Source: Sphingomonas parva (ex Maeng et al. 2020) (GTDB taxonomy: Bacteria; Pseudomonadota; Alphaproteobacteria; Sphingomonadales; Sphingomonadaceae). Taken from it: DNA of 64,000 nt. The translations under genes were made by a program, and so were the position numbers. The notes below the pieces were generated by a model. It made no database searches and was not told where the DNA came from. It worked only from the letters and a program-made list of their open reading frames with translations. Positions 1 to 64,000 of this stretch are shown here, in pieces (positions within the stretch are counted from its first letter, which is position 1; each line of letters begins with the position of its first letter). The stretch is from NCBI RefSeq assembly GCF_004564275.1, contig NZ_SPDV01000002.1:186001-250000 (forward strand), given 5' to 3'.

Positions 1-730
1 CGCTCAGCACGTGGATCTCGGTGGGCACCTCGTCGAGCAAATGGGTGACGAAGAGGCTCGCCTCCTTCGCGTCCGGAGGAATCTGGCTCGCGTCCATGTT
101 CAGGCACGACTTGCTGAACGCGCGCTTCGAGACGAGACGGCCGTCGCTGCCGAACACCGCCTTGTAATGCCCGCCGATCGGGAACACCTTCTCCTTGGTC
201 TGCGGCGTCAGAAGGTACACTTCGATCGGCGCACTCTCGGAGGCAGGCGGCACGACCGCGACGTTGAGCCGGGCGGGAGCGCAGGGCGCGAGATCGAGCT
301 TACGAGCGGCTTCGATGGCCTGCACGATCCGGTTCTGAATGGGCGTGAGCGGCTGCCTGTCCGTCGCCGGCACGATCTCTCCGGAGGTCGCCTTGCCCTT
401 AGAGACATGGACGCGATAGGCAGGCACGGCCGGTCCGCCCTCGCCTTGCGGCAGCAGATAATAGGTGACGGTCCAGCTGTGCTCGGTCGCGGCGTCCGGT
501 TCGACGATCCACCCGCGCACCGGCCACGTCAGCACCTCGGGCGCGTCGGCGCGCATCCGGTCGGTGCTCACCCATCCGGCCACGTCGAGCTCGTAGAGCA
601 GCCGCCCGCGCGCGACCGCCGCCTCGATCTGCGCTGCCTCCTTGGCCGATTGTGCAGGCGCCGGGCCCGCCCAGATCGCCGCCGCAAAAGCGGCAGCGAC
701 CATCGAGAACTTCGCCAACATGATTCGCAT
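1..730 (-). CDS. Secreted protein of unknown function (3' end outside window)
   Basis: Reading from 730 to the window edge gives 243 codons with no stop, so the C-terminus is missing. The first 26 residues form a signal peptide (positive start, then a run of Ala/Val/Phe/Ile, ending PAPA before QS), so the product is probably periplasmic. The mature part has no motif I recognise. It contains two well separated cysteines (in APCAP and KSCLN) and a Tyr/Thr-rich stretch around WTVTYYLL. A second in-frame ATG lies at 721; 730 is preferred because a GGTGGGGG tract precedes it. It is codirectional with the ABC permease gene that ends at 805, about 75 nt upstream. Function not assigned. Confidence 0.7.
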   Translation of the reverse strand, partial: MRIMLAKFSMVAAAFAAAIWAGPAPAQSAKEAAQIEAAVARGRLLYELDVAGWVSTDRMRADAPEVLTWPVRGWIVEPDAATEHSWTVTYYLLPQGEGGPAVPAYRVHVSKGKATSGEIVPATDRQPLTPIQNRIVQAIEAARKLDLAPCAPARLNVAVVPPASESAPIEVYLLTPQTKEKVFPIGGHYKAVFGSDGRLVSKRAFSKSCLNMDASQIPPDAKEASLFVTHLLDEVPTEIHVLS

Positions 731-804
731 CGCCCGGGCCCCCACCAGCCGTCGTCCTGGCCGGCAGTCCAGCAGAATGCTGCTAGCGGGGCAAGCGCCT
801 CCGG

Positions 805-3336
805 TCAGAGGCTGCGCAGCGCTCGCGCCGGCCGCGCGGCAAGGGCCGGAAGGGAGCCGATCAGGCCGAGGACGAGCGTGCCGATCGCGCCAATGGCGAG
901 GACGGCGGCGACCTGGGTCCAGTCCGGAGCCCATGCGAGTTCCAGCACCTCGACCACCACATAATGGCCCGCCGCGGCGCCGAGCGCGAGCGCCAGGCCG
1001 CTGACGATCAGCGCGAGCAGGCCGAACTCGAGCGCCTGCGCAGCGAGGATTCGTCCCCGGGTGGCGCCGAGCAGCTTCAGGATCACGCTGTCGTAGGTCC
1101 GGGCCCGCCGGCTGGCGGCGAGCGCACCGACCAGCACGGCGATCCCGGCGAAGATCGCGACCGACGCGGCCGCGCGCACGGCGACCGAAAGCTGGCCGAG
1201 CATGCTCGAGACCGTCTCGACGACGTCCTTCACGCGAATTGCCGACACGGTCGGAAAGGCGCGGGAGACAGCGGGGGCGAACGGCCGGTCCTCGGCCTCG
1301 GGCATCGACAGCGTCGCCATGAAGCTGTGCGGCGCGCTCTCGAGCGTTCCCGGCGCAAACACGATGACGAAGTTGAAGCCCATCGTGTCCCAGTTGATCT
1401 CGCGCAGCGATGCGATCCGCGCCTCGATCTCGCGCCCCAGGATCGAGACGGCGATCGTGTCGCCGACGCCGAGGCCGACCGCGCGCGCCGCCTCCACGTC
1501 GAGCGAGACGAGCGGCGGCCCGCGATAGTCGCGCGGCCACCATCGGCCGGCGACGATGCGGGAGCCCTCCGGAAGCTCTGCAGCATAGGTGAGGCCGCGG
1601 TCGCCGCGGAGGAACCAGGCGCCGGGTGGCAACTCCTTCATCTCGGCCACGCGTCGACCGCCAACCGCCACGACCGAGCCGCGCAGCGACGGGATGGTGA
1701 CCAGGGCGCCGCGCGGCGCCGCTCCCGACGCCATGGCGCGGAAGCGGCCGACGTCCTCCGCCGGTATGTCGAGCATGAAGAAGCTCGGCGCCCGCGCGGG
1801 AATGGTCGATCGGATCTGGCCGGCAAGGTTGGTCTCGATCACCGCCAGCGTCGTAAAGAGGGTGAGCGCCAGACCGAGCGCAGTCACCAGTCGCGCGGTC
1901 GGCGCGCCGGGTCGGTGCAGGTTGGCAAGCGCCAGCCGGAACAGCGGATTGCGCGGATGCGGCAGCTTCGCCGCGATCCAGCGGATCGCGCCCCCGAGCA
2001 GGCTGAGGAGCAGCAGAAGCGCCAGCGCGAAGCCTGCGAAGCCGCCGGCAAACCATGGATCGCCCGCGGTCGACACCGCCAGCGCGACGATCGCCGCGGC
2101 GGCGCCCAGCGCCCCGAGCAAGGCCGCCCAGGCGGGCCGGCGGGGCGGCTCGAGGCTGCCGCGGAACAAGGCGGCCGGCGGCACCGACCGGGCGCGGGAC
2201 AGCGGCACCAGCGCGAACACGATCGCGATCAGCAGGCCATAGGCGGCGGCGATCAGCAGCGGGCGCGGGTAGAGCGAAAGAGAGGGCGGCACCGGTAGCG
2301 CGTCGCCGGCGATCGCCACGACCATTGCCGGGACGAGTGCGCCCGCCGCGAGACCGGCGACGATGGCCACGGCGGCGACGAGACCCAGCTCGATCAGATA
2401 GGAGAGGAAGATCGTCGCGCTGCTCGCCCCGAGGAGCTTGAGCGTCGCGATCGTGGCGCGCTTGCTCTCCAGCCACGAGGTGACGCCGTTGCCGACACCG
2501 ATGCCGGCGACGATCAGGGCCGCGAGGCCGACGAGCGTCAGGAACTGGCCCAGTCTCTCGATGAACCGGCGCGTGCCCGGCGCGCCGTTCGATCGGTCCT
2601 GCACCTGATAGCCGGCATCCTTGAACCGCTCTGTCAGCCGCTGCGCTGTGGCGGCCACGTCGTTGCCCGAGGGAAGGCGAAGCCGATAGGCGCTGGTGTA
2701 GAGGCTGCCCGGCTGGACCAGCCCGGTCGCTGCGAGACCGGCGCGATCGACCAGCACCGTAGATCCGAGGGTGAATCCCTGGCCGATACGATCCGGCTCC
2801 TCGGCGATGAAGCCGATCACCTTGAGCTCGCTGTTGCCGACCCGGATGGACTCTCCGGGGCGCACTCCGAGCCGGTCGCCGAGCTCCTCTCCGATCGCCG
2901 CCTCTGCGCCGCGCGGACGCTTCGACAGGGCTCCGGGCCGGAGCCGCAAAGTGCCGAACAATGGGTAGGCCGCGTCGGCACCCTTGAGCTCGACCAGCAC
3001 GCTCTCGGCGCCGTCGAGCCGGGCCGCCATCGCGCGCATCCGCGTCACTTCGCTGACTGTGCCGATCCGCGCGAAGGCGGCGCGCTCCCCGGCGCTCGCC
3101 TCGCGCCCGCCGACGGCCAGCTGCACGTCGCCGCCGAGGATCTCCTGCCCCCGGTCCGCGAGTGCCGTGACGATCGCCGTGGACAGCGATCCCACCGCCG
3201 CGAGCGCCGCGACTCCGAGGAACAGGCAGACGGCGAGCAGTCGGAGCCCGGCCAGCCCGCCGCGCAGGTCGCGGAGCGCGAGACGGAAGGAGATCGATCC
3301 TCGCCGAGCCCGGCGAGGCGATGAAGAGTCGCTCAC
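805..3336 (-). CDS. ybbP: ABC transporter permease, FtsX/YbbP family
   Basis: An 843-residue membrane protein of the MacB/FtsX permease superfamily, in the duplicated YbbP arrangement: an N-terminal helix after FRLALRDLRGG, a large periplasmic domain, three helices, a second FRLALANLHRPG-type segment and periplasmic domain, and three more C-terminal helices ending in ALRSL. It pairs with the ATPase encoded just upstream. The GTG start at 3336 overlaps the ATPase stop (GTGA, 3333-3336), which implies translational coupling. The frame stays open much further upstream, but that extension lies antisense to nothing useful and out of frame over the ATPase gene, so it is not part of the protein. Family members are thought to extract or export lipid-like substrates; the substrate here is unknown. 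Confidence 0.9.
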   Translation of the reverse strand: MSDSSSPRRARRGSISFRLALRDLRGGLAGLRLLAVCLFLGVAALAAVGSLSTAIVTALADRGQEILGGDVQLAVGGREASAGERAAFARIGTVSEVTRMRAMAARLDGAESVLVELKGADAAYPLFGTLRLRPGALSKRPRGAEAAIGEELGDRLGVRPGESIRVGNSELKVIGFIAEEPDRIGQGFTLGSTVLVDRAGLAATGLVQPGSLYTSAYRLRLPSGNDVAATAQRLTERFKDAGYQVQDRSNGAPGTRRFIERLGQFLTLVGLAALIVAGIGVGNGVTSWLESKRATIATLKLLGASSATIFLSYLIELGLVAAVAIVAGLAAGALVPAMVVAIAGDALPVPPSLSLYPRPLLIAAAYGLLIAIVFALVPLSRARSVPPAALFRGSLEPPRRPAWAALLGALGAAAAIVALAVSTAGDPWFAGGFAGFALALLLLLSLLGGAIRWIAAKLPHPRNPLFRLALANLHRPGAPTARLVTALGLALTLFTTLAVIETNLAGQIRSTIPARAPSFFMLDIPAEDVGRFRAMASGAAPRGALVTIPSLRGSVVAVGGRRVAEMKELPPGAWFLRGDRGLTYAAELPEGSRIVAGRWWPRDYRGPPLVSLDVEAARAVGLGVGDTIAVSILGREIEARIASLREINWDTMGFNFVIVFAPGTLESAPHSFMATLSMPEAEDRPFAPAVSRAFPTVSAIRVKDVVETVSSMLGQLSVAVRAAASVAIFAGIAVLVGALAASRRARTYDSVILKLLGATRGRILAAQALEFGLLALIVSGLALALGAAAGHYVVVEVLELAWAPDWTQVAAVLAIGAIGTLVLGLIGSLPALAARPARALRSL

Positions 3337-4019
3337 CGCCTCATGTCCCGCACGATCGAGCCGTCCTGCATCTCGAGCACGCGGTCGCAGCGTTCGGCGA
3401 GGGTGGGATCGTGGGTGATCACCAGCAAGGTCGCGCCGGTCTCGCGCTGGCGTTCGAACAGCAGGTCCAGGATCGCATGACCCGTCGCTGCATCGAGGTT
3501 GCCGGTCGGCTCGTCCGCGAACAGGATTTCCGGACGCGGAGCGGTGGCACGGGCGATCGCCACCCTTTGCTGCTCGCCGCCGGAGAGCTCGGCCGGATAA
3601 TGATGGATGCGGTGCCCGAGGCCGACGGCTTCGAGCTCGGCGCGGGCCAATTCGAAGGCGTCGGCGCGTCCGGCCAGCTCGAGCGGGACGGCGACGTTCT
3701 CCAGCGCGGTCATCGTCGGGAGCAGGTGGAAGGCCTGGAGCACGATGCCGATCCGACCCTGCCGCGCCCTGGCGAGGGCGTCCTCGTCGAGCCGGCCGAA
3801 GTCGGCGCCGGCGATGCCGATCGTGCCGCCGGTGGCCCTTTCGAGCCCGGAAAGCACTGCCATCAAAGACGATTTCCCGCTTCCGGAGGGGCCGAGCAGT
3901 GCGACTTTTTCGCCGCTCGCGACTTGAAGGCCGATGCCGCGCAGGATCTCGACCCGAGCCGCCCCGGAGCCGAGCGACAGCGTGACATTCGAAGCGTCGA
4001 TAACGTAGGAGCCGGCCAT
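3333..4019 (-). CDS. ybbA: ABC transporter ATP-binding protein, YbbA/LolD type
   Basis: A 228-residue ATPase with Walker A GPSGSGKS at residues 43-50, signature [14 protein letters not shown] near 145 and Walker [13 protein letters not shown] near 165, the usual pattern of the MacB/LolD/YbbA subfamily. It forms one transporter with the permease encoded immediately downstream (4-nt overlap). The gene is divergent from a TesA-like esterase, with only 18 nt between the two start codons, so the promoters must overlap the coding starts. The same ybbA/tesA divergence is known in enterobacteria, which supports both names. Confidence 0.93.
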
Positions 4020-4037
4020 GTTGGGGAGGAAGATCCG

Positions 4038-4691
4038 ATGTCGTTACGCTTGCCATATGGTGCGGCAAGGTTCCTTGTCTACGCGCTGCTCCTGATGGTC
4101 GGGTCGATTTCGGGCGCGGCCGAGGCGAAGGACGTGCATATCCTCGCCTTCGGCGACAGCCTCACCGCGGGCTACGGCTTGCCGCCTGGCCAGGGGTTTG
4201 CCCCGCAACTCGAGGATTCGCTCCGCCGCAACGGGGTTCGCGCCTTCGTCACCAATGCGGGCGTCTCGGGGAACACGGCGGCGCAGGGCCGGGCACGGCT
4301 CGCCTGGACGCTCGACGGCCTCAAGACCAAGCCGGATCTCGCCATCGTCGCGCTTGGCGCCAACGACATGCTGCGCGGCCTGCCGCCGAAGCAGACGCGG
4401 GCGGATCTCGACGTCATCCTTGCCGAATTCCAGCGGCGGGGCATCCCCGTACTCCTCGCCGGGATGCTGGCCCCGCCCAATCTCGGCCAGCGCTACATGG
4501 CGGAATACAATTCCATCTTTCCCGATCTGGCCGGCAAGTACCGCGCGTCGCTTTATCCCTTCTTTCTCTCCGGCGTCGCCGGCGTTCCGGCGCTGAACCT
4601 GCCTGACCGGGTTCATCCCAATTTCCAGGGCATCAAGCGCATGGTGACCGGCATCACGCCGTCGGTTCTGGCGGCGCTGGGGCGCAAGTAG
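4038..4691 (+). CDS. tesA: TesA-like arylesterase / lysophospholipase, SGNH family
   Basis: A 217-residue exported SGNH hydrolase. A signal peptide covers about residues 1-29 (ending AEA before KD). All four SGNH blocks are visible: FGDSLTAGYG (nucleophile Ser), NAGVSGNT (Gly), LGANDM (Asn) and DRVHPNFQG (catalytic Asp/His). Length and order match periplasmic TesA/acyl-CoA thioesterase I. The start at 4038 has GGAGGA eight bases upstream; the frame is open further 5' but that part is antisense to ybbA. Divergent pairing with ybbA/ybbP is the classical context and suggests a role in lipid turnover at the cell envelope. Confidence 0.92.
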   Translation: MSLRLPYGAARFLVYALLLMVGSISGAAEAKDVHILAFGDSLTAGYGLPPGQGFAPQLEDSLRRNGVRAFVTNAGVSGNTAAQGRARLAWTLDGLKTKPDLAIVALGANDMLRGLPPKQTRADLDVILAEFQRRGIPVLLAGMLAPPNLGQRYMAEYNSIFPDLAGKYRASLYPFFLSGVAGVPALNLPDRVHPNFQGIKRMVTGITPSVLAALGRK

Positions 4692-4740
4692 GGCTGTCTT
4701 CCCGCCCGCTTTGGGATTAGCCTTCTCCCGGGTGGGAGGA

Positions 4741-6261
4741 ATGATGGAACCGGCTAGGTCGCGGCGGATCGAAGGCATCGAGAGCCTGCCGGACATCACT
4801 GCCCGGCGCGCCGATTTGGCGCCGGGCCGCATCGCGATGGAGGAGGCGGCGAGCGGCCGCAGCCTCACCTATGCCGATCTCGACGGCCGCGCGGCCCGGG
4901 TCGCATCGCTGCTCCGCACCCGCGGTGTGCTGCCCGGGGACCGGGTCGCCATTCTCTGCCGCAACCGCGCGGCGTTCTGGGAGCTGCTGTTCGGCTGCGC
5001 CAAGGCCGGCGCGATCCTGGTGCCGCTCAACTGGCGCATGCCGCCGATCGAGCTCGACCTCCTGCTCGCCGATTGCATGCCGCGCCTCCTCTTCCATGGC
5101 ACAAGCGAAGCCGAGACCGCCGGCGCGCTGCGTCACCGCTGCGAGCGGGTCGATCTCGACTCCGGCTACGAGTCGATTGTGGACGCCATGGCCGCGGGCT
5201 GCTGGCGCGGATCCTGGCCTGCGGGCGAGCCCTGGTACCTGATCTACACGTCCGGGACGACCGGCCGGCCGAAAGGGGTGATCTACACCTACGGCATGGC
5301 GATCGCGAACTTCGTCAACATCGGCACGGCGATCGATGTCGCCGGCAGCGACACGACCCTGCATTTCCTGCCGCATTTCCACACCGCCGGCATCAACCTT
5401 CATGCCCTGCCCACGCTGATGCAGGGCGGGCGCGTTCTGGTGCTCGACGGCTTCGATGTCGAGGCGGTGGTGCGCCTGCTCGAACAGCGGCGGCTCGATA
5501 CCTTCTTCGGCGTCCCGACCGTCTATCACGCGCTGCTCGAACACCCCCGCTTCACCCGAGCGCCGCTCGATCATGTCCGCCACTGGGGCTGCGGCGGCGC
5601 CCCGCTGCCTGATCGGCTGGCGCTTCGCTGCCGCGCCCTCGGTATCCGCGTGTGCAACGGCATGGGCATGACGGAGACTGGCCCGACCGCCTTCCTCGCT
5701 TCTCCCGAGGACGCCTGGGAGCGCATCGGCAGCGTCGGCAAACCGCAGCTGCTCGTCCGTGTGCGGATCGTCGACGAGGCGGGCGAAGACGTCGCCGAAG
5801 GCGAGGTCGGCGAGGTCCTGTTCGCCGGCCCCGGCGTCACCCCCGGCTATTGGAACGACCCGGAGGCGACCCGCGCCGCCTTCACCGACGACGGCTGGCT
5901 GCGTTCGGGCGATCTCGCGCGCCGCGACGCCGACGGCTTCTACCATGTCGTCGGGCGGCGGAAGGAGATGTTCATCTCCGGCGGCGAAAACGTCTATCCG
6001 GCCGAAATCGAGAATGTTCTCGCCGCCCACCCTGCGGTCGGCGAGGCGGCGGTTGTCCCTGCGCCGCACGAGCGGTGGGGCGAGGTCGGCCGCGCCTTCA
6101 TCCAGCCCGTGGCGGGCGCGGCCGCGCCGAGCGCCGAGGAGCTCGCGGCGTTCTGCCGCACCCATCTTGCCGCCTACAAGGTGCCGAGGAGCTTCGAGTT
6201 CGTCCCCGATTTCCCGCGCACCGCGGCGGGCAAGGTGCAGAAGCATCTGCTCTGCGGCTGA
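4741..6261 (+). CDS. AMP-dependent acyl-CoA synthetase (class I adenylate-forming)
   Basis: A 506-residue adenylating enzyme. Motifs in order: YTSGTTGRPKG (phosphate loop, about residue 165), GMTETGPT (acyl-adenylate pocket), RSGDLARRDADG (ribose-binding Asp, hinge), GGENVYPAEIE and C-terminal PRTAAGKVQK with the catalytic lysine. It resembles the fatty-acid/aryl-CoA ligases with a compact N-domain; substrate not predictable. ATG at 4741 and 4744 both follow a GGAGG at 4735-4739; TTG 4711 would add ten residues without a ribosome site. It converges on phoU, and the two stop codons touch in the sequence TGATCA (6259-6264). Confidence 0.9.
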   Translation: MMEPARSRRIEGIESLPDITARRADLAPGRIAMEEAASGRSLTYADLDGRAARVASLLRTRGVLPGDRVAILCRNRAAFWELLFGCAKAGAILVPLNWRMPPIELDLLLADCMPRLLFHGTSEAETAGALRHRCERVDLDSGYESIVDAMAAGCWRGSWPAGEPWYLIYTSGTTGRPKGVIYTYGMAIANFVNIGTAIDVAGSDTTLHFLPHFHTAGINLHALPTLMQGGRVLVLDGFDVEAVVRLLEQRRLDTFFGVPTVYHALLEHPRFTRAPLDHVRHWGCGGAPLPDRLALRCRALGIRVCNGMGMTETGPTAFLASPEDAWERIGSVGKPQLLVRVRIVDEAGEDVAEGEVGEVLFAGPGVTPGYWNDPEATRAAFTDDGWLRSGDLARRDADGFYHVVGRRKEMFISGGENVYPAEIENVLAAHPAVGEAAVVPAPHERWGEVGRAFIQPVAGAAAPSAEELAAFCRTHLAAYKVPRSFEFVPDFPRTAAGKVQKHLLCG

Positions 6262-6957
6262 TCACCCTCGCGCGGGATCGCCGCCTTTCTCGCGCTCGGC
6301 GAGATGGGTTCCGGTGGCGGCGAAATAGACCATCTCGGCGACGTTGGTCGCATGGTCCCCGATCCGCTCGAGGTTCTTGGCCACGAACAGCAGGTGGGTC
6401 GCCGCGGTGATCGACTGCGGGCGCTCCATCATGAAGGTGAGCAAGGTCCGGAAGATGCTGTTGTAGAAATCGTCGACCGCGCGGTCGCGCTCGGACACCT
6501 GCGTCGCCTGCTCCGGGTCACGCCGGATGAACGCCTCGAGCACCATCCGCACCATGTCGCCGGTGATCCGCGCCATCTCGGGAAGCAGCGACAGCGGCTG
6601 GAGATCGGCGCCAGGCTCGATCGCGTGGACCCGCTTGGCGATGTTCTTGGCATAGTCTCCCATCCGCTCGACGACACCGGCGATCTTCAGCGCCGCCACC
6701 ACCTCGCGAAGGTCGTTGGCCATCGGTGCACGCAGCGCGATCACCTGCACCGCCTGGCGCTCGACCTCGGCTTCCAGCGCGTCGAGCCTGGCGTCGTTCT
6801 CGATCACCGCATTGGCGGCGTTCACGTCGCGGTCGATCAGGGCGCGCATCGCGCCGGCGATCGCGGCCTCGGCGAGCCCGCCCATCTCTGCGATGCTGGC
6901 GCGGAGGCGGTCGAGATCCTGGTCGAACGCCTTGATGGTGTGGCCGGTGGTCGGCAT
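6262..6957 (-). CDS. phoU: Phosphate transport system regulator PhoU
   Basis: A 231-residue protein with two tandem PhoU three-helix repeats. Both metal-cluster motifs are intact: ERMGDYAKN in repeat 1 and ERIGDHATN in repeat 2. PhoU links the PstSCAB transporter to the PhoR/PhoB two-component system and keeps it off when phosphate is plentiful. It is the last gene of the phoR-pstSCAB-phoU series, 10 nt after pstB. The start at 6957 has GAGGAG upstream; the longer open frame to 7044 runs into pstB and is not used. Compare the degenerate PhoU at 48536. Confidence 0.95.
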   Translation of the reverse strand: MPTTGHTIKAFDQDLDRLRASIAEMGGLAEAAIAGAMRALIDRDVNAANAVIENDARLDALEAEVERQAVQVIALRAPMANDLREVVAALKIAGVVERMGDYAKNIAKRVHAIEPGADLQPLSLLPEMARITGDMVRMVLEAFIRRDPEQATQVSERDRAVDDFYNSIFRTLLTFMMERPQSITAATHLLFVAKNLERIGDHATNVAEMVYFAATGTHLAEREKGGDPARG

Positions 6958-6967
6958 GTCCCTCTCC

Positions 6968-7774
6968 TCAGCCGTAGCGGCCGGTGATGTAATCCTTGGT
7001 CCTCTCGACCCGCGGATTGGTGAAGATCTCGGAGGTCTCGCCATATTCGACGAGGCTGCCGAGATGGAAGAAAGCGGTCCGCTGGGAGACGCGCGCGGCC
7101 TGCTGCATATTGTGGGTGACGATCACGATCGCGTAGCGGCCGCGCAGCTCGTGGATCAGCTCCTCGATCCTGGCAGTGGCGATCGGATCCAGGGCCGAGC
7201 ACGGCTCGTCCATCAGGATCACCTCCGGATCGACCGCGATCGCCCGGGCGATGCACAGCCGCTGCTGCTGCCCGCCGGAAAGCGCGGTGCCGCTGTCCTG
7301 CAGCCGGTCCTTCACTTCCTCCCACAGGCCGGCGCGCTTCAGCGAGCGCTCGACGATCTCGTCCATCTGGGCGCGGCCGTCCGCCAGGCCGTGGATGCGC
7401 GGCCCGTAGGCGACGTTCTCGTAGATCGACTTCGGGAACGGATTCGGCTTCTGGAACACCATCCCGACCCGGGCGCGCAGCTGCACCACGTCCATCGCCG
7501 GCGCGTAGATGTCCTCGCCGTCGAGCACGATCTGCCCTTCCACCCGGGCATTGGCGATCGTGTCGTTCATCCGGTTGAGCGTGCGCAGGAAGGTCGATTT
7601 GCCGCAGCCGGACGGGCCGATGAAGGCGGTGACATTGTCCTGGCTGATGTCGATCGAGACGGAATCGACCGCCTTCTTGGCGCCGTAGAAGACGCTGACC
7701 TCCCGCGCCGTCATCTTGGCGGCGGCATCGTTGCGGAGCGGCGTCGCCGCGACCGTGTCGGTCATGCTGTTCAT
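6968..7774 (-). CDS. pstB: Phosphate ABC transporter ATP-binding protein PstB
   Basis: A 268-residue ATPase that energises phosphate import by PstS/PstC/PstA. Visible motifs: Walker [10 protein letters not shown], the PstB-typical [10 protein letters not shown] after it, signature [14 protein letters not shown] and Walker [14 protein letters not shown]. The C-terminus ends in the family-typical KDYITGRYG. The start MNSMTDTV at 7774 (or Met 4, at 7765) lies 8 nt after the pstA stop. Family length is about 255-270. Confidence 0.96.
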
Positions 7775-7782
7775 GTCGGAGG

Positions 7783-9000
7783 TCACCAGCGGCGTTCGAA
7801 CTTGTTGCGGAGGAAGATGGCGAGGCCGTTCATCGCCAGAAGGAAGGCGAGGAGGACGATGATCGCCGCCGACGTCTTCTCGACGAAGCCGCGGCTGACC
7901 TCGTCCGACCACAGGAAGATCTGCACGGGCAGCACGCTGGCCGGAGAGGTGATTCCGTCCGGCGGCGTGGCGATGAACGCGCGCATCCCGATCATCAGCA
8001 GCGGCGCCGTCTCGCCCAGCGCCCGCGCCATGCCGATGATCGTGCCGGTGAGGATGCCGGGCAGCGCCAGCGGGAGGACGTGGTGGAAGACGACTTGCAC
8101 CTTGCTCGCGCCGATGCCGAGCGCGGCGTCGCGGATCGATGGCGGCACCGATTTGATCGCATTGCGGCCGGCGATGACGATCACCGGCATCGTCATCAGC
8201 GCCAGGGTGAGGCCGCCGACCAAAGGCGCCGAGCGCGGCAGGTGGAAGGTGTTGAGGAAGACGGCGAGGCCGAGCAGCCCGAAGATGATCGAGGGCACCG
8301 CCGCCAGATTGTTGATCGATACCTCGATCATGTCGGTCCAGCGGTTCCGCGGCGCATATTCCTCGAGATAGACGGCGGAGAGCACGCCAACCGGAAAGGC
8401 GATCGCCAGGGTGACCAGCATGGTCAGCAGCGAGCCCTTGAAGGCGCCCCAGATCCCCACGGCGGCCGGATCGGTCGCGTCGGCCCCGGTCAGGAAGTCC
8501 GTGTTGAACCCGGTGCGGATGGCGTCGTCCTGCTCGAGCCGGGTCACCAGTGCCTCGGCTTCGCCGTCGCCGTCACCCTTCGCCGCACCGTCGATCGCGC
8601 TGGCGGCGGGCAGCCACAGCGCCTTCTTGCGGGCGAGGATCGACGGATCGTCCTCGATCGCTCGCTCGACGCGAAGCCAGGCGGTGTCGGACAGCGCGCG
8701 GGCACCGCCGGGGCCGTATTGGGCCTCGGCAGCCGCCGCGACGGCGGCCTCGATCTCGCCGCCGGCGCTCGCCGCCGACAGGGTGTTCGCCGCGAAGTCG
8801 ATGTCGACCCGTATCTCGGTCTGACGGAAGCCGCCGAGGCCGTTCGACACCATCGTCACCAGCAGGAAGGCCAGGAAGGCGGCGGAGAGCAGGATGGCTC
8901 CCAGCCCGAGCAGGCGGAAGCGGCGCTCGGCGGCGTAGCGGCGGCGGATGCGCCTGCGCATCGCCTCCGCTCTCCAGTCGGTCGGGGCGATCTCACTCAT
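7783..9000 (-). CDS. pstA: Phosphate ABC transporter permease PstA, long form with insert
   Basis: A 405-residue permease. After a basic cytoplasmic start and one helix ([16 protein letters not shown]) comes a soluble insert of about 130 residues, a DUF3333-like region typical of alphaproteobacterial PstA. Then follows the standard five-helix binding-protein-dependent permease domain with the EAA-like loop [21 protein letters not shown]. It forms the membrane channel with PstC. The start overlaps the pstC stop by 8 nt (8993-9000), indicating co-translation. Confidence 0.95.
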
Positions 9001-10381
9001 AGGCTTCGCGATACTTCTTCACGACGCGCAGGGCGACGATGTTGAGCAGCAGGGTGACGACGAACAGCACGAGGCCGAGCGCAAAGGCGGCGAGGGTCTT
9101 GGCGCTGTCGAACTCCTGATCGCCGGTCAGCAGCTGCACGATCTGGGTGGTGACGGTGGTGACGCTGGCGAACGGATTGGCGGTGAGGTTGGCGGCGAGG
9201 CCGGCTGCCATCACCACGATCATCGTCTCGCCGATCGCGCGGCTGACCGCGAGCAGCACGCCACCGACCACGCCCGGGAGGGCCGCGGGAACGATCACTC
9301 TGCGGATCGTCTCCGAGGTGGTGGCGCCCATCGCCAGCGATCCATCGCGCATCGCCTGCGGCACGGCGTTGATCGAATCATCGGCCATCGAGGAGACGAA
9401 CGGGATGATCATGATGCCCATCACCAGGCCCGCCGCGAGCGCGCTCTCGGAGGTGGCGCTGGCGATGCCGATCGCCTTGCCGAAATCGCGCACCGCCGGC
9501 GCCACGGTCAGCGCGGCGAAATAGCCGTAAACCACGGTCGGAACGCCGGCGAGCATCTCGAGCAGGGGCTTCATCCAGCGGCGCACCGCTGGCCTGGCAT
9601 ATTGGGTGAGATAGATGGCGCTCATCAGGCCGAGCGGGATTGCCACCAGCATCGCGATAATCGCGCCGATGAAGATCGTCCCCCAGAACAATGGGATGGC
9701 GCCGAAGCCGCCGGAGGCGCCCGCCTGGTCGGCCCGGATCGCGATCTGCGGGCTCCAGTGGGTGCCGAACAGGAATTCGAGCGGATCGACCAGCGAGAAG
9801 AAACGCGCCGATTCGAACAACAGCGAGGCGATGATGCCCAACGTCGTCAGGATCGCGATGGTCGAGGCGCCGAGCAGCGCCGCCATGACCAATCGCTCCA
9901 CCCTCGTCCGCGCGCGGAAGTGCGGCGAGACGCGGGTGAAGGCAAAGGCGCCGCCGGCGAAGGCGAGCAGCAGGGCGACGACGGCGCCCATCGTGCGGGT
10001 CCGCGACAGGGCGTCGGCATAGGCCGGAGCGAGCGCGTTGCTTTCGGGATGGAAGCCGCCGGGCCGAATGCCCTCGGCGATCTCGCGCGCTTCGCGCAGG
10101 ATGGCGACCCGCTGCATCTCGAACGGCGGTAGGCTCGCGGCTGCCGGTGCCGACATTACCTCGTCCATCACCAGGTTGGCGGAAAGCGGGGTCCATACGG
10201 CGATGAAGATCAGCGCCGGCACCGCGGTCCAAAGCGCTACGTACCAACCGTGATAGCTGGGGAGGGAGTGGGCGCGAGGGGCGCTCCCGCCCCGCCGGAA
10301 GGCCGTCGCCCGCGCGCGCGCCATCAGCCAGCCGAGCGCGGCGAGGGCGACCACGAGCAGGAAGAGCGCGAGCGACGACAT
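8993..10381 (-). CDS. pstC: Phosphate ABC transporter permease PstC, long form
   Basis: A 462-residue permease with two extra N-terminal helices and a loop of about 80 residues before the canonical six-helix domain; this long PstC is usual in alphaproteobacteria. The EAA-like motif reads RDGSLAMGATTSETIRRVIVP. It heterodimerises with PstA to carry phosphate across the inner membrane. It lies 9 nt downstream of pstS and overlaps pstA. Confidence 0.95.
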   Translation of the reverse strand: MSSLALFLLVVALAALGWLMARARATAFRRGGSAPRAHSLPSYHGWYVALWTAVPALIFIAVWTPLSANLVMDEVMSAPAAASLPPFEMQRVAILREAREIAEGIRPGGFHPESNALAPAYADALSRTRTMGAVVALLLAFAGGAFAFTRVSPHFRARTRVERLVMAALLGASTIAILTTLGIIASLLFESARFFSLVDPLEFLFGTHWSPQIAIRADQAGASGGFGAIPLFWGTIFIGAIIAMLVAIPLGLMSAIYLTQYARPAVRRWMKPLLEMLAGVPTVVYGYFAALTVAPAVRDFGKAIGIASATSESALAAGLVMGIMIIPFVSSMADDSINAVPQAMRDGSLAMGATTSETIRRVIVPAALPGVVGGVLLAVSRAIGETMIVVMAAGLAANLTANPFASVTTVTTQIVQLLTGDQEFDSAKTLAAFALGLVLFVVTLLLNIVALRVVKKYREAYE

Positions 10382-10390
10382 GCCGGGTGG

Positions 10391-11437
10391 TTATTTGAGG
10401 CCGTCGGCGCTGAGCGCGGTCAGCTGCGTCGCCGCCTGCACCGCCTTCGCCTGCACGTCGGCGGGCGAAGGGATCAGGCCGCGCCGTTCGAGATAGCCGC
10501 CCTTGCCCCAGGCCTTGCTGTACTCGGCGAGGAACTCCTTCATGCCGGGAACGGCGTTCACATGCTCGCCCTTGGCGTAGACGTAGACCTGCCGCGCGCC
10601 CGGATAGGAGAGGGCGGAGATCGTCTCCGCGGTCGGCGCGATGCCGTTCAGCGGAATGCCGCGCACCTTGTCCGCATTTTCCTCGAGGAACGAGTAGCCG
10701 AGGATGCCGACGGCGCCTGGATCCTGGGTCACCTTCTGGACGAGCAGGTTGTCGTTCTCGCCCGCGTCGACCCAGGCGCCGTCCTCGCGGACCTTGGTGC
10801 ACAGGTCCTTGTGCTTGTCCTTGTCGCTCTCCTTCAGCGCCTTCATCGCCGGATCGCTCTCGCAGCCCTTCTCGAGGATCAGCTCGGCGAAGCTGTCACG
10901 CGTGCCGGAGGTCGACGGCGGCCCGAAGACCCGGATCGGGATCGCCGGCAGCGACGGGTTCACGTCGCGCCACGTCCTTGCGGTGTTCGGCTTACCGAAC
11001 GGATTGGCGGCGACTGCCTTGTAGACGTCGGCCACCGTCAGCTGAAAGCCCGGCGCGTTCCTGGCTTCGATCAGCGCCAGCCCGTCGATCCCGACCGGCA
11101 CCTCGATGATCGTCTTCACGCCGTTCTTCGCGCAATCGTCGAATTCGGACTTCTTGATCCGGCGCGAGGCGTTGGTCATGTCCGGAAAATTGTCGCCGAC
11201 GCCGGCGCAGAAGAGCTTCATTCCGGCGCCGGTCCCTGTCGATTCGACGATCGCGCTCATGCCCGCGTTCGTGCGTTGGAACTGCTCGGCGACGGCGGTG
11301 GTGAACGGGTAGACCGTGGACGAGCCGACGATCTGCAACTGCGCGGTGCCGGAGCCCGGCTCCCCCGATCCGCAGGCGCCGAGCGCGAGCGTCGCGACCG
11401 ACGCGACGAGAATCTGTATCTTCAACGAGGCCTCCAT
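10391..11437 (-). CDS. pstS: Phosphate-binding lipoprotein PstS
   Basis: A 348-residue substrate-binding protein. The N-terminal helix ends in the lipobox LALGAC, so it is probably lipid-anchored rather than free in the periplasm. Phosphate-ligand motifs are clear: QIVGSSTVYP, ESTGTGAGMK and PSTSGTRDSF. Four further cysteines (LFCAGV, FDDCAK, EKGCES, KDLCTK) could form two disulphides. It heads pstSCAB-phoU and is preceded by a three-repeat Pho box (11493-11521), so PhoB-dependent induction under phosphate limitation is expected. Confidence 0.95.
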   Translation of the reverse strand: MEASLKIQILVASVATLALGACGSGEPGSGTAQLQIVGSSTVYPFTTAVAEQFQRTNAGMSAIVESTGTGAGMKLFCAGVGDNFPDMTNASRRIKKSEFDDCAKNGVKTIIEVPVGIDGLALIEARNAPGFQLTVADVYKAVAANPFGKPNTARTWRDVNPSLPAIPIRVFGPPSTSGTRDSFAELILEKGCESDPAMKALKESDKDKHKDLCTKVREDGAWVDAGENDNLLVQKVTQDPGAVGILGYSFLEENADKVRGIPLNGIAPTAETISALSYPGARQVYVYAKGEHVNAVPGMKEFLAEYSKAWGKGGYLERRGLIPSPADVQAKAVQAATQLTALSADGLK

Positions 11438-11492
11438 TCGTGCCCCCCAGCGGGGCCCGAAAGCGTCCCTAGGACCGCTCGGAGATGCTCCT

Positions 11493-11521
11493 GTGACACT
11501 TGCGTGACACTTTCATGACAC
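11493..11521 (-). promoter_or_regulatory. Pho box upstream of pstS
   Basis: Read on the minus strand the site has three 7-mers GTGTCAT, GTGTCAC and GTGTCAC separated by 4-nt spacers (gaaa, gcaa), that is, exact 11-bp periodicity, the geometry of PhoB sites (consensus CTGTCAT repeats). It ends 55 nt upstream of the pstS start and overlaps the last codons of phoR, so pstSCAB can be induced from inside the phoR-pst series. Confidence 0.9.
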
Positions 11522-12724
11522 CGGCTCCGCCGGCGGGCGGGGGAGGAGCACGTGCACCGAGGTGCCGGCCCCCGGGGTGCTGCGGATGTCGAGCCGGCCG
11601 CGGTGCCGCCAGACGATGTGCTTGACGATGGCCAGTCCCAGGCCGGTGCCGCCCTGCGCCCGGCTGCGGCCGGCGTTGACCCGATAGAAGCGCTCGGTGA
11701 GCCTCGGCAGGTGCACCGGATCGATGCCCTCGCCGCGATCGGTCACGGTCATCCGCACCATCTCGCGCGCATCCTCGAACGAGACGGTGATCGGCGCCCC
11801 CTCCTGGCCGTATTTCACGGCGTTGACGATCAGGTTCCGGATCAGCTGGGTCAGCTGGCCGTGATCGCCGGCAACGACGGTGGAATGGCTGCGATTGTCG
11901 ATCTTGAGGCTGTTGCCGCGCTCGGCGAGCACCGCGTCGCAGGCGGCGCGAACCTCCTCCACCACGGGGCAGAGATCGATCGGATCGGTGGGCGGGCGGA
12001 AGCGCTCCGCCTCGATGCGCGACAGCGACATCAGATCGTCGATCAGAACCTGCATCCGCTTGGCTTCGCCATCCATGATGCCCAGGAATCGGGCACGCAG
12101 CTCCGGATCGCCGCCGGCAGCATCGTCGCGCAACGTCTCGACGAAGCCGAGGATCGTGGCGAGCGGGGTGCGCAGCTCGTGGCTCGCGTTGGCGACGAAA
12201 TCGACCCGCATCTTCTCGGCCGCATGGGCCTCGCTGCGATCGGCGAAGCGCACCAGCCGCAGGCCTTCGGGGAGGGTGGCGACCGTCAGCAGCCAGCGGC
12301 GTTCGGCTTCCCCGAGACCGGTGACTTCGATTTCGTCCACTCCGATGCCGTCATGGGCCGCGATGGCCTCGAGCGCGAGCGGGTGGCGGATCGCCAGCCG
12401 CAGGTCCTGGCCCTCGATCGTCTCGCCGAACAGCCGACGTGCCGCCGGATTGGCGGTCAGGATGCGCCCGCCGTCGAGCAGCAGCGTCGGTTCGGGGAGC
12501 GGCGCGACGATTTCCCCGGCGAGGCGGCGACCATCCTCCCCGCCGCCGCGCTGCGCCACCGGCGCTTCCGGAAAGAAGAATGCGTTCCAGCCGACCAGTA
12601 CCGCGATCGCGCCGCCGAGCAGCCCGAGCAGCGCCGCCCATGCTGAGGATGGCATGATCGCCGACCCTGCCACGGCGACGACGGCAATCGCGGCGGCGGC
12701 AAGTGGGCGGAAGGGCAGGCGCAT
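11513..12724 (-). CDS. phoR: Phosphate regulon sensor histidine kinase PhoR
   Basis: A 403-residue kinase: two N-terminal helices (about residues 8-50), a PAS-like region, the HisKA box NASHELRTPLA with the phosphorylated His, then ATPase boxes N (NLIVNAVKYG), G1 (DRGEGID), F (RFYRV) and G2 (GGTGLGLAIVKH). It phosphorylates PhoB when phosphate is low. It lies directly upstream of pstS, 75 nt away, with the Pho box across its 3' end. No phoB is adjacent; the only PhoB-like regulator in the window is at 47854. Confidence 0.93.
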   Translation of the reverse strand: MRLPFRPLAAAAIAVVAVAGSAIMPSSAWAALLGLLGGAIAVLVGWNAFFFPEAPVAQRGGGEDGRRLAGEIVAPLPEPTLLLDGGRILTANPAARRLFGETIEGQDLRLAIRHPLALEAIAAHDGIGVDEIEVTGLGEAERRWLLTVATLPEGLRLVRFADRSEAHAAEKMRVDFVANASHELRTPLATILGFVETLRDDAAGGDPELRARFLGIMDGEAKRMQVLIDDLMSLSRIEAERFRPPTDPIDLCPVVEEVRAACDAVLAERGNSLKIDNRSHSTVVAGDHGQLTQLIRNLIVNAVKYGQEGAPITVSFEDAREMVRMTVTDRGEGIDPVHLPRLTERFYRVNAGRSRAQGGTGLGLAIVKHIVWRHRGRLDIRSTPGAGTSVHVLLPRPPAEPVS

Positions 12725-12817
12725 GCAATGCAGGTAGAGCGTGATGCGGGCCCCGTCACCCCGTGCGGCCCTCTCCCCTTCTCGAGCGTTCCCGCGGCAA
12801 CCGCGCGACGCGGAGGC

Positions 12818-12846
12818 GAGTCACATATCTGTCATCCTCCTGTCTC
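12818..12846 (+). promoter_or_regulatory. Pho box upstream of the OprO/OprP-type porin
   Basis: Three 7-mers on the plus strand, GAGTCAC, CTGTCAT and CTGTCTC, with 4-nt spacers (atat, cctc), giving exact 11-bp spacing. The middle copy equals the enterobacterial Pho box half-site. The site ends 54 nt before the porin ATG (12901), a suitable distance for PhoB activation. Confidence 0.88.
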
Positions 12847-12900
12847 CGATCCGCAATGCGCCCGCGATACCGCCGTCATGAAATCGCCCGGGAGACAGGA

Positions 12901-14397
12901 ATGATCACGAGAACGTTCACCGCAGCCCTGCTCGCCAGCGCGCTCGCCACGCCCGCCTTCGCCCAGAACGGCGGCAGCACGCCCGACGTCGCCGCCGAGC
13001 TCGCCGCGATGCGGGCGCGGATCGCGCAGCTCGAAAGTGAGGTTGCTGCGCTGAAGGCCGGAGGCGCTGCGCCGCCTGCCGTGGCTGCAACGCCGGCGAG
13101 CGGCGCGCCGGTGCAGGCGGCAGCACCGGCCGATGCGCCGAGCTGGAAGGGGGCTCCCGAGTTCGCCGGCGGCAACGGCTTCAGCTTCAAGCCCAAGGGA
13201 CTGGTGCAGTTCGACGCGGGCTATGTCGGCACGCCGGGTCCGGAGCTGAACGGCACCGTCGGCGGGCTCAACTACGGGAATCTGGGCTGGAACACCCGGG
13301 CGCGCCGGCTCGTGCTCGGCGCGCAGGGGAAGCTGCCTGGCGGCTTCGGCTACAATGTCGAGTTCAACTTCGCCCAGGGGCAGATCGATTACGAGGACAT
13401 CGTCCTCACCTGGCAGCGGCCGAAATCGCCTCTGCTCGTCACGATCGGCAATCTCTATCCTTTCTCCAGCCTGGAATCGATGACCAGCTCTCGGCTTACC
13501 AGTTTCCTCGAGCGCGCTTCGCTGACCGATGCCTTCAACTACAATCGCCGTCTCGGCGTCGGCCTCACCTGGGCCGATCCGGAGAACGATCGCTACACGC
13601 TGAGCGCCGGTCTGTTCAGCCAGGAGATCAACAACAGCGCCTTCAACCGGACCGGCTGGCAGGCGAGCGCCCGCGCGACCTTCTCTCCGGAGGTCGGCGA
13701 CACCAGGCTCCACCTCGGCGCCAATTTCCAGCATCGGGTTGCCCAGCAGGATGCGCAGAACGTCCGCTACCGGAGCCGTCCTTTGACTCAGCTGACCGAC
13801 CAGCGCTTCATCGACACCGGCGCCATCGCCGCCGATGGCGACGATATCCTCGGTCTCGAGCTCGCCGCCATCTCCGGCCCGTTCCACTTCGCGGCCGAGG
13901 GTCAGCAGCTGTGGGTGCGCGGCTTCCGGCCCGGCGAGTCCTTCGGCCCCAACAACGGTGTCGAGGGGGGGCTTTTCTATAGCGGCGATCCGCGTTTCCG
14001 CTCCGCTTATGGCGAGATCGGCTACTTCTTCACCGGGGAGAGCCGCGGCTACAAGGGCGGCCGCTGGGACCGCACCAAGGTCAGCAACCCGGTGGACAGG
14101 GGCGGCTGGGGCGCGCTCCAGGCCAATCTGCGGGTCGATTGGGTCGATCTCGGCGATCGGGTCGGCGGGGCATCCCTGCTCGCGCCGGATTTCGTCAACG
14201 GCGGCCGGCAGCTCGGCTACCAGGCCAGTCTGATCTGGAACCCGACCGACTATCTGCGCTTCATGGCTCAATACGGGCGGGCCCATCATCAAGGCGGGCC
14301 GCGGGCCGCCACGGTCGTGCCGGGCTCCGCCGAGCCCGTGAACGAGCGCGGCTTCGACGTCGACAGCGTCGGCGTCCGCGCCCAGGTCGATTTCTGA
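12901..14397 (+). CDS. Phosphate/polyphosphate-selective porin, OprO/OprP family
   Basis: A 498-residue outer-membrane porin. It has a signal peptide (about 1-22, ending AFA before QN), then a short coiled coil rich in Ala/Leu/Glu (about 27-52) as in trimeric porins, a flexible Ala/Pro linker, and a 16-18-strand barrel starting at GFSFKPKGLVQFDAG and ending in the aromatic C-terminal residue of VRAQVDF. The start at 12901 follows GGAGACAGGA. The upstream Pho box and divergent phoR support a role in phosphate uptake across the outer membrane, feeding PstS. Anion preference (phosphate versus polyphosphate) cannot be read from sequence. Confidence 0.92.
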   Translation: MITRTFTAALLASALATPAFAQNGGSTPDVAAELAAMRARIAQLESEVAALKAGGAAPPAVAATPASGAPVQAAAPADAPSWKGAPEFAGGNGFSFKPKGLVQFDAGYVGTPGPELNGTVGGLNYGNLGWNTRARRLVLGAQGKLPGGFGYNVEFNFAQGQIDYEDIVLTWQRPKSPLLVTIGNLYPFSSLESMTSSRLTSFLERASLTDAFNYNRRLGVGLTWADPENDRYTLSAGLFSQEINNSAFNRTGWQASARATFSPEVGDTRLHLGANFQHRVAQQDAQNVRYRSRPLTQLTDQRFIDTGAIAADGDDILGLELAAISGPFHFAAEGQQLWVRGFRPGESFGPNNGVEGGLFYSGDPRFRSAYGEIGYFFTGESRGYKGGRWDRTKVSNPVDRGGWGALQANLRVDWVDLGDRVGGASLLAPDFVNGGRQLGYQASLIWNPTDYLRFMAQYGRAHHQGGPRAATVVPGSAEPVNERGFDVDSVGVRAQVDF

Positions 14398-14501
14398 AGG
14401 GCGCGGAGATGGACCATTTCGGCGAAGATTTCACCTCGACCGACTCGTCCTCCGTCGCCACCTTCCGCGCTCCCGCACTTGGTGTCAGGAGGCCCTTTGT
14501 C

Positions 14502-14762
14502 GTGGACGAGTCTCTCGCCCGTCGTCTCATTGCCGATCAGCTCGGCCTTTCGTCCGGCTCCGTCGTGGCGAGCGCGACACTCGGCGATCTCGGTGCCGAT
14601 CCGCTCGATGTCGTCGCGCTCGTCCTCGCGCTGGAAAAGGCCTTCGGCGTCCGGATCGACGAGGCCGAGGCGGACACCTGCCGTACGGTGGGCGATCTGC
14701 TCGACGCGGTACGCACCGCCCGGCCGCTGCGCCGCGAAACCCTGTCGCCGGTCGGCGTCTGA
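14502..14762 (+). CDS. Acyl-carrier-protein-like domain lacking the phosphopantetheine serine
   Basis: An 86-residue protein with the acyl carrier fold pattern: a first helix ARRLIADQLGLS, then LGDLGADPLDVVALVLALEK, FGVRIDEAEAD and TVGDLLDAV. In active carriers the second segment reads GADSLD; here it is GADPLD, so the serine that takes 4'-phosphopantetheine is a proline. GTG 14502 is chosen because AGGAGG (14487-14492) stands nine bases upstream; ATG 14409 in the same frame would add 31 residues unlike any carrier protein. No fatty-acid or polyketide gene is nearby. It may be a structural or regulatory relic of an ACP. Confidence 0.72.
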   Translation: MDESLARRLIADQLGLSSGSVVASATLGDLGADPLDVVALVLALEKAFGVRIDEAEADTCRTVGDLLDAVRTARPLRRETLSPVGV

Positions 14763-14795
14763 GCCGCATTCTTCGAACAAGCGTGGTTGAGTAAC

Positions 14796-15113
14796 ATGTT
14801 CAACGATCAGGAAGCGGCCGGCGAGATCTTCCGGGAGGCCATTGCCCGCAAGCGCTGCGTCAGCGGCGTGTACAACAAGCGGACGATGATCCTCGCGCCG
14901 CACGTTCTGTTCGAGCGTCACGGCGATCTTCACGTCCGTGCGGTGACGGTCGAGATCGACGGAGAGAAGCCGCGCGAGGCGAAGCTCGGCACGTTCCGGC
15001 TCACCGGCCTCCGCGACGTGGCAATCACTCGCAAGCTGTTCCGCCCGCAGCCCGAGCTCGTCGCCGCCGCCGAACCCCACGCCGCGGACGTTCTGGTCAC
15101 CGCGGTCGGCTGA
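14796..15113 (+). CDS. Small WYL-like protein, function unknown
   Basis: A 105-residue protein. The core pattern, RKRCVSGVYNKRTMILAPHV followed by a Gly-Asp-Leu turn, a hydrophobic strand and LGTFRLTGLRDV, resembles the WYL ligand-sensing domain, but no DNA-binding domain is attached. It has no signal peptide and no membrane helix. It follows the ACP-like gene by 33 nt, so the two may be co-transcribed. TTG 14787 would add three residues; no strong ribosome site decides. The WYL suggestion is a visual match only. Confidence 0.65.
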   Translation: MFNDQEAAGEIFREAIARKRCVSGVYNKRTMILAPHVLFERHGDLHVRAVTVEIDGEKPREAKLGTFRLTGLRDVAITRKLFRPQPELVAAAEPHAADVLVTAVG

Positions 15114-15134
15114 CGCCGCGGCGGATGCCTCGGC

Positions 15135-15677
15135 TCACTCCGGCGCCGGATAGTGGAGCCCGTCCGCGGCGGGCACGGCGGCAGGGGTCGGCCGCGCCGG
15201 CTCGACGCGATCGTCGCCCATCAGGTGGAACACCTCGCGGCCCTCGTGCAACAGATAGTCGGCGACGATCCGGCGGTGGCAGCGCCACCACACCGCCTCC
15301 GCGCACATGATCGCGCAGCGGCGCGTGTCGGCGAGGGTGAGAAGCTCGTCCAGCCCGCGCCGGAAATCGGGCGTCAGCGCCCAGTCGGCGTAATTGTGGA
15401 AGCTGCGGTTGCTCCAGAAGCCGTTCGTCTCCGGTGGAACCTCGTGCGATCGCTTGCGCAAACCGCCCAGCGCGCCGATGCGGGTGTGTGCGATCTGGTA
15501 CGGCGCCAGCGCCTCGGCCAGTGGCTCGGGATTGTACTGGGGGTTGGTCCGCGAGCGCGGCACGCTGCGAATGTCGATCACCATTCCGACCTCGCCGGCA
15601 CGCAGCAGCGTGACGAACGCCGCGACGGTGCGGGTCGAATGGCCGATGGTGAAGATCGGGAGCGGCATTGTCGACAT
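15135..15677 (-). CDS. DUF488 family protein
   Basis: A 180-residue cytoplasmic protein beginning FTIGHSTRTVAAFVTLL, the hallmark start of DUF488, followed by DIRSVPRSRTNPQYN, IGALGGLRKRS and CAEAVWWRCHRRIVAD. The cysteine/His/Arg-rich CAE..WRCHR block is the conserved core. Members are often seen near genes for stress or nucleic-acid functions but no activity is established. It converges on the WYL-like gene with 21 nt between the stops. Confidence 0.88.
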   Translation of the reverse strand: MSTMPLPIFTIGHSTRTVAAFVTLLRAGEVGMVIDIRSVPRSRTNPQYNPEPLAEALAPYQIAHTRIGALGGLRKRSHEVPPETNGFWSNRSFHNYADWALTPDFRRGLDELLTLADTRRCAIMCAEAVWWRCHRRIVADYLLHEGREVFHLMGDDRVEPARPTPAAVPAADGLHYPAPE

Positions 15678-15816
15678 CCTGGTTCGCTGGGGAGGAACTG
15701 CGCGATCAAGCGCCGGGGGCGGGGGCGCGTTCCAACGGTCTTGCCGGGCAGCTTCCGCAAGCCCAGGTTCATGACGCTACCGCAATGGTCGCGTTGCTCT
15801 TGAACAGGAGAAGCCG

Positions 15817-16317
15817 ATGATCGCCGCTGGATGGGCGCTTCTTGCCGCCGCCATCGTGCCCGCCGCACCGGTAGACAGGCGCGCCGCGGCCGACTTTGCC
15901 GTCTTCGAGCTCGGCGCGGAGGCGCGCCACGGTGTGACGGGGCCGGATCTCGCCGAGCAGACCCACCACCTGCTCACGGTCATGTCCGACCTCGGCCTGA
16001 TCGACTATCGCCGCGCGGACGTTTCGCGGGAGCAGGTGGCGTCGTGCCTGACCGGCTCGGCCGAGCCGGACCCGGAGCGGCGCGCCTGCCTGCGCCGCGC
16101 GCACGATTTCGCCTCCGGGCAACGACCCCTCGTCGTCATCGTCCTCGGCTTCACCGAGGAGCGGGGCGCGTGGCAGAGGATGGAGTGCGTCGGCCCGCAA
16201 TCCGAGGGCGAGAGCCGCTATGTCTACGTCACCCAGGCCTTCCATCCGCGCGCGGACCTCCGGGAAGAGGCCCGCCGGGACGTCCTCCGATGCGTGGCTC
16301 CGGCGCTGGCGATGTGA
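15817..16317 (+). CDS. Exported protein of unknown function
   Basis: A 166-residue protein with a short, weak signal sequence (MIAAGWALLAAAIVPAA, about 18 residues). The body has two cysteines close to Arg-rich segments (VASCLTG and RRACLRRAH), a hydrophobic strand LVVIVLGF and a Tyr/Val stretch RYVYVTQAF. I do not recognise the family. Ribosome site AGGAGA lies five bases upstream. It runs in the same direction as the glutaredoxin-like gene 74 nt downstream, with a hairpin between them. Confidence 0.65.
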   Translation: MIAAGWALLAAAIVPAAPVDRRAAADFAVFELGAEARHGVTGPDLAEQTHHLLTVMSDLGLIDYRRADVSREQVASCLTGSAEPDPERRACLRRAHDFASGQRPLVVIVLGFTEERGAWQRMECVGPQSEGESRYVYVTQAFHPRADLREEARRDVLRCVAPALAM

Positions 16318-16339
16318 TTTCGCGGGAACCCTCCGCTTC

Positions 16340-16369
16340 GGGCGGCGCTCTGCCTTGCGAACGCCGCCC
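16340..16369 (+). terminator. Hairpin between two genes
   Basis: Perfect 8-bp stem GGGCGGCG/CGCCGCCC with a 14-nt loop, 22 nt after the stop of the exported protein gene and 21 nt before the glutaredoxin-like ATG. No T-run follows, so it could be a weak terminator or an RNA-stabilising hairpin. Confidence 0.35.
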
Positions 16370-16390
16370 GCGGCAGAGGAGATGTGACGA

Positions 16391-16639
16391 ATGGCCGACG
16401 ATCGAAGCGCGACGCTCTACCGGATGGTGCTGCCCGACCATATTTGTCCGTTCGGCGTCCGCGCCAAGCAGATGCTCGAGCAGAACGGCTTCGAGGTCGA
16501 GGACCGGGTCCTCGGCTCGCGCGAGGAGGTCGATGCCTTCAAGTCCGAGCAGGGCGTGGCGACGACGCCCCAGGTGTTCATCGGCGGCGAGCGGATCGGC
16601 GGCAGCGACGATCTCGAGCAATGGCTCGCCGACCGCTGA
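16391..16639 (+). CDS. Monothiol glutaredoxin-like protein (CPFG active site)
   Basis: An 82-residue glutaredoxin-fold protein. The active site is CPFG, so only one redox cysteine is present where classical glutaredoxins have CPYC. The cis-proline loop TTPQVFI and the glutathione-side GG(E)RIGG segment are conserved. Length is as expected. It probably acts in glutathione-dependent reduction or deglutathionylation rather than dithiol exchange; iron-sulphur carriers of the monothiol class normally have CGFS, so that role is not implied. Confidence 0.85.
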   Translation: MADDRSATLYRMVLPDHICPFGVRAKQMLEQNGFEVEDRVLGSREEVDAFKSEQGVATTPQVFIGGERIGGSDDLEQWLADR

Positions 16640-16648
16640 GCCGTCGCT

Positions 16649-17746
16649 CTAACTCGATCGTCCTCGCGCAGAGACCGGCCAGAAGCCGGTGATCGTGTCG
16701 CCGTCGCACAGGGTGAAACGATCGTAGAGGTTGACGGTCGGGTCGCAATGCGGCGGCACGAGCATGATCAGCTGGTCCAGCGCCGGATCGACGCCGCCGT
16801 CCGGGGTGACCAGCATGCCGTGCTCGTCGCCCATGAACAGATAATCCGAGGCCGGATCCGCGCCGCTGAGCACGCAGGTCGGGCCTGCGTCCGTCGCCAT
16901 CGCCTTCAGGCCGGCATCGATCGTGACGCGTCCGGGCGTATTGGCGCTGACCACCCGCGTCGCGATCGACAGGGCCTGCTCGAACGCGGGGCCCACGGCC
17001 TCGCAGTCGCGATATTCCCGATCCATGAAGACGTAGGAGCCGCACTGCAGCTCGTTCAGCACGCCGAGCTCGGCGTCGACGACGAAGCTGCCGGTGCCTC
17101 CCCCCGTCACCGCCCCCGGATCAAGGCCCGCGCTGCGCAGGGCGTCTAGGACGATGCGTAGGTAATCGGCGCGCTCCGCGAGCGCTGCGCGCCGTGCATC
17201 GATCGAGCGGATGTGCTGCAGCGAGCCGCAGTAGAATTGCACGCCGCGATAGCGGAGGCTGTCGGAGCCGGCGATCCGCCGGGCAAGCGCCACCGCCGCC
17301 TCCGGTGACGTGACTCCGGTCCGGTGGGTGCCGGTGTCGATGTCGACGAGCACGTCCATCCGTCCGTCGCCCAGCGCTCCGGCCAGGCGGTCGACGTTGG
17401 CGGGATGATCGACCACCACGGCAAGGCGCTCGATTGCTTGGTTCAGCCGCACGAGCCGTTCGACCGCCGCGACGGAGACGACCGGCGAGGTGATCAATAT
17501 GTCGGCGACGCCCTCGGCCGCGAGCGCCTCCGCCTCGCCGATCTTGGCGCAGCAGATGCCCACCGCGCCGGACGCGATCTGGCGCCGCGCGATCTCGCCG
17601 GACTTGTGGGTCTTCGCGTGCGGCCGCAGCGCGATCAGTTTCGCCCGCGCCCATTCGGCCATCGCCGCGATGTTGCGCTCGAGCGCGGCCACGTCGACGA
17701 TCAGCGCGGGCGTCGCCAGCTTGCCTCTCGGGAAAGGCGGCGTCAC
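16649..17746 (-). CDS. D-threonine aldolase / DSD1-type PLP enzyme (alanine racemase fold)
   Basis: A 365-residue fold-III PLP enzyme. The N-terminal TPALIVDVAALERNI and the PLP-lysine motif RPHAKTHKS are typical; the C-terminal metal site HCDPTVNLYD is the His-x-Asp pattern of D-threonine aldolases and D-serine dehydratases. Expected reactions are cleavage of D-3-hydroxy amino acids to glycine and an aldehyde, or D-serine dehydration. The ATG overlaps the murQ stop (17743-17746), so it is the second gene of a murQ operon and may handle D-amino acids freed from cell-wall peptides. Exact substrate is unknown. Confidence 0.88.
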   Translation of the reverse strand: MTPPFPRGKLATPALIVDVAALERNIAAMAEWARAKLIALRPHAKTHKSGEIARRQIASGAVGICCAKIGEAEALAAEGVADILITSPVVSVAAVERLVRLNQAIERLAVVVDHPANVDRLAGALGDGRMDVLVDIDTGTHRTGVTSPEAAVALARRIAGSDSLRYRGVQFYCGSLQHIRSIDARRAALAERADYLRIVLDALRSAGLDPGAVTGGGTGSFVVDAELGVLNELQCGSYVFMDREYRDCEAVGPAFEQALSIATRVVSANTPGRVTIDAGLKAMATDAGPTCVLSGADPASDYLFMGDEHGMLVTPDGGVDPALDQLIMLVPPHCDPTVNLYDRFTLCDGDTITGFWPVSARGRSS

Positions 17747-18639
17747 CGTGCTGCGGCCCCGTTTTCGGCAAGCGCCATGCGCAGATCGCCGCCCGCGGCG
17801 CGCAGCGCCGCTTCCGCTGCGCCCGGCTCGACGCCCCTCGCGATCAGCGCGGCGATCTTGATGCGTCCCCCGGAGCGCTCCAGCGCCGCCTGCGCGCGCG
17901 TCACATCCACGCCGCTGATCTGGCCGACGATGGTGGCGGCGCGCGCCCGCAGCTTGCGGTTCGAAAGCCGCATGTCGACGAGCACGCCGCGATAGATCCG
18001 GCCCAGCCGAAGCATCACCGCCGTGGAGAGCAGGTTCAGCGCGATCTTCTGCGCGGTGCCCGCCTTCATCCGTGTCGAGCCGGCCACCACCTCCGGGCCG
18101 GTGTCGACCAGGATCGGATGCGCGGCCGCCTCGAGGAGCGGCGTGTCGGAATTGCTGGCGATCGCGATGGTGAGGGCGCCCGCGGCCGCGGCGGTCCGCA
18201 GCGCCGCCACCGTGTAAAGGGTGCGGCCGCTCGCCGCGACGCCGATCACGACGTCATCGGTACGCGCACCCAGGCCCTTGATCTGCTCCTCCGCGGCAGC
18301 ACTGTCGTCTTCCGCCTCTTCGACGCTCGCCAGCATCGCCTCCATCCCTCCGGCGAGCGCATAGGCCGTCCGATCGCCGCCCCAGTCGTAGGTGGGGGCG
18401 AGCTCCACCCCGTCGAGCACGGCGAGCCGCCCGGACGTGCCGGCGCCGGCGTAGATCAGCCGGCCGGTGCCGCCGCGCAGCCGTTCGGCCGCGGCGTCGG
18501 CCGCGGCGGCAATCGCGCCGACCTGCGACTGCACCGCCGCGGCAGCGGCGAGCTGGCCTTCCATCATCGCCTGCACCGCGTCTCGTGTCGGCCAGAGGTC
18601 GAGCTCGGCAAAACGTGCGCTGATCGACTCGGTGGACAT
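17743..18639 (-). CDS. murQ: N-acetylmuramic acid 6-phosphate etherase MurQ
   Basis: A 298-residue SIS-domain lyase that splits MurNAc-6-phosphate into GlcNAc-6-phosphate and D-lactate. Motifs: YAGAGTSGRLAVLDGVE (sugar-phosphate site), GVAASGRTLYT, and the MurQ signature GPEVVAGSTRMKAGTAQK; the C-terminal UBA-like helical tail is present. It is divergent from a MurK-like kinase whose product would be its substrate (102 nt between starts), and translationally coupled to the D-threonine-aldolase-like gene. Confidence 0.95.
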   Translation of the reverse strand: MSTESISARFAELDLWPTRDAVQAMMEGQLAAAAAVQSQVGAIAAAADAAAERLRGGTGRLIYAGAGTSGRLAVLDGVELAPTYDWGGDRTAYALAGGMEAMLASVEEAEDDSAAAEEQIKGLGARTDDVVIGVAASGRTLYTVAALRTAAAAGALTIAIASNSDTPLLEAAAHPILVDTGPEVVAGSTRMKAGTAQKIALNLLSTAVMLRLGRIYRGVLVDMRLSNRKLRARAATIVGQISGVDVTRAQAALERSGGRIKIAALIARGVEPGAAEAALRAAGGDLRMALAENGAAAR

Positions 18640-18676
18640 GTTCGAAGCTCCTGTTGCGCGCCCGCTATGAACTTTC

Positions 18677-18705
18677 TTGGCAGCGTTGCGCTACATTCCT
18701 AATCC
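18677..18705 (+). promoter_or_regulatory. Candidate promoter for the MurK-like kinase
   Basis: TTGGCA (18677-18682) and TAATCC (18700-18705) are separated by 17 nt in the 102-nt region between murQ and the kinase. The match to the housekeeping consensus is moderate, and the position (37 nt before the ATG) fits. Confidence 0.35.
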
Positions 18706-18741
18706 GGGAAGCAGGGCCGAGGCGTTAGGATCGTGAGTGTC

Positions 18742-19620
18742 ATGGAGCTATACCTCGGCATAGATGCCGGCGGGACGCATACGCGGGCCCGCCTGGTGAC
18801 TGCGGAAGGAACGGTCCTCGGAACCGGCGAGGGAGGGCCCGCCAACACCCGCATCGGCCTGCCGCTCGCGCTCGAGGCGGTCGAGCACGCCTGGCGCGAG
18901 GCGATGACACAAGGTGGTCTTGGTGAGGCCGATCTGGCGTCGGTACGGGCCGGCCTCGGCATCGCCGGATTGAACCGACGGGGCGTCCTGCCCGGTCTTC
19001 AGGAGCACGATTTTCCGTTTCGCTCGATCGCTTTCGCGAGCGACGCGGCCATTGCCAATCTCGGCGCACACGCCGGCGAAAACGGCGCGATCGTGATCGT
19101 CGGCACCGGCAGCATCGGCTTCGCGCGGGTTGGGGAAGAGGTGTTCACGATCGGCGGCTACGGCTTCCCCGTCTCCGACGAGGGGAGCGGGGCCGATCTC
19201 GGTTTGCGTGCGGTCCGCCAGGCGCTCTGGGCCCGCGACGGCCGGATCGCGCCGAGCCCGATGACCGACGAGGTGCTCGCCCTCTTCCACGGCTCGGCCG
19301 GCGAGATCGTCGACTGGACCGCCAGCGCGACCCCGACCGATTACGCCGCCTTCGCGCCGATGGTCATGGATCGGGCGGCCGAGGGCGATGCGGTGGCGGA
19401 GCCCATCGTTCAGGCCGCCGCCCGGCGTCTCGACCGGCTGATCCGAACCCTGCTCGATCGCGGTGCGCCGAGCTGCTGTTTGATGGGCGGCGTCGCCGCG
19501 CGCATGCGCGACTGGCTCGCGGCGAGCATCCGCGAGCGGGTCAGCGAGCCGCTCGGGGATTCCCTCGACGGCGCGATCCTGCTGGCACGGACCAAGGCGG
19601 TGGAGAAGGAAGCGGGATAG
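18742..19620 (+). CDS. BadF/BadG-type sugar kinase, MurNAc/GlcNAc kinase (MurK-like)
   Basis: A 292-residue ASKHA kinase of the BadF/BadG/BcrA family. The phosphate-1 motif is LGIDAGGTHTRARL, followed by SDAAIANLGAH, VGTGSIGFA and GGYGFPVSDEGSGADLG. The characterised relatives with this context are clostridial MurK (MurNAc/GlcNAc kinase) and NAGK. Divergence from murQ supports MurNAc as substrate. ATG 18742 is favoured because AGGA lies 11 nt upstream; GTG 18733 would have almost no spacing. It is followed 48 nt later by the LysR gene. Confidence 0.87.
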   Translation: MELYLGIDAGGTHTRARLVTAEGTVLGTGEGGPANTRIGLPLALEAVEHAWREAMTQGGLGEADLASVRAGLGIAGLNRRGVLPGLQEHDFPFRSIAFASDAAIANLGAHAGENGAIVIVGTGSIGFARVGEEVFTIGGYGFPVSDEGSGADLGLRAVRQALWARDGRIAPSPMTDEVLALFHGSAGEIVDWTASATPTDYAAFAPMVMDRAAEGDAVAEPIVQAAARRLDRLIRTLLDRGAPSCCLMGGVAARMRDWLAASIRERVSEPLGDSLDGAILLARTKAVEKEAG

Positions 19621-19668
19621 GCGCGCGAGTGCTTCCGCCGGCGGCGATCCGGCTCTAGTCTCGCGGGC

Positions 19669-20553
19669 ATGAACCTTCGTCACATCGAGATATTTCACGC
19701 CGTCTACGTCAACGGGTCGGTCAGCGCCGCCGCCCGCGCGCTCAACGTTTCCCAGCCCTCGGTCTCGAAGATGCTCCGCCACGCCGAGACCCTGCTCGGC
19801 TTCCAGCTGTTCCAGCGCACCAATGGCGGCCTCGTGCCCACCCATGACGCCCACACCCTGTTCAACGAAGTGAGCGAGATCCAGGACCGGGTGCATGCCC
19901 TGCGGGAGGCCGCGCGCAACCTGCGTCGCGGAGTCGACGGCATCCTGCGCGTGTCAGCGCTGCCGTCGATCGCGCTCGACGCAATCCCGACCGCGGTCTC
20001 CCGGTTCCTGCAGAGCCACGCCGACGTGAAGTTCGACCTGCAGACCGTCCATCACGACGATCTGCTGCGCAAGCTCTACGAACGGGAGACGGACATCGCC
20101 GTTGCCTACCAGGTGCCGCCCGCCGCGCCGATCGCCAACCGCTGGCTCGGCGAGGGCGAGCTGGTCGTCCTCTATCGCGAGGAGGACATGCCCGATGCGC
20201 CGCCGAGCATCGAGCTCGAGCGGCTGCGCGGCCGCAAGTTCATCAGCCTCGCGGCGAGCGGCCCGATCGGGCAGCTCTTCACCCAGGAGCTCCAGCGGCT
20301 CGAGATCGAGCTCGACGAAGTGGTCTGGGCCCGCACCTTCTACATCGCCAGCGCGCTCGTCCGGCAGGGAGTCGGAATGACGGTCGTCGACAGCTTCACC
20401 GCCCAGTCGGCGCTCGGCCCCGGCCTGTCGATGCGGCCGCTCAAGCCACGCGTCGCCTTCGACATCCACGCCATGTTCCTGATCAATCGACCGCCCGGTG
20501 CGCTTGCGAACGACTTCCTCAAGACCTTGGCGCAGGTGCTCGACGCTCCATAA
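19669..20553 (+). CDS. LysR-type transcriptional regulator (DgcR-like by context)
   Basis: A 294-residue LysR regulator: helix-turn-helix about residues 18-37 (GSVSAAARALNVSQPSVSKM), then an effector-binding domain from about 90 (GILRVSALPSIALDAIP). It lies directly before dgcN and a dipeptide epimerase, as the regulator DgcR does in the described D-glutamate pathway. An LTTR-type site CCATAA-N7-CTATGG overlaps its stop codon, and two more copies stand before the TonB-dependent receptor at 32668, so this protein is the best candidate to bind all three. The effector may be D-glutamate or a muropeptide; that is inference. Confidence 0.9.
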   Translation: MNLRHIEIFHAVYVNGSVSAAARALNVSQPSVSKMLRHAETLLGFQLFQRTNGGLVPTHDAHTLFNEVSEIQDRVHALREAARNLRRGVDGILRVSALPSIALDAIPTAVSRFLQSHADVKFDLQTVHHDDLLRKLYERETDIAVAYQVPPAAPIANRWLGEGELVVLYREEDMPDAPPSIELERLRGRKFISLAASGPIGQLFTQELQRLEIELDEVVWARTFYIASALVRQGVGMTVVDSFTAQSALGPGLSMRPLKPRVAFDIHAMFLINRPPGALANDFLKTLAQVLDAP

Positions 20554-20566
20554 CGCGAGGCTATGG
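20548..20566 (+). promoter_or_regulatory. LysR-type operator before dgcN
   Basis: CCATAA (20548-20553), seven bases, CTATGG (20561-20566): an inverted repeat with the T-N11-A spacing of LysR boxes. It overlaps the LysR stop codon and lies 57 nt upstream of the dgcN ATG. The same motif occurs twice at 32834-32876. Confidence 0.65.
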
Positions 20567-20622
20567 GAGCAGGATTACTCGCTATTCGTGAGGGGAGCGC
20601 TGCGCCGATAGGCTCCCTTCCA

Positions 20623-21654
20623 ATGATACCGGCACCCTTTCTTCTTTATCTCGGCAGCAGTGCCGACGCGCTTGGAATAAAGACGTCGCGCGGCATCGCG
20701 GCCTTTCGCCGCGACGACTGCGTCGGCGAGTTCCGGCACGACGATTGTCCGCAGACGCTCGGGCTGCCGCGGATGAGCATGGCCGAAGCGGCTGCGGCGG
20801 GCGCGCGGACGCTGGTGCTCGGCATCGCCGGCGCCGGCGGCAGGCTTCCCGCCGATCTCATCGAAGACGCCGCCGCGGCGCTCGAAGCCGGCATGAACGT
20901 CGCTGCCGGCCTGCACGAGCGGCTGCGCGATCAGCCGCGCCTGGCCGAGCTCGCCAGCGCGCGCGGTCTCCAGCTGTTCGACGTGCGCGATCCGCCCGCC
21001 CATCTCTCGGTCGGCAAGGGCTATCCGCGCGCCGGCCGGCGGTTGCTCACCGTCGGCACCGATTGCTCGGTCGGCAAGATGTACGCCACTCTGGCGCTCA
21101 CCCGCGGGCTGCGGGAGCGGGGCGTCGCCGCCGATTTCCGCGCCACCGGACAGACCGGCATCCTGGTCGCGGGCGCGGGCGTTCCCGTCGATGCGGTCGT
21201 CGCCGATTTCATTTCCGGGGCGATCGAGGCGCTGGCGCCGGCGCGCGAGGACGGCGGCTGGGATCTGATCGAGGGGCAGGGCTCGCTCTTCCACCCCTCC
21301 TTTGCCGGCGTGTCGCTCGGCCTGCTTCACGGAGCCCAGCCCGAAGCACTTGTCCTCTGCCACGAGCCGGGTCGCCCGCACATGCGCGGCATTCCGGGCC
21401 GCGCCCTGCCGGATCTCGCCGAATGCCTTGCCCGCAATCTCGAGGCGGCGCGGTTGACCAGCGCGGAGGTTCGCGGCGTCGGGATCTGCCTCAATACGTC
21501 GGGCATCGAACGGGACGACGCGCTGCGGCTCTGCGCCGCCACCGAGGACAGGCTCGGCCTTCCCTGTACCGACCCGATCGCGCTCGGCGTCGAGTCCATC
21601 ATCGATCGGCTGCTATGCGAAGCCTCCACGCCCAGCACGATATCTTCCTACTGA
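20623..21654 (+). CDS. dgcN: DUF1611 P-loop protein, D-glutamate N-acetyltransferase DgcN
   Basis: A 343-residue DUF1611 protein. It has the N-terminal Rossmann-like domain (LGIKTSRGIAAFR) and a C-terminal P-loop domain with VGTDCSVGKMYATLALT and FRATGQTGILVAG. In described marine bacteria DgcN acetylates D-glutamate and its partner DgcA then epimerises N-acetyl-D-glutamate. Here the next gene is an enolase-superfamily epimerase overlapping by 40 nt, and the gene before is LysR, the same trio. ATG 20623 is preferred over the upstream in-frame ATG (20563), which lies in the operator. Confidence 0.85.
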   Translation: MIPAPFLLYLGSSADALGIKTSRGIAAFRRDDCVGEFRHDDCPQTLGLPRMSMAEAAAAGARTLVLGIAGAGGRLPADLIEDAAAALEAGMNVAAGLHERLRDQPRLAELASARGLQLFDVRDPPAHLSVGKGYPRAGRRLLTVGTDCSVGKMYATLALTRGLRERGVAADFRATGQTGILVAGAGVPVDAVVADFISGAIEALAPAREDGGWDLIEGQGSLFHPSFAGVSLGLLHGAQPEALVLCHEPGRPHMRGIPGRALPDLAECLARNLEAARLTSAEVRGVGICLNTSGIERDDALRLCAATEDRLGLPCTDPIALGVESIIDRLLCEASTPSTISSY

Positions 21655-22601
21655 GCCGGCCGTTCCGGATCGCCCGCGGCGTCAAGGTCGCCGCGGACGT
21701 CGTCACGGTGACGATCGAGGAGGACGGCATCATCGGTCGCGGAGAGAGCGTCCCCTATGCCCGTTACGGCGAAAGCGTGGAAAGCACTCTGGCGGCGATC
21801 GACGAAGTTCGCCCGTTGATCGAGGCAGGCGGCGATCGCGAGGCGCTGCTCACCGCCATGCCGGCCGGCGCCGCACGCAATGCTCTCGATTGCGCCCTGT
21901 GGGATCTCGAGGCGCGGCAGCAGGACACGAGCGTCGCCGCCATGATCGGCGCCCCGGCGCTGGCGCCGCTCGCGAGCGCTCTGACGATCGTGATCGATAC
22001 GCCTGAGGCCATGGCTGCCGCGGCGGCGGCGGTCGCCGATGCGCCGCTCCTCAAGGTAAAGGTCGACGGGGTCGCGCCGGAAGGGCAGATCCGCGCCGTG
22101 CGGGACGCCGCCCCGAATGCGCGGCTGATCGTCGATCCCAACGAAAGCTGGGATCGCGCCTTGGTCGAGCGAATGCAGCAAATCCTGCTCGATTGCCGGG
22201 TCGATCTGCTCGAGCAGCCGCTGCCGGCGGGGGCTGATGCCTGGCTCGAGGGCTTCCAGCCGGCGGTGCCGATCTGCGCGGACGAGTCCGTTCACACCGA
22301 GGACGATCTTGCGACGATCGCCGCCCGCTATCAGGTCGTCAACGTGAAGCTGGACAAGAGCGGTGGACTGACCGCGGGCCTCCGCCTTGCCCGCGGCGCG
22401 CGCGAAGCCGGGCTCGGGCTGATGACGGGCTGCATGGTGAGCTCGTCGCTTTCGATCGCACCCGCCCTGCACGTGGCGGCGATGTCGGACTTCGTCGATC
22501 TGGACGGGCCGGTCTGGCTCGCGCAGGATCGCGACGGCGGAGTTCGGGATGAAGGCGGTTTCCTCGTCCCGCCCGCGAAAGGCTTCTGGGGAACGCGATG
22601 A
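21615..22601 (+). CDS. dgcA: Enolase-superfamily epimerase (L-Ala-D/L-Glu epimerase or DgcA)
   Basis: A 328-residue muconate-lactonising/mandelate-racemase-type enzyme. The catalytic KxK is in LKVKVDG, metal ligands are in IVDPNESW, LLEQPL and CADESVH, and the second base is in VNVKLDKSGGL. This is the dipeptide-epimerase layout. Two roles fit the context: turning L-Ala-D-Glu from peptidoglycan into L-Ala-L-Glu, or acting as DgcA on N-acetyl-D-glutamate. The start overlaps dgcN by 40 nt and the stop overlaps the D-aminoacylase start (22598-22601), so it sits inside a tight operon. Confidence 0.88.
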   Translation: MRSLHAQHDIFLLSRPFRIARGVKVAADVVTVTIEEDGIIGRGESVPYARYGESVESTLAAIDEVRPLIEAGGDREALLTAMPAGAARNALDCALWDLEARQQDTSVAAMIGAPALAPLASALTIVIDTPEAMAAAAAAVADAPLLKVKVDGVAPEGQIRAVRDAAPNARLIVDPNESWDRALVERMQQILLDCRVDLLEQPLPAGADAWLEGFQPAVPICADESVHTEDDLATIAARYQVVNVKLDKSGGLTAGLRLARGAREAGLGLMTGCMVSSSLSIAPALHVAAMSDFVDLDGPVWLAQDRDGGVRDEGGFLVPPAKGFWGTR

Positions 22602-24163
22602 GAGTGCGGCATGCGGTTTTGTTGACCACCCTGGGCGCGTTGTGCCTGGGAGCCGCCAAGCCCCCCCAGCCGATCGACCTGCTCATTCGCGGCGGCACGA
22701 TCTACCCCGGATCGGGCGCGCCCTTCGTCGGCGACGTCGCCGTCTCCGGAGACAGGATCGTGGCGGTCGGCCGGCGTCTCTCGCTGCCGGCACGCAGGAC
22801 CATCGAGGCGGGCGGGTTGATCGTCGCCCCGGGCTTCATCGATCCGCATACCCATGCGGGCGCGCAGCTGGCCTCCGACGACGCGGCTGTTCGCCTCATT
22901 CCCGGCTTCCTGATGCAGGGGGTGACCACCGCCTTCATCGGCAATGACGGGGGCGGGGATCCGGACGTGGCGGGCGTGCTCGGCCGCGCGGCGACGAAGC
23001 CGGTCGGGATCAACTACGCGACCTATGTCGGCCTCGACCCGGTGCGCAAGCGCGTCATCGGGGAAGGGGACCGCGCGCCGTCCGCAGACGAGCTGGCGCG
23101 GATGAAGGGCCTCGTCGCCGGGGCGATGTGCGATGGTGCCCTGGGTTTCTCGACCGGCCTCTTCTACGCCCCGCAAAGCTTCGCCGCGAAGGAGGAGATC
23201 GTCGCGCTGGCGCGCGAGGCGGGAATTCGCGGCGGCGTCTACGACAGTCACCTGCGCGACGAATCCTCCTACAGCATCGGGCTTGCCGCCGCGGTCGACG
23301 AGGCGCTCGGTGTCGGGCGCGAAGCCCATCTCCCGCTCAACATCTCCCATATCAAGGCGCTCGGAGTGGACGTGCACGGCCAGGCGCCGGCGATCATCGC
23401 GATGGTCGAGCGCGCGCGCCGCGCCGGGCAGAAAGTGACTGCGGACCAATATCCCTGGTCCGCATCGGGCACGAGCCTGGTCGCCTCGCTGGTGCCGGTC
23501 TGGGCGCAGGACGGCGGCCGGTCGGCGATGCTCCGGCGGTTCGACGATGCGGCGGAGATGACGCGGATCCGGCAGGGCATGATCGAGAACCTCCGGCGCC
23601 GCGGGGGCGCGGATCAGCTGCTGATCACCGAGGGCGAGCACAAGGGCAGGACCCTGGCCGCGGTGGCGAGTGCGCGAGGCGAGGATCCGGTCGCCGCGGC
23701 GGTGGCCGTGATCCGGGTCAAGGACCCGGCCGTGGCCTCGTTCAACCAGACCGAGGCGGACATCGCCGCGTTCATGCGCCGTCCCTGGGTGATGACCGGA
23801 TCCGACGCCTCCACCGGCCATCCGCGTGCCTACGGCAGCTTCGCCCGCAAATATTCCGAATATGTCGTGCGCAGGAAGGTGCTGAGCCTGCGTGATTTCA
23901 TCCACCGCAGCAGCACGCTGACCGCCGAGACCTTCGGGCTTGCCGGGCGTGGCCGCCTCGCTCAGGGCGCGTTCGCAGATATCGTTGTCTTCGATCCGGG
24001 GAGCTTTGCTGCGCGGGCCACCTATGAGCAGCCGACGCTCCTTGCCCAGGGCGTGCGCAGCGTCGTCGTGAATGGCGTCCTGGCGGTCGACGGGGGCGCG
24101 CTCACCGGCGCTGCCGCCGGGCGTGCGCTCGCCCAGACTCCTCCCGCCGGCACCTGCCCGTGA
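22598..24163 (+). CDS. N-acyl-D-amino-acid deacylase (D-aminoacylase), exported
   Basis: A 521-residue amidohydrolase. The signal peptide covers about 1-19 (ending LGAA). The zinc-binding HxH is in PGFIDPHTHAGA, further metal His in NISHIKALG, and the catalytic Asp in TGSDASTGHP. The closest known function is removal of the acyl group from N-acyl-D-amino acids, including N-acyl-D-glutamate. An export signal suggests periplasmic release of D-amino acids or trimming of D-peptides. ATGA and GTGA overlaps tie it to the epimerase before and the symporter after. Confidence 0.87.
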   Translation: MRVRHAVLLTTLGALCLGAAKPPQPIDLLIRGGTIYPGSGAPFVGDVAVSGDRIVAVGRRLSLPARRTIEAGGLIVAPGFIDPHTHAGAQLASDDAAVRLIPGFLMQGVTTAFIGNDGGGDPDVAGVLGRAATKPVGINYATYVGLDPVRKRVIGEGDRAPSADELARMKGLVAGAMCDGALGFSTGLFYAPQSFAAKEEIVALAREAGIRGGVYDSHLRDESSYSIGLAAAVDEALGVGREAHLPLNISHIKALGVDVHGQAPAIIAMVERARRAGQKVTADQYPWSASGTSLVASLVPVWAQDGGRSAMLRRFDDAAEMTRIRQGMIENLRRRGGADQLLITEGEHKGRTLAAVASARGEDPVAAAVAVIRVKDPAVASFNQTEADIAAFMRRPWVMTGSDASTGHPRAYGSFARKYSEYVVRRKVLSLRDFIHRSSTLTAETFGLAGRGRLAQGAFADIVVFDPGSFAARATYEQPTLLAQGVRSVVVNGVLAVDGGALTGAAAGRALAQTPPAGTCP

Positions 24164-25458
24164 GCGCACTCGGTTCTTGGTTCGCGATCCCGCTGTGGAA
24201 GCGGGTTCTCGGCGCCCTGGCGCTCGGCCTCGTCTTCGCCGCGCTGTGGCCCGAAGCGACTCCGGCCGTGCAGTTTCTCGGCGATCTCTTCGTGCGGGCG
24301 ATTCGCATGCTGGTCGTGCCGATCGTCCTCGTGACGATCGCCTCCGGGATCACGGCGCTCGGTGATCCCAGGAGGATCGGCGGCCTCGGCGCGCGGACCA
24401 TCGGCCTGTTCGCGGTGACGACGGCGATCGCCGTCTCGGTCGGAATGGCGGTCGCCGCTCTGGTTCGTCCCGGAATCGCCGCGCCTCTGGGCACCGCCAC
24501 CGCAAAGGAGATCGGCACGCCGCCGACGCCCTATGACCAGCTGATCGGCATCATTCCGACGAACATCTTCGATGCGCTCGCCAGGGGCGACATGCTCGCG
24601 ATCATCTTCGTCGCGATCCTGCTCGGCGTCGGTACGCTCGTCGCCGGAGAGGCCGGGCGCCCGCTCGCCGGGCTGCTCCAGTCCGCCTCGGCCGTGCTGC
24701 TGAAGATCGTCGGCATCGTCATGGAAGCCACGCCGTTCGGAGTCTTCGCCCTGATCTCGGTCGCGGTCGCGGCGAATGGCGCGAAGGTGTTCGTCAACGT
24801 CGGCTGGCTCGCGCTCGCGGTCGTGCTCGGCTCGGTCGTCCAGATCCTGCTGGTCCACAGCCTGATCCTGAAGCTGCTCGCGCGGGTGCCGGTCGGGCGC
24901 TTCTTCCGCGGCATCGTCGACGCGCTCGTCGTCGCCTTCTCGACCGCGTCGAGCTCCGCGACCCTGCCCGTCGCGATGCGCGTCGCCGAGCAGAATCTCG
25001 GTGTCGGCCGGGCCGTCTATTCGACCGTGCTGCCGCTCGGCGCCAGCATCGGCAAGGACGGCACCGCGATGTACGTCGGCCTGCTCAGCATGTTCAGCCT
25101 TCAGGCATTCGGCACGCCGCTGACGCCGACGGTCTATTTCCTGGTGCTGCTCACCGGGGCGCTGGCCGCGTTCGGCACCGCGCCGGTGCCCTCCGCATCG
25201 CTGTTCATGCTCGCGGCGGTTCTCTCCGCGGTCGGCGTGCCGCCGGAGCAGACCGCGCTGGTCGTCGGCTTCGTGCTGCCGTTCGACCGCCTGCTCGACA
25301 TGACCCGGACGGTGCCGAGCGCCAGCGCCAATCTGACCGTCGCGACCACGGTTGCGCGCTGGGAAGGCGAGCTCGACGAGGCGGCGCTTCGCCGACCTCC
25401 CGATTCGAACCCCGCGGTGTTCGCTCCCCCACCTGCCGGAGATACTTCCCGCCCATGA
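24160..25458 (+). CDS. Dicarboxylate/amino acid:cation symporter (GltP/DctA family)
   Basis: A 432-residue DAACS-family transporter with eight predicted helices and two hairpins. The serine-rich re-entrant loop reads STASSSATLPVAM, followed by PLGASIGKDGTAMYVG and the C-terminal hairpin before VVGFVLPFDRLLDMTRT. The family imports glutamate, aspartate or C4-dicarboxylates with protons or sodium. Position between D-aminoacylase and PBP4 suggests uptake of D- or L-glutamate released in the periplasm. GTG start at 24160 overlaps the previous stop; the stop overlaps the next ATG. Confidence 0.93.
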   Translation: MSALGSWFAIPLWKRVLGALALGLVFAALWPEATPAVQFLGDLFVRAIRMLVVPIVLVTIASGITALGDPRRIGGLGARTIGLFAVTTAIAVSVGMAVAALVRPGIAAPLGTATAKEIGTPPTPYDQLIGIIPTNIFDALARGDMLAIIFVAILLGVGTLVAGEAGRPLAGLLQSASAVLLKIVGIVMEATPFGVFALISVAVAANGAKVFVNVGWLALAVVLGSVVQILLVHSLILKLLARVPVGRFFRGIVDALVVAFSTASSSATLPVAMRVAEQNLGVGRAVYSTVLPLGASIGKDGTAMYVGLLSMFSLQAFGTPLTPTVYFLVLLTGALAAFGTAPVPSASLFMLAAVLSAVGVPPEQTALVVGFVLPFDRLLDMTRTVPSASANLTVATTVARWEGELDEAALRRPPDSNPAVFAPPPAGDTSRP

Positions 25459-26918
25459 CAAGAACCGGCCGCTCGGCGCGCCTCGCCCTCCTGCTTCTCG
25501 TGGCGGCCGCCTCGCCCGCGCTGTCCCAGCAGCCACTTCGTCAGCGCGTCGAGGCGCGCCTCGCGGAATCTGGTCCGGGCCTTCGTTTCGGCCTGCTCGT
25601 CACCGACGAGAGCGGGCGGGAGCTGGTTGCGATCAACCCGGACGAGCGCTTCATTCCGGCTTCGAATACCAAGATCTTCACCACCGCCGCCGCTTTCGCG
25701 ACGCTCGACGGGCTGGACCAGCCGGATCGCAGCGGCGGCGCGTCGGTGCGGCTGGAGCGCCCGGGGCGCGGCGATCCGGACGTGGTGCTGACCGGCCATG
25801 GCGATGCCCGCCTGTCGAGCGCGGCGGATTGCGCGTCGAACTGCCTCGCCGCCCTCGCCGACGCCGTGGCCGCCGCGACCAGGCGGGTGGACGACGTGAT
25901 CGGCGACGACAGCCTCTTCCCGGACCAGCGCTGGAGCCCGGGGATGAGCTGGAACAACATCGTCAGCCGCTACGGCACCGGCATCTCGGCGCTGACCGTC
26001 GACGACAACGAGCTGGCGATCCGTATCGTCCCCGGCGCCATGGCCGGCCCACCGCGCCTCGAGCTGCTGCCGTATTACGATGTGGACAATCGGGCCGTGA
26101 CCGTCGCCGGCGGGGCGAGCAATCTCAGCGTGGACCGCATGCCGGGAAGCCGGCTGCTGCGCCTCTCCGGCACGATCGGTGCCGATGCTGCCGCGGAGAC
26201 CTTGCGGGTCGGCGTGGATGATCCGGCGCATTTCGCGGCGTGGCGTCTCAGGTCGCTGCTCGAGGCCCGCGGCGTGCGCGTCGCCGGCAAGGTGGACGTC
26301 CGGCACCGGCCGGTCGGCGCCGCGGACGATCCGAAGCATCGCAACGGTGCGCCGCCGCCGCGGCCGCCGCGGCCGGAGCCGCTCGCCGAGCTTACCCCGT
26401 CGCCGCTCGAGCAGGACCTCGTCAGGATCAACAAGGAGAGCCAGAATCTCCATGCGGAGCTGATGATGCGGCGGCTCGGGCTGGTGAACGGAACCGGTTC
26501 GATCCCCGACGGCGTGGCGGCGGTCGGTGCGATGATGGAGCGGGCCGGCGCGCCTCGCACAGGATGGGACCTCTCGGACGGTTCCGGCATGTCCACCTAC
26601 AATCGCATGGCGCCGCGGGCCGTCGTCGGCCTGCTGCGCTGGATCTCCGCCCAGCCCTGGGGCGGACGCTGGCGCGCGACCCTGCCGGTCGGCGGCGTCG
26701 ACGGCACCCTCGCCCGCCGCTTCCGCGGTACCGCGCTCGAAGGGAAGATCTTCGCCAAGACCGGCTCGATCAACGCCACCAATGCGCTGTCCGGCTATCT
26801 GGTCGCGAACAGCGGGCGGACGCTCACTTTCTCCTCCTTCGCCAACGACGTGCCCGAGGACGTCGCGGCGACCCGGGCGATTGACGCCGCTCTCGAGCTG
26901 ATCGCCGCCGAGAATTAG
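25455..26918 (+). CDS. dacB: D-Ala-D-Ala carboxypeptidase/endopeptidase, PBP4 (DacB) family
   Basis: A 487-residue exported peptidase S13. Signal peptide 1-24 (ending ALS before QQ). The serine nucleophile is in PASNTKIFTT (SxxK), the second motif in SDGSGMSTYN, and the KTG box in FAKTGSINATN; the insertion domain typical of PBP4 lies between the first and second motifs, with a proline-rich stretch (PPPRPPRPEP, about residue 300). It trims or opens cross-linked peptidoglycan and would supply D-alanine and muropeptides to the neighbouring salvage genes. Confidence 0.93.
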   Translation: MTRTGRSARLALLLLVAAASPALSQQPLRQRVEARLAESGPGLRFGLLVTDESGRELVAINPDERFIPASNTKIFTTAAAFATLDGLDQPDRSGGASVRLERPGRGDPDVVLTGHGDARLSSAADCASNCLAALADAVAAATRRVDDVIGDDSLFPDQRWSPGMSWNNIVSRYGTGISALTVDDNELAIRIVPGAMAGPPRLELLPYYDVDNRAVTVAGGASNLSVDRMPGSRLLRLSGTIGADAAAETLRVGVDDPAHFAAWRLRSLLEARGVRVAGKVDVRHRPVGAADDPKHRNGAPPPRPPRPEPLAELTPSPLEQDLVRINKESQNLHAELMMRRLGLVNGTGSIPDGVAAVGAMMERAGAPRTGWDLSDGSGMSTYNRMAPRAVVGLLRWISAQPWGGRWRATLPVGGVDGTLARRFRGTALEGKIFAKTGSINATNALSGYLVANSGRTLTFSSFANDVPEDVAATRAIDAALELIAAEN

Positions 26919-27916
26919 GCGAAGGCGGCCGCGACGGCATTGCCGGTTGCGCGGCGGAGCTCGGCGATGCCGGTCTCGCGGTGGCGGGTCGGGTGAACGC
27001 GATTGGTGAGCAGCGTCCAGGCGAGACCGCGTCCGAAGTCGACCCAGAGGCCGGTGCCGGTGAAGCCGGTGTGGCCGATCGTGTCGGCGGAGCAGGCGTC
27101 GCCCCCGTGCCAGCCCTCGAAGCGCCGCTCCCAGCCGCAGGTGCGGTGCTCGTGGACCGGGGTGCGGATCGCATGGAGCCTGTCCGCCGGCGCGCCGCTG
27201 CCGTCGAGCAGCCCGCGAGCGAAGCCGAGTACCCCGGCGACGGTACCGAACAGACCGGCGTGACCCGGCGCGCCGCCCAGTGCCCAGGCGTTCTCGTCGT
27301 GGACCTCACCCTTCATCACCCGGCCGCGCCACGAGCAGGCTTCGGTGGCGACGGCCGGGCCCGGCGGAGGCCCATAGCCGAGCTCGGGGCCGAGCGGCCA
27401 ATCCGATAACGGCCGGCCCGTCACCCGCTCGATGGCGATGCCGAGCAGGATGAAGTTGATGTCCGAATAGACCGGGGGGCCATGGCGCCACGCGCGCTGC
27501 AGCACGAAGGCGCGGAGACGGTCGGGATCGCCGCCATACGTATAGATTGGCTCGACCGCGGGCAGGAAGGTGCGGTGGGCGAGACAGTCGCGGAAGGTCA
27601 GCCGGCGCTCGGCGGCGCCGCCGATGTCATATTGCCGGAGGTCGGGGATAGCGTCGGTCAGCGGTCGGTCGAGATCGATCCGGCCCTGCTCGGCCAGGCT
27701 GAGGACCATCGTCGTGGTGGCGATCACCTTGGAGACCGAGGCGAGGTCGAACCAGTGGCCCTCGGTCAGCGGCTCGCGGTCCGGCAGCAGCGCCGCCATG
27801 CCGGCGAAGCGCACGGCGCTGCTCCCGTCGGCGCGGACCACGCCAAGCGCCGCGCCGGGGATCCTTCCTTCGTCCACGGCCTGCCTCGCCGGTGCGAAGG
27901 CATCGTCGATGGTCAC
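26915..27916 (-). CDS. Serine hydrolase of the beta-lactamase superfamily (AmiE-like candidate)
   Basis: A 333-residue class-C-like serine hydrolase without a signal peptide. The SxxK motif is SVSK (ASVSKVIAT), the second motif YSDIN, and the third HTG (GHTGFTG) replaces KTG. It is coupled to ampG by a 4-nt overlap (27913-27916) and overlaps the convergent PBP4 stop by 4 nt. In Bacillus a homologous fold, AmiE, removes peptide from MurNAc in muropeptide rescue; being cytoplasmic and next to the muropeptide permease, this protein could do the same. Esterase activity is the alternative. Confidence 0.82.
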   Translation of the reverse strand: MTIDDAFAPARQAVDEGRIPGAALGVVRADGSSAVRFAGMAALLPDREPLTEGHWFDLASVSKVIATTTMVLSLAEQGRIDLDRPLTDAIPDLRQYDIGGAAERRLTFRDCLAHRTFLPAVEPIYTYGGDPDRLRAFVLQRAWRHGPPVYSDINFILLGIAIERVTGRPLSDWPLGPELGYGPPPGPAVATEACSWRGRVMKGEVHDENAWALGGAPGHAGLFGTVAGVLGFARGLLDGSGAPADRLHAIRTPVHEHRTCGWERRFEGWHGGDACSADTIGHTGFTGTGLWVDFGRGLAWTLLTNRVHPTRHRETGIAELRRATGNAVAAAFA

Positions 27917-29439
27917 GAGTCACTCTCCTCGGGCATGTCGCTCGGGCGTGGCCGGGCCCGCGCGATCAGCGGCAGGAACAGCAGCGCGGCGAGGCTCAGC
28001 ACGCCGGACAGGATGAAGAACAGGTCGAAACCGCGATAGCCGGCCCGGTCGAAGCTCTCGACCATCGCGCCCCCGGCGCCCGACAGCAGGCGGGGCAGCA
28101 GGAAGGCGAAGCCGGAGAGGAAGGCGTATTGCGCACCCGGATAGCGCGGGTTCACCAGCAGCGACAGATAGACGACGAAGATCGTCCCTGCCATGCCGTT
28201 GCCGAACTGGTCGGCGGCGGTCGCGATGTAGAGCAGCGCCTCGTCGACCGGCTGGTGGGCGAGCCAGACGAAGCCGAAATTGCCAAAGGCGGCGAACGAG
28301 GCGCCGATGGTCAGCGTCAGCGCCTGCGGCCAGCGCGCCGCCATCCAGCCGCCGAGCCCGACGCCGACGATACTGGCGATCAGCGCCACGTAGGAATCGG
28401 CCCGCCCGATCTCGGTCAGCGAATAGCCGAGCTGCTTGATCATCGGCTTCGAGAGGTTGAGCGCCAGCACGTCGCCCATCCGGTAGATCGAGACGAAGGC
28501 GAGCAGGGCGAGGGCCATGGCGCCATAGCGCCAGAAGAAATCGACATAGGGTCCGATCGCGGCCGACCGGCGGGCGCGGGAGGTCGGCGGCAGGCCGCGG
28601 ATCCTGGGCAGCGCCGCCGCCATCGCCAGGAAGGGCAGCATGCAGGCCACCAGCACATAAGGCGTGACGTTGGTCTCGGCGCTCATTCCCGCGCCCGCGG
28701 CGGCGCCGAGCAGCAGCGCTCCGATCAGCCCCGTCGCGACGGCGAAGACCGCCAGGATGACGAGGCTCGCGATCAGCCCGCCGCCCAGCGCTGCGCTTCG
28801 CCGGCCATGGGTGTCCGGATCGCGGGGCAGCGCGACGAGCAGGGGAAAGGCGAGGAACGCCGCCGCGGCGATGACCATATAGGCCGCGCTCCAGCCCCAG
28901 CCCGGCTGGTCCGCGACGAGCAGGGCGCCGCTTCCGGCGGCCACCATCGCCGTGCGATAGCCCCACAGATTGGCCGCCGCGAGCGGGCCCTGCTCCTCCT
29001 GCGTCGGCGCCAGCTCGATCCGCCAGGCGTCGGCCGCGACCTCCAGGGTCGTCGTCCAGAAGGCGAGCAGCACCGCCAGCAGGGCGGTGATCTGGAGATT
29101 GGAATCGGAGGCGGTCAGCGCCATCGCCGCCATCGCGGTGAAGATGCCGAGCTGCGAGAGCATGATCCAGCCGCGCCGCTTGCCCCAGAAGCGGCTGAAG
29201 CCCGGCACCTGGTAGCGGTCGAGCAGCGGCGCCCAGACGAACTTGAAGGTCGGAAGGAGCTGCACCCAGGCGAAGAAGCCGATCACCACCAGCCCCACCT
29301 CGTGCGCCTGGAGGCGCAGCGAGAGGACGGTCGAGAACATGTAGAAGGGGAGACCGGCCGAGAAGCCGAGCAGGACGTACAGCGCCTGGCGGCCGATGCC
29401 GGGCCGGATCGCCGGCGGCGCGTCCACCTGCTCAGTCAC
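27913..29439 (-). CDS. ampG: Muropeptide permease AmpG, MFS family
   Basis: A 508-residue major-facilitator protein with 12-14 helices, beginning ALYVLLGFSAGLPFYMFSTV, the conserved AmpG start, with LRLQAHEVGLVVIGFF, FVWAPLLDRY and QISALLAVL-like segments after it. AmpG carries GlcNAc-anhydroMurNAc and its peptides into the cytoplasm. It is followed by the AmiE-like hydrolase (4-nt overlap) and preceded by a TonB-dependent receptor gene 163 nt upstream, a layout of outer- then inner-membrane import. Confidence 0.9.
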   Translation of the reverse strand: MTEQVDAPPAIRPGIGRQALYVLLGFSAGLPFYMFSTVLSLRLQAHEVGLVVIGFFAWVQLLPTFKFVWAPLLDRYQVPGFSRFWGKRRGWIMLSQLGIFTAMAAMALTASDSNLQITALLAVLLAFWTTTLEVAADAWRIELAPTQEEQGPLAAANLWGYRTAMVAAGSGALLVADQPGWGWSAAYMVIAAAAFLAFPLLVALPRDPDTHGRRSAALGGGLIASLVILAVFAVATGLIGALLLGAAAGAGMSAETNVTPYVLVACMLPFLAMAAALPRIRGLPPTSRARRSAAIGPYVDFFWRYGAMALALLAFVSIYRMGDVLALNLSKPMIKQLGYSLTEIGRADSYVALIASIVGVGLGGWMAARWPQALTLTIGASFAAFGNFGFVWLAHQPVDEALLYIATAADQFGNGMAGTIFVVYLSLLVNPRYPGAQYAFLSGFAFLLPRLLSGAGGAMVESFDRAGYRGFDLFFILSGVLSLAALLFLPLIARARPRPSDMPEESDS

Positions 29440-29537
29440 GCACGTCTGCCTGCATCGGCCCTTGTCCCTCCGCCCGTCGCGGGCACGCTCGACGGCTGCG
29501 CCGCCGGCGTCAAGTCGCCGGCCTTGGCCGGAAAGAA

Positions 29538-29576
29538 GATGGCCGGGCCGTCGCTGGGGGCGACGACCCGGCCATC
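29538..29576 (-). terminator. Hairpin after the TonB-dependent receptor gene
   Basis: Long inverted repeat: GATGGCCGGG ... CCCGGCCATC with inner pairs GTCGC/GCGAC and a short loop, 27 nt past the receptor stop and about 100 nt before ampG. No T-run follows on the minus strand, so it may be an intrinsic terminator that lets part of the transcript through, or an mRNA-end stabiliser. Confidence 0.5.
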
Positions 29577-29602
29577 ACCGTCGCGCCTGCGCGCGGCGTC
29601 TC

Positions 29603-32600
29603 TTACTTCAGCTTCATCCGCACGCCGAAGCGGAAGCTGCGGCCGAGGAGATCGCTGTAGGTGCTGTTCGCGGCGAGGCCCGTCTCCGGCAGGAGGATGG
29701 GATCGCTGTCCAGCAGGTTGGTCACGTTGATGAAGAACTCGCCGTTGCGGCCTCCGAACGCGTCGAACTTGAACGTCGCATTCAGGTCGAAATAGGTCGC
29801 GCCGCCGATGCTGTTGTCCTCGTACGTCGGGAACTGGTTGGTCGAGATCGGGCAGGAATTGCCGCACTCGATGCCGGTGGCGTCGTACCGGCCGTCACCG
29901 ACGCCGCGGGCTACGCCGGTCAGCGAGTAATCGTCGGTGTCGTAGGTGGCGCTGACCCGATAGATCCACTTGGGCGTGATCGATTGCGTGCCGGTGCCGA
30001 CACCAAGCGTTCCGACCGAGTTGAGCGGCTGGAAGCCGGGCACGCCGGTGGTGACGGTGTTCTCGATGTAACGCGTCGCCAGGCCGCGGATGCCGAAGGT
30101 CCCGTTGCCGAGGCGCGCCCGATAGGCCGCTTCGAAGTCGAGACCCCGCATCAGGATGCTCGAGAAATTGACCGGCTGGCGCGCGATCAGGACGCGGTTC
30201 GGAACGTTCGGATCGGGGGTGATCGCCGCGCAGAAGTCGGCCAGCCCCTCGAAGCAGCGATTGACGATGTCGTCGGCGCTGAGGCTGTCGATCGCGTCCT
30301 TCACCTTGACGCGCCAGTAGTCGACCGACGCGCTGAAGCCGGGCAGGAAGCGCGGCGCGAGTACGCCGCCGATGTTCCACGAATCCGCTTTCTCGGGCCG
30401 CAGGTTCAGGTTTCCGGTGATCGTCCCGAGGTAGGCGATGTTGGCGCCATAGGTGCCGGTGCCGGGTCCCGCTCCAGGGAAGAAGGGGTTCGTCACCGTC
30501 GAGGTGTTGGCGGTGCCCGCCTGGTACAGCTCGTTGAGGTTCGGCGCCCGGATGTCGCGCGACCGGTTCACGCGGATCAGGATGTCGTCGACCGGCTGCC
30601 AGGTCGCGCCGGCCTTCCAGGTCGTGACGAACCCCGAGGTCGAGTAATCGGTGCCGCGGATCGCGCCGTTGAACTCGAGACCGAAGCCGAGCGGAACGAC
30701 CGTCTCGAGATAGGCTTCCTTGACGTCGTAGCTGCCCTTGCTCGGGCGGTAGTTGCCGACCGACCAGACGCTCGTCGAGGCGCCGGTCGTCGGGTTGAAG
30801 ATCGGCTGGAATTCTTCCGGAACGAATCCGTCGATCTCCTCCTTGCGATACTCCGCGCCGACGGCGACGCTGACGTCGCCGGCCCAGGTGGCGAACGGCG
30901 TCAGCGACAGGTTGGCGCCGACCACCGTCTGCTCGAGCAGTTGGTCGCGATAGGGGTCGCCAAGGATGTAGTCGATCGCGGCGGGATCGGCGACGCCGAG
31001 GCCGAACAGATTCAGCGGCCGGCAGGCGGGATCGTCATTGGCCGTGGTCGCATCGACGTTGATCGCGCACTGGATCGATCCGACCGGCAGGCCGGCGGGG
31101 TTGCCGGCCGGCGCGAAGACCGCGTTGAGCGCGTTGCCGCGCCGCGTGGTCTGCTGGATGTTGATCAGCTGCTCGTGCAGGTCGGCGCGGCCGTATTGCC
31201 CATAGACGTCCCAGCGCGCCGACTTTCCGAAGGCCTCGAAATCGCCTTCGGCGCCGATCAGGTAGCGCTGCACCTCGCGCTCGTTGTTCGAACCGCGGAA
31301 CGGCAGGTCGGCGCCGCTGGTGGCCAGCGTGACCCCGGTGATGCCGGCAAGCTGCGCCGGGCCGAGCGTCTGGTAGAGGAACGCATTGCAGGTCGTCGGG
31401 GCGGTCGCGCCCGAGCCGCAGTTCGAGGCGGCGATCGACAGGCCGGTCATCAGGTTCGGACCGGCGTTGAACAGGGTTTCCTGCCGGTTGTACGACCCTT
31501 CGGCGAAGAGCCTGATGCCGTCGGTGACGTCGAAGCTCAGCCGGGCGAACACGCCGTGGCGGTCTTCCTCGGGGATGAGGCCGATGCGGCGGCCCGTGTC
31601 GTTGATCCGCCAGTCGCCGCCCTGGTTGAGCGACGGGCTGCTCGCATTGGCGGGGGTGGTCGGCGCACAGGTCGGCGAGGGGAAGGTCAAGGCGCCATAT
31701 TGATACCTGTTCACCGATCCGCCCTGGCCGAAATAGGTCCCGCACAGGCGATTGGTGAGACCGCCGGTGGAGGCGGTGATGAGGCCGCCGGGCGTCGAGT
31801 TGGCCTGGCCCACCTCGGTGCGGATCAGATACCTCGGCGCGGACGGGTTTGCCGGCCAGGCCGGGTTCTGGATGCGAACGAAGCCGGTATGGTTCCAGCC
31901 GCGATCCTGGCCGACCTCGAAGATTCCGTCGGTGTGGGCGATCTCGCCCGCCACGATCAGGCGGGCGCGGCCGTCGGCGAACTTGATGCCGCCGGTCAGC
32001 GACGCCGAATAGTTGAAGCCGTCGCCCCGCTGGGTGATCCCGGAATCGGCCTCCAGCTTGAGCCCCTCATATTCGGTGTTGAGGATGAAGTTGGTCACGC
32101 CGGCGACCGCGTCCGAGCCGTAGGCCGCCGAAGCGCCGCCGGTAACCACCTCGACGCGGTTGACCAGCGACTGGGGGATCGTGTTGACGTCGACGATGCC
32201 GTTGGCGGTCGATCCGACCGAGCGGCGGCCGTTGACCAGCACGAGCGTGCGGACCGTACCCAGGCTGCGCAGGTTGAGCGCGTTGATGCCGGCCTGGCCG
32301 TTGCTGAGCTCGAGGCGCGAGTTCGAGGGGCGGATCGATGCGGCAAGCGCGGGCAGCTGGTTGACGAAGTCCGCGATGTTGTTGGTCGGCGAGGAATTCT
32401 CGATGTCGTCCTCGTTCAGCACCTGCAGCGGCGTCGGCGCCTGGAAGCCGTCGCGCGCGATGCGCGTGCCGGTGACGACGATGTTCTCGTCGGTCCGCGC
32501 GCCGGCGGGCTGCGCGTCGGTGGTCTGCGCGGTCGCAACCTCGGTCGCTGCCGCATCGTCGGACGGCGTGGTCTGGGCCGACGCGGCGCTCGCCATGGCG

Positions 32601-32668
32601 AGCGCGGCCAGGCCGGAGATCGCGAGGAAAGGCGCTTTGCGGAATCCGACTGTCGACTGGCTGATCAT
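29603..32668 (-). CDS. TonB-dependent outer-membrane receptor (salvage island)
   Basis: A 1021-residue receptor. Signal peptide about 1-31 (ending ASA before QT), plug domain starting ENIVVTGTRIARDGF at about 61, plug motifs LVLVNGRRS and GGASAAYGSDAVAGVTNF, then a 22-strand barrel ending RSFRFGVRMKLK. Receptors of this size in sphingomonads often take up oligosaccharides or peptides. Position before ampG and the two LysR-type sites shared with dgcN suggest a muropeptide or D-amino-acid peptide ligand; the ligand is inference. The antisense strand is open over the whole gene because of GC-rich codon use and is not coding. Confidence 0.94.
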   Translation of the reverse strand: MISQSTVGFRKAPFLAISGLAALAMASAASAQTTPSDDAAATEVATAQTTDAQPAGARTDENIVVTGTRIARDGFQAPTPLQVLNEDDIENSSPTNNIADFVNQLPALAASIRPSNSRLELSNGQAGINALNLRSLGTVRTLVLVNGRRSVGSTANGIVDVNTIPQSLVNRVEVVTGGASAAYGSDAVAGVTNFILNTEYEGLKLEADSGITQRGDGFNYSASLTGGIKFADGRARLIVAGEIAHTDGIFEVGQDRGWNHTGFVRIQNPAWPANPSAPRYLIRTEVGQANSTPGGLITASTGGLTNRLCGTYFGQGGSVNRYQYGALTFPSPTCAPTTPANASSPSLNQGGDWRINDTGRRIGLIPEEDRHGVFARLSFDVTDGIRLFAEGSYNRQETLFNAGPNLMTGLSIAASNCGSGATAPTTCNAFLYQTLGPAQLAGITGVTLATSGADLPFRGSNNEREVQRYLIGAEGDFEAFGKSARWDVYGQYGRADLHEQLINIQQTTRRGNALNAVFAPAGNPAGLPVGSIQCAINVDATTANDDPACRPLNLFGLGVADPAAIDYILGDPYRDQLLEQTVVGANLSLTPFATWAGDVSVAVGAEYRKEEIDGFVPEEFQPIFNPTTGASTSVWSVGNYRPSKGSYDVKEAYLETVVPLGFGLEFNGAIRGTDYSTSGFVTTWKAGATWQPVDDILIRVNRSRDIRAPNLNELYQAGTANTSTVTNPFFPGAGPGTGTYGANIAYLGTITGNLNLRPEKADSWNIGGVLAPRFLPGFSASVDYWRVKVKDAIDSLSADDIVNRCFEGLADFCAAITPDPNVPNRVLIARQPVNFSSILMRGLDFEAAYRARLGNGTFGIRGLATRYIENTVTTGVPGFQPLNSVGTLGVGTGTQSITPKWIYRVSATYDTDDYSLTGVARGVGDGRYDATGIECGNSCPISTNQFPTYEDNSIGGATYFDLNATFKFDAFGGRNGEFFINVTNLLDSDPILLPETGLAANSTYSDLLGRSFRFGVRMKLK

Positions 32669-33109
32669 ATGAACCCCCTAGATGCCCTGACGCCCTGCGA
32701 AACTGGCAGGTGCGGTTGGACCTGTCACGCCCGCTTAGGCATCTTGAGTGCCGATTGATACGGGCTTCCCCCGATGGTGCCGGGCACCGCCGAGCAGCGT
32801 CAATTGCGCACGGGGTTCCATTGCTTTGCTGGGCCATAGACGGAGATTATGGCATGACCATAGCTTGTGCCTATGGCGGGGCGAGCCTTTGCCATGTGAC
32901 GCAGGCGCGCGGGCCTCGCTAAGTCAGCATCGTCGGGAGGGGTGTCACCTGTCGTCAGTGGCTTGGCGTTCATCGGAAGCTGGTGCGCCGGGCGGCTGCC
33001 GCTGTGTGGCCCGTCCCTCCGGATCGGCCTTGTCCGAAGGACCTGGTCGGCCGCACAGCAGCGCGGATCGGGCCTCCGCCTGAGCCGCCATCGACATGGA
33101 CGTTTGCCG
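32669..33109. other. Intergenic region with tandem operator
   Basis: A 441-nt divergent region between the TonB-dependent receptor and the acylase. It holds the tandem CCATAG-type operator (32834-32876). I see no convincing protein, tRNA or repeat in the rest; the frame upstream of the acylase start is open but carries no homology and no ribosome site. Confidence 0.6.
32834..32876. promoter_or_regulatory. Tandem LysR-type operator
   Basis: Two inverted repeats in tandem: CCATAG-N7-TTATGG (32834-32852) and CCATAG-N7-CTATGG (32858-32876), repeated with a 24-bp period. Each has T-N11-A spacing. The single copy before dgcN (20548-20566) has the same half-sites. Paired sites at about two helical turns are typical of LysR recognition and activation sites. 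The likely targets are the receptor/ampG operon (minus strand, 166 nt away) and possibly the acylase (plus strand). Confidence 0.7.
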
Positions 33110-35491
33110 ATGCTCGACCGCCGCTCCTTTCTGCTCGGTTCCGCCGCCGCGCTGGCCCTCTCCTCGGCCGGGTGCCGCACCGCGGATCTGGGACGCCAGG
33201 CGCGGCAGGTGCGCGCCGCCGGCCTGTCCGCCCCGCTCGAGATCGTCGACGATCCCTGGGGCGTTCCGCACATCCGCGCGCGGTCGATCCCGGATGCCTT
33301 CTTCGGCCAGGGCTATGTCGTCGCGCGGGACCGCCTGTTTCAGCTCGATCTCTCGCACCGGCGCGAAACGGGCCGGCTCGCCGAGGCCTTCGGCGCCGAG
33401 TTCGCGCCGCACGACGCGACCGCCCGATTGTTCCACTTTCGCGGCGATCTCGACGCCGAGCTTGCCCGCGTCCCGGCGGACGTGCTGGCCTGCGCGCGCG
33501 CCTATGTCGCCGGCATCAATGCCCGCATCGACGAGGTCCTTGCCGATCCATCCCTGCTCCCGCTCGAATATTCGATCCTCGGAATTCGCCCGCTCAAATG
33601 GGCTCTGCGCGATCTGGTCCTCTCCCGCGGCATTCAGGGTGGAAGCATCGAGGACGAGATCCGCCGCGCGCGGCTCGCGGGAATGGGGCTGCTCGAGCTC
33701 GACGCGATCATGGCGCCGCTCCGACCCGCCTGGCCGCTTGCCGTCCCCGAGGGGCTCGACGCCGCCGCGGTGAGCGACGCCGATCTCGGCGTGCTGCGCA
33801 GGGGCAGCCTGCCGTACGGATCGATCGTTCCCGCGCTGGAGCCCAACGATCCGCCGAGCGCCGCGCAGGACCGCGGCAATGCCGGCAGCAACGCCTGGAC
33901 CGTGGCGCCGTCGCGCAGCGCCACCGGCCGCCCGATCCTCGCCAATGATCCGCATCTCGGCATCGGCGGTTTCGGTCCGCGCCACGTCGCCCATCTCAGC
34001 GCCCCCGGTCTGGACGTGATCGGCGCCGGCTCGCCGGGGCTGCCCGGCATCATGCAGGGCCATACCGATCGCTTCGCCTTCGGCCGGACCAATTTCCACA
34101 TCGATCAGGAGGATCTGTTCGTCCTCGAGCTCGATGCGAGCGACCCGGAGCTCTACCGTCACGGCGGCGCTTGGAAGCGGTTCGAGCGGGCCGAGGTCTC
34201 GATACCGGTCCGCGGCGGCCCGCCGCATCGGGCGACGATGCGCTTTTCGGTGCACGGCCCGGTCCTCTCCCACGATCCGTCCTGGCGTCGGGCGACGGCG
34301 CTCGCCGTCGTCGAGCTGCAGCCGGGCGCCAGCGGCGCCTTTGCGATGATCGCCATCAACCTGGCGCGCGACTGGGAGAGCCTGAAGGCGGCGTTCCGCT
34401 TCCATCCTTCGCCGACGAACTTCCATTATGCCGACGTCGACGGAAACCACGGCTGGCAGGTGATCGGCTTCGTGCCGGTGCGCCGCAAGGGCGAGGGGCT
34501 GATGCCGGTGCCGGGCGACGGCCGCTACGACTGGACCGGCCTGCGCGACTTCCGCGCCCTGCCGAGCGAGTACAATCCGGCCAAGGGCTGGTTCGCCTCG
34601 GCCAACCAGAACAACCTGCCGGCCGATTGGCCCCGCGACCGCATTCCCGCTTTCTCGTTCCGCGATCCCTATCGCTACCAGCGCGTCGCCGATGTGCTGG
34701 AGGCGCAGCCGCGGCACAGCCTCGCCGACAGTGTCGCGCTCCAGCATGACACGCTGTCGACGCCGGCGCGCCAGCTTCAGGCCCTGCTGCCGGCGCGGGG
34801 CTCGCCCTCGGCCGAGGCCGCGATCGCGATGCTGCGCGGCTGGGATGCGCGGCTCGATGCGGACAGCGGCCCGGCTGCCCTGTTCGAGATCCTGTGGCGC
34901 GAGCTCGGCCAGCGCATGATCGCGGCGCTGGTGCCGGAACGGGCGCGGGAGCTGGTCAACGAGATCGCGCCTTCGGTCCTGCTCGGCCTGCTGGCGAAGC
35001 CGGACGCGCGGCTTGGCGCCGATCCCGCGACGACGCGCGACGCCTTGTTCGACGCCGCGCTCGCGGCGGCGTGGAACGGCGCCCGCGAACGGCTCGGCCC
35101 GGATCCGGCCGCCTGGCGGTGGGGGACGCTGCATCAGGTGCGGATCGCGCACCCGCTTTCGCGGATCCCGGCGATCGCCGCGGCCTTTCCGCCGATCGAG
35201 GGTGAGGGATCGGGCGGCGATTCGTTCACCGTTATGGCGCGCTGGCTGCGCGACGCGCCGAGCTGGCACGTCAGCGGCGGCGCCAGCTATCTCCAGGTGA
35301 TCGACGTCGGCGCATGGGACAATTCGCTGATGCTGAATCTCCCAGGCCAGTCGAACGACCCGCGCTCAGCCCATTATCGCGACCAATATCTGCCCTGGAT
35401 CCGGGGCGAGATGCAGCCGATGCTGTTCAGTCGCGCCGCGATCGACGCCCACGCCGGCAACCGCACCTTCTTGCGTCCGGCGGAGAGCTGA
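33110..35491 (+). CDS. Penicillin acylase family N-terminal-nucleophile amidase, Tat lipoprotein
   Basis: A 793-residue precursor. The N-terminus has a twin-arginine motif (DRRSFLLG) followed by a lipobox (SSAGC), so it is probably exported folded and lipid-anchored. The alpha chain begins LEIVDDPWGVPHIRA; the self-processing site is the Ser of GNAGSNAWTVAP at about residue 262, which becomes the N-terminal nucleophile of the beta chain. Further family motifs: NDPHLGIG, GHTDRFAFGRTN and NQNNLPADWP. Family members cut acyl amides such as acyl-homoserine lactones, beta-lactams or N-acyl amino acids; the nearby operator suggests a link to the salvage island. Confidence 0.9.
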   Translation: MLDRRSFLLGSAAALALSSAGCRTADLGRQARQVRAAGLSAPLEIVDDPWGVPHIRARSIPDAFFGQGYVVARDRLFQLDLSHRRETGRLAEAFGAEFAPHDATARLFHFRGDLDAELARVPADVLACARAYVAGINARIDEVLADPSLLPLEYSILGIRPLKWALRDLVLSRGIQGGSIEDEIRRARLAGMGLLELDAIMAPLRPAWPLAVPEGLDAAAVSDADLGVLRRGSLPYGSIVPALEPNDPPSAAQDRGNAGSNAWTVAPSRSATGRPILANDPHLGIGGFGPRHVAHLSAPGLDVIGAGSPGLPGIMQGHTDRFAFGRTNFHIDQEDLFVLELDASDPELYRHGGAWKRFERAEVSIPVRGGPPHRATMRFSVHGPVLSHDPSWRRATALAVVELQPGASGAFAMIAINLARDWESLKAAFRFHPSPTNFHYADVDGNHGWQVIGFVPVRRKGEGLMPVPGDGRYDWTGLRDFRALPSEYNPAKGWFASANQNNLPADWPRDRIPAFSFRDPYRYQRVADVLEAQPRHSLADSVALQHDTLSTPARQLQALLPARGSPSAEAAIAMLRGWDARLDADSGPAALFEILWRELGQRMIAALVPERARELVNEIAPSVLLGLLAKPDARLGADPATTRDALFDAALAAAWNGARERLGPDPAAWRWGTLHQVRIAHPLSRIPAIAAAFPPIEGEGSGGDSFTVMARWLRDAPSWHVSGGASYLQVIDVGAWDNSLMLNLPGQSNDPRSAHYRDQYLPWIRGEMQPMLFSRAAIDAHAGNRTFLRPAES

Positions 35492-35508
35492 TCGCCGCGC
35501 GGGCGCGG

Positions 35509-36705
35509 TCAGCGCGCCAGCGCCTCGCATAGCCTGCCGGTCGCCAGCGCGATGCGGCTTTCCGCCGTCTCGCGATTGGCAGGGCTGTTCTCGACGCCTT
35601 TGGTCTCGGTGTTGAACGCGAGCAGGCTGCCGGCTTTCTGGTCCGGACAGAGGCTGAGATAGGCGCGGAAGCCGTTCTGGTCGCCATTGTGGCCGACGAA
35701 GCGGACCGGCCCCGCCTGGTCGATGAAGAAGGAAAGGCCGCTCTGCGTCGTCTCGGCCATGCGGCCCTGGGTGAAGTCCTCGCCCGCCGGGATCTGCGGC
35801 CGCCACATCTCCTCGAGCGACGATCGTTTCAGCACCAAATCGTATTCGGCGCTTCGCGCAGGGTCGCCGAGCAGGAAGGCGAGGTAGCGCGCCATGTCCG
35901 GCATCGGCGCGTTCAGCCCGCCGTTGGAGACGGTCACGCCGGTGTCCGCATCGAACGGTGCCGCCACCCTCTTGCCGTCGCGAATGTAGTAACTGTGGGC
36001 GCGATGGGGCAGCAGGTGCGGGGGTGTCCGGTCGAAATAGCTGGCGTGCATGCCGAGCGGCTTCAGGATGTTCTTGTCGACATAGACCTCGAAATCCTCG
36101 CCCGAGAGCCGCTCGATCACCTGGCCGAGGTAGACGATGCCGGGATTCGAATAGCTGAAGCGCGATCCGGGGCGGAACTGCACCTCGCTATAGGGCAGCA
36201 TCGCGACGAGCTGGTCCCAGCCGGCCGGCTCGAACGGCTGCCAGTCGCGGTCGCGCCAGCGCCACGTCGGGCCGGCGAAGCCGGCGCTGTGGCTCATCAG
36301 CTGGCGCAGAGTGATCGCGCCGGTGTCGCCGAACGGATTGTGCACGCGCCGGAGCTCGGGAACGTAGCGGACGATCGGGTCGTCGAGCGTCAGCAGGCCG
36401 CGGTCGCGCAGCTGCATGATCGCGATTCCCGTCATCGTCTTGGTGATCGACGCCCAATGGTAGATCGTGCGCGCATCGACCGGAACGTGCCGTTCGGCAT
36501 CCTGCTCGCCGAGATGGTCGGCGGCGACGGTGCGGCCGTCGCGAAGCAGATAGAAGCTGCTCCCGACGATCCCCGCTTTCTGCGTCTCGGCGCGATGCAC
36601 TGCGCGAAAGTCGCGCAGGGCGGCGGCGAAGGCGCGCTCCTCGGCAGCGGCGGGCGCGGCCGTCGGGGCGGCAAGCAGAAAGGCGGCGGCAATCCCGAGG
36701 CGCAT
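35509..36705 (-). CDS. Exported serine hydrolase, beta-lactamase superfamily
   Basis: A 398-residue protein with signal peptide (about 1-23, ending APAAA before EE). Active-site motifs: SITK (WASITKTMTGIA), YSN (RFSYSNPGIVYLGQ) and a C-terminal HNG (VGHNGDQNGF) in place of KTG, the pattern of EstB/D-aminopeptidase-like hydrolases. GGAG five bases before ATG 36705 decides the start. It converges on the acylase gene with 17 nt between the stops. It may act on D-peptides or esters in the periplasm; it is distinct from the cytoplasmic homologue at 26915. Confidence 0.88.
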   Translation of the reverse strand: MRLGIAAAFLLAAPTAAPAAAEERAFAAALRDFRAVHRAETQKAGIVGSSFYLLRDGRTVAADHLGEQDAERHVPVDARTIYHWASITKTMTGIAIMQLRDRGLLTLDDPIVRYVPELRRVHNPFGDTGAITLRQLMSHSAGFAGPTWRWRDRDWQPFEPAGWDQLVAMLPYSEVQFRPGSRFSYSNPGIVYLGQVIERLSGEDFEVYVDKNILKPLGMHASYFDRTPPHLLPHRAHSYYIRDGKRVAAPFDADTGVTVSNGGLNAPMPDMARYLAFLLGDPARSAEYDLVLKRSSLEEMWRPQIPAGEDFTQGRMAETTQSGLSFFIDQAGPVRFVGHNGDQNGFRAYLSLCPDQKAGSLLAFNTETKGVENSPANRETAESRIALATGRLCEALAR

Positions 36706-36920
36706 GCGATCTCCATCCGGAAACGAGGTCACGCCAGACTTGCGGATGGTGCCCTCCCCGGCAACCGTGAATCGCTTCGGCACCATCGCTGCCGCACGAG
36801 TCACGCGAAATCGTGCTCTTAGGCACCGGACCTGGACCGGGCGGTGCAAGCCGCCTCAAGCCGCCGCCTCGTCAATCTACCGGCTTGCGCGATGTTCATT
36901 ATATGTTCCACATCGCGCGC

Positions 36921-37238
36921 ATGCGATTCTCGTCCGAGCAACTGAAGCGGAAGGCGCTTGCCGCCCTCGAGGAAGCGGCGCGCGATGCGGAGCGGACGCC
37001 GTTGCGCCCGGCCCACATGCTCCGCTTCGTCCTCGCCTTCCTCTACGCGACCGGCGGCGGCGAGCGCTGGCCCTATGACGGCTTCTGGCAGGCCGTCACC
37101 CGCGCGGACGACGGCAGCGGCGCCGCGGCGATCGGCCGCGCCCAGTCGACCAACGCCTGCCTCAACGCCATCTACCGCGACCATCGCCTGCACCGGCCCG
37201 ACACGCGCGAGATGCGAACGGTACGGCATCGCTCGTGA
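36921..37238 (+). CDS. Small conserved-looking protein of unknown function
   Basis: A 105-residue cytoplasmic protein rich in Arg and Ala (RFSSEQLKRKALAALEEAAR start, FVLAFLYATGGGERWPYDGFW in the middle). The middle segment is hydrophobic and aromatic but too polar for a membrane helix. ATG 36903, six codons upstream, is an alternative start in the sequence MFHIARMRF. No family recognised. It stands alone, facing the SGNH esterase with 11 nt between the stops. Confidence 0.6.
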   Translation: MRFSSEQLKRKALAALEEAARDAERTPLRPAHMLRFVLAFLYATGGGERWPYDGFWQAVTRADDGSGAAAIGRAQSTNACLNAIYRDHRLHRPDTREMRTVRHRS

Positions 37239-37249
37239 GACGGGCGTCG

Positions 37250-37924
37250 TTATCGGCAGCGCCGCTTCGGAATCCCCGCCGCGTTCAAGGCGGCCGTCAC
37301 CTTGTCGCGCCAGATCGCATAGCCGGCCGGCGCCATGTGCAGGCCGTCCGCGACGTACAGGTCTCGTGCACCCCCTTCGAGCATCGCCGGCACGATATCG
37401 ATGAAGCGAAGGTCCTTTCGTTTCGTTGCCAGCGCTGCGACGGCGCGGTTGAGCTCCGCCTGCTTCGGCAGCTGCGCGATGCGCAGCCGCGACGGCTTGG
37501 CCGCGATGTAGAAGACGGGCGTGTCGCCCAGTCGCGCGTCCTTCAGCGCCAGGAACTGCTCGAAGGCGGCGACCGTCTGCGCGGGTGAGGCGCCCGAGTC
37601 GATGTCGTTCTCGCCGGAATAGACCACGATCGCCCGCGGCCGGTACGGCGTCACGATCCGGTCGAAGTGGAGATTGGCCTGCGGGATTGTCGATCCGCCG
37701 AAGCCGCGGTTGATGACCGGCAGGGGCGCCATGTCCTCGCGGAGCGACGTCCACAGACGGATCGAGGAGGAGCCGACGAACAGCACCGGGCACGCGGGCG
37801 GAGTCTGGATCGCGTCGATCTCGGCAAAGCGGGCGATCTCCTCCCGGAACGGGGCGTCGGCCGGCAGCGGGGGCGCGGCATCGGCCGCGAATGCGAGCGC
37901 AAGGGCGAGGGTCAGCGTCTTCAT
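37250..37924 (-). CDS. Exported SGNH/GDSL hydrolase
   Basis: A 224-residue esterase/lipase-like protein with a short signal peptide (MKTLTLALALAFAADA, about 16). The nucleophile block is FVGSSSIRLW rather than GDSL, the Gly block NRGFGGST, the Asn block YSGENDID, and the catalytic Asp/His pair DGLHMAPAGY. This is the pattern of the GDSL-like lipase/acylhydrolase subfamily that deacylates carbohydrates or lipids. It is not closely related to the TesA-like protein at 4038. Confidence 0.88.
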   Translation of the reverse strand: MKTLTLALALAFAADAAPPLPADAPFREEIARFAEIDAIQTPPACPVLFVGSSSIRLWTSLREDMAPLPVINRGFGGSTIPQANLHFDRIVTPYRPRAIVVYSGENDIDSGASPAQTVAAFEQFLALKDARLGDTPVFYIAAKPSRLRIAQLPKQAELNRAVAALATKRKDLRFIDIVPAMLEGGARDLYVADGLHMAPAGYAIWRDKVTAALNAAGIPKRRCR

Positions 37925-38060
37925 CGGCTCCGGGTGGCGCAGAACCGCCGCCCAGGCAAGCCGGGCCTTGTGAACCGAGCCGCTCCGCGTATGGGAGCGG
38001 CCGTCGTGACGTCCGGCGCCGGACGGCCGTGTCCGGGTGCGGACAGTTGGGAGACGAGGG

Positions 38061-38618
38061 ATGGACGAACGTTCCGAGAAGCAGAAGATGCTCGCCGGTG
38101 CGGCTTATCGCGCCGGCGATGCGGAGCTGGTCGCGGACCAGGCGCGCGCCGCGGCCTGGATGGCGCGGTTCAACGTCTCGCGCACCCTGCCGCGGGCCGA
38201 GCGGGATGCGCTGCTTCGCGAGGGGCTGGGCAAGGTCGGCCCCGGTGCAATGATCCGGCCGCCGTTTCACTGCGACTATGGCTACAACATCCGGCTCGGC
38301 CGCGACGTCTTCCTCAACTTCAACTGCGTCATCCTCGACGTCGTCGCGGTGACGATCGGCGACGGAACCCAGATCGGCCCGGGCGTCCAGATCCTCACCG
38401 CCGACCATCCGCGCGACCCGGCCGAGCGCGCGACCGGGGCCGAATGGGGTCGCCCGATCGTGATCGGACGCAATGTCTGGATCGGTGGCGGCGCGATCCT
38501 TCTGCCGGGCATCACCATCGGTGACGATGCGATCGTCGGCGCCGGCAGCGTCGTCACCCGCGACGTTTCCGCGGGCGTCACCGTGGTCGGCAATCCCGCG
38601 CGGCGGCGCGACGCCTAG
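38061..38618 (+). CDS. Maltose/galactoside-type O-acetyltransferase (hexapeptide repeat)
   Basis: A 185-residue left-handed beta-helix acetyltransferase. The N-terminal Mac domain (EKQKMLAGAAYRAGDAEL) is followed by hexapeptide repeats and the typical core FHCDYGYNIRLGRDVFLNFN, active-site His in LTADHPRD, and VWIGGGAILLPGITIGDD. It transfers acetyl from acetyl-CoA to a sugar hydroxyl. GAGGG directly precedes ATG 38061. It is a single-gene unit. Confidence 0.92.
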   Translation: MDERSEKQKMLAGAAYRAGDAELVADQARAAAWMARFNVSRTLPRAERDALLREGLGKVGPGAMIRPPFHCDYGYNIRLGRDVFLNFNCVILDVVAVTIGDGTQIGPGVQILTADHPRDPAERATGAEWGRPIVIGRNVWIGGGAILLPGITIGDDAIVGAGSVVTRDVSAGVTVVGNPARRRDA

Positions 38619-38624
38619 GCTCGT

Positions 38625-38741
38625 CTAGTCGCCCGCCGCGCCGAACGCGCGGAACACGTGGTCGATCATCCGGCGGACCAGTGCCGCACCGAGGACGATC
38701 GCGGCGCCCGCCGCGGCGAGAGACACCATCCACCAGATCAT
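38625..38741 (-). CDS. 38-residue membrane protein
   Basis: A very short reading frame with one predicted helix (MIWWMVSLAAAGAAIVLGAA) and a basic/amphipathic tail (RRMIDHVFRAFG). Support comes from AAGGAG eight bases before the ATG and from its place 31 nt after the PepSY gene on the same strand. It may be a small envelope partner of the PepSY protein. No homology is claimed. Confidence 0.5.
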   Translation of the reverse strand: MIWWMVSLAAAGAAIVLGAALVRRMIDHVFRAFGAAGD

Positions 38742-38772
38742 GCCGCCGCTCCTTGACGACCGCTGGCCGGCA

Positions 38773-39057
38773 TCAGTCGCGATCCAGCTGGGCGCGGATG
38801 ATCCGCATCGACTTCGGATCGATCTTGATGTCGAAGCGGCGGCCGTCCTGGGCGCGCGCATCGTCCACCTCCCAGCGGGGGCCGTCGTCGTCCAGCTCGA
38901 TCTCTTCCCAGCTGACGTACCCGCCGGCCCGCAGCACGCGCTCGACCGCGGCGCGCTCGTCTGCCGTGGGCGCGCGATCGGCCGAGGCCGGAGCGGCGAA
39001 GAGGGTGGTGCTGATTCCGATCGCGACGATGGCGGCGACGGTCGTGGTCTTTCTCAT
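38773..39057 (-). CDS. Small exported PepSY-domain protein
   Basis: A 94-residue periplasmic protein: signal peptide about 1-26 (ending ASA before DR), then one PepSY domain (ERAAVERVLRAGGYVSWEEI, then IKIDPKSMRIIRAQLDRD). Single PepSY domains often sit beside two-component systems that sense metals or envelope stress; a response regulator and kinase start 315 nt away on the opposite strand. The ATG overlaps the stop of a 55-codon upstream frame (39054-39057). Confidence 0.88.
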   Translation of the reverse strand: MRKTTTVAAIVAIGISTTLFAAPASADRAPTADERAAVERVLRAGGYVSWEEIELDDDGPRWEVDDARAQDGRRFDIKIDPKSMRIIRAQLDRD

Positions 39058-39221
39058 GGTCTTTCTCCTGGCTTGCGATCCGCGGAGACGGGTCGATGCG
39101 AAGGCTCCTCGGGCGGTGCCGCTCGGCGGCTCGCCCAGGCGAAGAGCGCCACCGCCGCCAGCGTGACGGCGCCGCAGCTTTCGCGGTAACCGTTCGTGCC
39201 GATCGACGGCGATGGGTTCAT
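39054..39221 (-). CDS. Possible 55-residue membrane protein
   Basis: A short frame with a probable helix (GAVTLAAVALFAWASRRA) and a polar tail, overlapping the PepSY start by 4 nt (ATGA). The coupling and the helix argue for a real gene; the weak ribosome site (ACAGG next to the ATG) argues against. It would be the first gene of the PepSY group, divergent from the two-component system. Confidence 0.38.
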   Translation of the reverse strand: MNPSPSIGTNGYRESCGAVTLAAVALFAWASRRAAPPEEPSHRPVSADRKPGERP

Positions 39222-39371
39222 CCTGTGTTTCCAGCTTCCGGAGACGGGACTAAAGCTGTCGGATCGCCTGCGGCTTGCCGGAACATTTGATCTTCGCAAT
39301 GTGCACGGAGGCGTGCGCGTGGAAGGTGGACGCGCTGCGCGGTTCCGCCGATGACGGGGGCTGGAGGGCCG

Positions 39372-40046
39372 ATGCACGTTCTGCTGATCGAGGATGACGA
39401 GCGGCTGGCGTCGTTCATCGCCAAGGGCCTCGGCGAGGCGGGGCACGTCGTCGAGCATCGCGCCGACGGCAAGGCGGGCCTGATCGAGGCATCGAGCGAG
39501 AGCTACGACGTGATCGTGCTCGATCGCATGCTGCCCGGGATCGATGGCCTCAGGATCCTCCAGACGATCCGGGCGATGGAGGATCAGACGCCGGTGCTGG
39601 TGCTGAGCGCGCTCGGCGAGACCGATGAACGGGTGAAGGGCCTGCGCGCCGGCGCCGACGATTACCTGCCCAAGCCGTTCTCGATGCAGGAGCTGCTGGC
39701 GCGGGTCGAGGTGCTCTCGCGCCGTGGCCCGGCGCGGGCCGAGCCGACCAGGATCGAGGTCGGCGATCTCGTCGTCGATCTTCTCGCCCGCAGCGTCTCG
39801 CGGGCGGGCGCCGCGATCGCGCTGACCGACCGAGAGTTCAGGATCGTCGAATTCCTTGCCCGCCACGCCGGCCGCGTGGTGACCCGGTCGATGCTGCTCG
39901 AACACGTCTGGGACTATCATTTCGATCCCCAGACCAACATCATCGATCAGCATGTCAGCCGGCTTCGCCAGAAGCTGGACCAGGGCTTCGACCAGCCCGC
40001 GATCCAGACCGTGCGGGGCGCCGGCTACATGATCGCGCGCCCGTGA
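39372..40046 (+). CDS. OmpR/QseB-family response regulator
   Basis: A 224-residue regulator: receiver domain with acidic pocket IEDDE and phospho-Asp in IVLDRMLPGIDG, Lys in DYLPKPFS, then a winged-helix domain (ALTDREFRIVEFLARH, RQKLDQ, IQTVRGAGYMI). GGAGG four bases before ATG 39372 decides the start. It overlaps the kinase gene by 4 nt and is divergent from the PepSY group, which it probably controls, as in other PepSY-linked systems. Confidence 0.93.
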   Translation: MHVLLIEDDERLASFIAKGLGEAGHVVEHRADGKAGLIEASSESYDVIVLDRMLPGIDGLRILQTIRAMEDQTPVLVLSALGETDERVKGLRAGADDYLPKPFSMQELLARVEVLSRRGPARAEPTRIEVGDLVVDLLARSVSRAGAAIALTDREFRIVEFLARHAGRVVTRSMLLEHVWDYHFDPQTNIIDQHVSRLRQKLDQGFDQPAIQTVRGAGYMIARP

Positions 40047-41386
40047 AGCTGTTCCGAAGCCTCTCCTTCCGCCTCGCCGTCATCTATGGCGTGCTGTTCA
40101 CCGCGTCGGTCGGCGTGCTTGCCGGCGTCTATTACTGGAGCGCGATCCGGGGCCCGCTCGAGCGTGTCGAAGCCGGCCTGCGCGAGGAAGGGGACAGCCT
40201 CGCCGCCCTTCAGGCGCGTTCCGGCACCGAGGCTCTGGCGGCCGCGCTGGAGAGACGCGCCGCCGCGCCCGCACCGCGGCTGGCCTACCACGCCCTGCTC
40301 GCGCCGGGCGGCCAGACCGTGGTCGCCAACCTGCCGAGCTGGCCGAGCGTGCGCACCGGAAAATGGCTGCGGATCGAGGCCGATGTGTCGCGGGAGGGCA
40401 ATGAGGATGAATATGAGGCGATGGTCCTCGATCAGGTCCTTCCCGACGGCACGCGCCTGCTGATCGGCCGCGATATCGAGGATCTCGAGGAGCTCGAGGA
40501 AGGCATCGCCAACACCGCGGCCTGGCTGCTGCCCGCGCTGGTCCTGCTCTCCATCGTCGGCGGCATGCTGATGAGCCGAGCGATCGGCAAGCGCATCGAA
40601 GCGGTGTCCTCGGCCGCACGCCAGGTGATCGAGGGGGATCTGTCGCAGCGCGTGCCGGTGACCGGCAGCAACGACGATTTCGATACGCTCGCCTTAACCC
40701 TCAACGCGATGCTTGACCGGCTGGAAGCGTCGATCGAGGCGATCCAGCGGGTCTCGGACAGCGTCGCGCACGAGCTTCGAACGCCGCTGTCGCGGCTGCG
40801 CGCGGAGCTCCTCGATCTCGAGGCCGATCGGCCCGAAGAGCGCCTGTCGCGGGCGATCGGGGAAACGGCACGGCTGGGTGCGATCTTCGATTCGGTGCTG
40901 CGCATCTCCCGGATCGAGGCACGCCGCCATGCCGAGCAGGCCGCGCCCGTGGACATCGGGGCGCTGCTCCGCGACGCCGTCGATCTCCACGAGCCCGCCA
41001 CGGAAGGCAAGGCGCTGACGGTCGACACGGCGATCGGCTCCGGCCTCATCGTCTCCGGCGATCGCCATCTGCTGTTCCAGGCGGTCAGCAATCTGCTCGA
41101 CAACGCCGTCAAATACGTGTCCGCCGGGCGCAGGATCTCGGTCTCGGCAACGACTGTCGGCGGCGATGTCCTCCTGACGGTGGCCGACGACGGCGCCGGC
41201 GTACCGGCGGGATTGAGAGACAAGCTCGCCGAGCGCTTCTTCCGCGCCCCGGGGGGCGAGGGGACTCCGGGTTTCGGCCTGGGTCTCGCCTTCGTTGCCG
41301 CCGTCGCCGGTCATCATCGCTCGGAGCTTCGCTTTCTCGACAACGCGCCGGGCCTGCGGGTCGAGTGGCGGCTGCCGCGGGCATAG
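40043..41386 (+). CDS. Sensor histidine kinase
   Basis: A 447-residue kinase with GTG start overlapping the regulator stop. First helix about 11-33, a periplasmic sensor of about 125 residues, second helix about 160-182, HAMP linker, HisKA box [16 protein letters not shown], then N box [11 protein letters not shown]1 VADDGAGVP and G2 [12 protein letters not shown]. The signal is unknown; the PepSY protein encoded opposite is the nearest periplasmic candidate partner. Confidence 0.92.
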
Positions 41387-41496
41387 AAGCGCCGGTGCGG
41401 GCTCTCGCGGCCGGCGTTCGGGCGTTGAAACGCTCGCGGCCTGCTAGAGCGGACGGGCGGCGACCACGTTCCCGCCCCCTTGATGGGGATTCAAGA

Positions 41497-41533
41497 CCGG
41501 GACGGCCCGGCAGCCAGGACAAGGAGGCTGCCG
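41497..41533 (+). promoter_or_regulatory. Candidate guanidine-type RNA switch before sugE
   Basis: Two overlapping hairpins. The first is CCGGG-ACGG-CCCGG (41497-41510), the GGG-ACGR-CCC form of mini-ykkC (guanidine-II) hairpins. The second is CGGCAGCC ... GGCTGCCG (41508-41533), whose 3' arm covers part of the AAGGAGG ribosome site and the first base of GTG. They share 41508-41510 and so exclude each other in full length. Only one ACGR hairpin was found where guanidine-II normally has two, so this is tentative. Confidence 0.38.
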
Positions 41534-41853
41534 TGGCATGGATTATCCTCATCATCGCCGGTCTGCTGGAGGTCGTCTGGGCCTTTTCGATGAAGCAGTC
41601 CGAAGGCTTCACCCGGCTGGGACCGTCGCTCGTCACCCTCGCCGCAATGGGGGTGAGCTTCGCCTTGCTCTCCTGGGCGATGCGAACGCTGCCGCTCGGC
41701 ACCGCCTATACGGTCTGGACTGGCATCGGCGCCGTCGGCGCGTTCGCGGTCGGGATCGTGATGCTCGGCGAATCGGTCAATCCGATGCGCCTCTTGGCGG
41801 CGCTGCTGATCGTCGGCGGCCTCGTCCTGATGAAGCTCGCCAGCCCCGGCTGA
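41533..41853 (+). CDS. sugE: Small multidrug resistance transporter SugE/Gdx
   Basis: A 106-residue four-helix SMR protein: [20 protein letters not shown] with the essential Glu in helix 1, [12 protein letters not shown], then [19 protein letters not shown] and [13 protein letters not shown]. The residues around Glu ([12 protein letters not shown]) are the Gdx/SugE type rather than the EmrE type, so export of guanidinium is the likely activity. The GTG start has AAGGAGG five bases upstream, inside a candidate regulatory hairpin. Confidence 0.92.
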
Positions 41854-41867
41854 TCGGGAGGCGCCGG

Positions 41868-42350
41868 TCAGCGCTCCCAGGCAACCGGGATCGGGCTGCG
41901 CTCCTTGACCTGACGTATGACGACCAGGGTCTTGAAGCTGCGCACGCGTTCGTCGGCCGCGAACAGCCGGCGGGCGAGCGCGTCATAGCCTTCCATGTCG
42001 CGGGCGACCATCCGAACCGCGAAATCATGATCGCCGGTGACGTTCCAGGCCTCGACCACCTCCGGCACCGCCTCGAGCACCCGCATCATCTCGTCGACCG
42101 TGCGGGCGTTCTCGCGCTCCAGGGTGACGAGCACGATCATCGAGAGCGGCCAGCCCAGAGTGCGGGGACGCACGACGGCGACCTCGCGCGCGATCGCGCC
42201 GGTCTCGCGCAGGCGCCGGATTCGGCGGTAGCAGGCCGGCGCCGAGAGGCCGACCGCCTCGGCCAGCGCCGGCACCGGCCGCTGGGCGTCGGCTTGCAGC
42301 AGCTCGAGCAGCTTCAGGTCGAAATCGTCCAGGGCGACGTTCTTTGCCAT
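41868..42350 (-). CDS. Lrp/AsnC-family transcriptional regulator
   Basis: A 160-residue regulator: N-terminal helix-turn-helix ([37 protein letters not shown]) and C-terminal RAM ligand domain ([20 protein letters not shown]). It is divergent from an EamA-family exporter 107 nt away. Such pairs usually control amino-acid export. A perfect palindrome GATAA-AGA-TTATC lies just upstream of its start and is the likely operator. Confidence 0.93.
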
Positions 42351-42366
42351 CGCACCGGCCCTACCT

Positions 42367-42379
42367 GATAAAGATTATC
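42367..42379. promoter_or_regulatory. Palindrome in the Lrp/EamA divergent promoter
   Basis: GATAA-AGA-TTATC, a perfect 13-bp inverted repeat 16 nt before the Lrp start, with a further TTATC about 36 nt away. A/T-rich inverted repeats of this size are typical Lrp-family sites; autoregulation and control of the EamA gene are inferred. Confidence 0.5.
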
Positions 42380-42456
42380 GCCGCCGCACCAAAATCGAGC
42401 ACGTTTATCCGCCTCTGCCTCTAAACCTCGGCGCCCACCGTTTCCCGAGTCCTGCC

Positions 42457-43344
42457 ATGAATCATCTCGTTGCCGCCGCCCCGCCCCGGCGGGTCGATCT
42501 CGCCGCCCGCGGCGCATTGTTTCTCTCGCTCGTCTCCGTCACCTGCGGAGCCTCGTTCGCGAAGGGGTTGTTCCCGACCGTGGGACCCGAAGGCGCGACC
42601 GCCATCCGCCTGATCGTGGGCGCCGCCGTGCTCTCGGCCATCTTCCGTCCGTGGCGGATCAACCTCAGGGCCGGCTGGCCGTCGCTGCTCGCTTATGGCC
42701 TGGCCGTCGGCGCGATGAACTTCAGCTTCTACAAGGCGCTCGCCTACATCCCCTTGGGGATCGCCATCGCGATCGAGTTCACGGGGCCGCTCGCGGTCGC
42801 CTTGCTGACCTCGCGGCGCAAGGCCGATTTCCTGTGGATCGGCCTTGCCGTGGCAGGCTTGCTGCTGCTCCTCCCGCTACGCGGCGGAGCCGGGCAGCTC
42901 GATTGGCGCGGCGTCCTTCTCGCGCTGTTCGCCGGTGCCTGCTGGGCGGCCTACATCCTCACCGGAAAGCGCGCCGGCCACGCCCACGGACCGGCTGCGG
43001 CGGCGGGCGGGATGATCATTGCCGCCCTGCTCGCGGCGCCGATCGGCATCGCCTCGGCCGGCACGGCGCTGCTGCGCCCGGAGGTCCTGGCGCTCGGGGT
43101 CGCCGTCGGCATCCTGTCGAGCGCCGTTCCCTACGGTCTGGAGATGATCGCCCTGCGGCGGCTGCCGGCGAACACCTTCGGTACGCTGCTCAGCGCCGAG
43201 CCGGCGATCGGCGGACTGATGGGCATGGTCCTGCTCGGCGAATTGCTGTCGCCGCCCCAGTGGCTCGCCGTTGGCCTGATCGTCTGTTCCTCCGTCGGCG
43301 CGGCGATGGGCACGAAGGGTGCGGCCGCAAGCGAACAGCCCTGA
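42457..43344 (+). CDS. EamA-family (DMT) exporter, RhtA-like
   Basis: A 295-residue protein with ten predicted helices in two EamA repeats (first from [19 protein letters not shown], second from [20 protein letters not shown], ending [13 protein letters not shown]). RhtA-type members export threonine/homoserine and other amino acids. Divergent from an Lrp-type regulator, which suggests amino-acid-dependent control. Substrate not determined. Confidence 0.92.
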
Positions 43345-43423
43345 CGCTCCGGCGGGCGCAAAACGGCGTCGCCGGGCCTCGAATGGGGTTTCAATCGCGG
43401 GCGCTTGCCCTAGATTGTCGGAG

Positions 43424-43819
43424 ATGATGCACCGCGGGGCCTTGGACGACGGCGTGGCGAGGACACACGGGCTGGCGCTCTGGCTCCTGCTCCTGTCGAT
43501 CTTCACCCACGCCTTCGTTCCGGCCGGCTCCCCGCTCCACAAGATCTCCGGATCGGCGTTCAGCGCGGCGACCGCCGAGGTCTCGCTGGCGCCGAGCCGG
43601 TCCCCCGCCGCCAAGAAGTCGCCCCAGCTGAAAGCGGCGGACGAGCCTCGCTTCGACGACGCGGCTCCGCACGATCCTCCTCTCGCCCCCGCAGCCGTCC
43701 TCTCGCCTGTCGCTTTTGCGCCACTGGCCGGGCCGGTTGCCGCTCCGTCGGCGTCGCGCCTCGCCCCGCTTGGCGCGGACGTCTCGCCGTTCGCTCCGCG
43801 CGCGCCTCCCTCACTCTGA
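43424..43819 (+). CDS. Proline/alanine-rich membrane-anchored protein, unknown
   Basis: A 131-residue protein with one N-terminal helix (LALWLLLLSIFTHAFVPAG) and a low-complexity Pro/Ala/Ser tail. No domain recognised. Start at ATG 43424 or 43427, after GGAG. It lies 80 nt after the EamA gene. The composition makes homology searches unreliable; it may be a genuine secreted protein or a marginal call. Confidence 0.5.
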   Translation: MMHRGALDDGVARTHGLALWLLLLSIFTHAFVPAGSPLHKISGSAFSAATAEVSLAPSRSPAAKKSPQLKAADEPRFDDAAPHDPPLAPAAVLSPVAFAPLAGPVAAPSASRLAPLGADVSPFAPRAPPSL

Positions 43820-43894
43820 TCTCCTCTCAACGGTAACCCGGGACGCGGCGTCGGACGCCTGACGCGTCGTCCCCACCGCCAAGGAATCGAGTGA

Positions 43895-44206
43895 ATGAAC
43901 AAGCCCATCGCGCAGCGGAATCCTCCCGCCCGCGACCGGCGCGTGCACATCGAGTCTCTTCTCAGAAGATATCCCGATGTGACGCCGGCCGAGGACGCCG
44001 AGATCCTGCGCTTTCTCAAGAAGGGGCCGGCCGCGGAGGCATGGCTCGTCACCTCGCACGCTGATCTGCAGCCGCACCTGCGACGCTTCCACGCCGATCA
44101 TTCCGATCATTTCTCCCTCGGGACGAAGGAATATCTGGTCGTGGCGGCGCTCGTGCTGATCATCGTCCTCGCCTGCACCCTGCTGGGGGATGCGGGCCTG
44201 CGCTGA
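43895..44206 (+). CDS. Small tail-anchored membrane protein, unknown
   Basis: A 103-residue protein with a soluble N-terminal part that looks helical (IESLLRRYPDVTPAEDAEIL, FLKKGPAAEAWLV) and one C-terminal helix (YLVVAALVLIIVLACTLLG), hence tail-anchored in the inner membrane. The sequence LRRYPDVTPAEDAEILRFL resembles the helical region of anti-sigma-like or regulatory membrane proteins but no family is assigned. It is 54 nt before the KefB/YbaL-type antiporter gene and codirectional with it. Confidence 0.65.
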   Translation: MNKPIAQRNPPARDRRVHIESLLRRYPDVTPAEDAEILRFLKKGPAAEAWLVTSHADLQPHLRRFHADHSDHFSLGTKEYLVVAALVLIIVLACTLLGDAGLR

Positions 44207-44260
44207 GCCGCGTGCGGACTCTCGTGTCCGCCTGCGCCGGCGCCTGCTGAAGGAACGACC

Positions 44261-45931
44261 ATGCCCCATCACACGCCCCTGATCGGAACCATCGTGGCAG
44301 GTCTGGTCGTGGCCTTCCTGCTCGGTGCCCTGGCGCAGCGGCTGCGCCTGCCGCCGATCGTCGGCTATCTGCTCGCCGGCATTCTCGTCGGGCCGTTCAC
44401 GCCCGGCTTCGTCGCCCATGCCGGCCTTGCCAGCGAGCTCGCCGAGCTCGGCGTCATCCTGCTCATGTTCGGCGTCGGGCTGCATTTCTCGCTGCGAGAC
44501 CTGCTCGCGGTGAAGAACATCGCGGTTCCCGGCGCCGTCGTCCAGATCGGCGCCGCGACCGTGATGGGCATGGCGCTCGCCTGGCTGCTCGGCTGGACTC
44601 CGCTCGCCGGCTTCGTCTTCGGCCTCTCGCTCTCCGTGGCGAGCACGGTCGTGCTGCTGCGTGCGCTGCAGGCGCGGAATCTTCTGGACACGGAGCGGGG
44701 CCGGATCGCGGTCGGCTGGTTGATCGTCGAGGATCTGGCGATGGTGCTCGCGCTCGTGCTGCTGCCGGTGGTCGCCGGCATCGCCGCCGCGTCGGACGCC
44801 CAGGCAGGGCAGGCGATCGTCGCCACCGTCGCGGGCGTGTTCCTGAAGGTCGCCGGCTTCGTCGCCCTGATGCTGATCGTCGGGCGCCGCCTGATCCCCT
44901 GGCTGCTGCACTGGGTGGTCCATACCGGCTCGCGCGAGCTGTTCCGCTTGGCGGTCCTCGCCATCGCTCTGGGGGTCGCATTCGGGGCGGCTTTCGTGTT
45001 CGACGTTTCGTTCGCGCTCGGCGCCTTCTTTGCCGGCATGATCCTCGGCGAGACGCAGCTCAGCCGCCGTGCGGCCGAGGAGACGCTGCCGCTGCGCGAC
45101 GCTTTCGCCGTCCTTTTCTTCGTCTCGGTCGGCATGCTGTTCGATCCCGCGGTCCTCACCGAGCAGCCCCTGCCGCTACTCGCCACCGTCGGGATCGTCA
45201 TCGTCGGCAAGTCGCTCGCGGCCTTCGCGATCGTCCGCACCTTCGGGCACCCGGGCCGGACGGCAGCCACGGTCTCGGTCAGCCTCGCGCAGATCGGCGA
45301 ATTCTCGTTCATCCTCGCAAGCCTCGGCACCGGCCTCGGCATCCTTCCCGATGAGGGGCGGGACCTGATCCTCGCCGCCGCCATCCTGTCGATCTGCGCC
45401 AATCCCTTCCTTTTCGCCCTGCTCGCGCGGCGCAGCCCGGCTTCGGCCACGCCGGAGCCGAGCCCCGAGGAGCAGCGGATGCAGCGCCTCCGCGACGAGC
45501 ATGTCGTGCTGATCGGTTACGGCAGGGTCGGCCGCCTGATCGCCGCGCGGCTGCTCGCCGATGGGCGGCCGCTGGTCGTCGTCGAGGACGAGCCGGACGT
45601 GGCGCGCGAGGCAACGGCCGCCGGCCTGCGGGTCGTGCGGGGCAATGCGACCGACGAGGCGGTGCTCCGCGCGGCGGGCCTGGATTGCGCCGCCAGGCTG
45701 CTGATCGCGATCCCCGAGGGTTTCGAAGGCGGCGCCATCGCCGAGCGGGCCCGGCGCCTCAATCCTGCCCTGACCGTCGTCGCCCGGGCCCATTCGGATG
45801 CCGAGGTGGCGCATCTCGAGCGGCTCGGCGCCGATCATGTCGTGATGGGCGAGCGGGAGACCGCAAGGCGGATGTTCGATCTGTCCAGCGTCGCCCGGCC
45901 TGCCCCCGTTCCCGCCCCGGTTCCCGCCTAG
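44261..45931 (+). CDS. ybaL: Monovalent cation:proton antiporter with RCK domain (YbaL/KefB type)
   Basis: A 556-residue CPA2 transporter. Twelve helices (LIGTIVAGLVVAFLLGALAQ through AILSICANPFLFALL, about 1-390), with LPPIVGYLLAGILVGPFTPG and ELGVILLMFGVGLHFS typical of YbaL, followed by a TrkA-N/RCK nucleotide-binding domain (VLIGYGRVGRLIAARLL, GNATDEAVLRAAGLD, about 408-530). It exchanges potassium or sodium for protons and is gated by the cytosolic RCK domain. It may be co-transcribed with the tail-anchored protein before it. Confidence 0.93.
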   Translation: MPHHTPLIGTIVAGLVVAFLLGALAQRLRLPPIVGYLLAGILVGPFTPGFVAHAGLASELAELGVILLMFGVGLHFSLRDLLAVKNIAVPGAVVQIGAATVMGMALAWLLGWTPLAGFVFGLSLSVASTVVLLRALQARNLLDTERGRIAVGWLIVEDLAMVLALVLLPVVAGIAAASDAQAGQAIVATVAGVFLKVAGFVALMLIVGRRLIPWLLHWVVHTGSRELFRLAVLAIALGVAFGAAFVFDVSFALGAFFAGMILGETQLSRRAAEETLPLRDAFAVLFFVSVGMLFDPAVLTEQPLPLLATVGIVIVGKSLAAFAIVRTFGHPGRTAATVSVSLAQIGEFSFILASLGTGLGILPDEGRDLILAAAILSICANPFLFALLARRSPASATPEPSPEEQRMQRLRDEHVVLIGYGRVGRLIAARLLADGRPLVVVEDEPDVAREATAAGLRVVRGNATDEAVLRAAGLDCAARLLIAIPEGFEGGAIAERARRLNPALTVVARAHSDAEVAHLERLGADHVVMGERETARRMFDLSSVARPAPVPAPVPA

Positions 45932-45944
45932 GAGAGAGAGAGCG

Positions 45945-46472
45945 ATGCGCCGATCGAGACGAGACCCGCCCCGCTGGTTCGGCCCCGGCCTCCTCGCCGG
46001 CATGTTCGCGGCCGCCGCCGCCCTCGCCGGCGCCGGCGTGCTGCTCCATCGGCCGGACGATCAGGCGGTCGCCGTCGCCGGCCGCACCTATGTCGTTCCG
46101 CCCGGCGAGCTGTCCGCGCACACTCGCGATCCGCATCTGTTCGTCCGGATCAGGCCCGTGGACCGCCCGTTCGAGATCGTCCACGATGCGCGCGCGACGG
46201 GGCGGCGCGACCGGACCGGCGTGCCGCACATCTTCTCGGTCAACGATCATGCCGGCCACGACGTGACCTATGGACGCGACGGCCGCTCGCTCGTTCTCTG
46301 CCGGCGCGCGACCGGCCCGGCCGGCGGGTGCGGCACCTGGGTGGAGCATGGCGGCGCGACCTGGTCGGTCCTCTTCCCGGAGGTTCATCGCGATCGCGCC
46401 GACGCGCTCGCCCGTGAGGCCACGGCGCTGCTCAGGCGCTACGACACGCGCGCGGGCCGGTGGATGCGGTGA
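45945..46472 (+). CDS. Exported or membrane-anchored protein, unknown
   Basis: A 175-residue protein with one N-terminal helix (GLLAGMFAAAAALAGAGVLL) and a hydrophilic domain rich in His, Asp and Arg, with a possible Cys pair (LVLCRRA and GGCGTW). Repeated His-rich pieces (SVNDHAGHDVTY, VEHGG) could bind a metal. It starts 13 nt after the antiporter stop with GAGAGAG upstream, so it is probably in the same operon. Family not recognised. Confidence 0.6.
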   Translation: MRRSRRDPPRWFGPGLLAGMFAAAAALAGAGVLLHRPDDQAVAVAGRTYVVPPGELSAHTRDPHLFVRIRPVDRPFEIVHDARATGRRDRTGVPHIFSVNDHAGHDVTYGRDGRSLVLCRRATGPAGGCGTWVEHGGATWSVLFPEVHRDRADALAREATALLRRYDTRAGRWMR

Positions 46473-46885
46473 GACGGGTGGGCGCCCCTCGACGCCAGGC
46501 TGCGGCGCAACCCGCCTGCGCCGAGCCCGCGCGCTCCTCGCGCGCCGCGCGGAAGAGCCCTTTCGCCGCGCTCCTGATCCTGCTCGGCCTGATGCTGGCC
46601 GGCGGACCGGGGACGGTCCCGGCCGCCGGCGATCCGCTGGCGCGGCCGAACGCGCTTCGACAGGGCGGGCCGGCGCGTTCGCTGCTCCGCAGCGATCAGG
46701 GCAACCGCCTCTGGACCGATGCCGCACCGGCGGATGCGGATTCGCTCGGGCCGCCGCCCTCGCCGAACATCGTGGTCGAGCGTCTCGCGACGCGGCCCGG
46801 CCAACTATTCACGCCCGGCGCGTTCGCCGGCCTGCCCGGCCGGGCAGCCGCACCCTATCGGGCACGCGCCCCTCCGGCGGGCTGA
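46469..46885 (+). CDS. Proline/arginine-rich exported protein, unknown
   Basis: A 138-residue protein: basic N-terminus, one helix (SPFAALLILLGLMLAGGPG) and a Pro/Ala-rich tail. The GTG start overlaps the previous stop (GTGA, 46469-46472), which supports translation; GTG 46460 is also in frame. No domain seen. Confidence 0.5.
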   Translation: MRRVGAPRRQAAAQPACAEPARSSRAARKSPFAALLILLGLMLAGGPGTVPAAGDPLARPNALRQGGPARSLLRSDQGNRLWTDAAPADADSLGPPPSPNIVVERLATRPGQLFTPGAFAGLPGRAAAPYRARAPPAG

Positions 46886-46929
46886 CCGCCGCAATGCGGC
46901 TCCGTCAGACCATCAACCGGAGAAACATC

Positions 46930-47103
46930 ATGTCATCTGCAACCTATCGACTGACCCTCATCCACCGCAGCCTCGACGACGCGATCAGCAAGGAAATGCG
47001 GCGCCGGCGGCCGGACAGCTTCAAGCTGCTGCGGCTGAAGAAGCTGCGCCTCGCGGTGAAGGATCGCCTCGCGGCGCTGATGCGCAGATCGCGCGCCTCG
47101 TAA
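46930..47103 (+). CDS. DUF465 (YdcH-like) small protein
   Basis: A 57-residue protein, almost entirely helical and basic: HRSLDDAISKEMRRRRPDS then LLRLKKLRLAVKDRLAALM. This is the DUF465/YdcH pattern of two helices forming a hairpin. GGAG lies seven bases before the ATG. A strong bidirectional hairpin follows. Function of the family is unknown. Confidence 0.85.
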   Translation: MSSATYRLTLIHRSLDDAISKEMRRRRPDSFKLLRLKKLRLAVKDRLAALMRRSRAS

Positions 47104-47109
47104 CGGGGA

Positions 47110-47140
47110 GGGGCCGGCGCCTGTCGCGGGCGCCGGCCCC
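47110..47140. terminator. Bidirectional terminator hairpin
   Basis: Perfect 12-bp stem GGGGCCGGCGCC / GGCGCCGGCCCC with a 7-nt loop, placed between the convergent DUF465 and DUF983 genes, 6 nt after one stop and 15 nt from the other. No T-run, but the position and symmetry suit both strands. Confidence 0.6.
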
Positions 47141-47155
47141 ATAGGCCTCATCGGC

Positions 47156-47602
47156 TCACCAGGGATGAGGCTCGGACTTCAGCTCCGGGCCTTCGTCTCC
47201 ATAGGGCCGCCAGGTGCCGCTGATCCGTCCTTCCCGCGCCTTGTAGAAGAACTGGCTGCACACCAGCCAGCCCTTCAGCGGTCGGAGGGGCAGCACGCAG
47301 GTGATCACCAGGAACGGCAGGCTGGTGACGAAATGCACCCACATCGGGGGGTCCACCCAGATCTGCAGCATGACGGCGAACACGACGGCGGGCACGCAGC
47401 CGAAGGTGATCACGAAGAAAGCGGGGCCGTCCGCCGGGTCGGCGAAGTCGTAGCTCAGCCCGCAGACCTCGCAGCCGGGTGCGAGCTTCAGGAAACCGGC
47501 GAACAGATGGCCTTTCCCGCAGCGCGGGCAGCGCCCGCGGAGCCCGGTCTGCACAGGGGGCAGCTTCGGCCAGGCTTCCGCCTCGGCAATCTCGTCGGTC
47601 AT
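47156..47602 (-). CDS. DUF983 membrane protein
   Basis: A 148-residue protein with an N-terminal zinc-ribbon-like part (GRCPRCGKGHLFAGFLKL, then CEVCGL, four Cys) and two helices (FFVITFGCVPAVVFAVML; PFLVITCVLPLRPLKG). This is the DUF983 layout, common in alphaproteobacteria and often near cytochrome-oxidase assembly genes. ATG 47602 and 47605 are both possible after GGAG. Function unknown. Confidence 0.9.
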   Translation of the reverse strand: MTDEIAEAEAWPKLPPVQTGLRGRCPRCGKGHLFAGFLKLAPGCEVCGLSYDFADPADGPAFFVITFGCVPAVVFAVMLQIWVDPPMWVHFVTSLPFLVITCVLPLRPLKGWLVCSQFFYKAREGRISGTWRPYGDEGPELKSEPHPW

Positions 47603-47853
47603 CATGAACTCCGCGTCGCGCGGGACTTGCACGCCGTTTGATCGCGCCTACGCTCATGGCAAGGCCGTGGAAAGTGGACAGATTGTCCCACAGCGGGCGG
47701 CAACCGGCCGAATCACTCGCAGCAGGTCGCCGACCTGGTCGGCGCGGTCGGCGCATAGGCCTGTCGCGTCCACCGACTCGCGCCGCGCCCGATTGCATGG
47801 CGGTCGCGATCGAGCGCCCGTCGTCTGACGCTGGCTGAGGCGAAGACGAGGGC

Positions 47854-48546
47854 TCAATCGCCGGCGTCCAGGGCGTAGCCGGCAGCGCGGACCGTGCGGA
47901 TCAGCTCCTTGCCGCCATGAGCGTTCAGCGCCAGCCGCAGCCGGCGGATCTGGACGTCGACGGTGCGGATCTCGATCACCGCATCCTGTCCCCAGACGGC
48001 GTCGAGCAGCCGCTCGCGCGAGAACACCCGCCCCTGATGCTCGAGCAGGTGCCGCAGCACCTTGAACTCGGTGGGCCCCAGGCTGATCGGCCCGCCGGAG
48101 CGGCGCACCTTGTAATTGGCCGTGTCGAGCTCGAGGTCGTGGTAGCGCAGGGTCGCGCCGGAAAGGGCAGGGCGCACGCGCCGAAGCACCGCGTTGACGC
48201 GGGCCACCAGCTCCTTGGGGCTGAACGGCTTGGTGACGTAATCGTCTGCTCCGGTCTCGAGACCACGCACCCGATCCGCCTCCTCGCCCCGGGCGGTCAG
48301 CATGATGATCGGCAGATTGGCGGTCGGGGCATCCCGCCGCAGCCTTCGGCAGACCTCCAGGCCGGACAGTTCCTCCAGCATCCAGTCGAGGATCATCACG
48401 TCGGGCTCCAGCTCTTCGGCGAGGATCAGGCCTTCCTCGCCGCTGGCGGTCTGGGTGACGTCGAAATCCTCGCGCTCGAAATGCCACCGGACCAGCTGGG
48501 CGAGCCCGAGGTCGTCTTCCAGCAGCAGCAATTTCTTACGCGGCAT
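47854..48546 (-). CDS. phoB: Phosphate regulon response regulator PhoB
   Basis: A 230-residue OmpR-family regulator closest in pattern to PhoB: LLLEDDLGLAQLVRWHFERE, phospho-Asp in VMILDWMLEELSGLEVC, DYVTKPFSPKELVARV, and a winged helix with LGPTEFKVLRHLLEHQGRVFSRE and RTVRAAGYALD. It would bind the three Pho boxes in this window and be phosphorylated by PhoR (11513). It overlaps the PhoU-like gene by 11 nt and is the third gene of a Pho-box-preceded operon, so it is probably autoinduced. GGAG lies eight bases before the ATG. Confidence 0.9.
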   Translation of the reverse strand: MPRKKLLLLEDDLGLAQLVRWHFEREDFDVTQTASGEEGLILAEELEPDVMILDWMLEELSGLEVCRRLRRDAPTANLPIIMLTARGEEADRVRGLETGADDYVTKPFSPKELVARVNAVLRRVRPALSGATLRYHDLELDTANYKVRRSGGPISLGPTEFKVLRHLLEHQGRVFSRERLLDAVWGQDAVIEIRTVDVQIRRLRLALNAHGGKELIRTVRAAGYALDAGD

Positions 48547-49243
48547 TCGTCTGCTCCGGGAAGGAAAGGGGCGGAAGGGCGGTTGGCGCCAAGGCGGTTC
48601 CGGCCGCGGCGGCGCAAACCTCCGCGGCGATGGCGGCCGAATGTTCGGCGATGCGTGCGAAGCTTCTCGAGATCAGCAGCACGGCCACCGCGCTGGCAGC
48701 AGCGCCACGGTCCAGCCGCATCTCGGCGACGCATTCCTCCAGAAGGGCGAGATGAAGCCGCTCGGAGTCATTGGCCAGGGCGGCAAGCGTCTCCGCAGCT
48801 GAAGCGTCGCCCGTTACGAACGCGTCGATCGCGCATCGCATCCCATCGCGGGCGAGGCGCGCAAGGTTGCCGAACCCCCTGGGGCAGGGCAGCGGCCTCG
48901 TCACCTGCGGGATGGCGGCGACGATGCTCAGCGACTGCGCCGCTGTCCGCTCGAGCAGCGCGACGATCTTGAGGATCGCCATGATCTGCCGGAGATCGCC
49001 CGCGACCGGTGCTCGCAGGGCGAGGACGCACAGCGCGCTCTTCTCGGCCGCCGCTGCGCTGCGCAGAAGCAATGCGATCGCCTCCCGGCACCGGGCCGCG
49101 CGGTCCGGATCGCCCTTGATCACCGCTTCGGCGGCATCCCACGCGGCGGCTTCGGCGAGGCCGCCGATGGCGGCAACGTCGCCGCGCAACGATGCCAGGT
49201 CCTCGTTGAACGCCTTGACGATATGCGTGCCGACACCGCTCAT
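48536..49243 (-). CDS. Degenerate PhoU-family protein
   Basis: A 235-residue PhoU homologue with two three-helix repeats, starting GTHIVKAFNEDLASLRGDV like true PhoU. The metal-cluster motifs are eroded: repeat 1 has ERTAAQSLS where PhoU has ERMGDYAKN, and repeat 2 has ARIAEHSAA where PhoU has ERIGDHATN. Intact PhoU is encoded at 6262, so this copy is likely specialised, perhaps to bind PhoR or PhoB without metal. ATG 49243 is chosen for its GGAGG site; ATG 49345 overlaps the previous stop (ATGA) and would add 34 residues. It overlaps phoB by 11 nt. Confidence 0.87.
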   Translation of the reverse strand: MSGVGTHIVKAFNEDLASLRGDVAAIGGLAEAAAWDAAEAVIKGDPDRAARCREAIALLLRSAAAAEKSALCVLALRAPVAGDLRQIMAILKIVALLERTAAQSLSIVAAIPQVTRPLPCPRGFGNLARLARDGMRCAIDAFVTGDASAAETLAALANDSERLHLALLEECVAEMRLDRGAAASAVAVLLISRSFARIAEHSAAIAAEVCAAAAGTALAPTALPPLSFPEQTNAA

Positions 49244-49341
49244 GCCGCCCTCCGCGAATAGTCCCCCACAGCTTCTGCGCGGATAGGATGACAGCCATGT
49301 GACTGCGGCCGCGGCGGGCGCGAATTCCTGCCGGAAGCCGG

Positions 49342-50469
49342 TCATCGTCCGCCCTCCCGGGCAGGCGCTGCGTCCGCGAGGGGCCGGGCGGGCTGATCCG
49401 GCGGCCGGGAGATCAGGATGGCCTCCTCAGCGGTAATCGTGCCGTCGAGCGCGAGCGCGCGCGCGGTCGAGGCGAGGTTCCGCGTCTCGCGGAAAGCGTG
49501 ACTGGCGATCACCGCCTCGTCGCCACCACGATCGATCAGGAGCTGGATCGGATCGTCGATCACGACGGCTTCGAACAACGGTGTCACACCGCGATAGCCG
49601 CTGTACGCACAGCGCGCGCAACCTTTGGGCCGGTGCAGAATGGTCCCGGGCTCGAAGCCGAGCCGCGCCGTAACGGCCTTGTCGCCCTGGACGGGCTCGG
49701 CGCAGTCGGCGCACAGCCTCGGCGCGAGCCGCTGGCCGATCGCGAGGCGGAGCACGGAGGCGATGTGGAACGGTGCGATACGCATCGCCTTCAGCGCGGC
49801 GATCGCGGCGATCGCGCCGGCGGTGCGGATCGCGCCGAGCACCAGCCGCCCGGCCCGTGCGGCCTCGACGGCCACCGTCGCGGCGGCAGGATCGGCCAGG
49901 CCGTCGATGGCGAGGACGTCCGGATCGAGCGCGAGGAGGTCGCGAAGCACCGCGTCCCCGCATTGCCCGGGTGCCTCGAGCACGGCGCGGATGCCATCGT
50001 CTCTGGCCGCGACGGCATGCTGCAAGGAGGTGGAGAGGCCCGATCCGGCGGTACCGGCAAAGAGCACGAGGCCCCCGGCCCCATCGAGTGCGTCGGCGAG
50101 CACCTGCTCCACGGTCTGCGGCATGCCGAGGCCGGCGAGCAAGTCTTTCCGCCCCGGACGCGGATCGACGCGGATGACGATCCGCGCACCGTCGCCGCTC
50201 GCCGTGCATCGGATCGCCTCCTCCGTGCTGCTGCGCCTTCGGGCCGCAGCGGTGAGAAGCGCGCCTTCCCCAGGGTCGAGCAGCAGATGCTCGATCAGCG
50301 CGCCGCGAACCCGCATCAGCACGGCGACTCCGTCGGCCCGGGGAACGAGGTGGACGTGCGAGGCACCGCGCCTCTGGGCCTGGTCGACGAGCGCCTCGAC
50401 GCTGTCGCGGGCCGGGTTGCTCCTCTCGCGTCGCGTGTCGTCGATCGCCGCTGGTCGCGTTGCTGCCAT
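49342..50469 (-). CDS. GspE/PulE-type protein with lost ATPase residues (pseudo-ATPase)
   Basis: A 375-residue relative of type II secretion/type IV pilus ATPases. It keeps the N2 region (RRGASHVHLVPRADG), the core layout and the zinc site (LCADC ... GCARC). Catalytic motifs are changed: Walker A is GTAGSGLST, with Leu for the Lys; the GEIRD box is DGLAD; and the His box is AIRTAG, with Arg for His. It therefore probably does not hydrolyse ATP in the usual way. No other secretion or pilus gene is near. It is the first gene after a Pho box, before the PhoU-like and phoB genes. Start MAATRP at 50469; the frame is open upstream across the Pho box. Confidence 0.85.
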   Translation of the reverse strand: MAATRPAAIDDTRRERSNPARDSVEALVDQAQRRGASHVHLVPRADGVAVLMRVRGALIEHLLLDPGEGALLTAAARRRSSTEEAIRCTASGDGARIVIRVDPRPGRKDLLAGLGMPQTVEQVLADALDGAGGLVLFAGTAGSGLSTSLQHAVAARDDGIRAVLEAPGQCGDAVLRDLLALDPDVLAIDGLADPAAATVAVEAARAGRLVLGAIRTAGAIAAIAALKAMRIAPFHIASVLRLAIGQRLAPRLCADCAEPVQGDKAVTARLGFEPGTILHRPKGCARCAYSGYRGVTPLFEAVVIDDPIQLLIDRGGDEAVIASHAFRETRNLASTARALALDGTITAEEAILISRPPDQPARPLADAAPAREGGR

Positions 50470-50528
50470 GTCGTGCGTCGCTCCTCGTCTCGCCGAGGAC
50501 GGATGTGGCGCGCCTCCGCGTCGGGCAG

Positions 50529-50557
50529 GTGACGTGCGGATGACGCTTTGATGACAA
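50529..50557 (-). promoter_or_regulatory. Pho box before the GspE-like/PhoU-like/phoB operon
   Basis: On the minus strand the three 6-mers TGTCAT, CGTCAT and CGTCAC follow each other at exact 11-bp spacing, the same geometry as the sites before pstS and the porin. It ends 60 nt before the GspE-like ATG (50469) and starts right after the terminator of the TonB-dependent receptor gene. Confidence 0.82.
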
Positions 50558-50558
50558 A

Positions 50559-50584
50559 GGGGCCGCACCATCCCGTGCGGCCCC
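50559..50584 (-). terminator. Terminator of the TonB-dependent receptor gene
   Basis: Perfect 10-bp stem GGGGCCGCAC / GTGCGGCCCC with a 6-nt loop, 28 nt after the receptor stop; on the minus strand it is followed by CTTTGTC, a short T-rich run. It separates the receptor transcript from the Pho-box operon. Confidence 0.65.
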
Positions 50585-50611
50585 TCGCATCTCCTTACCC
50601 TATGCGGGCGG

Positions 50612-53233
50612 TCAGAAGCTGATCCGCGCCTCCACGCCGAAGGTGCGGGGCGCGTTGAGGTTGCCATAATCGCCGAGCACGCCGCTGTAGCTTGGAATGC
50701 CCGTGATCGAGTCGATCACCGGTGAGGAATTGGCCGCCGAGCGCCGGTAGATGTGCGTCTCGTTCAGCAGGTTGCGCGCCCAAAGCGCCAGCCGGAGCTG
50801 GGCCTCGCCGTCGTTCATCGTGATGTCGGTCAGCGCAAGGCTGCCGTTGACGATGAAGCTCGAGTCCGTCCGCACCGGCTCCGACTGGAAGCTGTACTGC
50901 CGCCCGGCGTAATTCGCGTCGAGGTGCAGGCGGATGTTCGCGTCCGCGAAGCCGGCGGGCACTTCATAGTCGATCGCGCCCGATGCCGCGTGCTTCGGCG
51001 TGAACACCGTATAGACCTGGAACAGGGGGTTGCCCGGCAGGAACGGGTTCGCCGTCGGCGGCACATTGATGTCGGTATAGGCGTAGCTCGCCGAAAGCTG
51101 GAGCTCGTCGATCGGCTGGACCGTCAAATCGGCCTCGAAGCCCTTGATCTTCGAAGTCCCCGGCGCGTTCGCCGTCTCTTCATAATGCCGGTTGAAGTTC
51201 GGGTTCGGCGAGCCGTCGGCGAGGGTGCGCCGGACGTCCACGAAATCGAAGTCGGTCTGCGTGCCCTTGCGATTCATCAGATAGGCGGCGACGTTCAGCC
51301 GCACCCGGCGATCGAGAAACTCGGATTTTGCACCGAGCTCGAATGAATCCACCGATTCGGGGCCGAATGCGCTGAAGGTCTGCGAGCGGCTGTTGGCGCC
51401 GCCGGCGCGGAAGCCGGTCGCATATTTGGCGTAGAGATGGAGATCGCGCGCCGCGTCGAAGGCCAGGGTGACCATCGGATCGATCCGTCCTTCGCGATAG
51501 CGGAAGGGGAAGTTCACCGCGACGTTGTTGAACACGGTCAGCGCGCCGTCGCGCTTGTCATAGGTGTAGCGTGCGCCGGCGGTGACGTGGAGCGCCTCCA
51601 GGCCCGGCGGAGTCCAGGTCGCCTGGCCGAAGACCGCATAGCTCTTGGCCGTCGCCTGGCTGTCGCGCGCGACGAACCAGTCCTCGCGCTGCCATCCCTG
51701 ATTGGACGAGCTGATCGGCGGCAGGACGTCGGGGCTGTTGATCGTGTAGCCTGTGCCGGCCGAATTCCAGCGATTGGTGGTCGGCGTGGCCGCTGTCTCG
51801 CGGACCTTCTCGGTGAAATAATAGAGGCCGAGCACGTAATCGAGCGAGGCGACGCTGCCGACCGCCTGGAATTCCTGGCTCCACTGACGCTGGGAAAGCT
51901 CGGACAGGCTGTAACGGCTGAAGTTGGCGTTCGGGACGAACGTGGTGCGGTGCGCGCCGCCCGAATTGTCGAACTGGTGGGTCTCCACCTCGCGCCAGCC
52001 GGAGATCGAGCGCAGCTCGAGATCGGGGGTAAGCGCGTAGCGGATGGCAGCCGTGAGCCCCTGCGTCTCGTCGACGCTGGGCTGCTGCGGAACGCCGATC
52101 TCGGCCTCCTTCTGGCGTCGGTCGCCGCTCACCACCACCAGCGGCGAGAGCGGTGCGATGCACGGATTGGTGAGCGTGCCGGCGACGACGACATTGCATG
52201 GGGCATTGTTGAAGCGAAGCTGCGTGCCGCTGGTGCCGCCGTAGCTGCCGACGTTGTAGCCATTGGGATTGAAGTTGATCAGCTGGCTGTAGAAAGGCGT
52301 GTTTTCGTCCCGAGCCCTGTCGTACGAAAGGTCGACGGTGAGGCCGTCGACCGGCTGCCAGCGTGCCGCCGCCCGGCCGCCGACGCGGTGATAATAGTTC
52401 CAGCCTTTCTCCCCCTGAAGCGGGTTCTTCGTCGTGGCGCCCTGATGCTGGACGAGGCCGTCCAGCTTGAACGCGAGGTTGGCGAACGCGGGCAGATCGA
52501 TATGCGCTTCGGCATTGTAGCTGCCGAAATTGCCGACGCCGCCCGAGACCCGGCCGCCGAACGCGCCGGTGGGCGCACGCGTGACGATGTTGAGCGCGCC
52601 GCCCTCGGTGTTGCGGCCGAACAAGGTGCCCTGCGGCCCGCGCAGCACCTCGATTCGCTCGATGTCGAACAGCGCGGCGTTGAGGCCCTGCTGGCGACCC
52701 AGATAGATGCCGTCGATATAGACCCCGACGCCCTGGTCGCGGGCAGTCTGGTTCGCGTCGAACGGCACGATGCCGCGAATCCCGACCGTCAGCGCCGATT
52801 GGCGCGATTCGAACGTGGCGACGCGCAATGACGGTACGGCGCCGTCGGTGAGGTCGAGAAGGCTCTGGGCGCGGCGATCCTCGAGCATCTGCTCGCCGAT
52901 CACCGAGATCGCGATCGGCGTGTCCTGGAGGTTGGTCGCACGTTTGGTCGCGGTGACGACGATCTCACCGAGCTGATCGTCCACGCTCCCGATCTCGGCT
53001 GCGGCCACCTCCACCGGCGCCGCTTCGCCGTCATCAGACGTTGCGGCGGCGCGCGAGATCGTGCCGGACAGCTCCTCGGCAGCCTCCTTTGCGCCTTCAG
53101 CGCTCGCGGTCGCGGACCATGACGCCAGCAGCAGGCCCGCTTCCGCGAGCAGAAGGGTGCGCCTGCCGCGGCATGCGCGAGTTGTCGACGCCACGTTGGA
53201 GGTCGAAGCGGAAAACAAGTTGAAGGCAGGCAT
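50612..53233 (-). CDS. TonB-dependent outer-membrane receptor
   Basis: An 873-residue receptor with a long export signal (about 1-45, ending ASA before EG), plug start GEIVVTATKRATNLQDTPIA at about 90, GIRGIVPFD, VGVYIDGIYLGR, IEVLRGPQGTLFGRNTEGGA and a barrel ending in RTFGVEARISF. The plug start with LQDTPIAISV is the siderophore/general FecA-like group common in sphingomonads. It lies just upstream of the Pho operon but has its own terminator, and no convincing Pho box was found before it. Ligand unknown. Confidence 0.94.
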   Translation of the reverse strand: MPAFNLFSASTSNVASTTRACRGRRTLLLAEAGLLLASWSATASAEGAKEAAEELSGTISRAAATSDDGEAAPVEVAAAEIGSVDDQLGEIVVTATKRATNLQDTPIAISVIGEQMLEDRRAQSLLDLTDGAVPSLRVATFESRQSALTVGIRGIVPFDANQTARDQGVGVYIDGIYLGRQQGLNAALFDIERIEVLRGPQGTLFGRNTEGGALNIVTRAPTGAFGGRVSGGVGNFGSYNAEAHIDLPAFANLAFKLDGLVQHQGATTKNPLQGEKGWNYYHRVGGRAAARWQPVDGLTVDLSYDRARDENTPFYSQLINFNPNGYNVGSYGGTSGTQLRFNNAPCNVVVAGTLTNPCIAPLSPLVVVSGDRRQKEAEIGVPQQPSVDETQGLTAAIRYALTPDLELRSISGWREVETHQFDNSGGAHRTTFVPNANFSRYSLSELSQRQWSQEFQAVGSVASLDYVLGLYYFTEKVRETAATPTTNRWNSAGTGYTINSPDVLPPISSSNQGWQREDWFVARDSQATAKSYAVFGQATWTPPGLEALHVTAGARYTYDKRDGALTVFNNVAVNFPFRYREGRIDPMVTLAFDAARDLHLYAKYATGFRAGGANSRSQTFSAFGPESVDSFELGAKSEFLDRRVRLNVAAYLMNRKGTQTDFDFVDVRRTLADGSPNPNFNRHYEETANAPGTSKIKGFEADLTVQPIDELQLSASYAYTDINVPPTANPFLPGNPLFQVYTVFTPKHAASGAIDYEVPAGFADANIRLHLDANYAGRQYSFQSEPVRTDSSFIVNGSLALTDITMNDGEAQLRLALWARNLLNETHIYRRSAANSSPVIDSITGIPSYSGVLGDYGNLNAPRTFGVEARISF

Positions 53234-53420
53234 CGATAATTCCCCCGTAGAGTCGCGAAGATCGAGAAGGTCGGAACCGCCTGTTGCTGTCCGCCTCCGC
53301 CGCTGCGGCTAGGGGTGTTCGATGATATTATTGTGACAACCGGATTTTGTAATATGCGCTATTGTTGCTGTAATGGCTTCGTCACGAAAGCGACGCTGTT
53401 CCGTCACCGACGTACGTGGG

Positions 53421-53909
53421 TCAGGGAATCACCAAGGCCGTGTCGGCTTTGACCCGATCGAGCGCGATCAGCGTGCGGTAGCGCTCGACCAGCTCGTTCT
53501 CGGCGAACAGCCGGCGGGTGAGGGCTTCGTAGCTGCGCATGTCGCGTGTGACGATGATCAGCACGAAGGTGACGCCTCCCGTGACGAAATAGCATTGCTG
53601 GACGTCCGGCGTGTCGCGGAACAGCGCCTTGGCCGCGTCGACGGTCGCCGCGCGTTCGTCGCGCAGCTGCACCTCGACGATCGCGGTGATCGCCAGCGCG
53701 AGAGCGTCCGGATCGACGATCGCGACATTGCGGGTGATCACATCCGCCTCCTCGAGCGCGGCAATCCGCCGCTGCACCGCCGCCGCCGAGAGGTTGACCG
53801 CTTCGGCGATCGTCCGCTGCGGCGTCTTGTTGTCGCGCTGAAGGATCCGGAGGATCGCGCGATCGAACGCGTCGGGGGCGGCGGCGGAGCGGGGGCGCTT
53901 CTGGATCAT
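53421..53909 (-). CDS. Lrp/AsnC-family transcriptional regulator (second copy)
   Basis: A 162-residue Lrp protein with helix-turn-helix (AILRILQRDNKTPQRTIAE, LSAAAVQRRIAALEEA) and RAM domain (AITAIVEVQLRDERAATVDA). It is divergent from an EamA exporter, 75 nt between the starts, mirroring the pair at 41868/42457. The two Lrp proteins differ enough in sequence to have separate ligands. Confidence 0.92.
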   Translation of the reverse strand: MIQKRPRSAAAPDAFDRAILRILQRDNKTPQRTIAEAVNLSAAAVQRRIAALEEADVITRNVAIVDPDALALAITAIVEVQLRDERAATVDAAKALFRDTPDVQQCYFVTGGVTFVLIIVTRDMRSYEALTRRLFAENELVERYRTLIALDRVKADTALVIP

Positions 53910-53984
53910 TCGCGAGTTTTTGTTGCATCTCGGGCGCCAATCAAGAGCGCACGGCTCGCTTCGATGATGATAATCCTCGCCGCC

Positions 53985-54968
53985 ATGATCGATCGGGAGC
54001 AGGGACCGGCGGATGGCGGGGCGGGGCGCAGCCCGACGGCGCGCGGCGTCGCCTGCGGGATCGGTGCGGGCGCGCTGTGGGGGCTGGTGTTCCTCGCGCC
54101 GGAGCTCGTCCGCAGCTTCGGGCCGCTCGAGCTGACCGTCGGCCGTTATCTCGCTTTCGGACTGATCTCGGCCGTGCTGATCGCGCCGCGCCTCGCCTTC
54201 CTTCTTCCGAAGCTCGGCGGGCGGGAGTGGCGGGCGCTCGCCTGGCTCGCTCTCGCCGGCAACACTCTCTACTACATCCTGCTGTCGAGCGCCGTGCAGA
54301 CCGGCGGTATCGCGATGACCTCGCTCGTCATCGGATTCCTGCCGGTCGCGGTGACGATCATCGGCAGCCGCGACTCCGGCGCGGTGCCGCTCGGCCGCCT
54401 CGCACCGTCGCTCCTGCTCTGCGCGGCAGGGGCGGTCTGCATCGGCTGGCAGGCGATCGCGGCGCCGAGCGCAGGCTCCGTTGGCGCGCAGCTCGCCGGC
54501 CTTGCCTGTGCGATCGGCGCGCTCGTCTCGTGGACGGCCTATGCGGTGGGCAACAGCCGCTGGCTCGTGCGCCTCGGCGGCGTCTCGGCGCACGACTGGA
54601 ATCTTCTGATCGGGATCGTCACCGGCGCGCAGGCGCTGATCCTGGCGCCGGCCGCGTTCCTGCTCGGCGCGCGCGGCAACGGGCCGGGCGACTGGGCCGC
54701 CTTCGCCGGCGTCTCGCTCGCGGTCGCGCTGCTCGCGTCGATCGGCGGCAATGCCTTGTGGAACCGGATGAGCCGGCTCCTGCCGCTCACCCTGGTCGGA
54801 CAGATGATTCTGTTCGAGACCCTGTTCGCTCTGGTCTACGGCTTCCTCTGGGAGCAGCGCCTGCCGACCCCGCTCGAGGCCGCCGCCTTCGTCCTCGTCG
54901 TGCTGAGCGTCCTCACCTGCCTCGCCGCGCATCGCCGGCCCGCGGCGGCGCTCGCCGCGGCGGCCTGA
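53985..54968 (+). CDS. EamA-family (DMT) exporter (second copy)
   Basis: A 327-residue ten-helix transporter with two EamA repeats, starting at GVACGIGAGALWGLVFLAPEL and ending in FVLVVLSVLTCLAAHR. Residues FLAPELVRSFGPLELTVGRY are typical of the family's first repeat. Start is uncertain: ATG 53964 or 53967 would add six or seven residues, and no clear ribosome site decides. Divergent from the Lrp regulator, so probably an amino-acid or related metabolite exporter. Confidence 0.9.
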   Translation: MIDREQGPADGGAGRSPTARGVACGIGAGALWGLVFLAPELVRSFGPLELTVGRYLAFGLISAVLIAPRLAFLLPKLGGREWRALAWLALAGNTLYYILLSSAVQTGGIAMTSLVIGFLPVAVTIIGSRDSGAVPLGRLAPSLLLCAAGAVCIGWQAIAAPSAGSVGAQLAGLACAIGALVSWTAYAVGNSRWLVRLGGVSAHDWNLLIGIVTGAQALILAPAAFLLGARGNGPGDWAAFAGVSLAVALLASIGGNALWNRMSRLLPLTLVGQMILFETLFALVYGFLWEQRLPTPLEAAAFVLVVLSVLTCLAAHRRPAAALAAAA

Positions 54969-54977
54969 TCGACACAG

Positions 54978-54998
54978 GCCGGGTGCCAGGCGCCCGGC
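54978..54998. terminator. Hairpin between convergent genes
   Basis: Stem GCCGGG/CCCGGC with a 9-nt loop, located between the EamA stop (54968) and the PAS protein stop (55002). No T-run; moderate support from the position only. Confidence 0.4.
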
Positions 54999-55001
54999 AG
55001 A

Positions 55002-55952
55002 TCAGGCGACGGCGGTGACGTCACCGGTGGCGAGGACGGCGCGGATTTCGCCCGAGGCGCTGCGCATCGGGGTGAAGGTCAGCGGCAGCGCTGCCGGGTC
55101 GTTCTCGCCGGCGAAGCGGATCGCGCCGCGGACCGCGACGGCGGTGCTCAGGCATTCGAGCAGCGCCCGCTTGAGCTCGCGCGCGTCGGCTCCGGCCAGC
55201 GCCTCCGGGGTCCGGCCGCCCGCGGCGTAGCGGGAGAGGCCGGCGAAGCGCTCGGCCGCCTCGTTCATCGTCTCGAGGACGAACTCGCCGCCGCCGGACA
55301 GAGCGAAGATGAACAAGGGGTGCGCGCTGTTCTCGAACAGGCCCACGAACCGCGCCTCGCTCTCGCGCAGGGCATCGGCGTTGCGCTCGTGATCGGTGAC
55401 GTCGCGCATCACCCCGGTGAACAGCCGGCGCCCGCCGTCCTGCCACTCGGTCATGGTCAGCTCGAACGGGAAGACGTCGCCGCGCTTGCGCACGCCCTTG
55501 TGGACCGAGCGGAGGCGCGCCGCCTCGACCATCGCCGTGACGCCGTTCGCCGCCAGATAGGCGGCATGCGCGCGCCGGCCGCCTTCGGTCATCAGCCGCT
55601 CGAGGCTGGTGCCGATCATTTCCTCGGCGCCGTAGCCGAACATCCTTTCCGCGGCGCGGTTGAAGGTCAGGATGGTGGCGCGCTCGTCGATCACCAGGAT
55701 CGCCTCGCCGGCGCCGTCGATGATCGCACGCTGCCGCGCCTCCGCCTCCAGCACCGCCTCGAGCGGCGCGTCCGAGCCTTGCGGTCCGCGCCACGCTGCG
55801 ACCGCCGCGGCGAGCAGGAGCGCGAGCGCGGACAGCTTGAGGATCGTGTCCGGCGCAGCGGGAAACAGGGACGCGACGATGCAGGCACCGGCGGCTCCCG
55901 CGAGCCCCGGCACCGCCAACCGATTTTTGAGCTCCCCCCCGGCGGTCTCCAT
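55002..55952 (-). CDS. Membrane protein with two PAS domains and no output domain
   Basis: A 316-residue protein: two N-terminal helices (VPGLAGAAGACIVASLF and LKLSALALLLAAAVAAW), a first PAS domain (RAIIDGAGEAILVIDERATI, FNRAAERMFGYGAEEMIG, then PAC segment FPFELTMTEW) and a second PAS-like domain (FVGLFENSAHPLFIFAL). It ends there; no kinase, GGDEF or EAL domain follows. It may pass its signal by contact with another protein. The frame is open upstream across the TPR gene, but ATG 55952 is the first start after that gene ends. Confidence 0.8.
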   Translation of the reverse strand: METAGGELKNRLAVPGLAGAAGACIVASLFPAAPDTILKLSALALLLAAAVAAWRGPQGSDAPLEAVLEAEARQRAIIDGAGEAILVIDERATILTFNRAAERMFGYGAEEMIGTSLERLMTEGGRRAHAAYLAANGVTAMVEAARLRSVHKGVRKRGDVFPFELTMTEWQDGGRRLFTGVMRDVTDHERNADALRESEARFVGLFENSAHPLFIFALSGGGEFVLETMNEAAERFAGLSRYAAGGRTPEALAGADARELKRALLECLSTAVAVRGAIRFAGENDPAALPLTFTPMRSASGEIRAVLATGDVTAVA

Positions 55953-56011
55953 TGGAACGGAATAGGCGCAGAAGAGCCGCTTGCGGTCAATCGGGCGAAA
56001 GGCGGGCCTGG

Positions 56012-57145
56012 TCAGTCGGCCAGGGCGCGGTAGCGCGGATCGAGCGCTTCGGCGCGGGCTGCGTCCGCGTCCGCCCCGCGGACGTCGCCGCGCATCCTCC
56101 GCAGCACGCTGCGATTGTGATAGGCGCGGGCGGAGCGGCCTTGGCGCACGGCGCGGTCGAGATCGGCGGCGGCGCGGTCGGGATCGCCGATCTGCTGATA
56201 GGCAAGGCCGCGATTGAGATAAGCGAGGGCAAGCCGCGGCTGCAGCGCGATCGCCCGGTCGAACGCGGCGATCGCGCCGCGCCAATCCTGCTGCCATGCC
56301 TGTGTGAGCCCGGCGGAAAGATGGCTTGCGGCCTCGCCTCGCGCGCCCTTCGCCCCCGTTCCGAGAGCAGCCTTGCAGGCCTCGAGACTCTGGGCCGGAT
56401 CGTTGACGGTGCAGGCATTCCAGTCGCCGCGCCGGTTCACCGCTTGCGCGTTCCTGTGCATCGTCCCGGTCACCACGATCTGCTCGTCGCCGAGCGCCTC
56501 CTCCGCGATCACCGTCACCGGCGACGCGGAGCTCTTGCTGGCCGCCCCGGCTGCGCGGCGTGCGGTGACGGTGACCGCCTCCCGCTCGGCGTCCGCGGGG
56601 CTCCGCGCCTGCGCGGGAGCCGGCGGCGGTGGGGGCGGAGGCGGAGCGAAATCGGAAGCGGGGGCGACGGGCGCTGGCGGGCTCTCGCCCGGAGTTGCAC
56701 GGACCGCCGCCGACGGTGCAGCCGCCGCGCCGCTGGTCTTGGCGGGGGGCTCGACGGCAGGGGCGGGACTCGCCGCCCGAGCGCCTGCACATTCGGCTCC
56801 CGTGCAGCGCGGCGGCGGCTCTGCCTCGGGATTAGGGTATTGGGGATCGCTCGGCCTCGCCGCCTCAGGCGGGGGGCGGTCGACGTCGCTCCACGGGCCG
56901 CCGGGGGTGCGCAGCGCGATCTGGACGCTGAACAGCGCGACGAGCAGAACCGAGGCCGCGGCGGCCAGCGGCCGCCAGCCTCGCCGCAGCCCCGAGTCCG
57001 CCGTGCGGCGGGGCGGTACCGCGGTCGCCGGGGAGTCGTCGCCGTCGAAGCGCCGCAGCGCCAGAGCGATCGCCGCCTCGCGTCCGGCCGGCCGCGGCGG
57101 CGGCGGATCGGGAAGCAGGCCGGCGAGATCCTCGTCCCGGTCCAT
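56012..57145 (-). CDS. TPR-containing membrane protein, anti-sigma-like by context
   Basis: A 377-residue protein: cytoplasmic N-terminus of about 55 residues (MDRDEDLAGLLPDPPPPR start), one helix (LAAAASVLLVALFSVQIAL, about 58-77), a proline-rich periplasmic linker, a stretch that resembles the start of TonB-receptor plugs (AVTVTARRAAG ... SPVTVIAEEAL ... EQIVVTGTMHRNAQ), then TPR repeats (HLSAGLTQAWQQDWRGAIAA, AYLNRGLAYQQIGDPDRAAA). It is third in the ECF-sigma/VWA/TPR series, so the short cytoplasmic end could hold the sigma factor; that is inference, as no zinc anti-sigma motif is visible. Confidence 0.75.
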   Translation of the reverse strand: MDRDEDLAGLLPDPPPPRPAGREAAIALALRRFDGDDSPATAVPPRRTADSGLRRGWRPLAAAASVLLVALFSVQIALRTPGGPWSDVDRPPPEAARPSDPQYPNPEAEPPPRCTGAECAGARAASPAPAVEPPAKTSGAAAAPSAAVRATPGESPPAPVAPASDFAPPPPPPPPAPAQARSPADAEREAVTVTARRAAGAASKSSASPVTVIAEEALGDEQIVVTGTMHRNAQAVNRRGDWNACTVNDPAQSLEACKAALGTGAKGARGEAASHLSAGLTQAWQQDWRGAIAAFDRAIALQPRLALAYLNRGLAYQQIGDPDRAAADLDRAVRQGRSARAYHNRSVLRRMRGDVRGADADAARAEALDPRYRALAD

Positions 57146-57309
57146 TCACTGCTCCCGAAGGGCGGCCGGCGTGCGGCCGGCGCCGGAGCAGGGAGGGAGA
57201 GGCGGCGACATTCGACCACCTATAGAGCCAATGCGGGCCCGGCCGAAGCGACGATCGCCCGACCGGGGGAGGAGGGCGCCGCCGCAGCGCCGCGAGGCCC
57301 TCCCTGCCC

Positions 57310-59049
57310 TCATTGCGCCAGCGCCGCCATCGACCGGGCGCTCTTCGCCGCGCGGACGAGCTGGACGAACTCGCTGCGATAGCCGAACTCGTCCTTGCCG
57401 CGCGCGCCATTCGCCATCGCGAGCACGTCGTCATAGCCGAGCGCGCCCGTGTGCCGGCCGCCGCGCAGCAGCTCGGCGAAGCCGGCAACGGCAACCGCGA
57501 AGCGCGCGTCCTGCGGCGCGTCCTCGAAGCGGGCGTATTGCACCCGCCGATCGATCGCCACCGAGATCAGCCGGCTCGTGTCGGACTTGGGCAATTTGTA
57601 GCGGATCTTGATGAAGCCGAGCTCGCTCGCCGGGCCGGCGGGCACCGGCTTCGGCTCGGCGTAGCGCAGGTCGCCGATCGCCCGCGGCCCTCCGATCGGC
57701 ACGACCTCGTACAGCGCGGTCACCGTCCGCCCCGATCCGACGTCGCCGGCGTCGACCTTGTCGTTGTCGAAATCGTCGCGATTGAGCAGCCGCGTCTCGT
57801 AGCCGATCAGCCGGTATTCGGCCACGGCCCGGGGGTTGAACTCGACCTGGATCTTCACGTCCTTGGCGATCGGGAAAAGGCTCGAGCTCGCTTCCTCGAC
57901 CAGCGTCTTGCGCGCCTCGTTCGCCGTGTCGATGTACGCGGCGACGCCGTTGCCGTTCTGGGCGAGCGTCTGCATCAGCGCGTCGTTGTAATTGCCCATG
58001 CCGAAGCCGAGCACCGACAGGAAGACGCCGCTGCCCCGCTCGCGCTCGACGAAGCCCTTGAGCTCGTTCGGGTCGGTGATGCCGACGTTGAAATCGCCGT
58101 CGGTCGCCAGGATCACGCGGTTGACGCCTTTCGGGTCGAGATTCTGCCGTGCCAGCGCATAGGCCTGGCGGATCCCTTCTCCCCCGGCGGTGCTGCCGCC
58201 CGCGCCGAGCCGGTCCATTACCGCCAGGATCTCGTTCCTGCGGCTCGCCGGGGTCGGTTCGAGCGCCACGCCGGCGCTGCCGGCATAAGTGACGATCGCC
58301 ACCCGGTCCTCGCCGCCCAATTGGTCGAGCAGCATCGCGAGCGACTGCTTGACCAGCGGCAGCTTGTTCGGCGCGTTCATCGATCCCGACGTGTCGATCA
58401 GGAAGACCAGGTTCGCGCGCGGCCGGGTCGCCGCCGCGATCTCATAGCCTTTGACGCCGATCCGGACGAGCTGCCGCCCCGGCGTCCACGGGCTCGGCAT
58501 CACCGCGACGCTGGTGCTGAACGGCTGGTCGGCGCTCCGCGCGATCGGGTAATCGTAGGGGAAATAGTTGATCATCTCCTCGGTCCGCACCGCCGCCGGC
58601 TGGGGCATGGTGTTCTGGTTCAGCGAGGCGCGGACGAACGAATAGGAGGCGGTGTCGACATCGAGCGAGAAGGTCGAGACCGGCTCCTCGCGCACCACCT
58701 TGAAGGCATTCTCCGCGGCGGCGGCGAACTTGTCCCGGCCGACGTCCTGATAATAAGGCCGCACCGGCTCGCCCTTGGGGGCGAACATCCCCTGCGCGAT
58801 GACGGGTGGCGGCGGCGGGGGCGCGGACGGCCGCGCCATTCTTGCGGCGTCGACGACGGTGATCGCGTTCGACGACGTCATCGGCGCGCTCCTGTGGAGC
58901 GTTCCCGTGACGACGATCTCCGACTCGGAGGCGAGGGCGTCCGGCGCGGCCTGCTCGGCCGATGAAGCGACCTGTTCGTCGCCGCGGGCGCAGGACGCGA
59001 CCAGCGCGAGGGCCAGGCCGGTGGCGAGTGTCTGGCACAAACGGGGCAT
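57310..59049 (-). CDS. VWA-domain lipoprotein (YfbK-like, with C-terminal DUF3520)
   Basis: A 579-residue lipoprotein (lipobox LVASC at about 20). Early part contains the plug-like piece SEIVVTGTLHRSAP ... AITVVDAARMA. Then an N-terminal YfbK domain (FSLDVDTASYSFVRASLNQN), a von Willebrand A domain with intact MIDAS (VFLIDTSGSMN, DLGGSTAGG-like GAGGSTAGGEGI, ATDGDFNVG) and a C-terminal DUF3520 region. Family members are paired with ECF sigma factors. GAGGAG before ATG 59049 decides the start; it follows the sigma gene by 103 nt. Confidence 0.9.
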   Translation of the reverse strand: MPRLCQTLATGLALALVASCARGDEQVASSAEQAAPDALASESEIVVTGTLHRSAPMTSSNAITVVDAARMARPSAPPPPPPVIAQGMFAPKGEPVRPYYQDVGRDKFAAAAENAFKVVREEPVSTFSLDVDTASYSFVRASLNQNTMPQPAAVRTEEMINYFPYDYPIARSADQPFSTSVAVMPSPWTPGRQLVRIGVKGYEIAAATRPRANLVFLIDTSGSMNAPNKLPLVKQSLAMLLDQLGGEDRVAIVTYAGSAGVALEPTPASRRNEILAVMDRLGAGGSTAGGEGIRQAYALARQNLDPKGVNRVILATDGDFNVGITDPNELKGFVERERGSGVFLSVLGFGMGNYNDALMQTLAQNGNGVAAYIDTANEARKTLVEEASSSLFPIAKDVKIQVEFNPRAVAEYRLIGYETRLLNRDDFDNDKVDAGDVGSGRTVTALYEVVPIGGPRAIGDLRYAEPKPVPAGPASELGFIKIRYKLPKSDTSRLISVAIDRRVQYARFEDAPQDARFAVAVAGFAELLRGGRHTGALGYDDVLAMANGARGKDEFGYRSEFVQLVRAAKSARSMAALAQ

Positions 59050-59152
59050 GATGTTCTCCTCGGTTGCAGCGGCGATCATCGTCCGCTCCTCCCTTCGACG
59101 CGCCGCGCCGGGAGATCCTTGGGTGGCCCCGAAGATTTTTTGTGGAGCGCGC

Positions 59153-59788
59153 TCATGCGTCCTCGCGCCCCTGGTCGGCGAGCATCCGCCGCACCTCGCG
59201 CATCCGCCACGAGACGGTCGCCTCCGCGACGCCGAGGATCGCGCCCGCCTCGGCGTGGGTGAGCTGCTCGCCGGCGACCAGCACAACGGTCTCGCGATAG
59301 GCGGGCGGCAGCCGGGCGATCGCGCTCTTCACCCACAGCGCGTCGTGCATGTCGCGGCCGTCCGGCCCGCGCGCCAGCCCGGCCATCACCGCGAGCTGCC
59401 GCGTCAGGCCTCCGAACGATCTGCGGCGGCGATGGAGGTCCCGGCAGGCGTTGACCGTGATCCCGCACAGCCAGGTCGCGAACCTCGCCTCGCCCCGAAA
59501 GCTGGCGATCCGCTCGACCAGGGCGCAGCAGACGCTCTGGGCGACGTCCTCGGCATCGGCCCGGGAACCTGTCAGCTGCCACGCCAGGCGGTGGATCCGG
59601 TCGTAATGGCGCTCGAGCAGCAGGCCGAAGGCGTCGCGATCGCCCGAGACCGCGCCCGCGACGAGCGCCGCATCGGGATCCTCGCCGACGCCGGCGGCCC
59701 TCAGCCTCCGCCTCCACTCGCGTTGATCGCATCCCCCCACATTCGCCCTATGTGCCTCAGTCCCTGCGGCGGCGCCATCGTGCGGCAT
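59153..59788 (-). CDS. ECF RNA polymerase sigma factor
   Basis: A 211-residue ECF sigma-70: region 2 ([37 protein letters not shown]) and region 4 ([40 protein letters not shown]). It lacks an obvious zinc-binding anti-sigma next door; the VWA and TPR genes downstream are the likely signalling partners. Starts at 59788 (MPHDGAAAG) and 59821 are both possible; neither has a good ribosome site. Divergent from the chitinase gene by 95 nt. Confidence 0.92.
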
Positions 59789-59883
59789 CGGGAGGATTGC
59801 CTCGCCCGGCCGCCTCCGCATGATGCGCGCTGTTGCGACACGATTCGGGAATTCGGCAGGTGCTATCGAACCGGTGCTCCGCG

Positions 59884-61125
59884 ATGCGGGCCCTCTGCCG
59901 CGTCGCGGCGGCTCTTCTCCTCCTCGGGCTGGCCGGGCCCGCCCCGGCGGAGCGGGTGGTCGGCGTCTATTATGCGGCGAGCGGCAAGGCCGAGGCGGCG
60001 GCGTCGCTCCCGGCGGAGCAGCTGACCCATCTCGTCTACGCCTTCGCGACGATGTGCGGCCGCCACGCCGGCATCCCGGCCGAGGCGGCGGCCGAGCGCG
60101 CCCGCCACTGCCGCGGCCGCCGCCCGTTCGAGATCACGCTGCCGGGCGATGCGGGCACGCGCGCCGAGCTCGCCGCTCTCGCCGCCCTTAAGGCGCGCAA
60201 CCCCGATCTGAAGCTGATCCTTTCGGTCGGCGGCTGGGGCATGCCGCTCTACCCCGACATGATCCGCAACGCGACGACGCGCGCCACCTTCGTGCGCTCG
60301 GTCGCGTCGTTCCTGCGCGCCCACCCGCCCTTCGACGGGGTCGACGTCGATTGGGAATATCCGGGCGGCGGCGACAATGTGCGTCCGCTGCTGGCCGAGG
60401 CGGAGCGGCAGGCGGAGGCGGAAGCCTTCCGCGCCCTCGCGCGGGAATTGCGCGCCACGCTCGACGATCTCGGCCGCCGCCATCGCCGGCCCTATCAGCT
60501 CACCGCGGCCGTCGCCGGCTATAAGCGCAGCGTCCGCGGCGTCGATTGGCCGGGCACCCAGGGCTGGTTCAACTATCTGTTCGTGATGACCTATGATTTC
60601 ACGCCCGAGAAAGCGTTCGCCGTTCGCGGCGACTTCTCGGGCGGCGGCGGCCCGCCCGGCCACCACACCAACCTCCACGCCTCTCCCGCCACCGAAGGCT
60701 ATGGCGCCGATGCGATGGTCCGCACCCTCGCCGAAGCCGGCGTGCCGCGCGCCAAGATGGTGATCGGCGCCGCGCTCTACGCCCGCGCGTGGAAGGACGT
60801 GGACTGGTCGGCCGGCACCTTCCCCGCCGCCACGCCCAAAGGCAGCTTCGTCGGCACCATCCCCTATCGCCAGCTCGGCGCCCGCGCGGGCAGGGGCTAT
60901 GACGCCGCCGCCGAGGCCGCTTATGTCGCCGACGGCGCGGCCTTCCTCTCGTTCGACGATCCCCGCTCGATCTGCGCCAAGGGCCGCTGGGCGATCCGCC
61001 ACGGCCTCGCCGGCATCTTCGCCTGGGAAGCCTCGCAGGACGACAGCACCCTGATCCCGGCGATGCGCGCGAGTGTCGAAGGGCGATGCCCTGATGCGCC
61101 AGCGGGTCCCGGGGAGCGGCGCTGA
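59884..61125 (+). CDS. Family 18 glycoside hydrolase (chitinase-like)
   Basis: A 413-residue exported enzyme: signal peptide about 1-21 (ending APA before ER), barrel strands [19 protein letters not shown], and the catalytic motif [11 protein letters not shown] (DxxDxDxE with the acid Glu). Later [16 protein letters not shown] and [11 protein letters not shown] complete the family-18 pattern including the substrate Trp. Chitin or GlcNAc-containing glycans are the likely substrate. Length is typical for a single catalytic domain without binding modules. Confidence 0.93.
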
Positions 61126-61137
61126 ACGCGCGGTCCC

Positions 61138-62208
61138 TTACTTGAGCACGGCCTCGGCATCGACCAGGGCGACGTCCTGCATCATCTCGAGATAGGCTTC
61201 GAGATAGGCCTTGTGCGAGGCGCCGACGATCGCGAGCACCCGCGCGCCGGGCCGGGTTCCGGATGCTGCGCGGATGTTGGCCGCCATGCGCAGATTGCGT
61301 GTCTCCCACCACGCCAGATACTGGCGTCCGAAGAGCGCCGGGCTGTGGTGCCGGGCCGCGGCGCCGAAATCGGCCGCGATCAGGGCGTCCTGCGTCGCCG
61401 GCGCATTCATGTGCCGGTAGAAGCCGAGCACCGCGTCTCCGTCGGTGAGGGCCGCGACCCGCCGCTCGTAATCGGCCCGTCCCGCTTCCGCGGCCTTCGT
61501 GCCGCGGATCTCGCCCAGCGCCGCGCCGAAGCTGTCGTCGGCCTTGGCAACGATCGCATCGGCGCTGTGGTCGTCGCTCGGATGGACCCGCTCGAGCCCC
61601 AGCCGCGCCGCCAGCGTGGCCGCCACCTCGAAGCTCTCGTTGAGCTTCGCATCCTTGCGCTCGAGGATCTTGACCAGGGCGGCCTCGAGGCCGTCCGTCG
61701 GGCGGCGCTCGGACGGGGAGAGGCGCAGCCACTGGACCATCGCCGAGGCGCGGTCGCCCGCGGCCAGGAACAGCGCGGCGAGCCGGCGCCTCTCGGCCGC
61801 GCTCGGCGCTGCCGGCCAGGTCGCGAAGGTCTTGTCGATGGCGTCCAGCGCCTCGGCAACGGACAGGCCGGTCGCTTTCTGCGCCTCGGCCGTGCCGCGG
61901 CAGAAGTCCTGATAGGCGCTGCCGTAGAGCGCCGGAAAGCGCTGCAGCATGTCGCAATCGGAACCCGACAGCGCCTCGATGGTGATCACCTGCGGACGAA
62001 AGGCGGCGAGCCGGGCGAGCAGCGGCTCGAGCAGCTCGGCCCGGAAGCCGGGCGGCATGCCGGAAAGGTGCGGGCTGCCGAGCACCAGTATCTGCGTCGG
62101 CGCGCCCGCTATCTCCGCTTTGTGCCGGCGCGGATCGAAGGCGCCGGCCTTGGCTGCCGAGGCGACGCCGAGCGCCGCCAGCATCGCGATCACGATCCCC
62201 CGCATCAT
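61138..62208 (-). CDS. DUF5694 family exported protein
   Basis: A 356-residue protein with signal peptide (about 1-20) and the DUF5694-like start TQILVLGSPHLSGMPPGF. Later conserved-looking pieces are VITIEALSGSDCDML, GFYRHMNAP, YLAWWETRNLRMAANIR and VGASHKAYLEAYLEM, with His residues in SPHLS and GASHK that may form an active site, as in TraB/erythromycin-esterase-like folds. Activity unknown. It converges on the chitinase gene with 12 nt between the stops. Met 2 (62205) is an equal start. Confidence 0.8.
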   Translation of the reverse strand: MMRGIVIAMLAALGVASAAKAGAFDPRRHKAEIAGAPTQILVLGSPHLSGMPPGFRAELLEPLLARLAAFRPQVITIEALSGSDCDMLQRFPALYGSAYQDFCRGTAEAQKATGLSVAEALDAIDKTFATWPAAPSAAERRRLAALFLAAGDRASAMVQWLRLSPSERRPTDGLEAALVKILERKDAKLNESFEVAATLAARLGLERVHPSDDHSADAIVAKADDSFGAALGEIRGTKAAEAGRADYERRVAALTDGDAVLGFYRHMNAPATQDALIAADFGAAARHHSPALFGRQYLAWWETRNLRMAANIRAASGTRPGARVLAIVGASHKAYLEAYLEMMQDVALVDAEAVLK

Positions 62209-62268
62209 CCCTCCGCCGATTGCCGGCCTGTATTATGTGTCTAATACAGCGAGGTCAATGCCGGCTTG

Positions 62269-63219
62269 CTACCTCTGCGCCCCCGAGACGACGATGCGGG
62301 GCAGGGTGCGGATCGGCTCGATGCTGATGTCGCGGAACCAGGTCTCGGCGCCTTCGGACTGCAGCTGGATGCGTCCATGGGTCAGCGGCGTCCGCGTGCC
62401 GTCCGGCGCGATCGTCGCCATGTCGCGGACCTCCGCGACCGGCACGCCGTTCACCACGTGGATCGCGCGGTCGCCGAGCACGTAGAGGTCGAGCGTGTTC
62501 CATTCGCCGGTCGGCCGCTCGGCATCGCGCGCCGCCTCGACATTCCAGGTCGGGGTGCCGTTCACCATGTCGATCGCCCGCCCGCCGGCGCGGTACCGCA
62601 GGTGCGGCGCGATCAGCGAGGGATCGAACGCCACCTCGGTGCGCGCCCGCACCTTGCTGCCGACCATGACGATCATGCCGGTCGATCCCTTCATGATCTC
62701 GAACTCGACCGACGGCCGCCACGTCCCGAACACCTCACCGGCCGCGCCATGGCTGTGGTAGAGCAGGCCGTTGTTCTGCGGCGCCGTCTTGCGCGGTGCC
62801 CAGGTCCTCTCGCCCCATTTGAACTGCAGCCGCAGGTGATAGTCGCGGAGGTCCGCCTGATGGACCAGGCTGCCCCAGGTCTCGCCTCTCACCCAGATCG
62901 CCGGCCGTCCGTCCACCTGCCGCACCGCGAAGTCGCCGCTCGTATCCCGGCCGGTGCCGATCGGCACGGCGCCGGCCCCGGCATTGTAGGTGATCGAGGG
63001 ATCGGCATAGCCGAGCCACGCCTGCCACCCGCTCAGGCTCTTGCCGTCGAACAAGAGGACCTTCTTCCCCGCCGGCTGCGGCAGCTCGGCCAGCGTCAGC
63101 CGCTGCGCGGTCGCGGCGGGTTCGCCGGCGATGGCCCGCGCCTGCTCAGTCGAACCCTGGGCCAGCGCCGCCGCGGGCAAGAGCATCAGGGCGAGAAAGG
63201 CACGCGTCACGATCATCAT
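62269..63219 (-). CDS. DUF1080 (3-keto-disaccharide hydrolase fold) exported protein
   Basis: A 316-residue protein with signal peptide (about 1-18, ending ALA before QG) and one DUF1080 domain (concanavalin-like sandwich): VLLFDGKSLSGWQAW, FAVRQVDGRPAIWV, LRLQFKWGERTW, NNGLLYHSHGAAGE, EFEIMKGSTG, NTLDLYVLGDRAIHVVNGV, GRIQLQSEGAETWFRDISI. Members hydrolyse 3-keto-glucosides or bind glycans. ATG 63219 follows GGGGGAC; ATG 63228 is the alternative. Confidence 0.9.
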   Translation of the reverse strand: MMIVTRAFLALMLLPAAALAQGSTEQARAIAGEPAATAQRLTLAELPQPAGKKVLLFDGKSLSGWQAWLGYADPSITYNAGAGAVPIGTGRDTSGDFAVRQVDGRPAIWVRGETWGSLVHQADLRDYHLRLQFKWGERTWAPRKTAPQNNGLLYHSHGAAGEVFGTWRPSVEFEIMKGSTGMIVMVGSKVRARTEVAFDPSLIAPHLRYRAGGRAIDMVNGTPTWNVEAARDAERPTGEWNTLDLYVLGDRAIHVVNGVPVAEVRDMATIAPDGTRTPLTHGRIQLQSEGAETWFRDISIEPIRTLPRIVVSGAQR

Positions 63220-63432
63220 GTCCCCCATCGATCGGCGGCGACCCTATGCGGTGCATCGATCGCCGACAAGCACGGGCCGCCAGGCGATCACGAGGGACGA
63301 AGCCGCGGCTGTCGCGCGCCGGCGGCCGTGCTAAGGAGCGTCGATGCTCGACCTCACCTGCCCGTGCCGCAAGATCCGCACCGCGGCCGCGAAGCGGCCG
63401 GAGTTCCCCGCGGCGCGGCCGTCGAAAGGCGC

Positions 63433-64000
63433 ATGATCGTCTTCCGCGACCGCGGCGCCCGCGGCCATCATCGCGGTGCGCTCGTCGATGCGCGCCACTC
63501 TTTCTCCTTCGGCGACTATCACGATCCCCGCCACATGGGCTTCAGGAGCCTTCGCGTGCTCAACGAGGATCGGGTCGTGCCCGGCGCCGGCTTTCCGGAG
63601 CACGGCCACCAGGACATGGAAATCGTCACCATCGTCCTGAGCGGCGCGGTGGCGCATCGCGACAGCCTCGGCAACGAGGCGGTGATCCGGGCCGGCGACG
63701 TGCAGCGGATGAGCGCAGGCACCGGCGTCACCCATAGCGAGATGAACCCGAGCGGCGAGGAGCAGGCGCACGCCCTCCAGATCTGGATCATCCCGTCCGA
63801 GTTCGGCCTCGCGCCGTCCTATGAGCAGAAGAGCTTCCCGCCCGACGCCCTGCGCAACCGGCTCGTCACCGTGGCCAGTGGCGAGGGACGCGCCGGCTCG
63901 CTCCGCCTCCACCAGGACGCCGCGATCGAGGTCGCACGGCTGGACGAGGGCGCAACGCTCGCCCGTCCCCTCTCGCCCGAGCGCGGCTATTGGGTGCAGG
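63433..64000 (+). CDS. Pirin-family protein (3' end outside window)
   Basis: The N-terminal cupin domain of a pirin, at least 189 residues, truncated by the window. The iron/metal-binding pattern is complete: FSFGDYHDPRHMGFRSLRVLNED, VPGAGFPEHGHQDMEIVTIV (His, His, Glu), RAGDVQRMSAGTGVTHSEMN (His) and ALQIWIIPS. Pirins act as redox-sensing or quercetinase-like proteins. No strong ribosome site before 63433; longer starts are in another frame. Confidence 0.9.
   Translation, partial: MIVFRDRGARGHHRGALVDARHSFSFGDYHDPRHMGFRSLRVLNEDRVVPGAGFPEHGHQDMEIVTIVLSGAVAHRDSLGNEAVIRAGDVQRMSAGTGVTHSEMNPSGEEQAHALQIWIIPSEFGLAPSYEQKSFPPDALRNRLVTVASGEGRAGSLRLHQDAAIEVARLDEGATLARPLSPERGYWVQ

Follow-up and report, generated by a model that had tools for sequence, protein, structure and literature searches.

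The locus analysed here, carried on the reverse strand of a 64,000-nucleotide stretch of DNA (the window), is probably derived from a T2SS locus under Pho control, as a remnant that has retained a second PhoB (PhoB2), an eroded second PhoU (PhoU2) and a non-catalytic GspE; we give this reading a probability of roughly 0.6. It draws on the place of the window PhoB in a PhoB2 clade with T2SS neighbours, on Pho-box-like sites, on missing T2SS markers, on the branch that unites the GspE-like proteins and their inverted pattern of identity, on the neighbours of a GspE-like gene in another genus (G091), and on a parallel in Caulobacter. The T2SS past of the window locus is read from its relatives, since Gsp queries match only the GspE-like gene in the window and find no true T2SS gene there.

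Layout of the locus and its Pho-box-like sites

Directly upstream of the trio lies a TonB-dependent receptor gene (50612..53233, recognized by Pfam and tblastn), followed on its 3' side by a hairpin with a 12-bp stem (50557..50586), whose RNA fold of -41.7 kcal/mol (z -3.9) was equalled by 1 of 200 shuffles and which, with only a short T run, perhaps marks the end of the receptor transcript. A pattern scan of the locus listed no promoter or terminator. Pho box 1, made of three 11-bp repeats (50525..50557; pattern and consensus scans), precedes the gene for a GspE-like pseudo-ATPase of 375 aa (49342..50469, with the start at ~50469; Pfam and alignment), after which come the genes for PhoU2 (235 aa; 48536..49243; Pfam, start comparison and alignment) and PhoB2 (230 aa, with receiver and winged-helix domains; 47854..48546; domain scans and tree). 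An initial annotation had described a GspE-like, PhoU-like and phoB trio behind a three-repeat Pho box, and the protein families, the coordinates and an exact box at 50555-50529 bear this out. It had also called the genes overlapping or adjacent; those of PhoU2 and PhoB2 share 11 bp, and 98 bp separate the GspE-like and PhoU2 genes when PhoU2 starts at 49243. This start is most likely the genuine one, rather than 49345, because the N terminus MSGVGTHIVKAF aligns with MASSGAHTLKAF of two relatives (G249 and G253). The gap contains Pho-box-like site 2, two repeats at 49288..49305 found by the consensus scan, whose offset of -62 bp from the PhoU2 start (site 2 at 49305) recurs in the same two relatives. 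With the PhoU start at 49243 and a Pho-box-like site in between, we set aside one operon of three overlapping genes; the single transcript assumed at first is not supported, although the genes may still be co-transcribed.

The three-repeat pattern is rare. Scanned over the 64-kb window as three GTCAY units 11 bp apart with at most one mismatch, it matched three times, against 0.02 expected, and none of 100 shuffles reached three; the exact matches stand before pstS (11519-11493) and before the trio, and the third, with one mismatch, stands before a porin gene (12820-12846). For comparisons among genomes we used a simple consensus score (maximum 21) over 180 bp upstream, which reached at least 14 at 2.9% and at least 15 at 0.55% of 4000 random positions, mostly in coding DNA, so that intergenic sequence may reach such scores by chance more often. 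Scores of at least 14 precede 15 of 16 PhoU2/PhoB2 units (L203 lies outside the scoring), the exception being phoB2 of G255 (score 11, no Pho-box-like site), and all four GspE-like genes known to us score at least 15, with sites beginning 40-88 bp upstream. Among comparison genes, pstS scored 18, phoR 12 and five receptor genes 12-14; the window genome's own PhoB1 gene scored 11 and has no Pho-box-like site upstream. The intact PhoU and the Pst transporter lie elsewhere, as first annotated: a canonical phoR-pstSCAB-phoU1 cluster, also on the reverse strand (6262..12724) and with no phoB behind it, is ~35 kb from the trio.

The GspE-like pseudo-ATPase

The GspE-like protein carries a T2SSE domain (PF00437; 120.9 bits against a curated cut-off of 24.9) and misses the NCBIfam equivalog cut-off for GspE (145 against 630.25 bits). 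The altered catalytic motifs noted in the initial annotation extend to all four motor motifs: motif alignment gives GTAGSGLST for the Walker A sequence GPTGSGKTT (50029..50055), IDGLADPAA for the Walker B sequence VGEIRDRET (49882..49908) and GAIRTAGA for the His box STVHTNDA, and the Asp box is gone. The N1 domain, which serves in docking to GspL, is missing as well, the alignment to GspE beginning past it. Judged by its sequence, such a protein cannot serve as a T2SS motor. At least three further pseudo-GspEs exist, two in congeners (G255, 388 aa; G260, 407 aa) and one in another genus (G091, 408 aa). All are 38-40% identical to the window protein and without N1, and the motor motifs are lost differently in each of the four: Walker A is kept in G260 and the GE of Walker B in G255. 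Invariant in all four is a zinc-type module of four Cys (C253/C256/C284/C287 in the window protein; 49609..49713).

These proteins are rare and patchily distributed. Short GspE-likes occur in 3 of 26 genomes of the genus, the window genome included and all candidates scored, and outside the genus there is at least one clear case, that of G091. Across 249 family genomes, with the best 7 candidates per genome scored and further GspE-likes therefore conceivable, ATPases were 30-47% identical to the window protein, apart from two short contig-end pieces at 58-59%, and mostly came from frames of at least 480 aa. A profile of the four GspE-likes, run against 397 family genomes (best 4 candidates per genome, matches listed to E 3.4e-101), ranked G091 and the window at the top, and no further clear GspE-like appeared among the matches listed. 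Several candidates were rejected: in G067, G244 and G203 the short GspE frames belong to T2SS genes that are disrupted or truncated at contig ends, and those of G124 and G387 both lie at contig ends, so that only G091 stood.

In an LG+G4 tree, from which nine rows were left out (duplicates, cut frames and four other long-branch ATPases), a 100/99 branch separates the four GspE-likes from 46 GspE sequences. An earlier tree, with absurd branch lengths, placed three of them as a 97/95 clade among the T2SS GspE of the genus and the four other long-branch ATPases elsewhere. Support for that placement (53/38 to 73/76) is weak and counts against our reading. The branches are very long, and the grouping may in part be long-branch attraction; descent from T2SS GspE is suggested, with a placement that the long branches leave unsure.

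The pattern of conservation is inverted. Pairwise identity among eight canonical GspE proteins is highest in the motor core (88.2%; N2 83.8%, arm/zinc 64.2%, C terminus 66.2%), whereas among the four GspE-likes it is highest in the arm/zinc (51.5%) and C-terminal (48.5%) parts and lower in the motor core (37.5%) and N2 (26.4%). Each of the four genes is an open frame, against 6-7 stops expected in random sequence of the same base composition. Together, these regional identities and open frames speak for genes that were kept with an altered task; no close relative carrying the trio was found. The same observations bear on the possibility that the GspE-like protein and PhoU2 are decaying relics, en route to loss and with no current role. 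Such decay would account for motor motifs that erode differently in each protein, for a patchy distribution (3 of 26 genomes of the genus and at least one clear case outside it) and for the failure to find GspK, present in 18 of the 26 genomes, in three of the four hosts, namely the window genome (100% complete), G260 and G091. It sits badly with four open frames, with three relatives still 38-40% identical to the window protein, with four invariant Cys and with Pho-box-like sites before 4 of 4 GspE-like genes, and we regard it as unlikely. The initial annotation's view that two eroded relatives have been retained gains from these open genes behind Pho-box-like sites and from the graded erosion of PhoU2 described below.

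PhoB2, PhoU2 and their neighbours in related genomes

The window PhoB passes the equivalog cut-off of TIGR02154 (309.6 against 296.2 bits), and a second PhoB, 70% identical to it, is encoded on contig 21 of the same genome. A tree of 44 PhoB rows, comprising 43 of the 45 matches listed for the 26-genome genus and one named Sphingomonadaceae record (a 41% match of G258 and the second copy of G265 were left out), divides into 27 PhoB1 and 17 PhoB2 with support of 97/90; the window protein falls on the PhoB2 side and the contig-21 copy on the PhoB1 side. This split rules out an ordinary PhoB1 in the window and does not support the earlier view of the gene as the master regulator, taken as the pst-linked type. 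By coordinates, 22 of 27 PhoB1 genes stand directly behind a PhoU gene, accompanied by pst genes in the cases with a longer stretch of DNA (G053, G229 and G260); the PhoB1 gene of the window genome stands alone.

PhoU2 matches PF01895 in two stretches (60.2 bits, curated cut-off 23.5) and misses the NCBIfam equivalog cut-off for PhoU (93.2 against 130.25 bits). The loss of metal ligands reported at first is evident in both E(D)xxxD motifs, which read ERMGD and ERIGD in PhoU1 and ERTAA and ARIAE in the window PhoU2. Both ERxGD motifs are intact in 26 of 26 PhoU1 rows, from which a 96/96 branch splits seven PhoU2 rows. Among the latter, both E...D pairs are kept in three (G053, G129, G229), one is kept in two (G249, G253) and none in the window and G260; the eroded PhoU2 of the window is one extreme of a gradation over seven genomes.

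PhoB2 genes mostly keep company with secretion genes. Of the 17 PhoB2 rows, 10 have true T2SS genes as neighbours, with gspC directly behind PhoB2 in nine (L098, L099, L129, L130, L131, L133, L135, L136 and L203) and gspN to gspD in the tenth (L134); the window, G255 and G260 have a GspE-like gene instead, and counting these the number rises to 13 of 17. The gspC label comes from scans of three proteins, all with T2SSC below the curated cut-off and two also with PDZ, and from tblastn for the rest. Neither a T2SS gene nor a GspE-like gene was found beside PhoB2 in the DNA read for G229, G249, G253 and G264 (a 4.9-kb piece). At the PhoB1 loci there were no T2SS genes in 27 loci (26 rows; L071 and L227 are one gene), an uneven comparison in that 20 of these 27 loci cover only ~1.5 kb either side of phoU. 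The remaining PhoB1 row, in G260, lies ~1.6 kb from the GspE-like gene of that genome. In 7 of the 17 PhoB2 rows, all among the nine with gspC, the order is PhoB2, gspC, lipoprotein and TonB receptor. A similar lipoprotein (53% identical) and receptor (50%) lie ~0.9 kb from the G091 GspE-like gene.

A conserved three-gene unit did not emerge from the gene-neighbourhood survey: the trio is contiguous only in the window, the three genes of G260 lie within ~6 kb in a different order, G255 has the GspE-like and PhoB2 genes without PhoU2, and G249 and G253 lack the GspE-like gene. This distribution weighs on the idea of a dedicated control device, in which a GspE-like scaffold holds PhoU2 and thereby sets PhoR/PhoB2 signalling. 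Gene adjacency, the Pho-box-like sites and the constraint on non-catalytic parts of the GspE-like protein are what such a device would predict, and of the seven genomes with PhoU2, two have lost both of its metal motifs, the window genome and G260, which are also the only ones with a GspE-like protein besides PhoU2. Yet in G255 the sole PhoU is the pst-linked one, the 19.9 kb around the G091 GspE-like gene hold no match to a Pho gene, and five genomes (G249, G253, G053, G129, G229) have PhoU2-PhoB2 without a GspE-like gene, which makes a device of this kind decidedly improbable.

The receptor and lipoprotein genes give a mixed picture. The window receptor is 50-62% identical by tblastn to those of G255, G260, G262 and others, and 50-53% to the ones that adjoin the GspE-like genes in G255 and G260, but at E 1e-6 it does not match the receptor of the PhoB2-gspC-lipoprotein loci. 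G262 and the named records L183 and L203 supply the only cases in which a receptor of the window type adjoins gspC and PhoB2. The lipoprotein of the PhoB2-gspC loci was matched in 15 of 26 genomes of the genus; the window genome, G255 and G260 gave none. As a locus marker, the window-type receptor was tried and rejected: in the best 80 of 496 relatives it seldom has Pst/PhoU or T2SS genes as neighbours, many copies adjoin other OmpR-type regulators (29-42% identical to PhoB), PhoB2 with T2SS genes occurs beside it only in L183 and L203, and GspD-E-F without PhoB2 occurs in L170 and L206. Weak Gsp matches also lie beside the window-type receptors of L207 and L219.

By three markers (GspE, GspK and GspF), no T2SS was detected in the window genome. 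Canonical GspE was not found there, and its two GspF-type matches, adjacent on contig 22, are taken for the Tad proteins TadB/TadC rather than T2SS. Loss of the T2SS is less sure in G260, which has, besides a similar GspF-type pair, one GspF-type fragment truncated at a contig end; G255 has a T2SS (GspK and canonical GspE) alongside its GspE-like protein, and several comparison genomes are fragmented. Other ATPase families include inactive subunits that co-assemble, and given the pair on contig 22, if its TadB/TadC label is correct, the GspE-like protein could serve as a non-catalytic subunit alongside a different secretion or pilus ATPase, for example the one of a Tad-type pilus, but this is very improbable given the lost N1 domain, trees that put the GspE-likes with T2SS GspE (subject to long-branch effects), and Gsp queries that match nothing else in the window, the Tad-like matches being on another contig.

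A Pho-controlled secretion locus and what may remain of it

The closest known counterpart is in Caulobacter crescentus. PMC11208175 places the Caulobacter T2SS in the PhoB regulon and gives the gene order pst-phoU-phoB, with phoB directly after phoU; PMC2996285 describes ElpS, a lipoprotein of phosphate starvation, together with a TonB receptor just upstream of the T2SS and reports the lipoprotein-T2SS order in Sphingomonas alaskensis as well. Phosphate-starvation control and T2SS content are the common ground with the PhoB2 loci of the seven relatives that carry gspC, lipoprotein and TonB receptor, the lipoprotein being likened to ElpS by position only. In contrast, the window genome has neither a detected T2SS nor the lipoprotein, its receptor is of another kind, and the locus here includes PhoB2 and PhoU2, an arrangement that the cited Caulobacter passages do not mention. 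In G053, G229, G260 and Caulobacter, phoB likewise follows phoU directly in the pst cluster, whereas the window pair, located away from pst and behind a Pho-box-like site of its own, consists of diverged paralogues. Staphylococcus and mycobacteria also have a second PhoU besides the canonical one; the window PhoU2 differs in being paired with a second PhoB and in having lost both E(D)xxxD motifs. The GspE-like protein shares its family and the zinc-type Cys module with the T2SS ATPase GspE (EpsE-type; PDB 4pht, 1p9r), and differs in the absence of N1, of the four motor motifs and of T2SS partners. Titles and abstract openings, most subscription papers lying outside this scope, yielded nothing on a PhoB paralogue within a T2SS locus or on a pseudo-GspE.

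In the genus a second PhoB, in some genomes preceded by PhoU2, mostly adjoins T2SS genes, often gspC and then the lipoprotein and TonB receptor genes, behind its own Pho-box-like site. We posit that the window lineage lost the T2SS but retained PhoB2, PhoU2 and a descendant of T2SS GspE. At low phosphate, PhoR would phosphorylate PhoB1, PhoB2 or both. Bound to Pho box 1, phosphorylated PhoB would raise production of the GspE-like protein; bound to site 2, it would raise that of PhoU2 and PhoB2, closing a positive loop. PhoU2, devoid of its metal motifs, might tune PhoR or PhoB2 instead of copying PhoU1, and the GspE-like protein is most likely a non-catalytic docking protein that acts through its zinc and C-terminal parts. 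Several observations count against a secretion-locus remnant: the window receptor differs from the T2SS-locus type, the lipoprotein is missing from the window genome, PhoU2-PhoB2 of G249, G253 and G229 has no adjoining T2SS gene, and phoB2 of G255 has no Pho-box-like site.

A bolder version of the remnant reading is tentative and, in our estimate, rather doubtful. Here, in one sphingomonad lineage, a former T2SS motor, no longer bound to that machine or to ATP hydrolysis, would have become a phosphate-induced protein for signalling or docking that has no motor function. Selection would act on its zinc and C-terminal parts, and together with the second PhoB and a PhoU2 that lacks metal it would form a separate Pho branch. 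On either version, the GspE-like protein would be a natural case of a secretion ATPase stripped of its motor, in which selection has shifted to the zinc module, and PhoU2-PhoB2 would be a duplicated pair that is linked to a secretion locus. Should the PhoB2 branch be confirmed, one could test directly how one phosphate sensor feeds two PhoBs and which role falls to a PhoU that lacks its metal motifs.

Regulators and Pho-associated genes

Within the window, a Pho box at 12818-12861 (+) lies close to the start of a gene for a phosphate-selective porin (PF07396; ORF 12763-14397), which is divergent from phoR, and an additional OmpR-type regulator and kinase pair is encoded at 39400-41300 (+), its regulator 38% identical to PhoB and its kinase 35% identical to PhoR. 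At another locus, L132 of the congener G255 (7652-10108), genes for a DUF47/PhoU_div protein and a PHO4 phosphate transporter come just after a PhoB1-type gene.

A GspF-type fragment and a TonB receptor motif

In the congener G260, a GspF-type piece is cut by the end of contig 50 (bases 4-225), making the loss of the T2SS from this genome less sure. A motif recognized by eye is common to the regions upstream of TonB receptor genes in the window (53339-53307, -) and in L101, L126, and L127, three loci from relatives in which it is located about 100 bp 5' of the receptor start; it reads approximately GTNACA..., then CCCTAG or CCTAAC, and differs from a full Pho box.

A CYTH-CHAD gene near Pho loci

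The 64-kb window holds no tblastn match to a CYTH-CHAD gene that recurs in relatives, at most about 8 kb from PhoB2 or pst genes, in loci L101, L096, L097, L126, L129, L131, L134, L135, and L183; its identity comes from Pfam analysis of the L101 copy (7358-8821). The G255 copy (L126, 5806-7228) matches in two pieces with a junction near 6548, possibly reflecting a frameshift or an assembly fault. Pho-box-like sites are found upstream of the gene in L101, at 7277 (+), and in L126, at 5719 (+).
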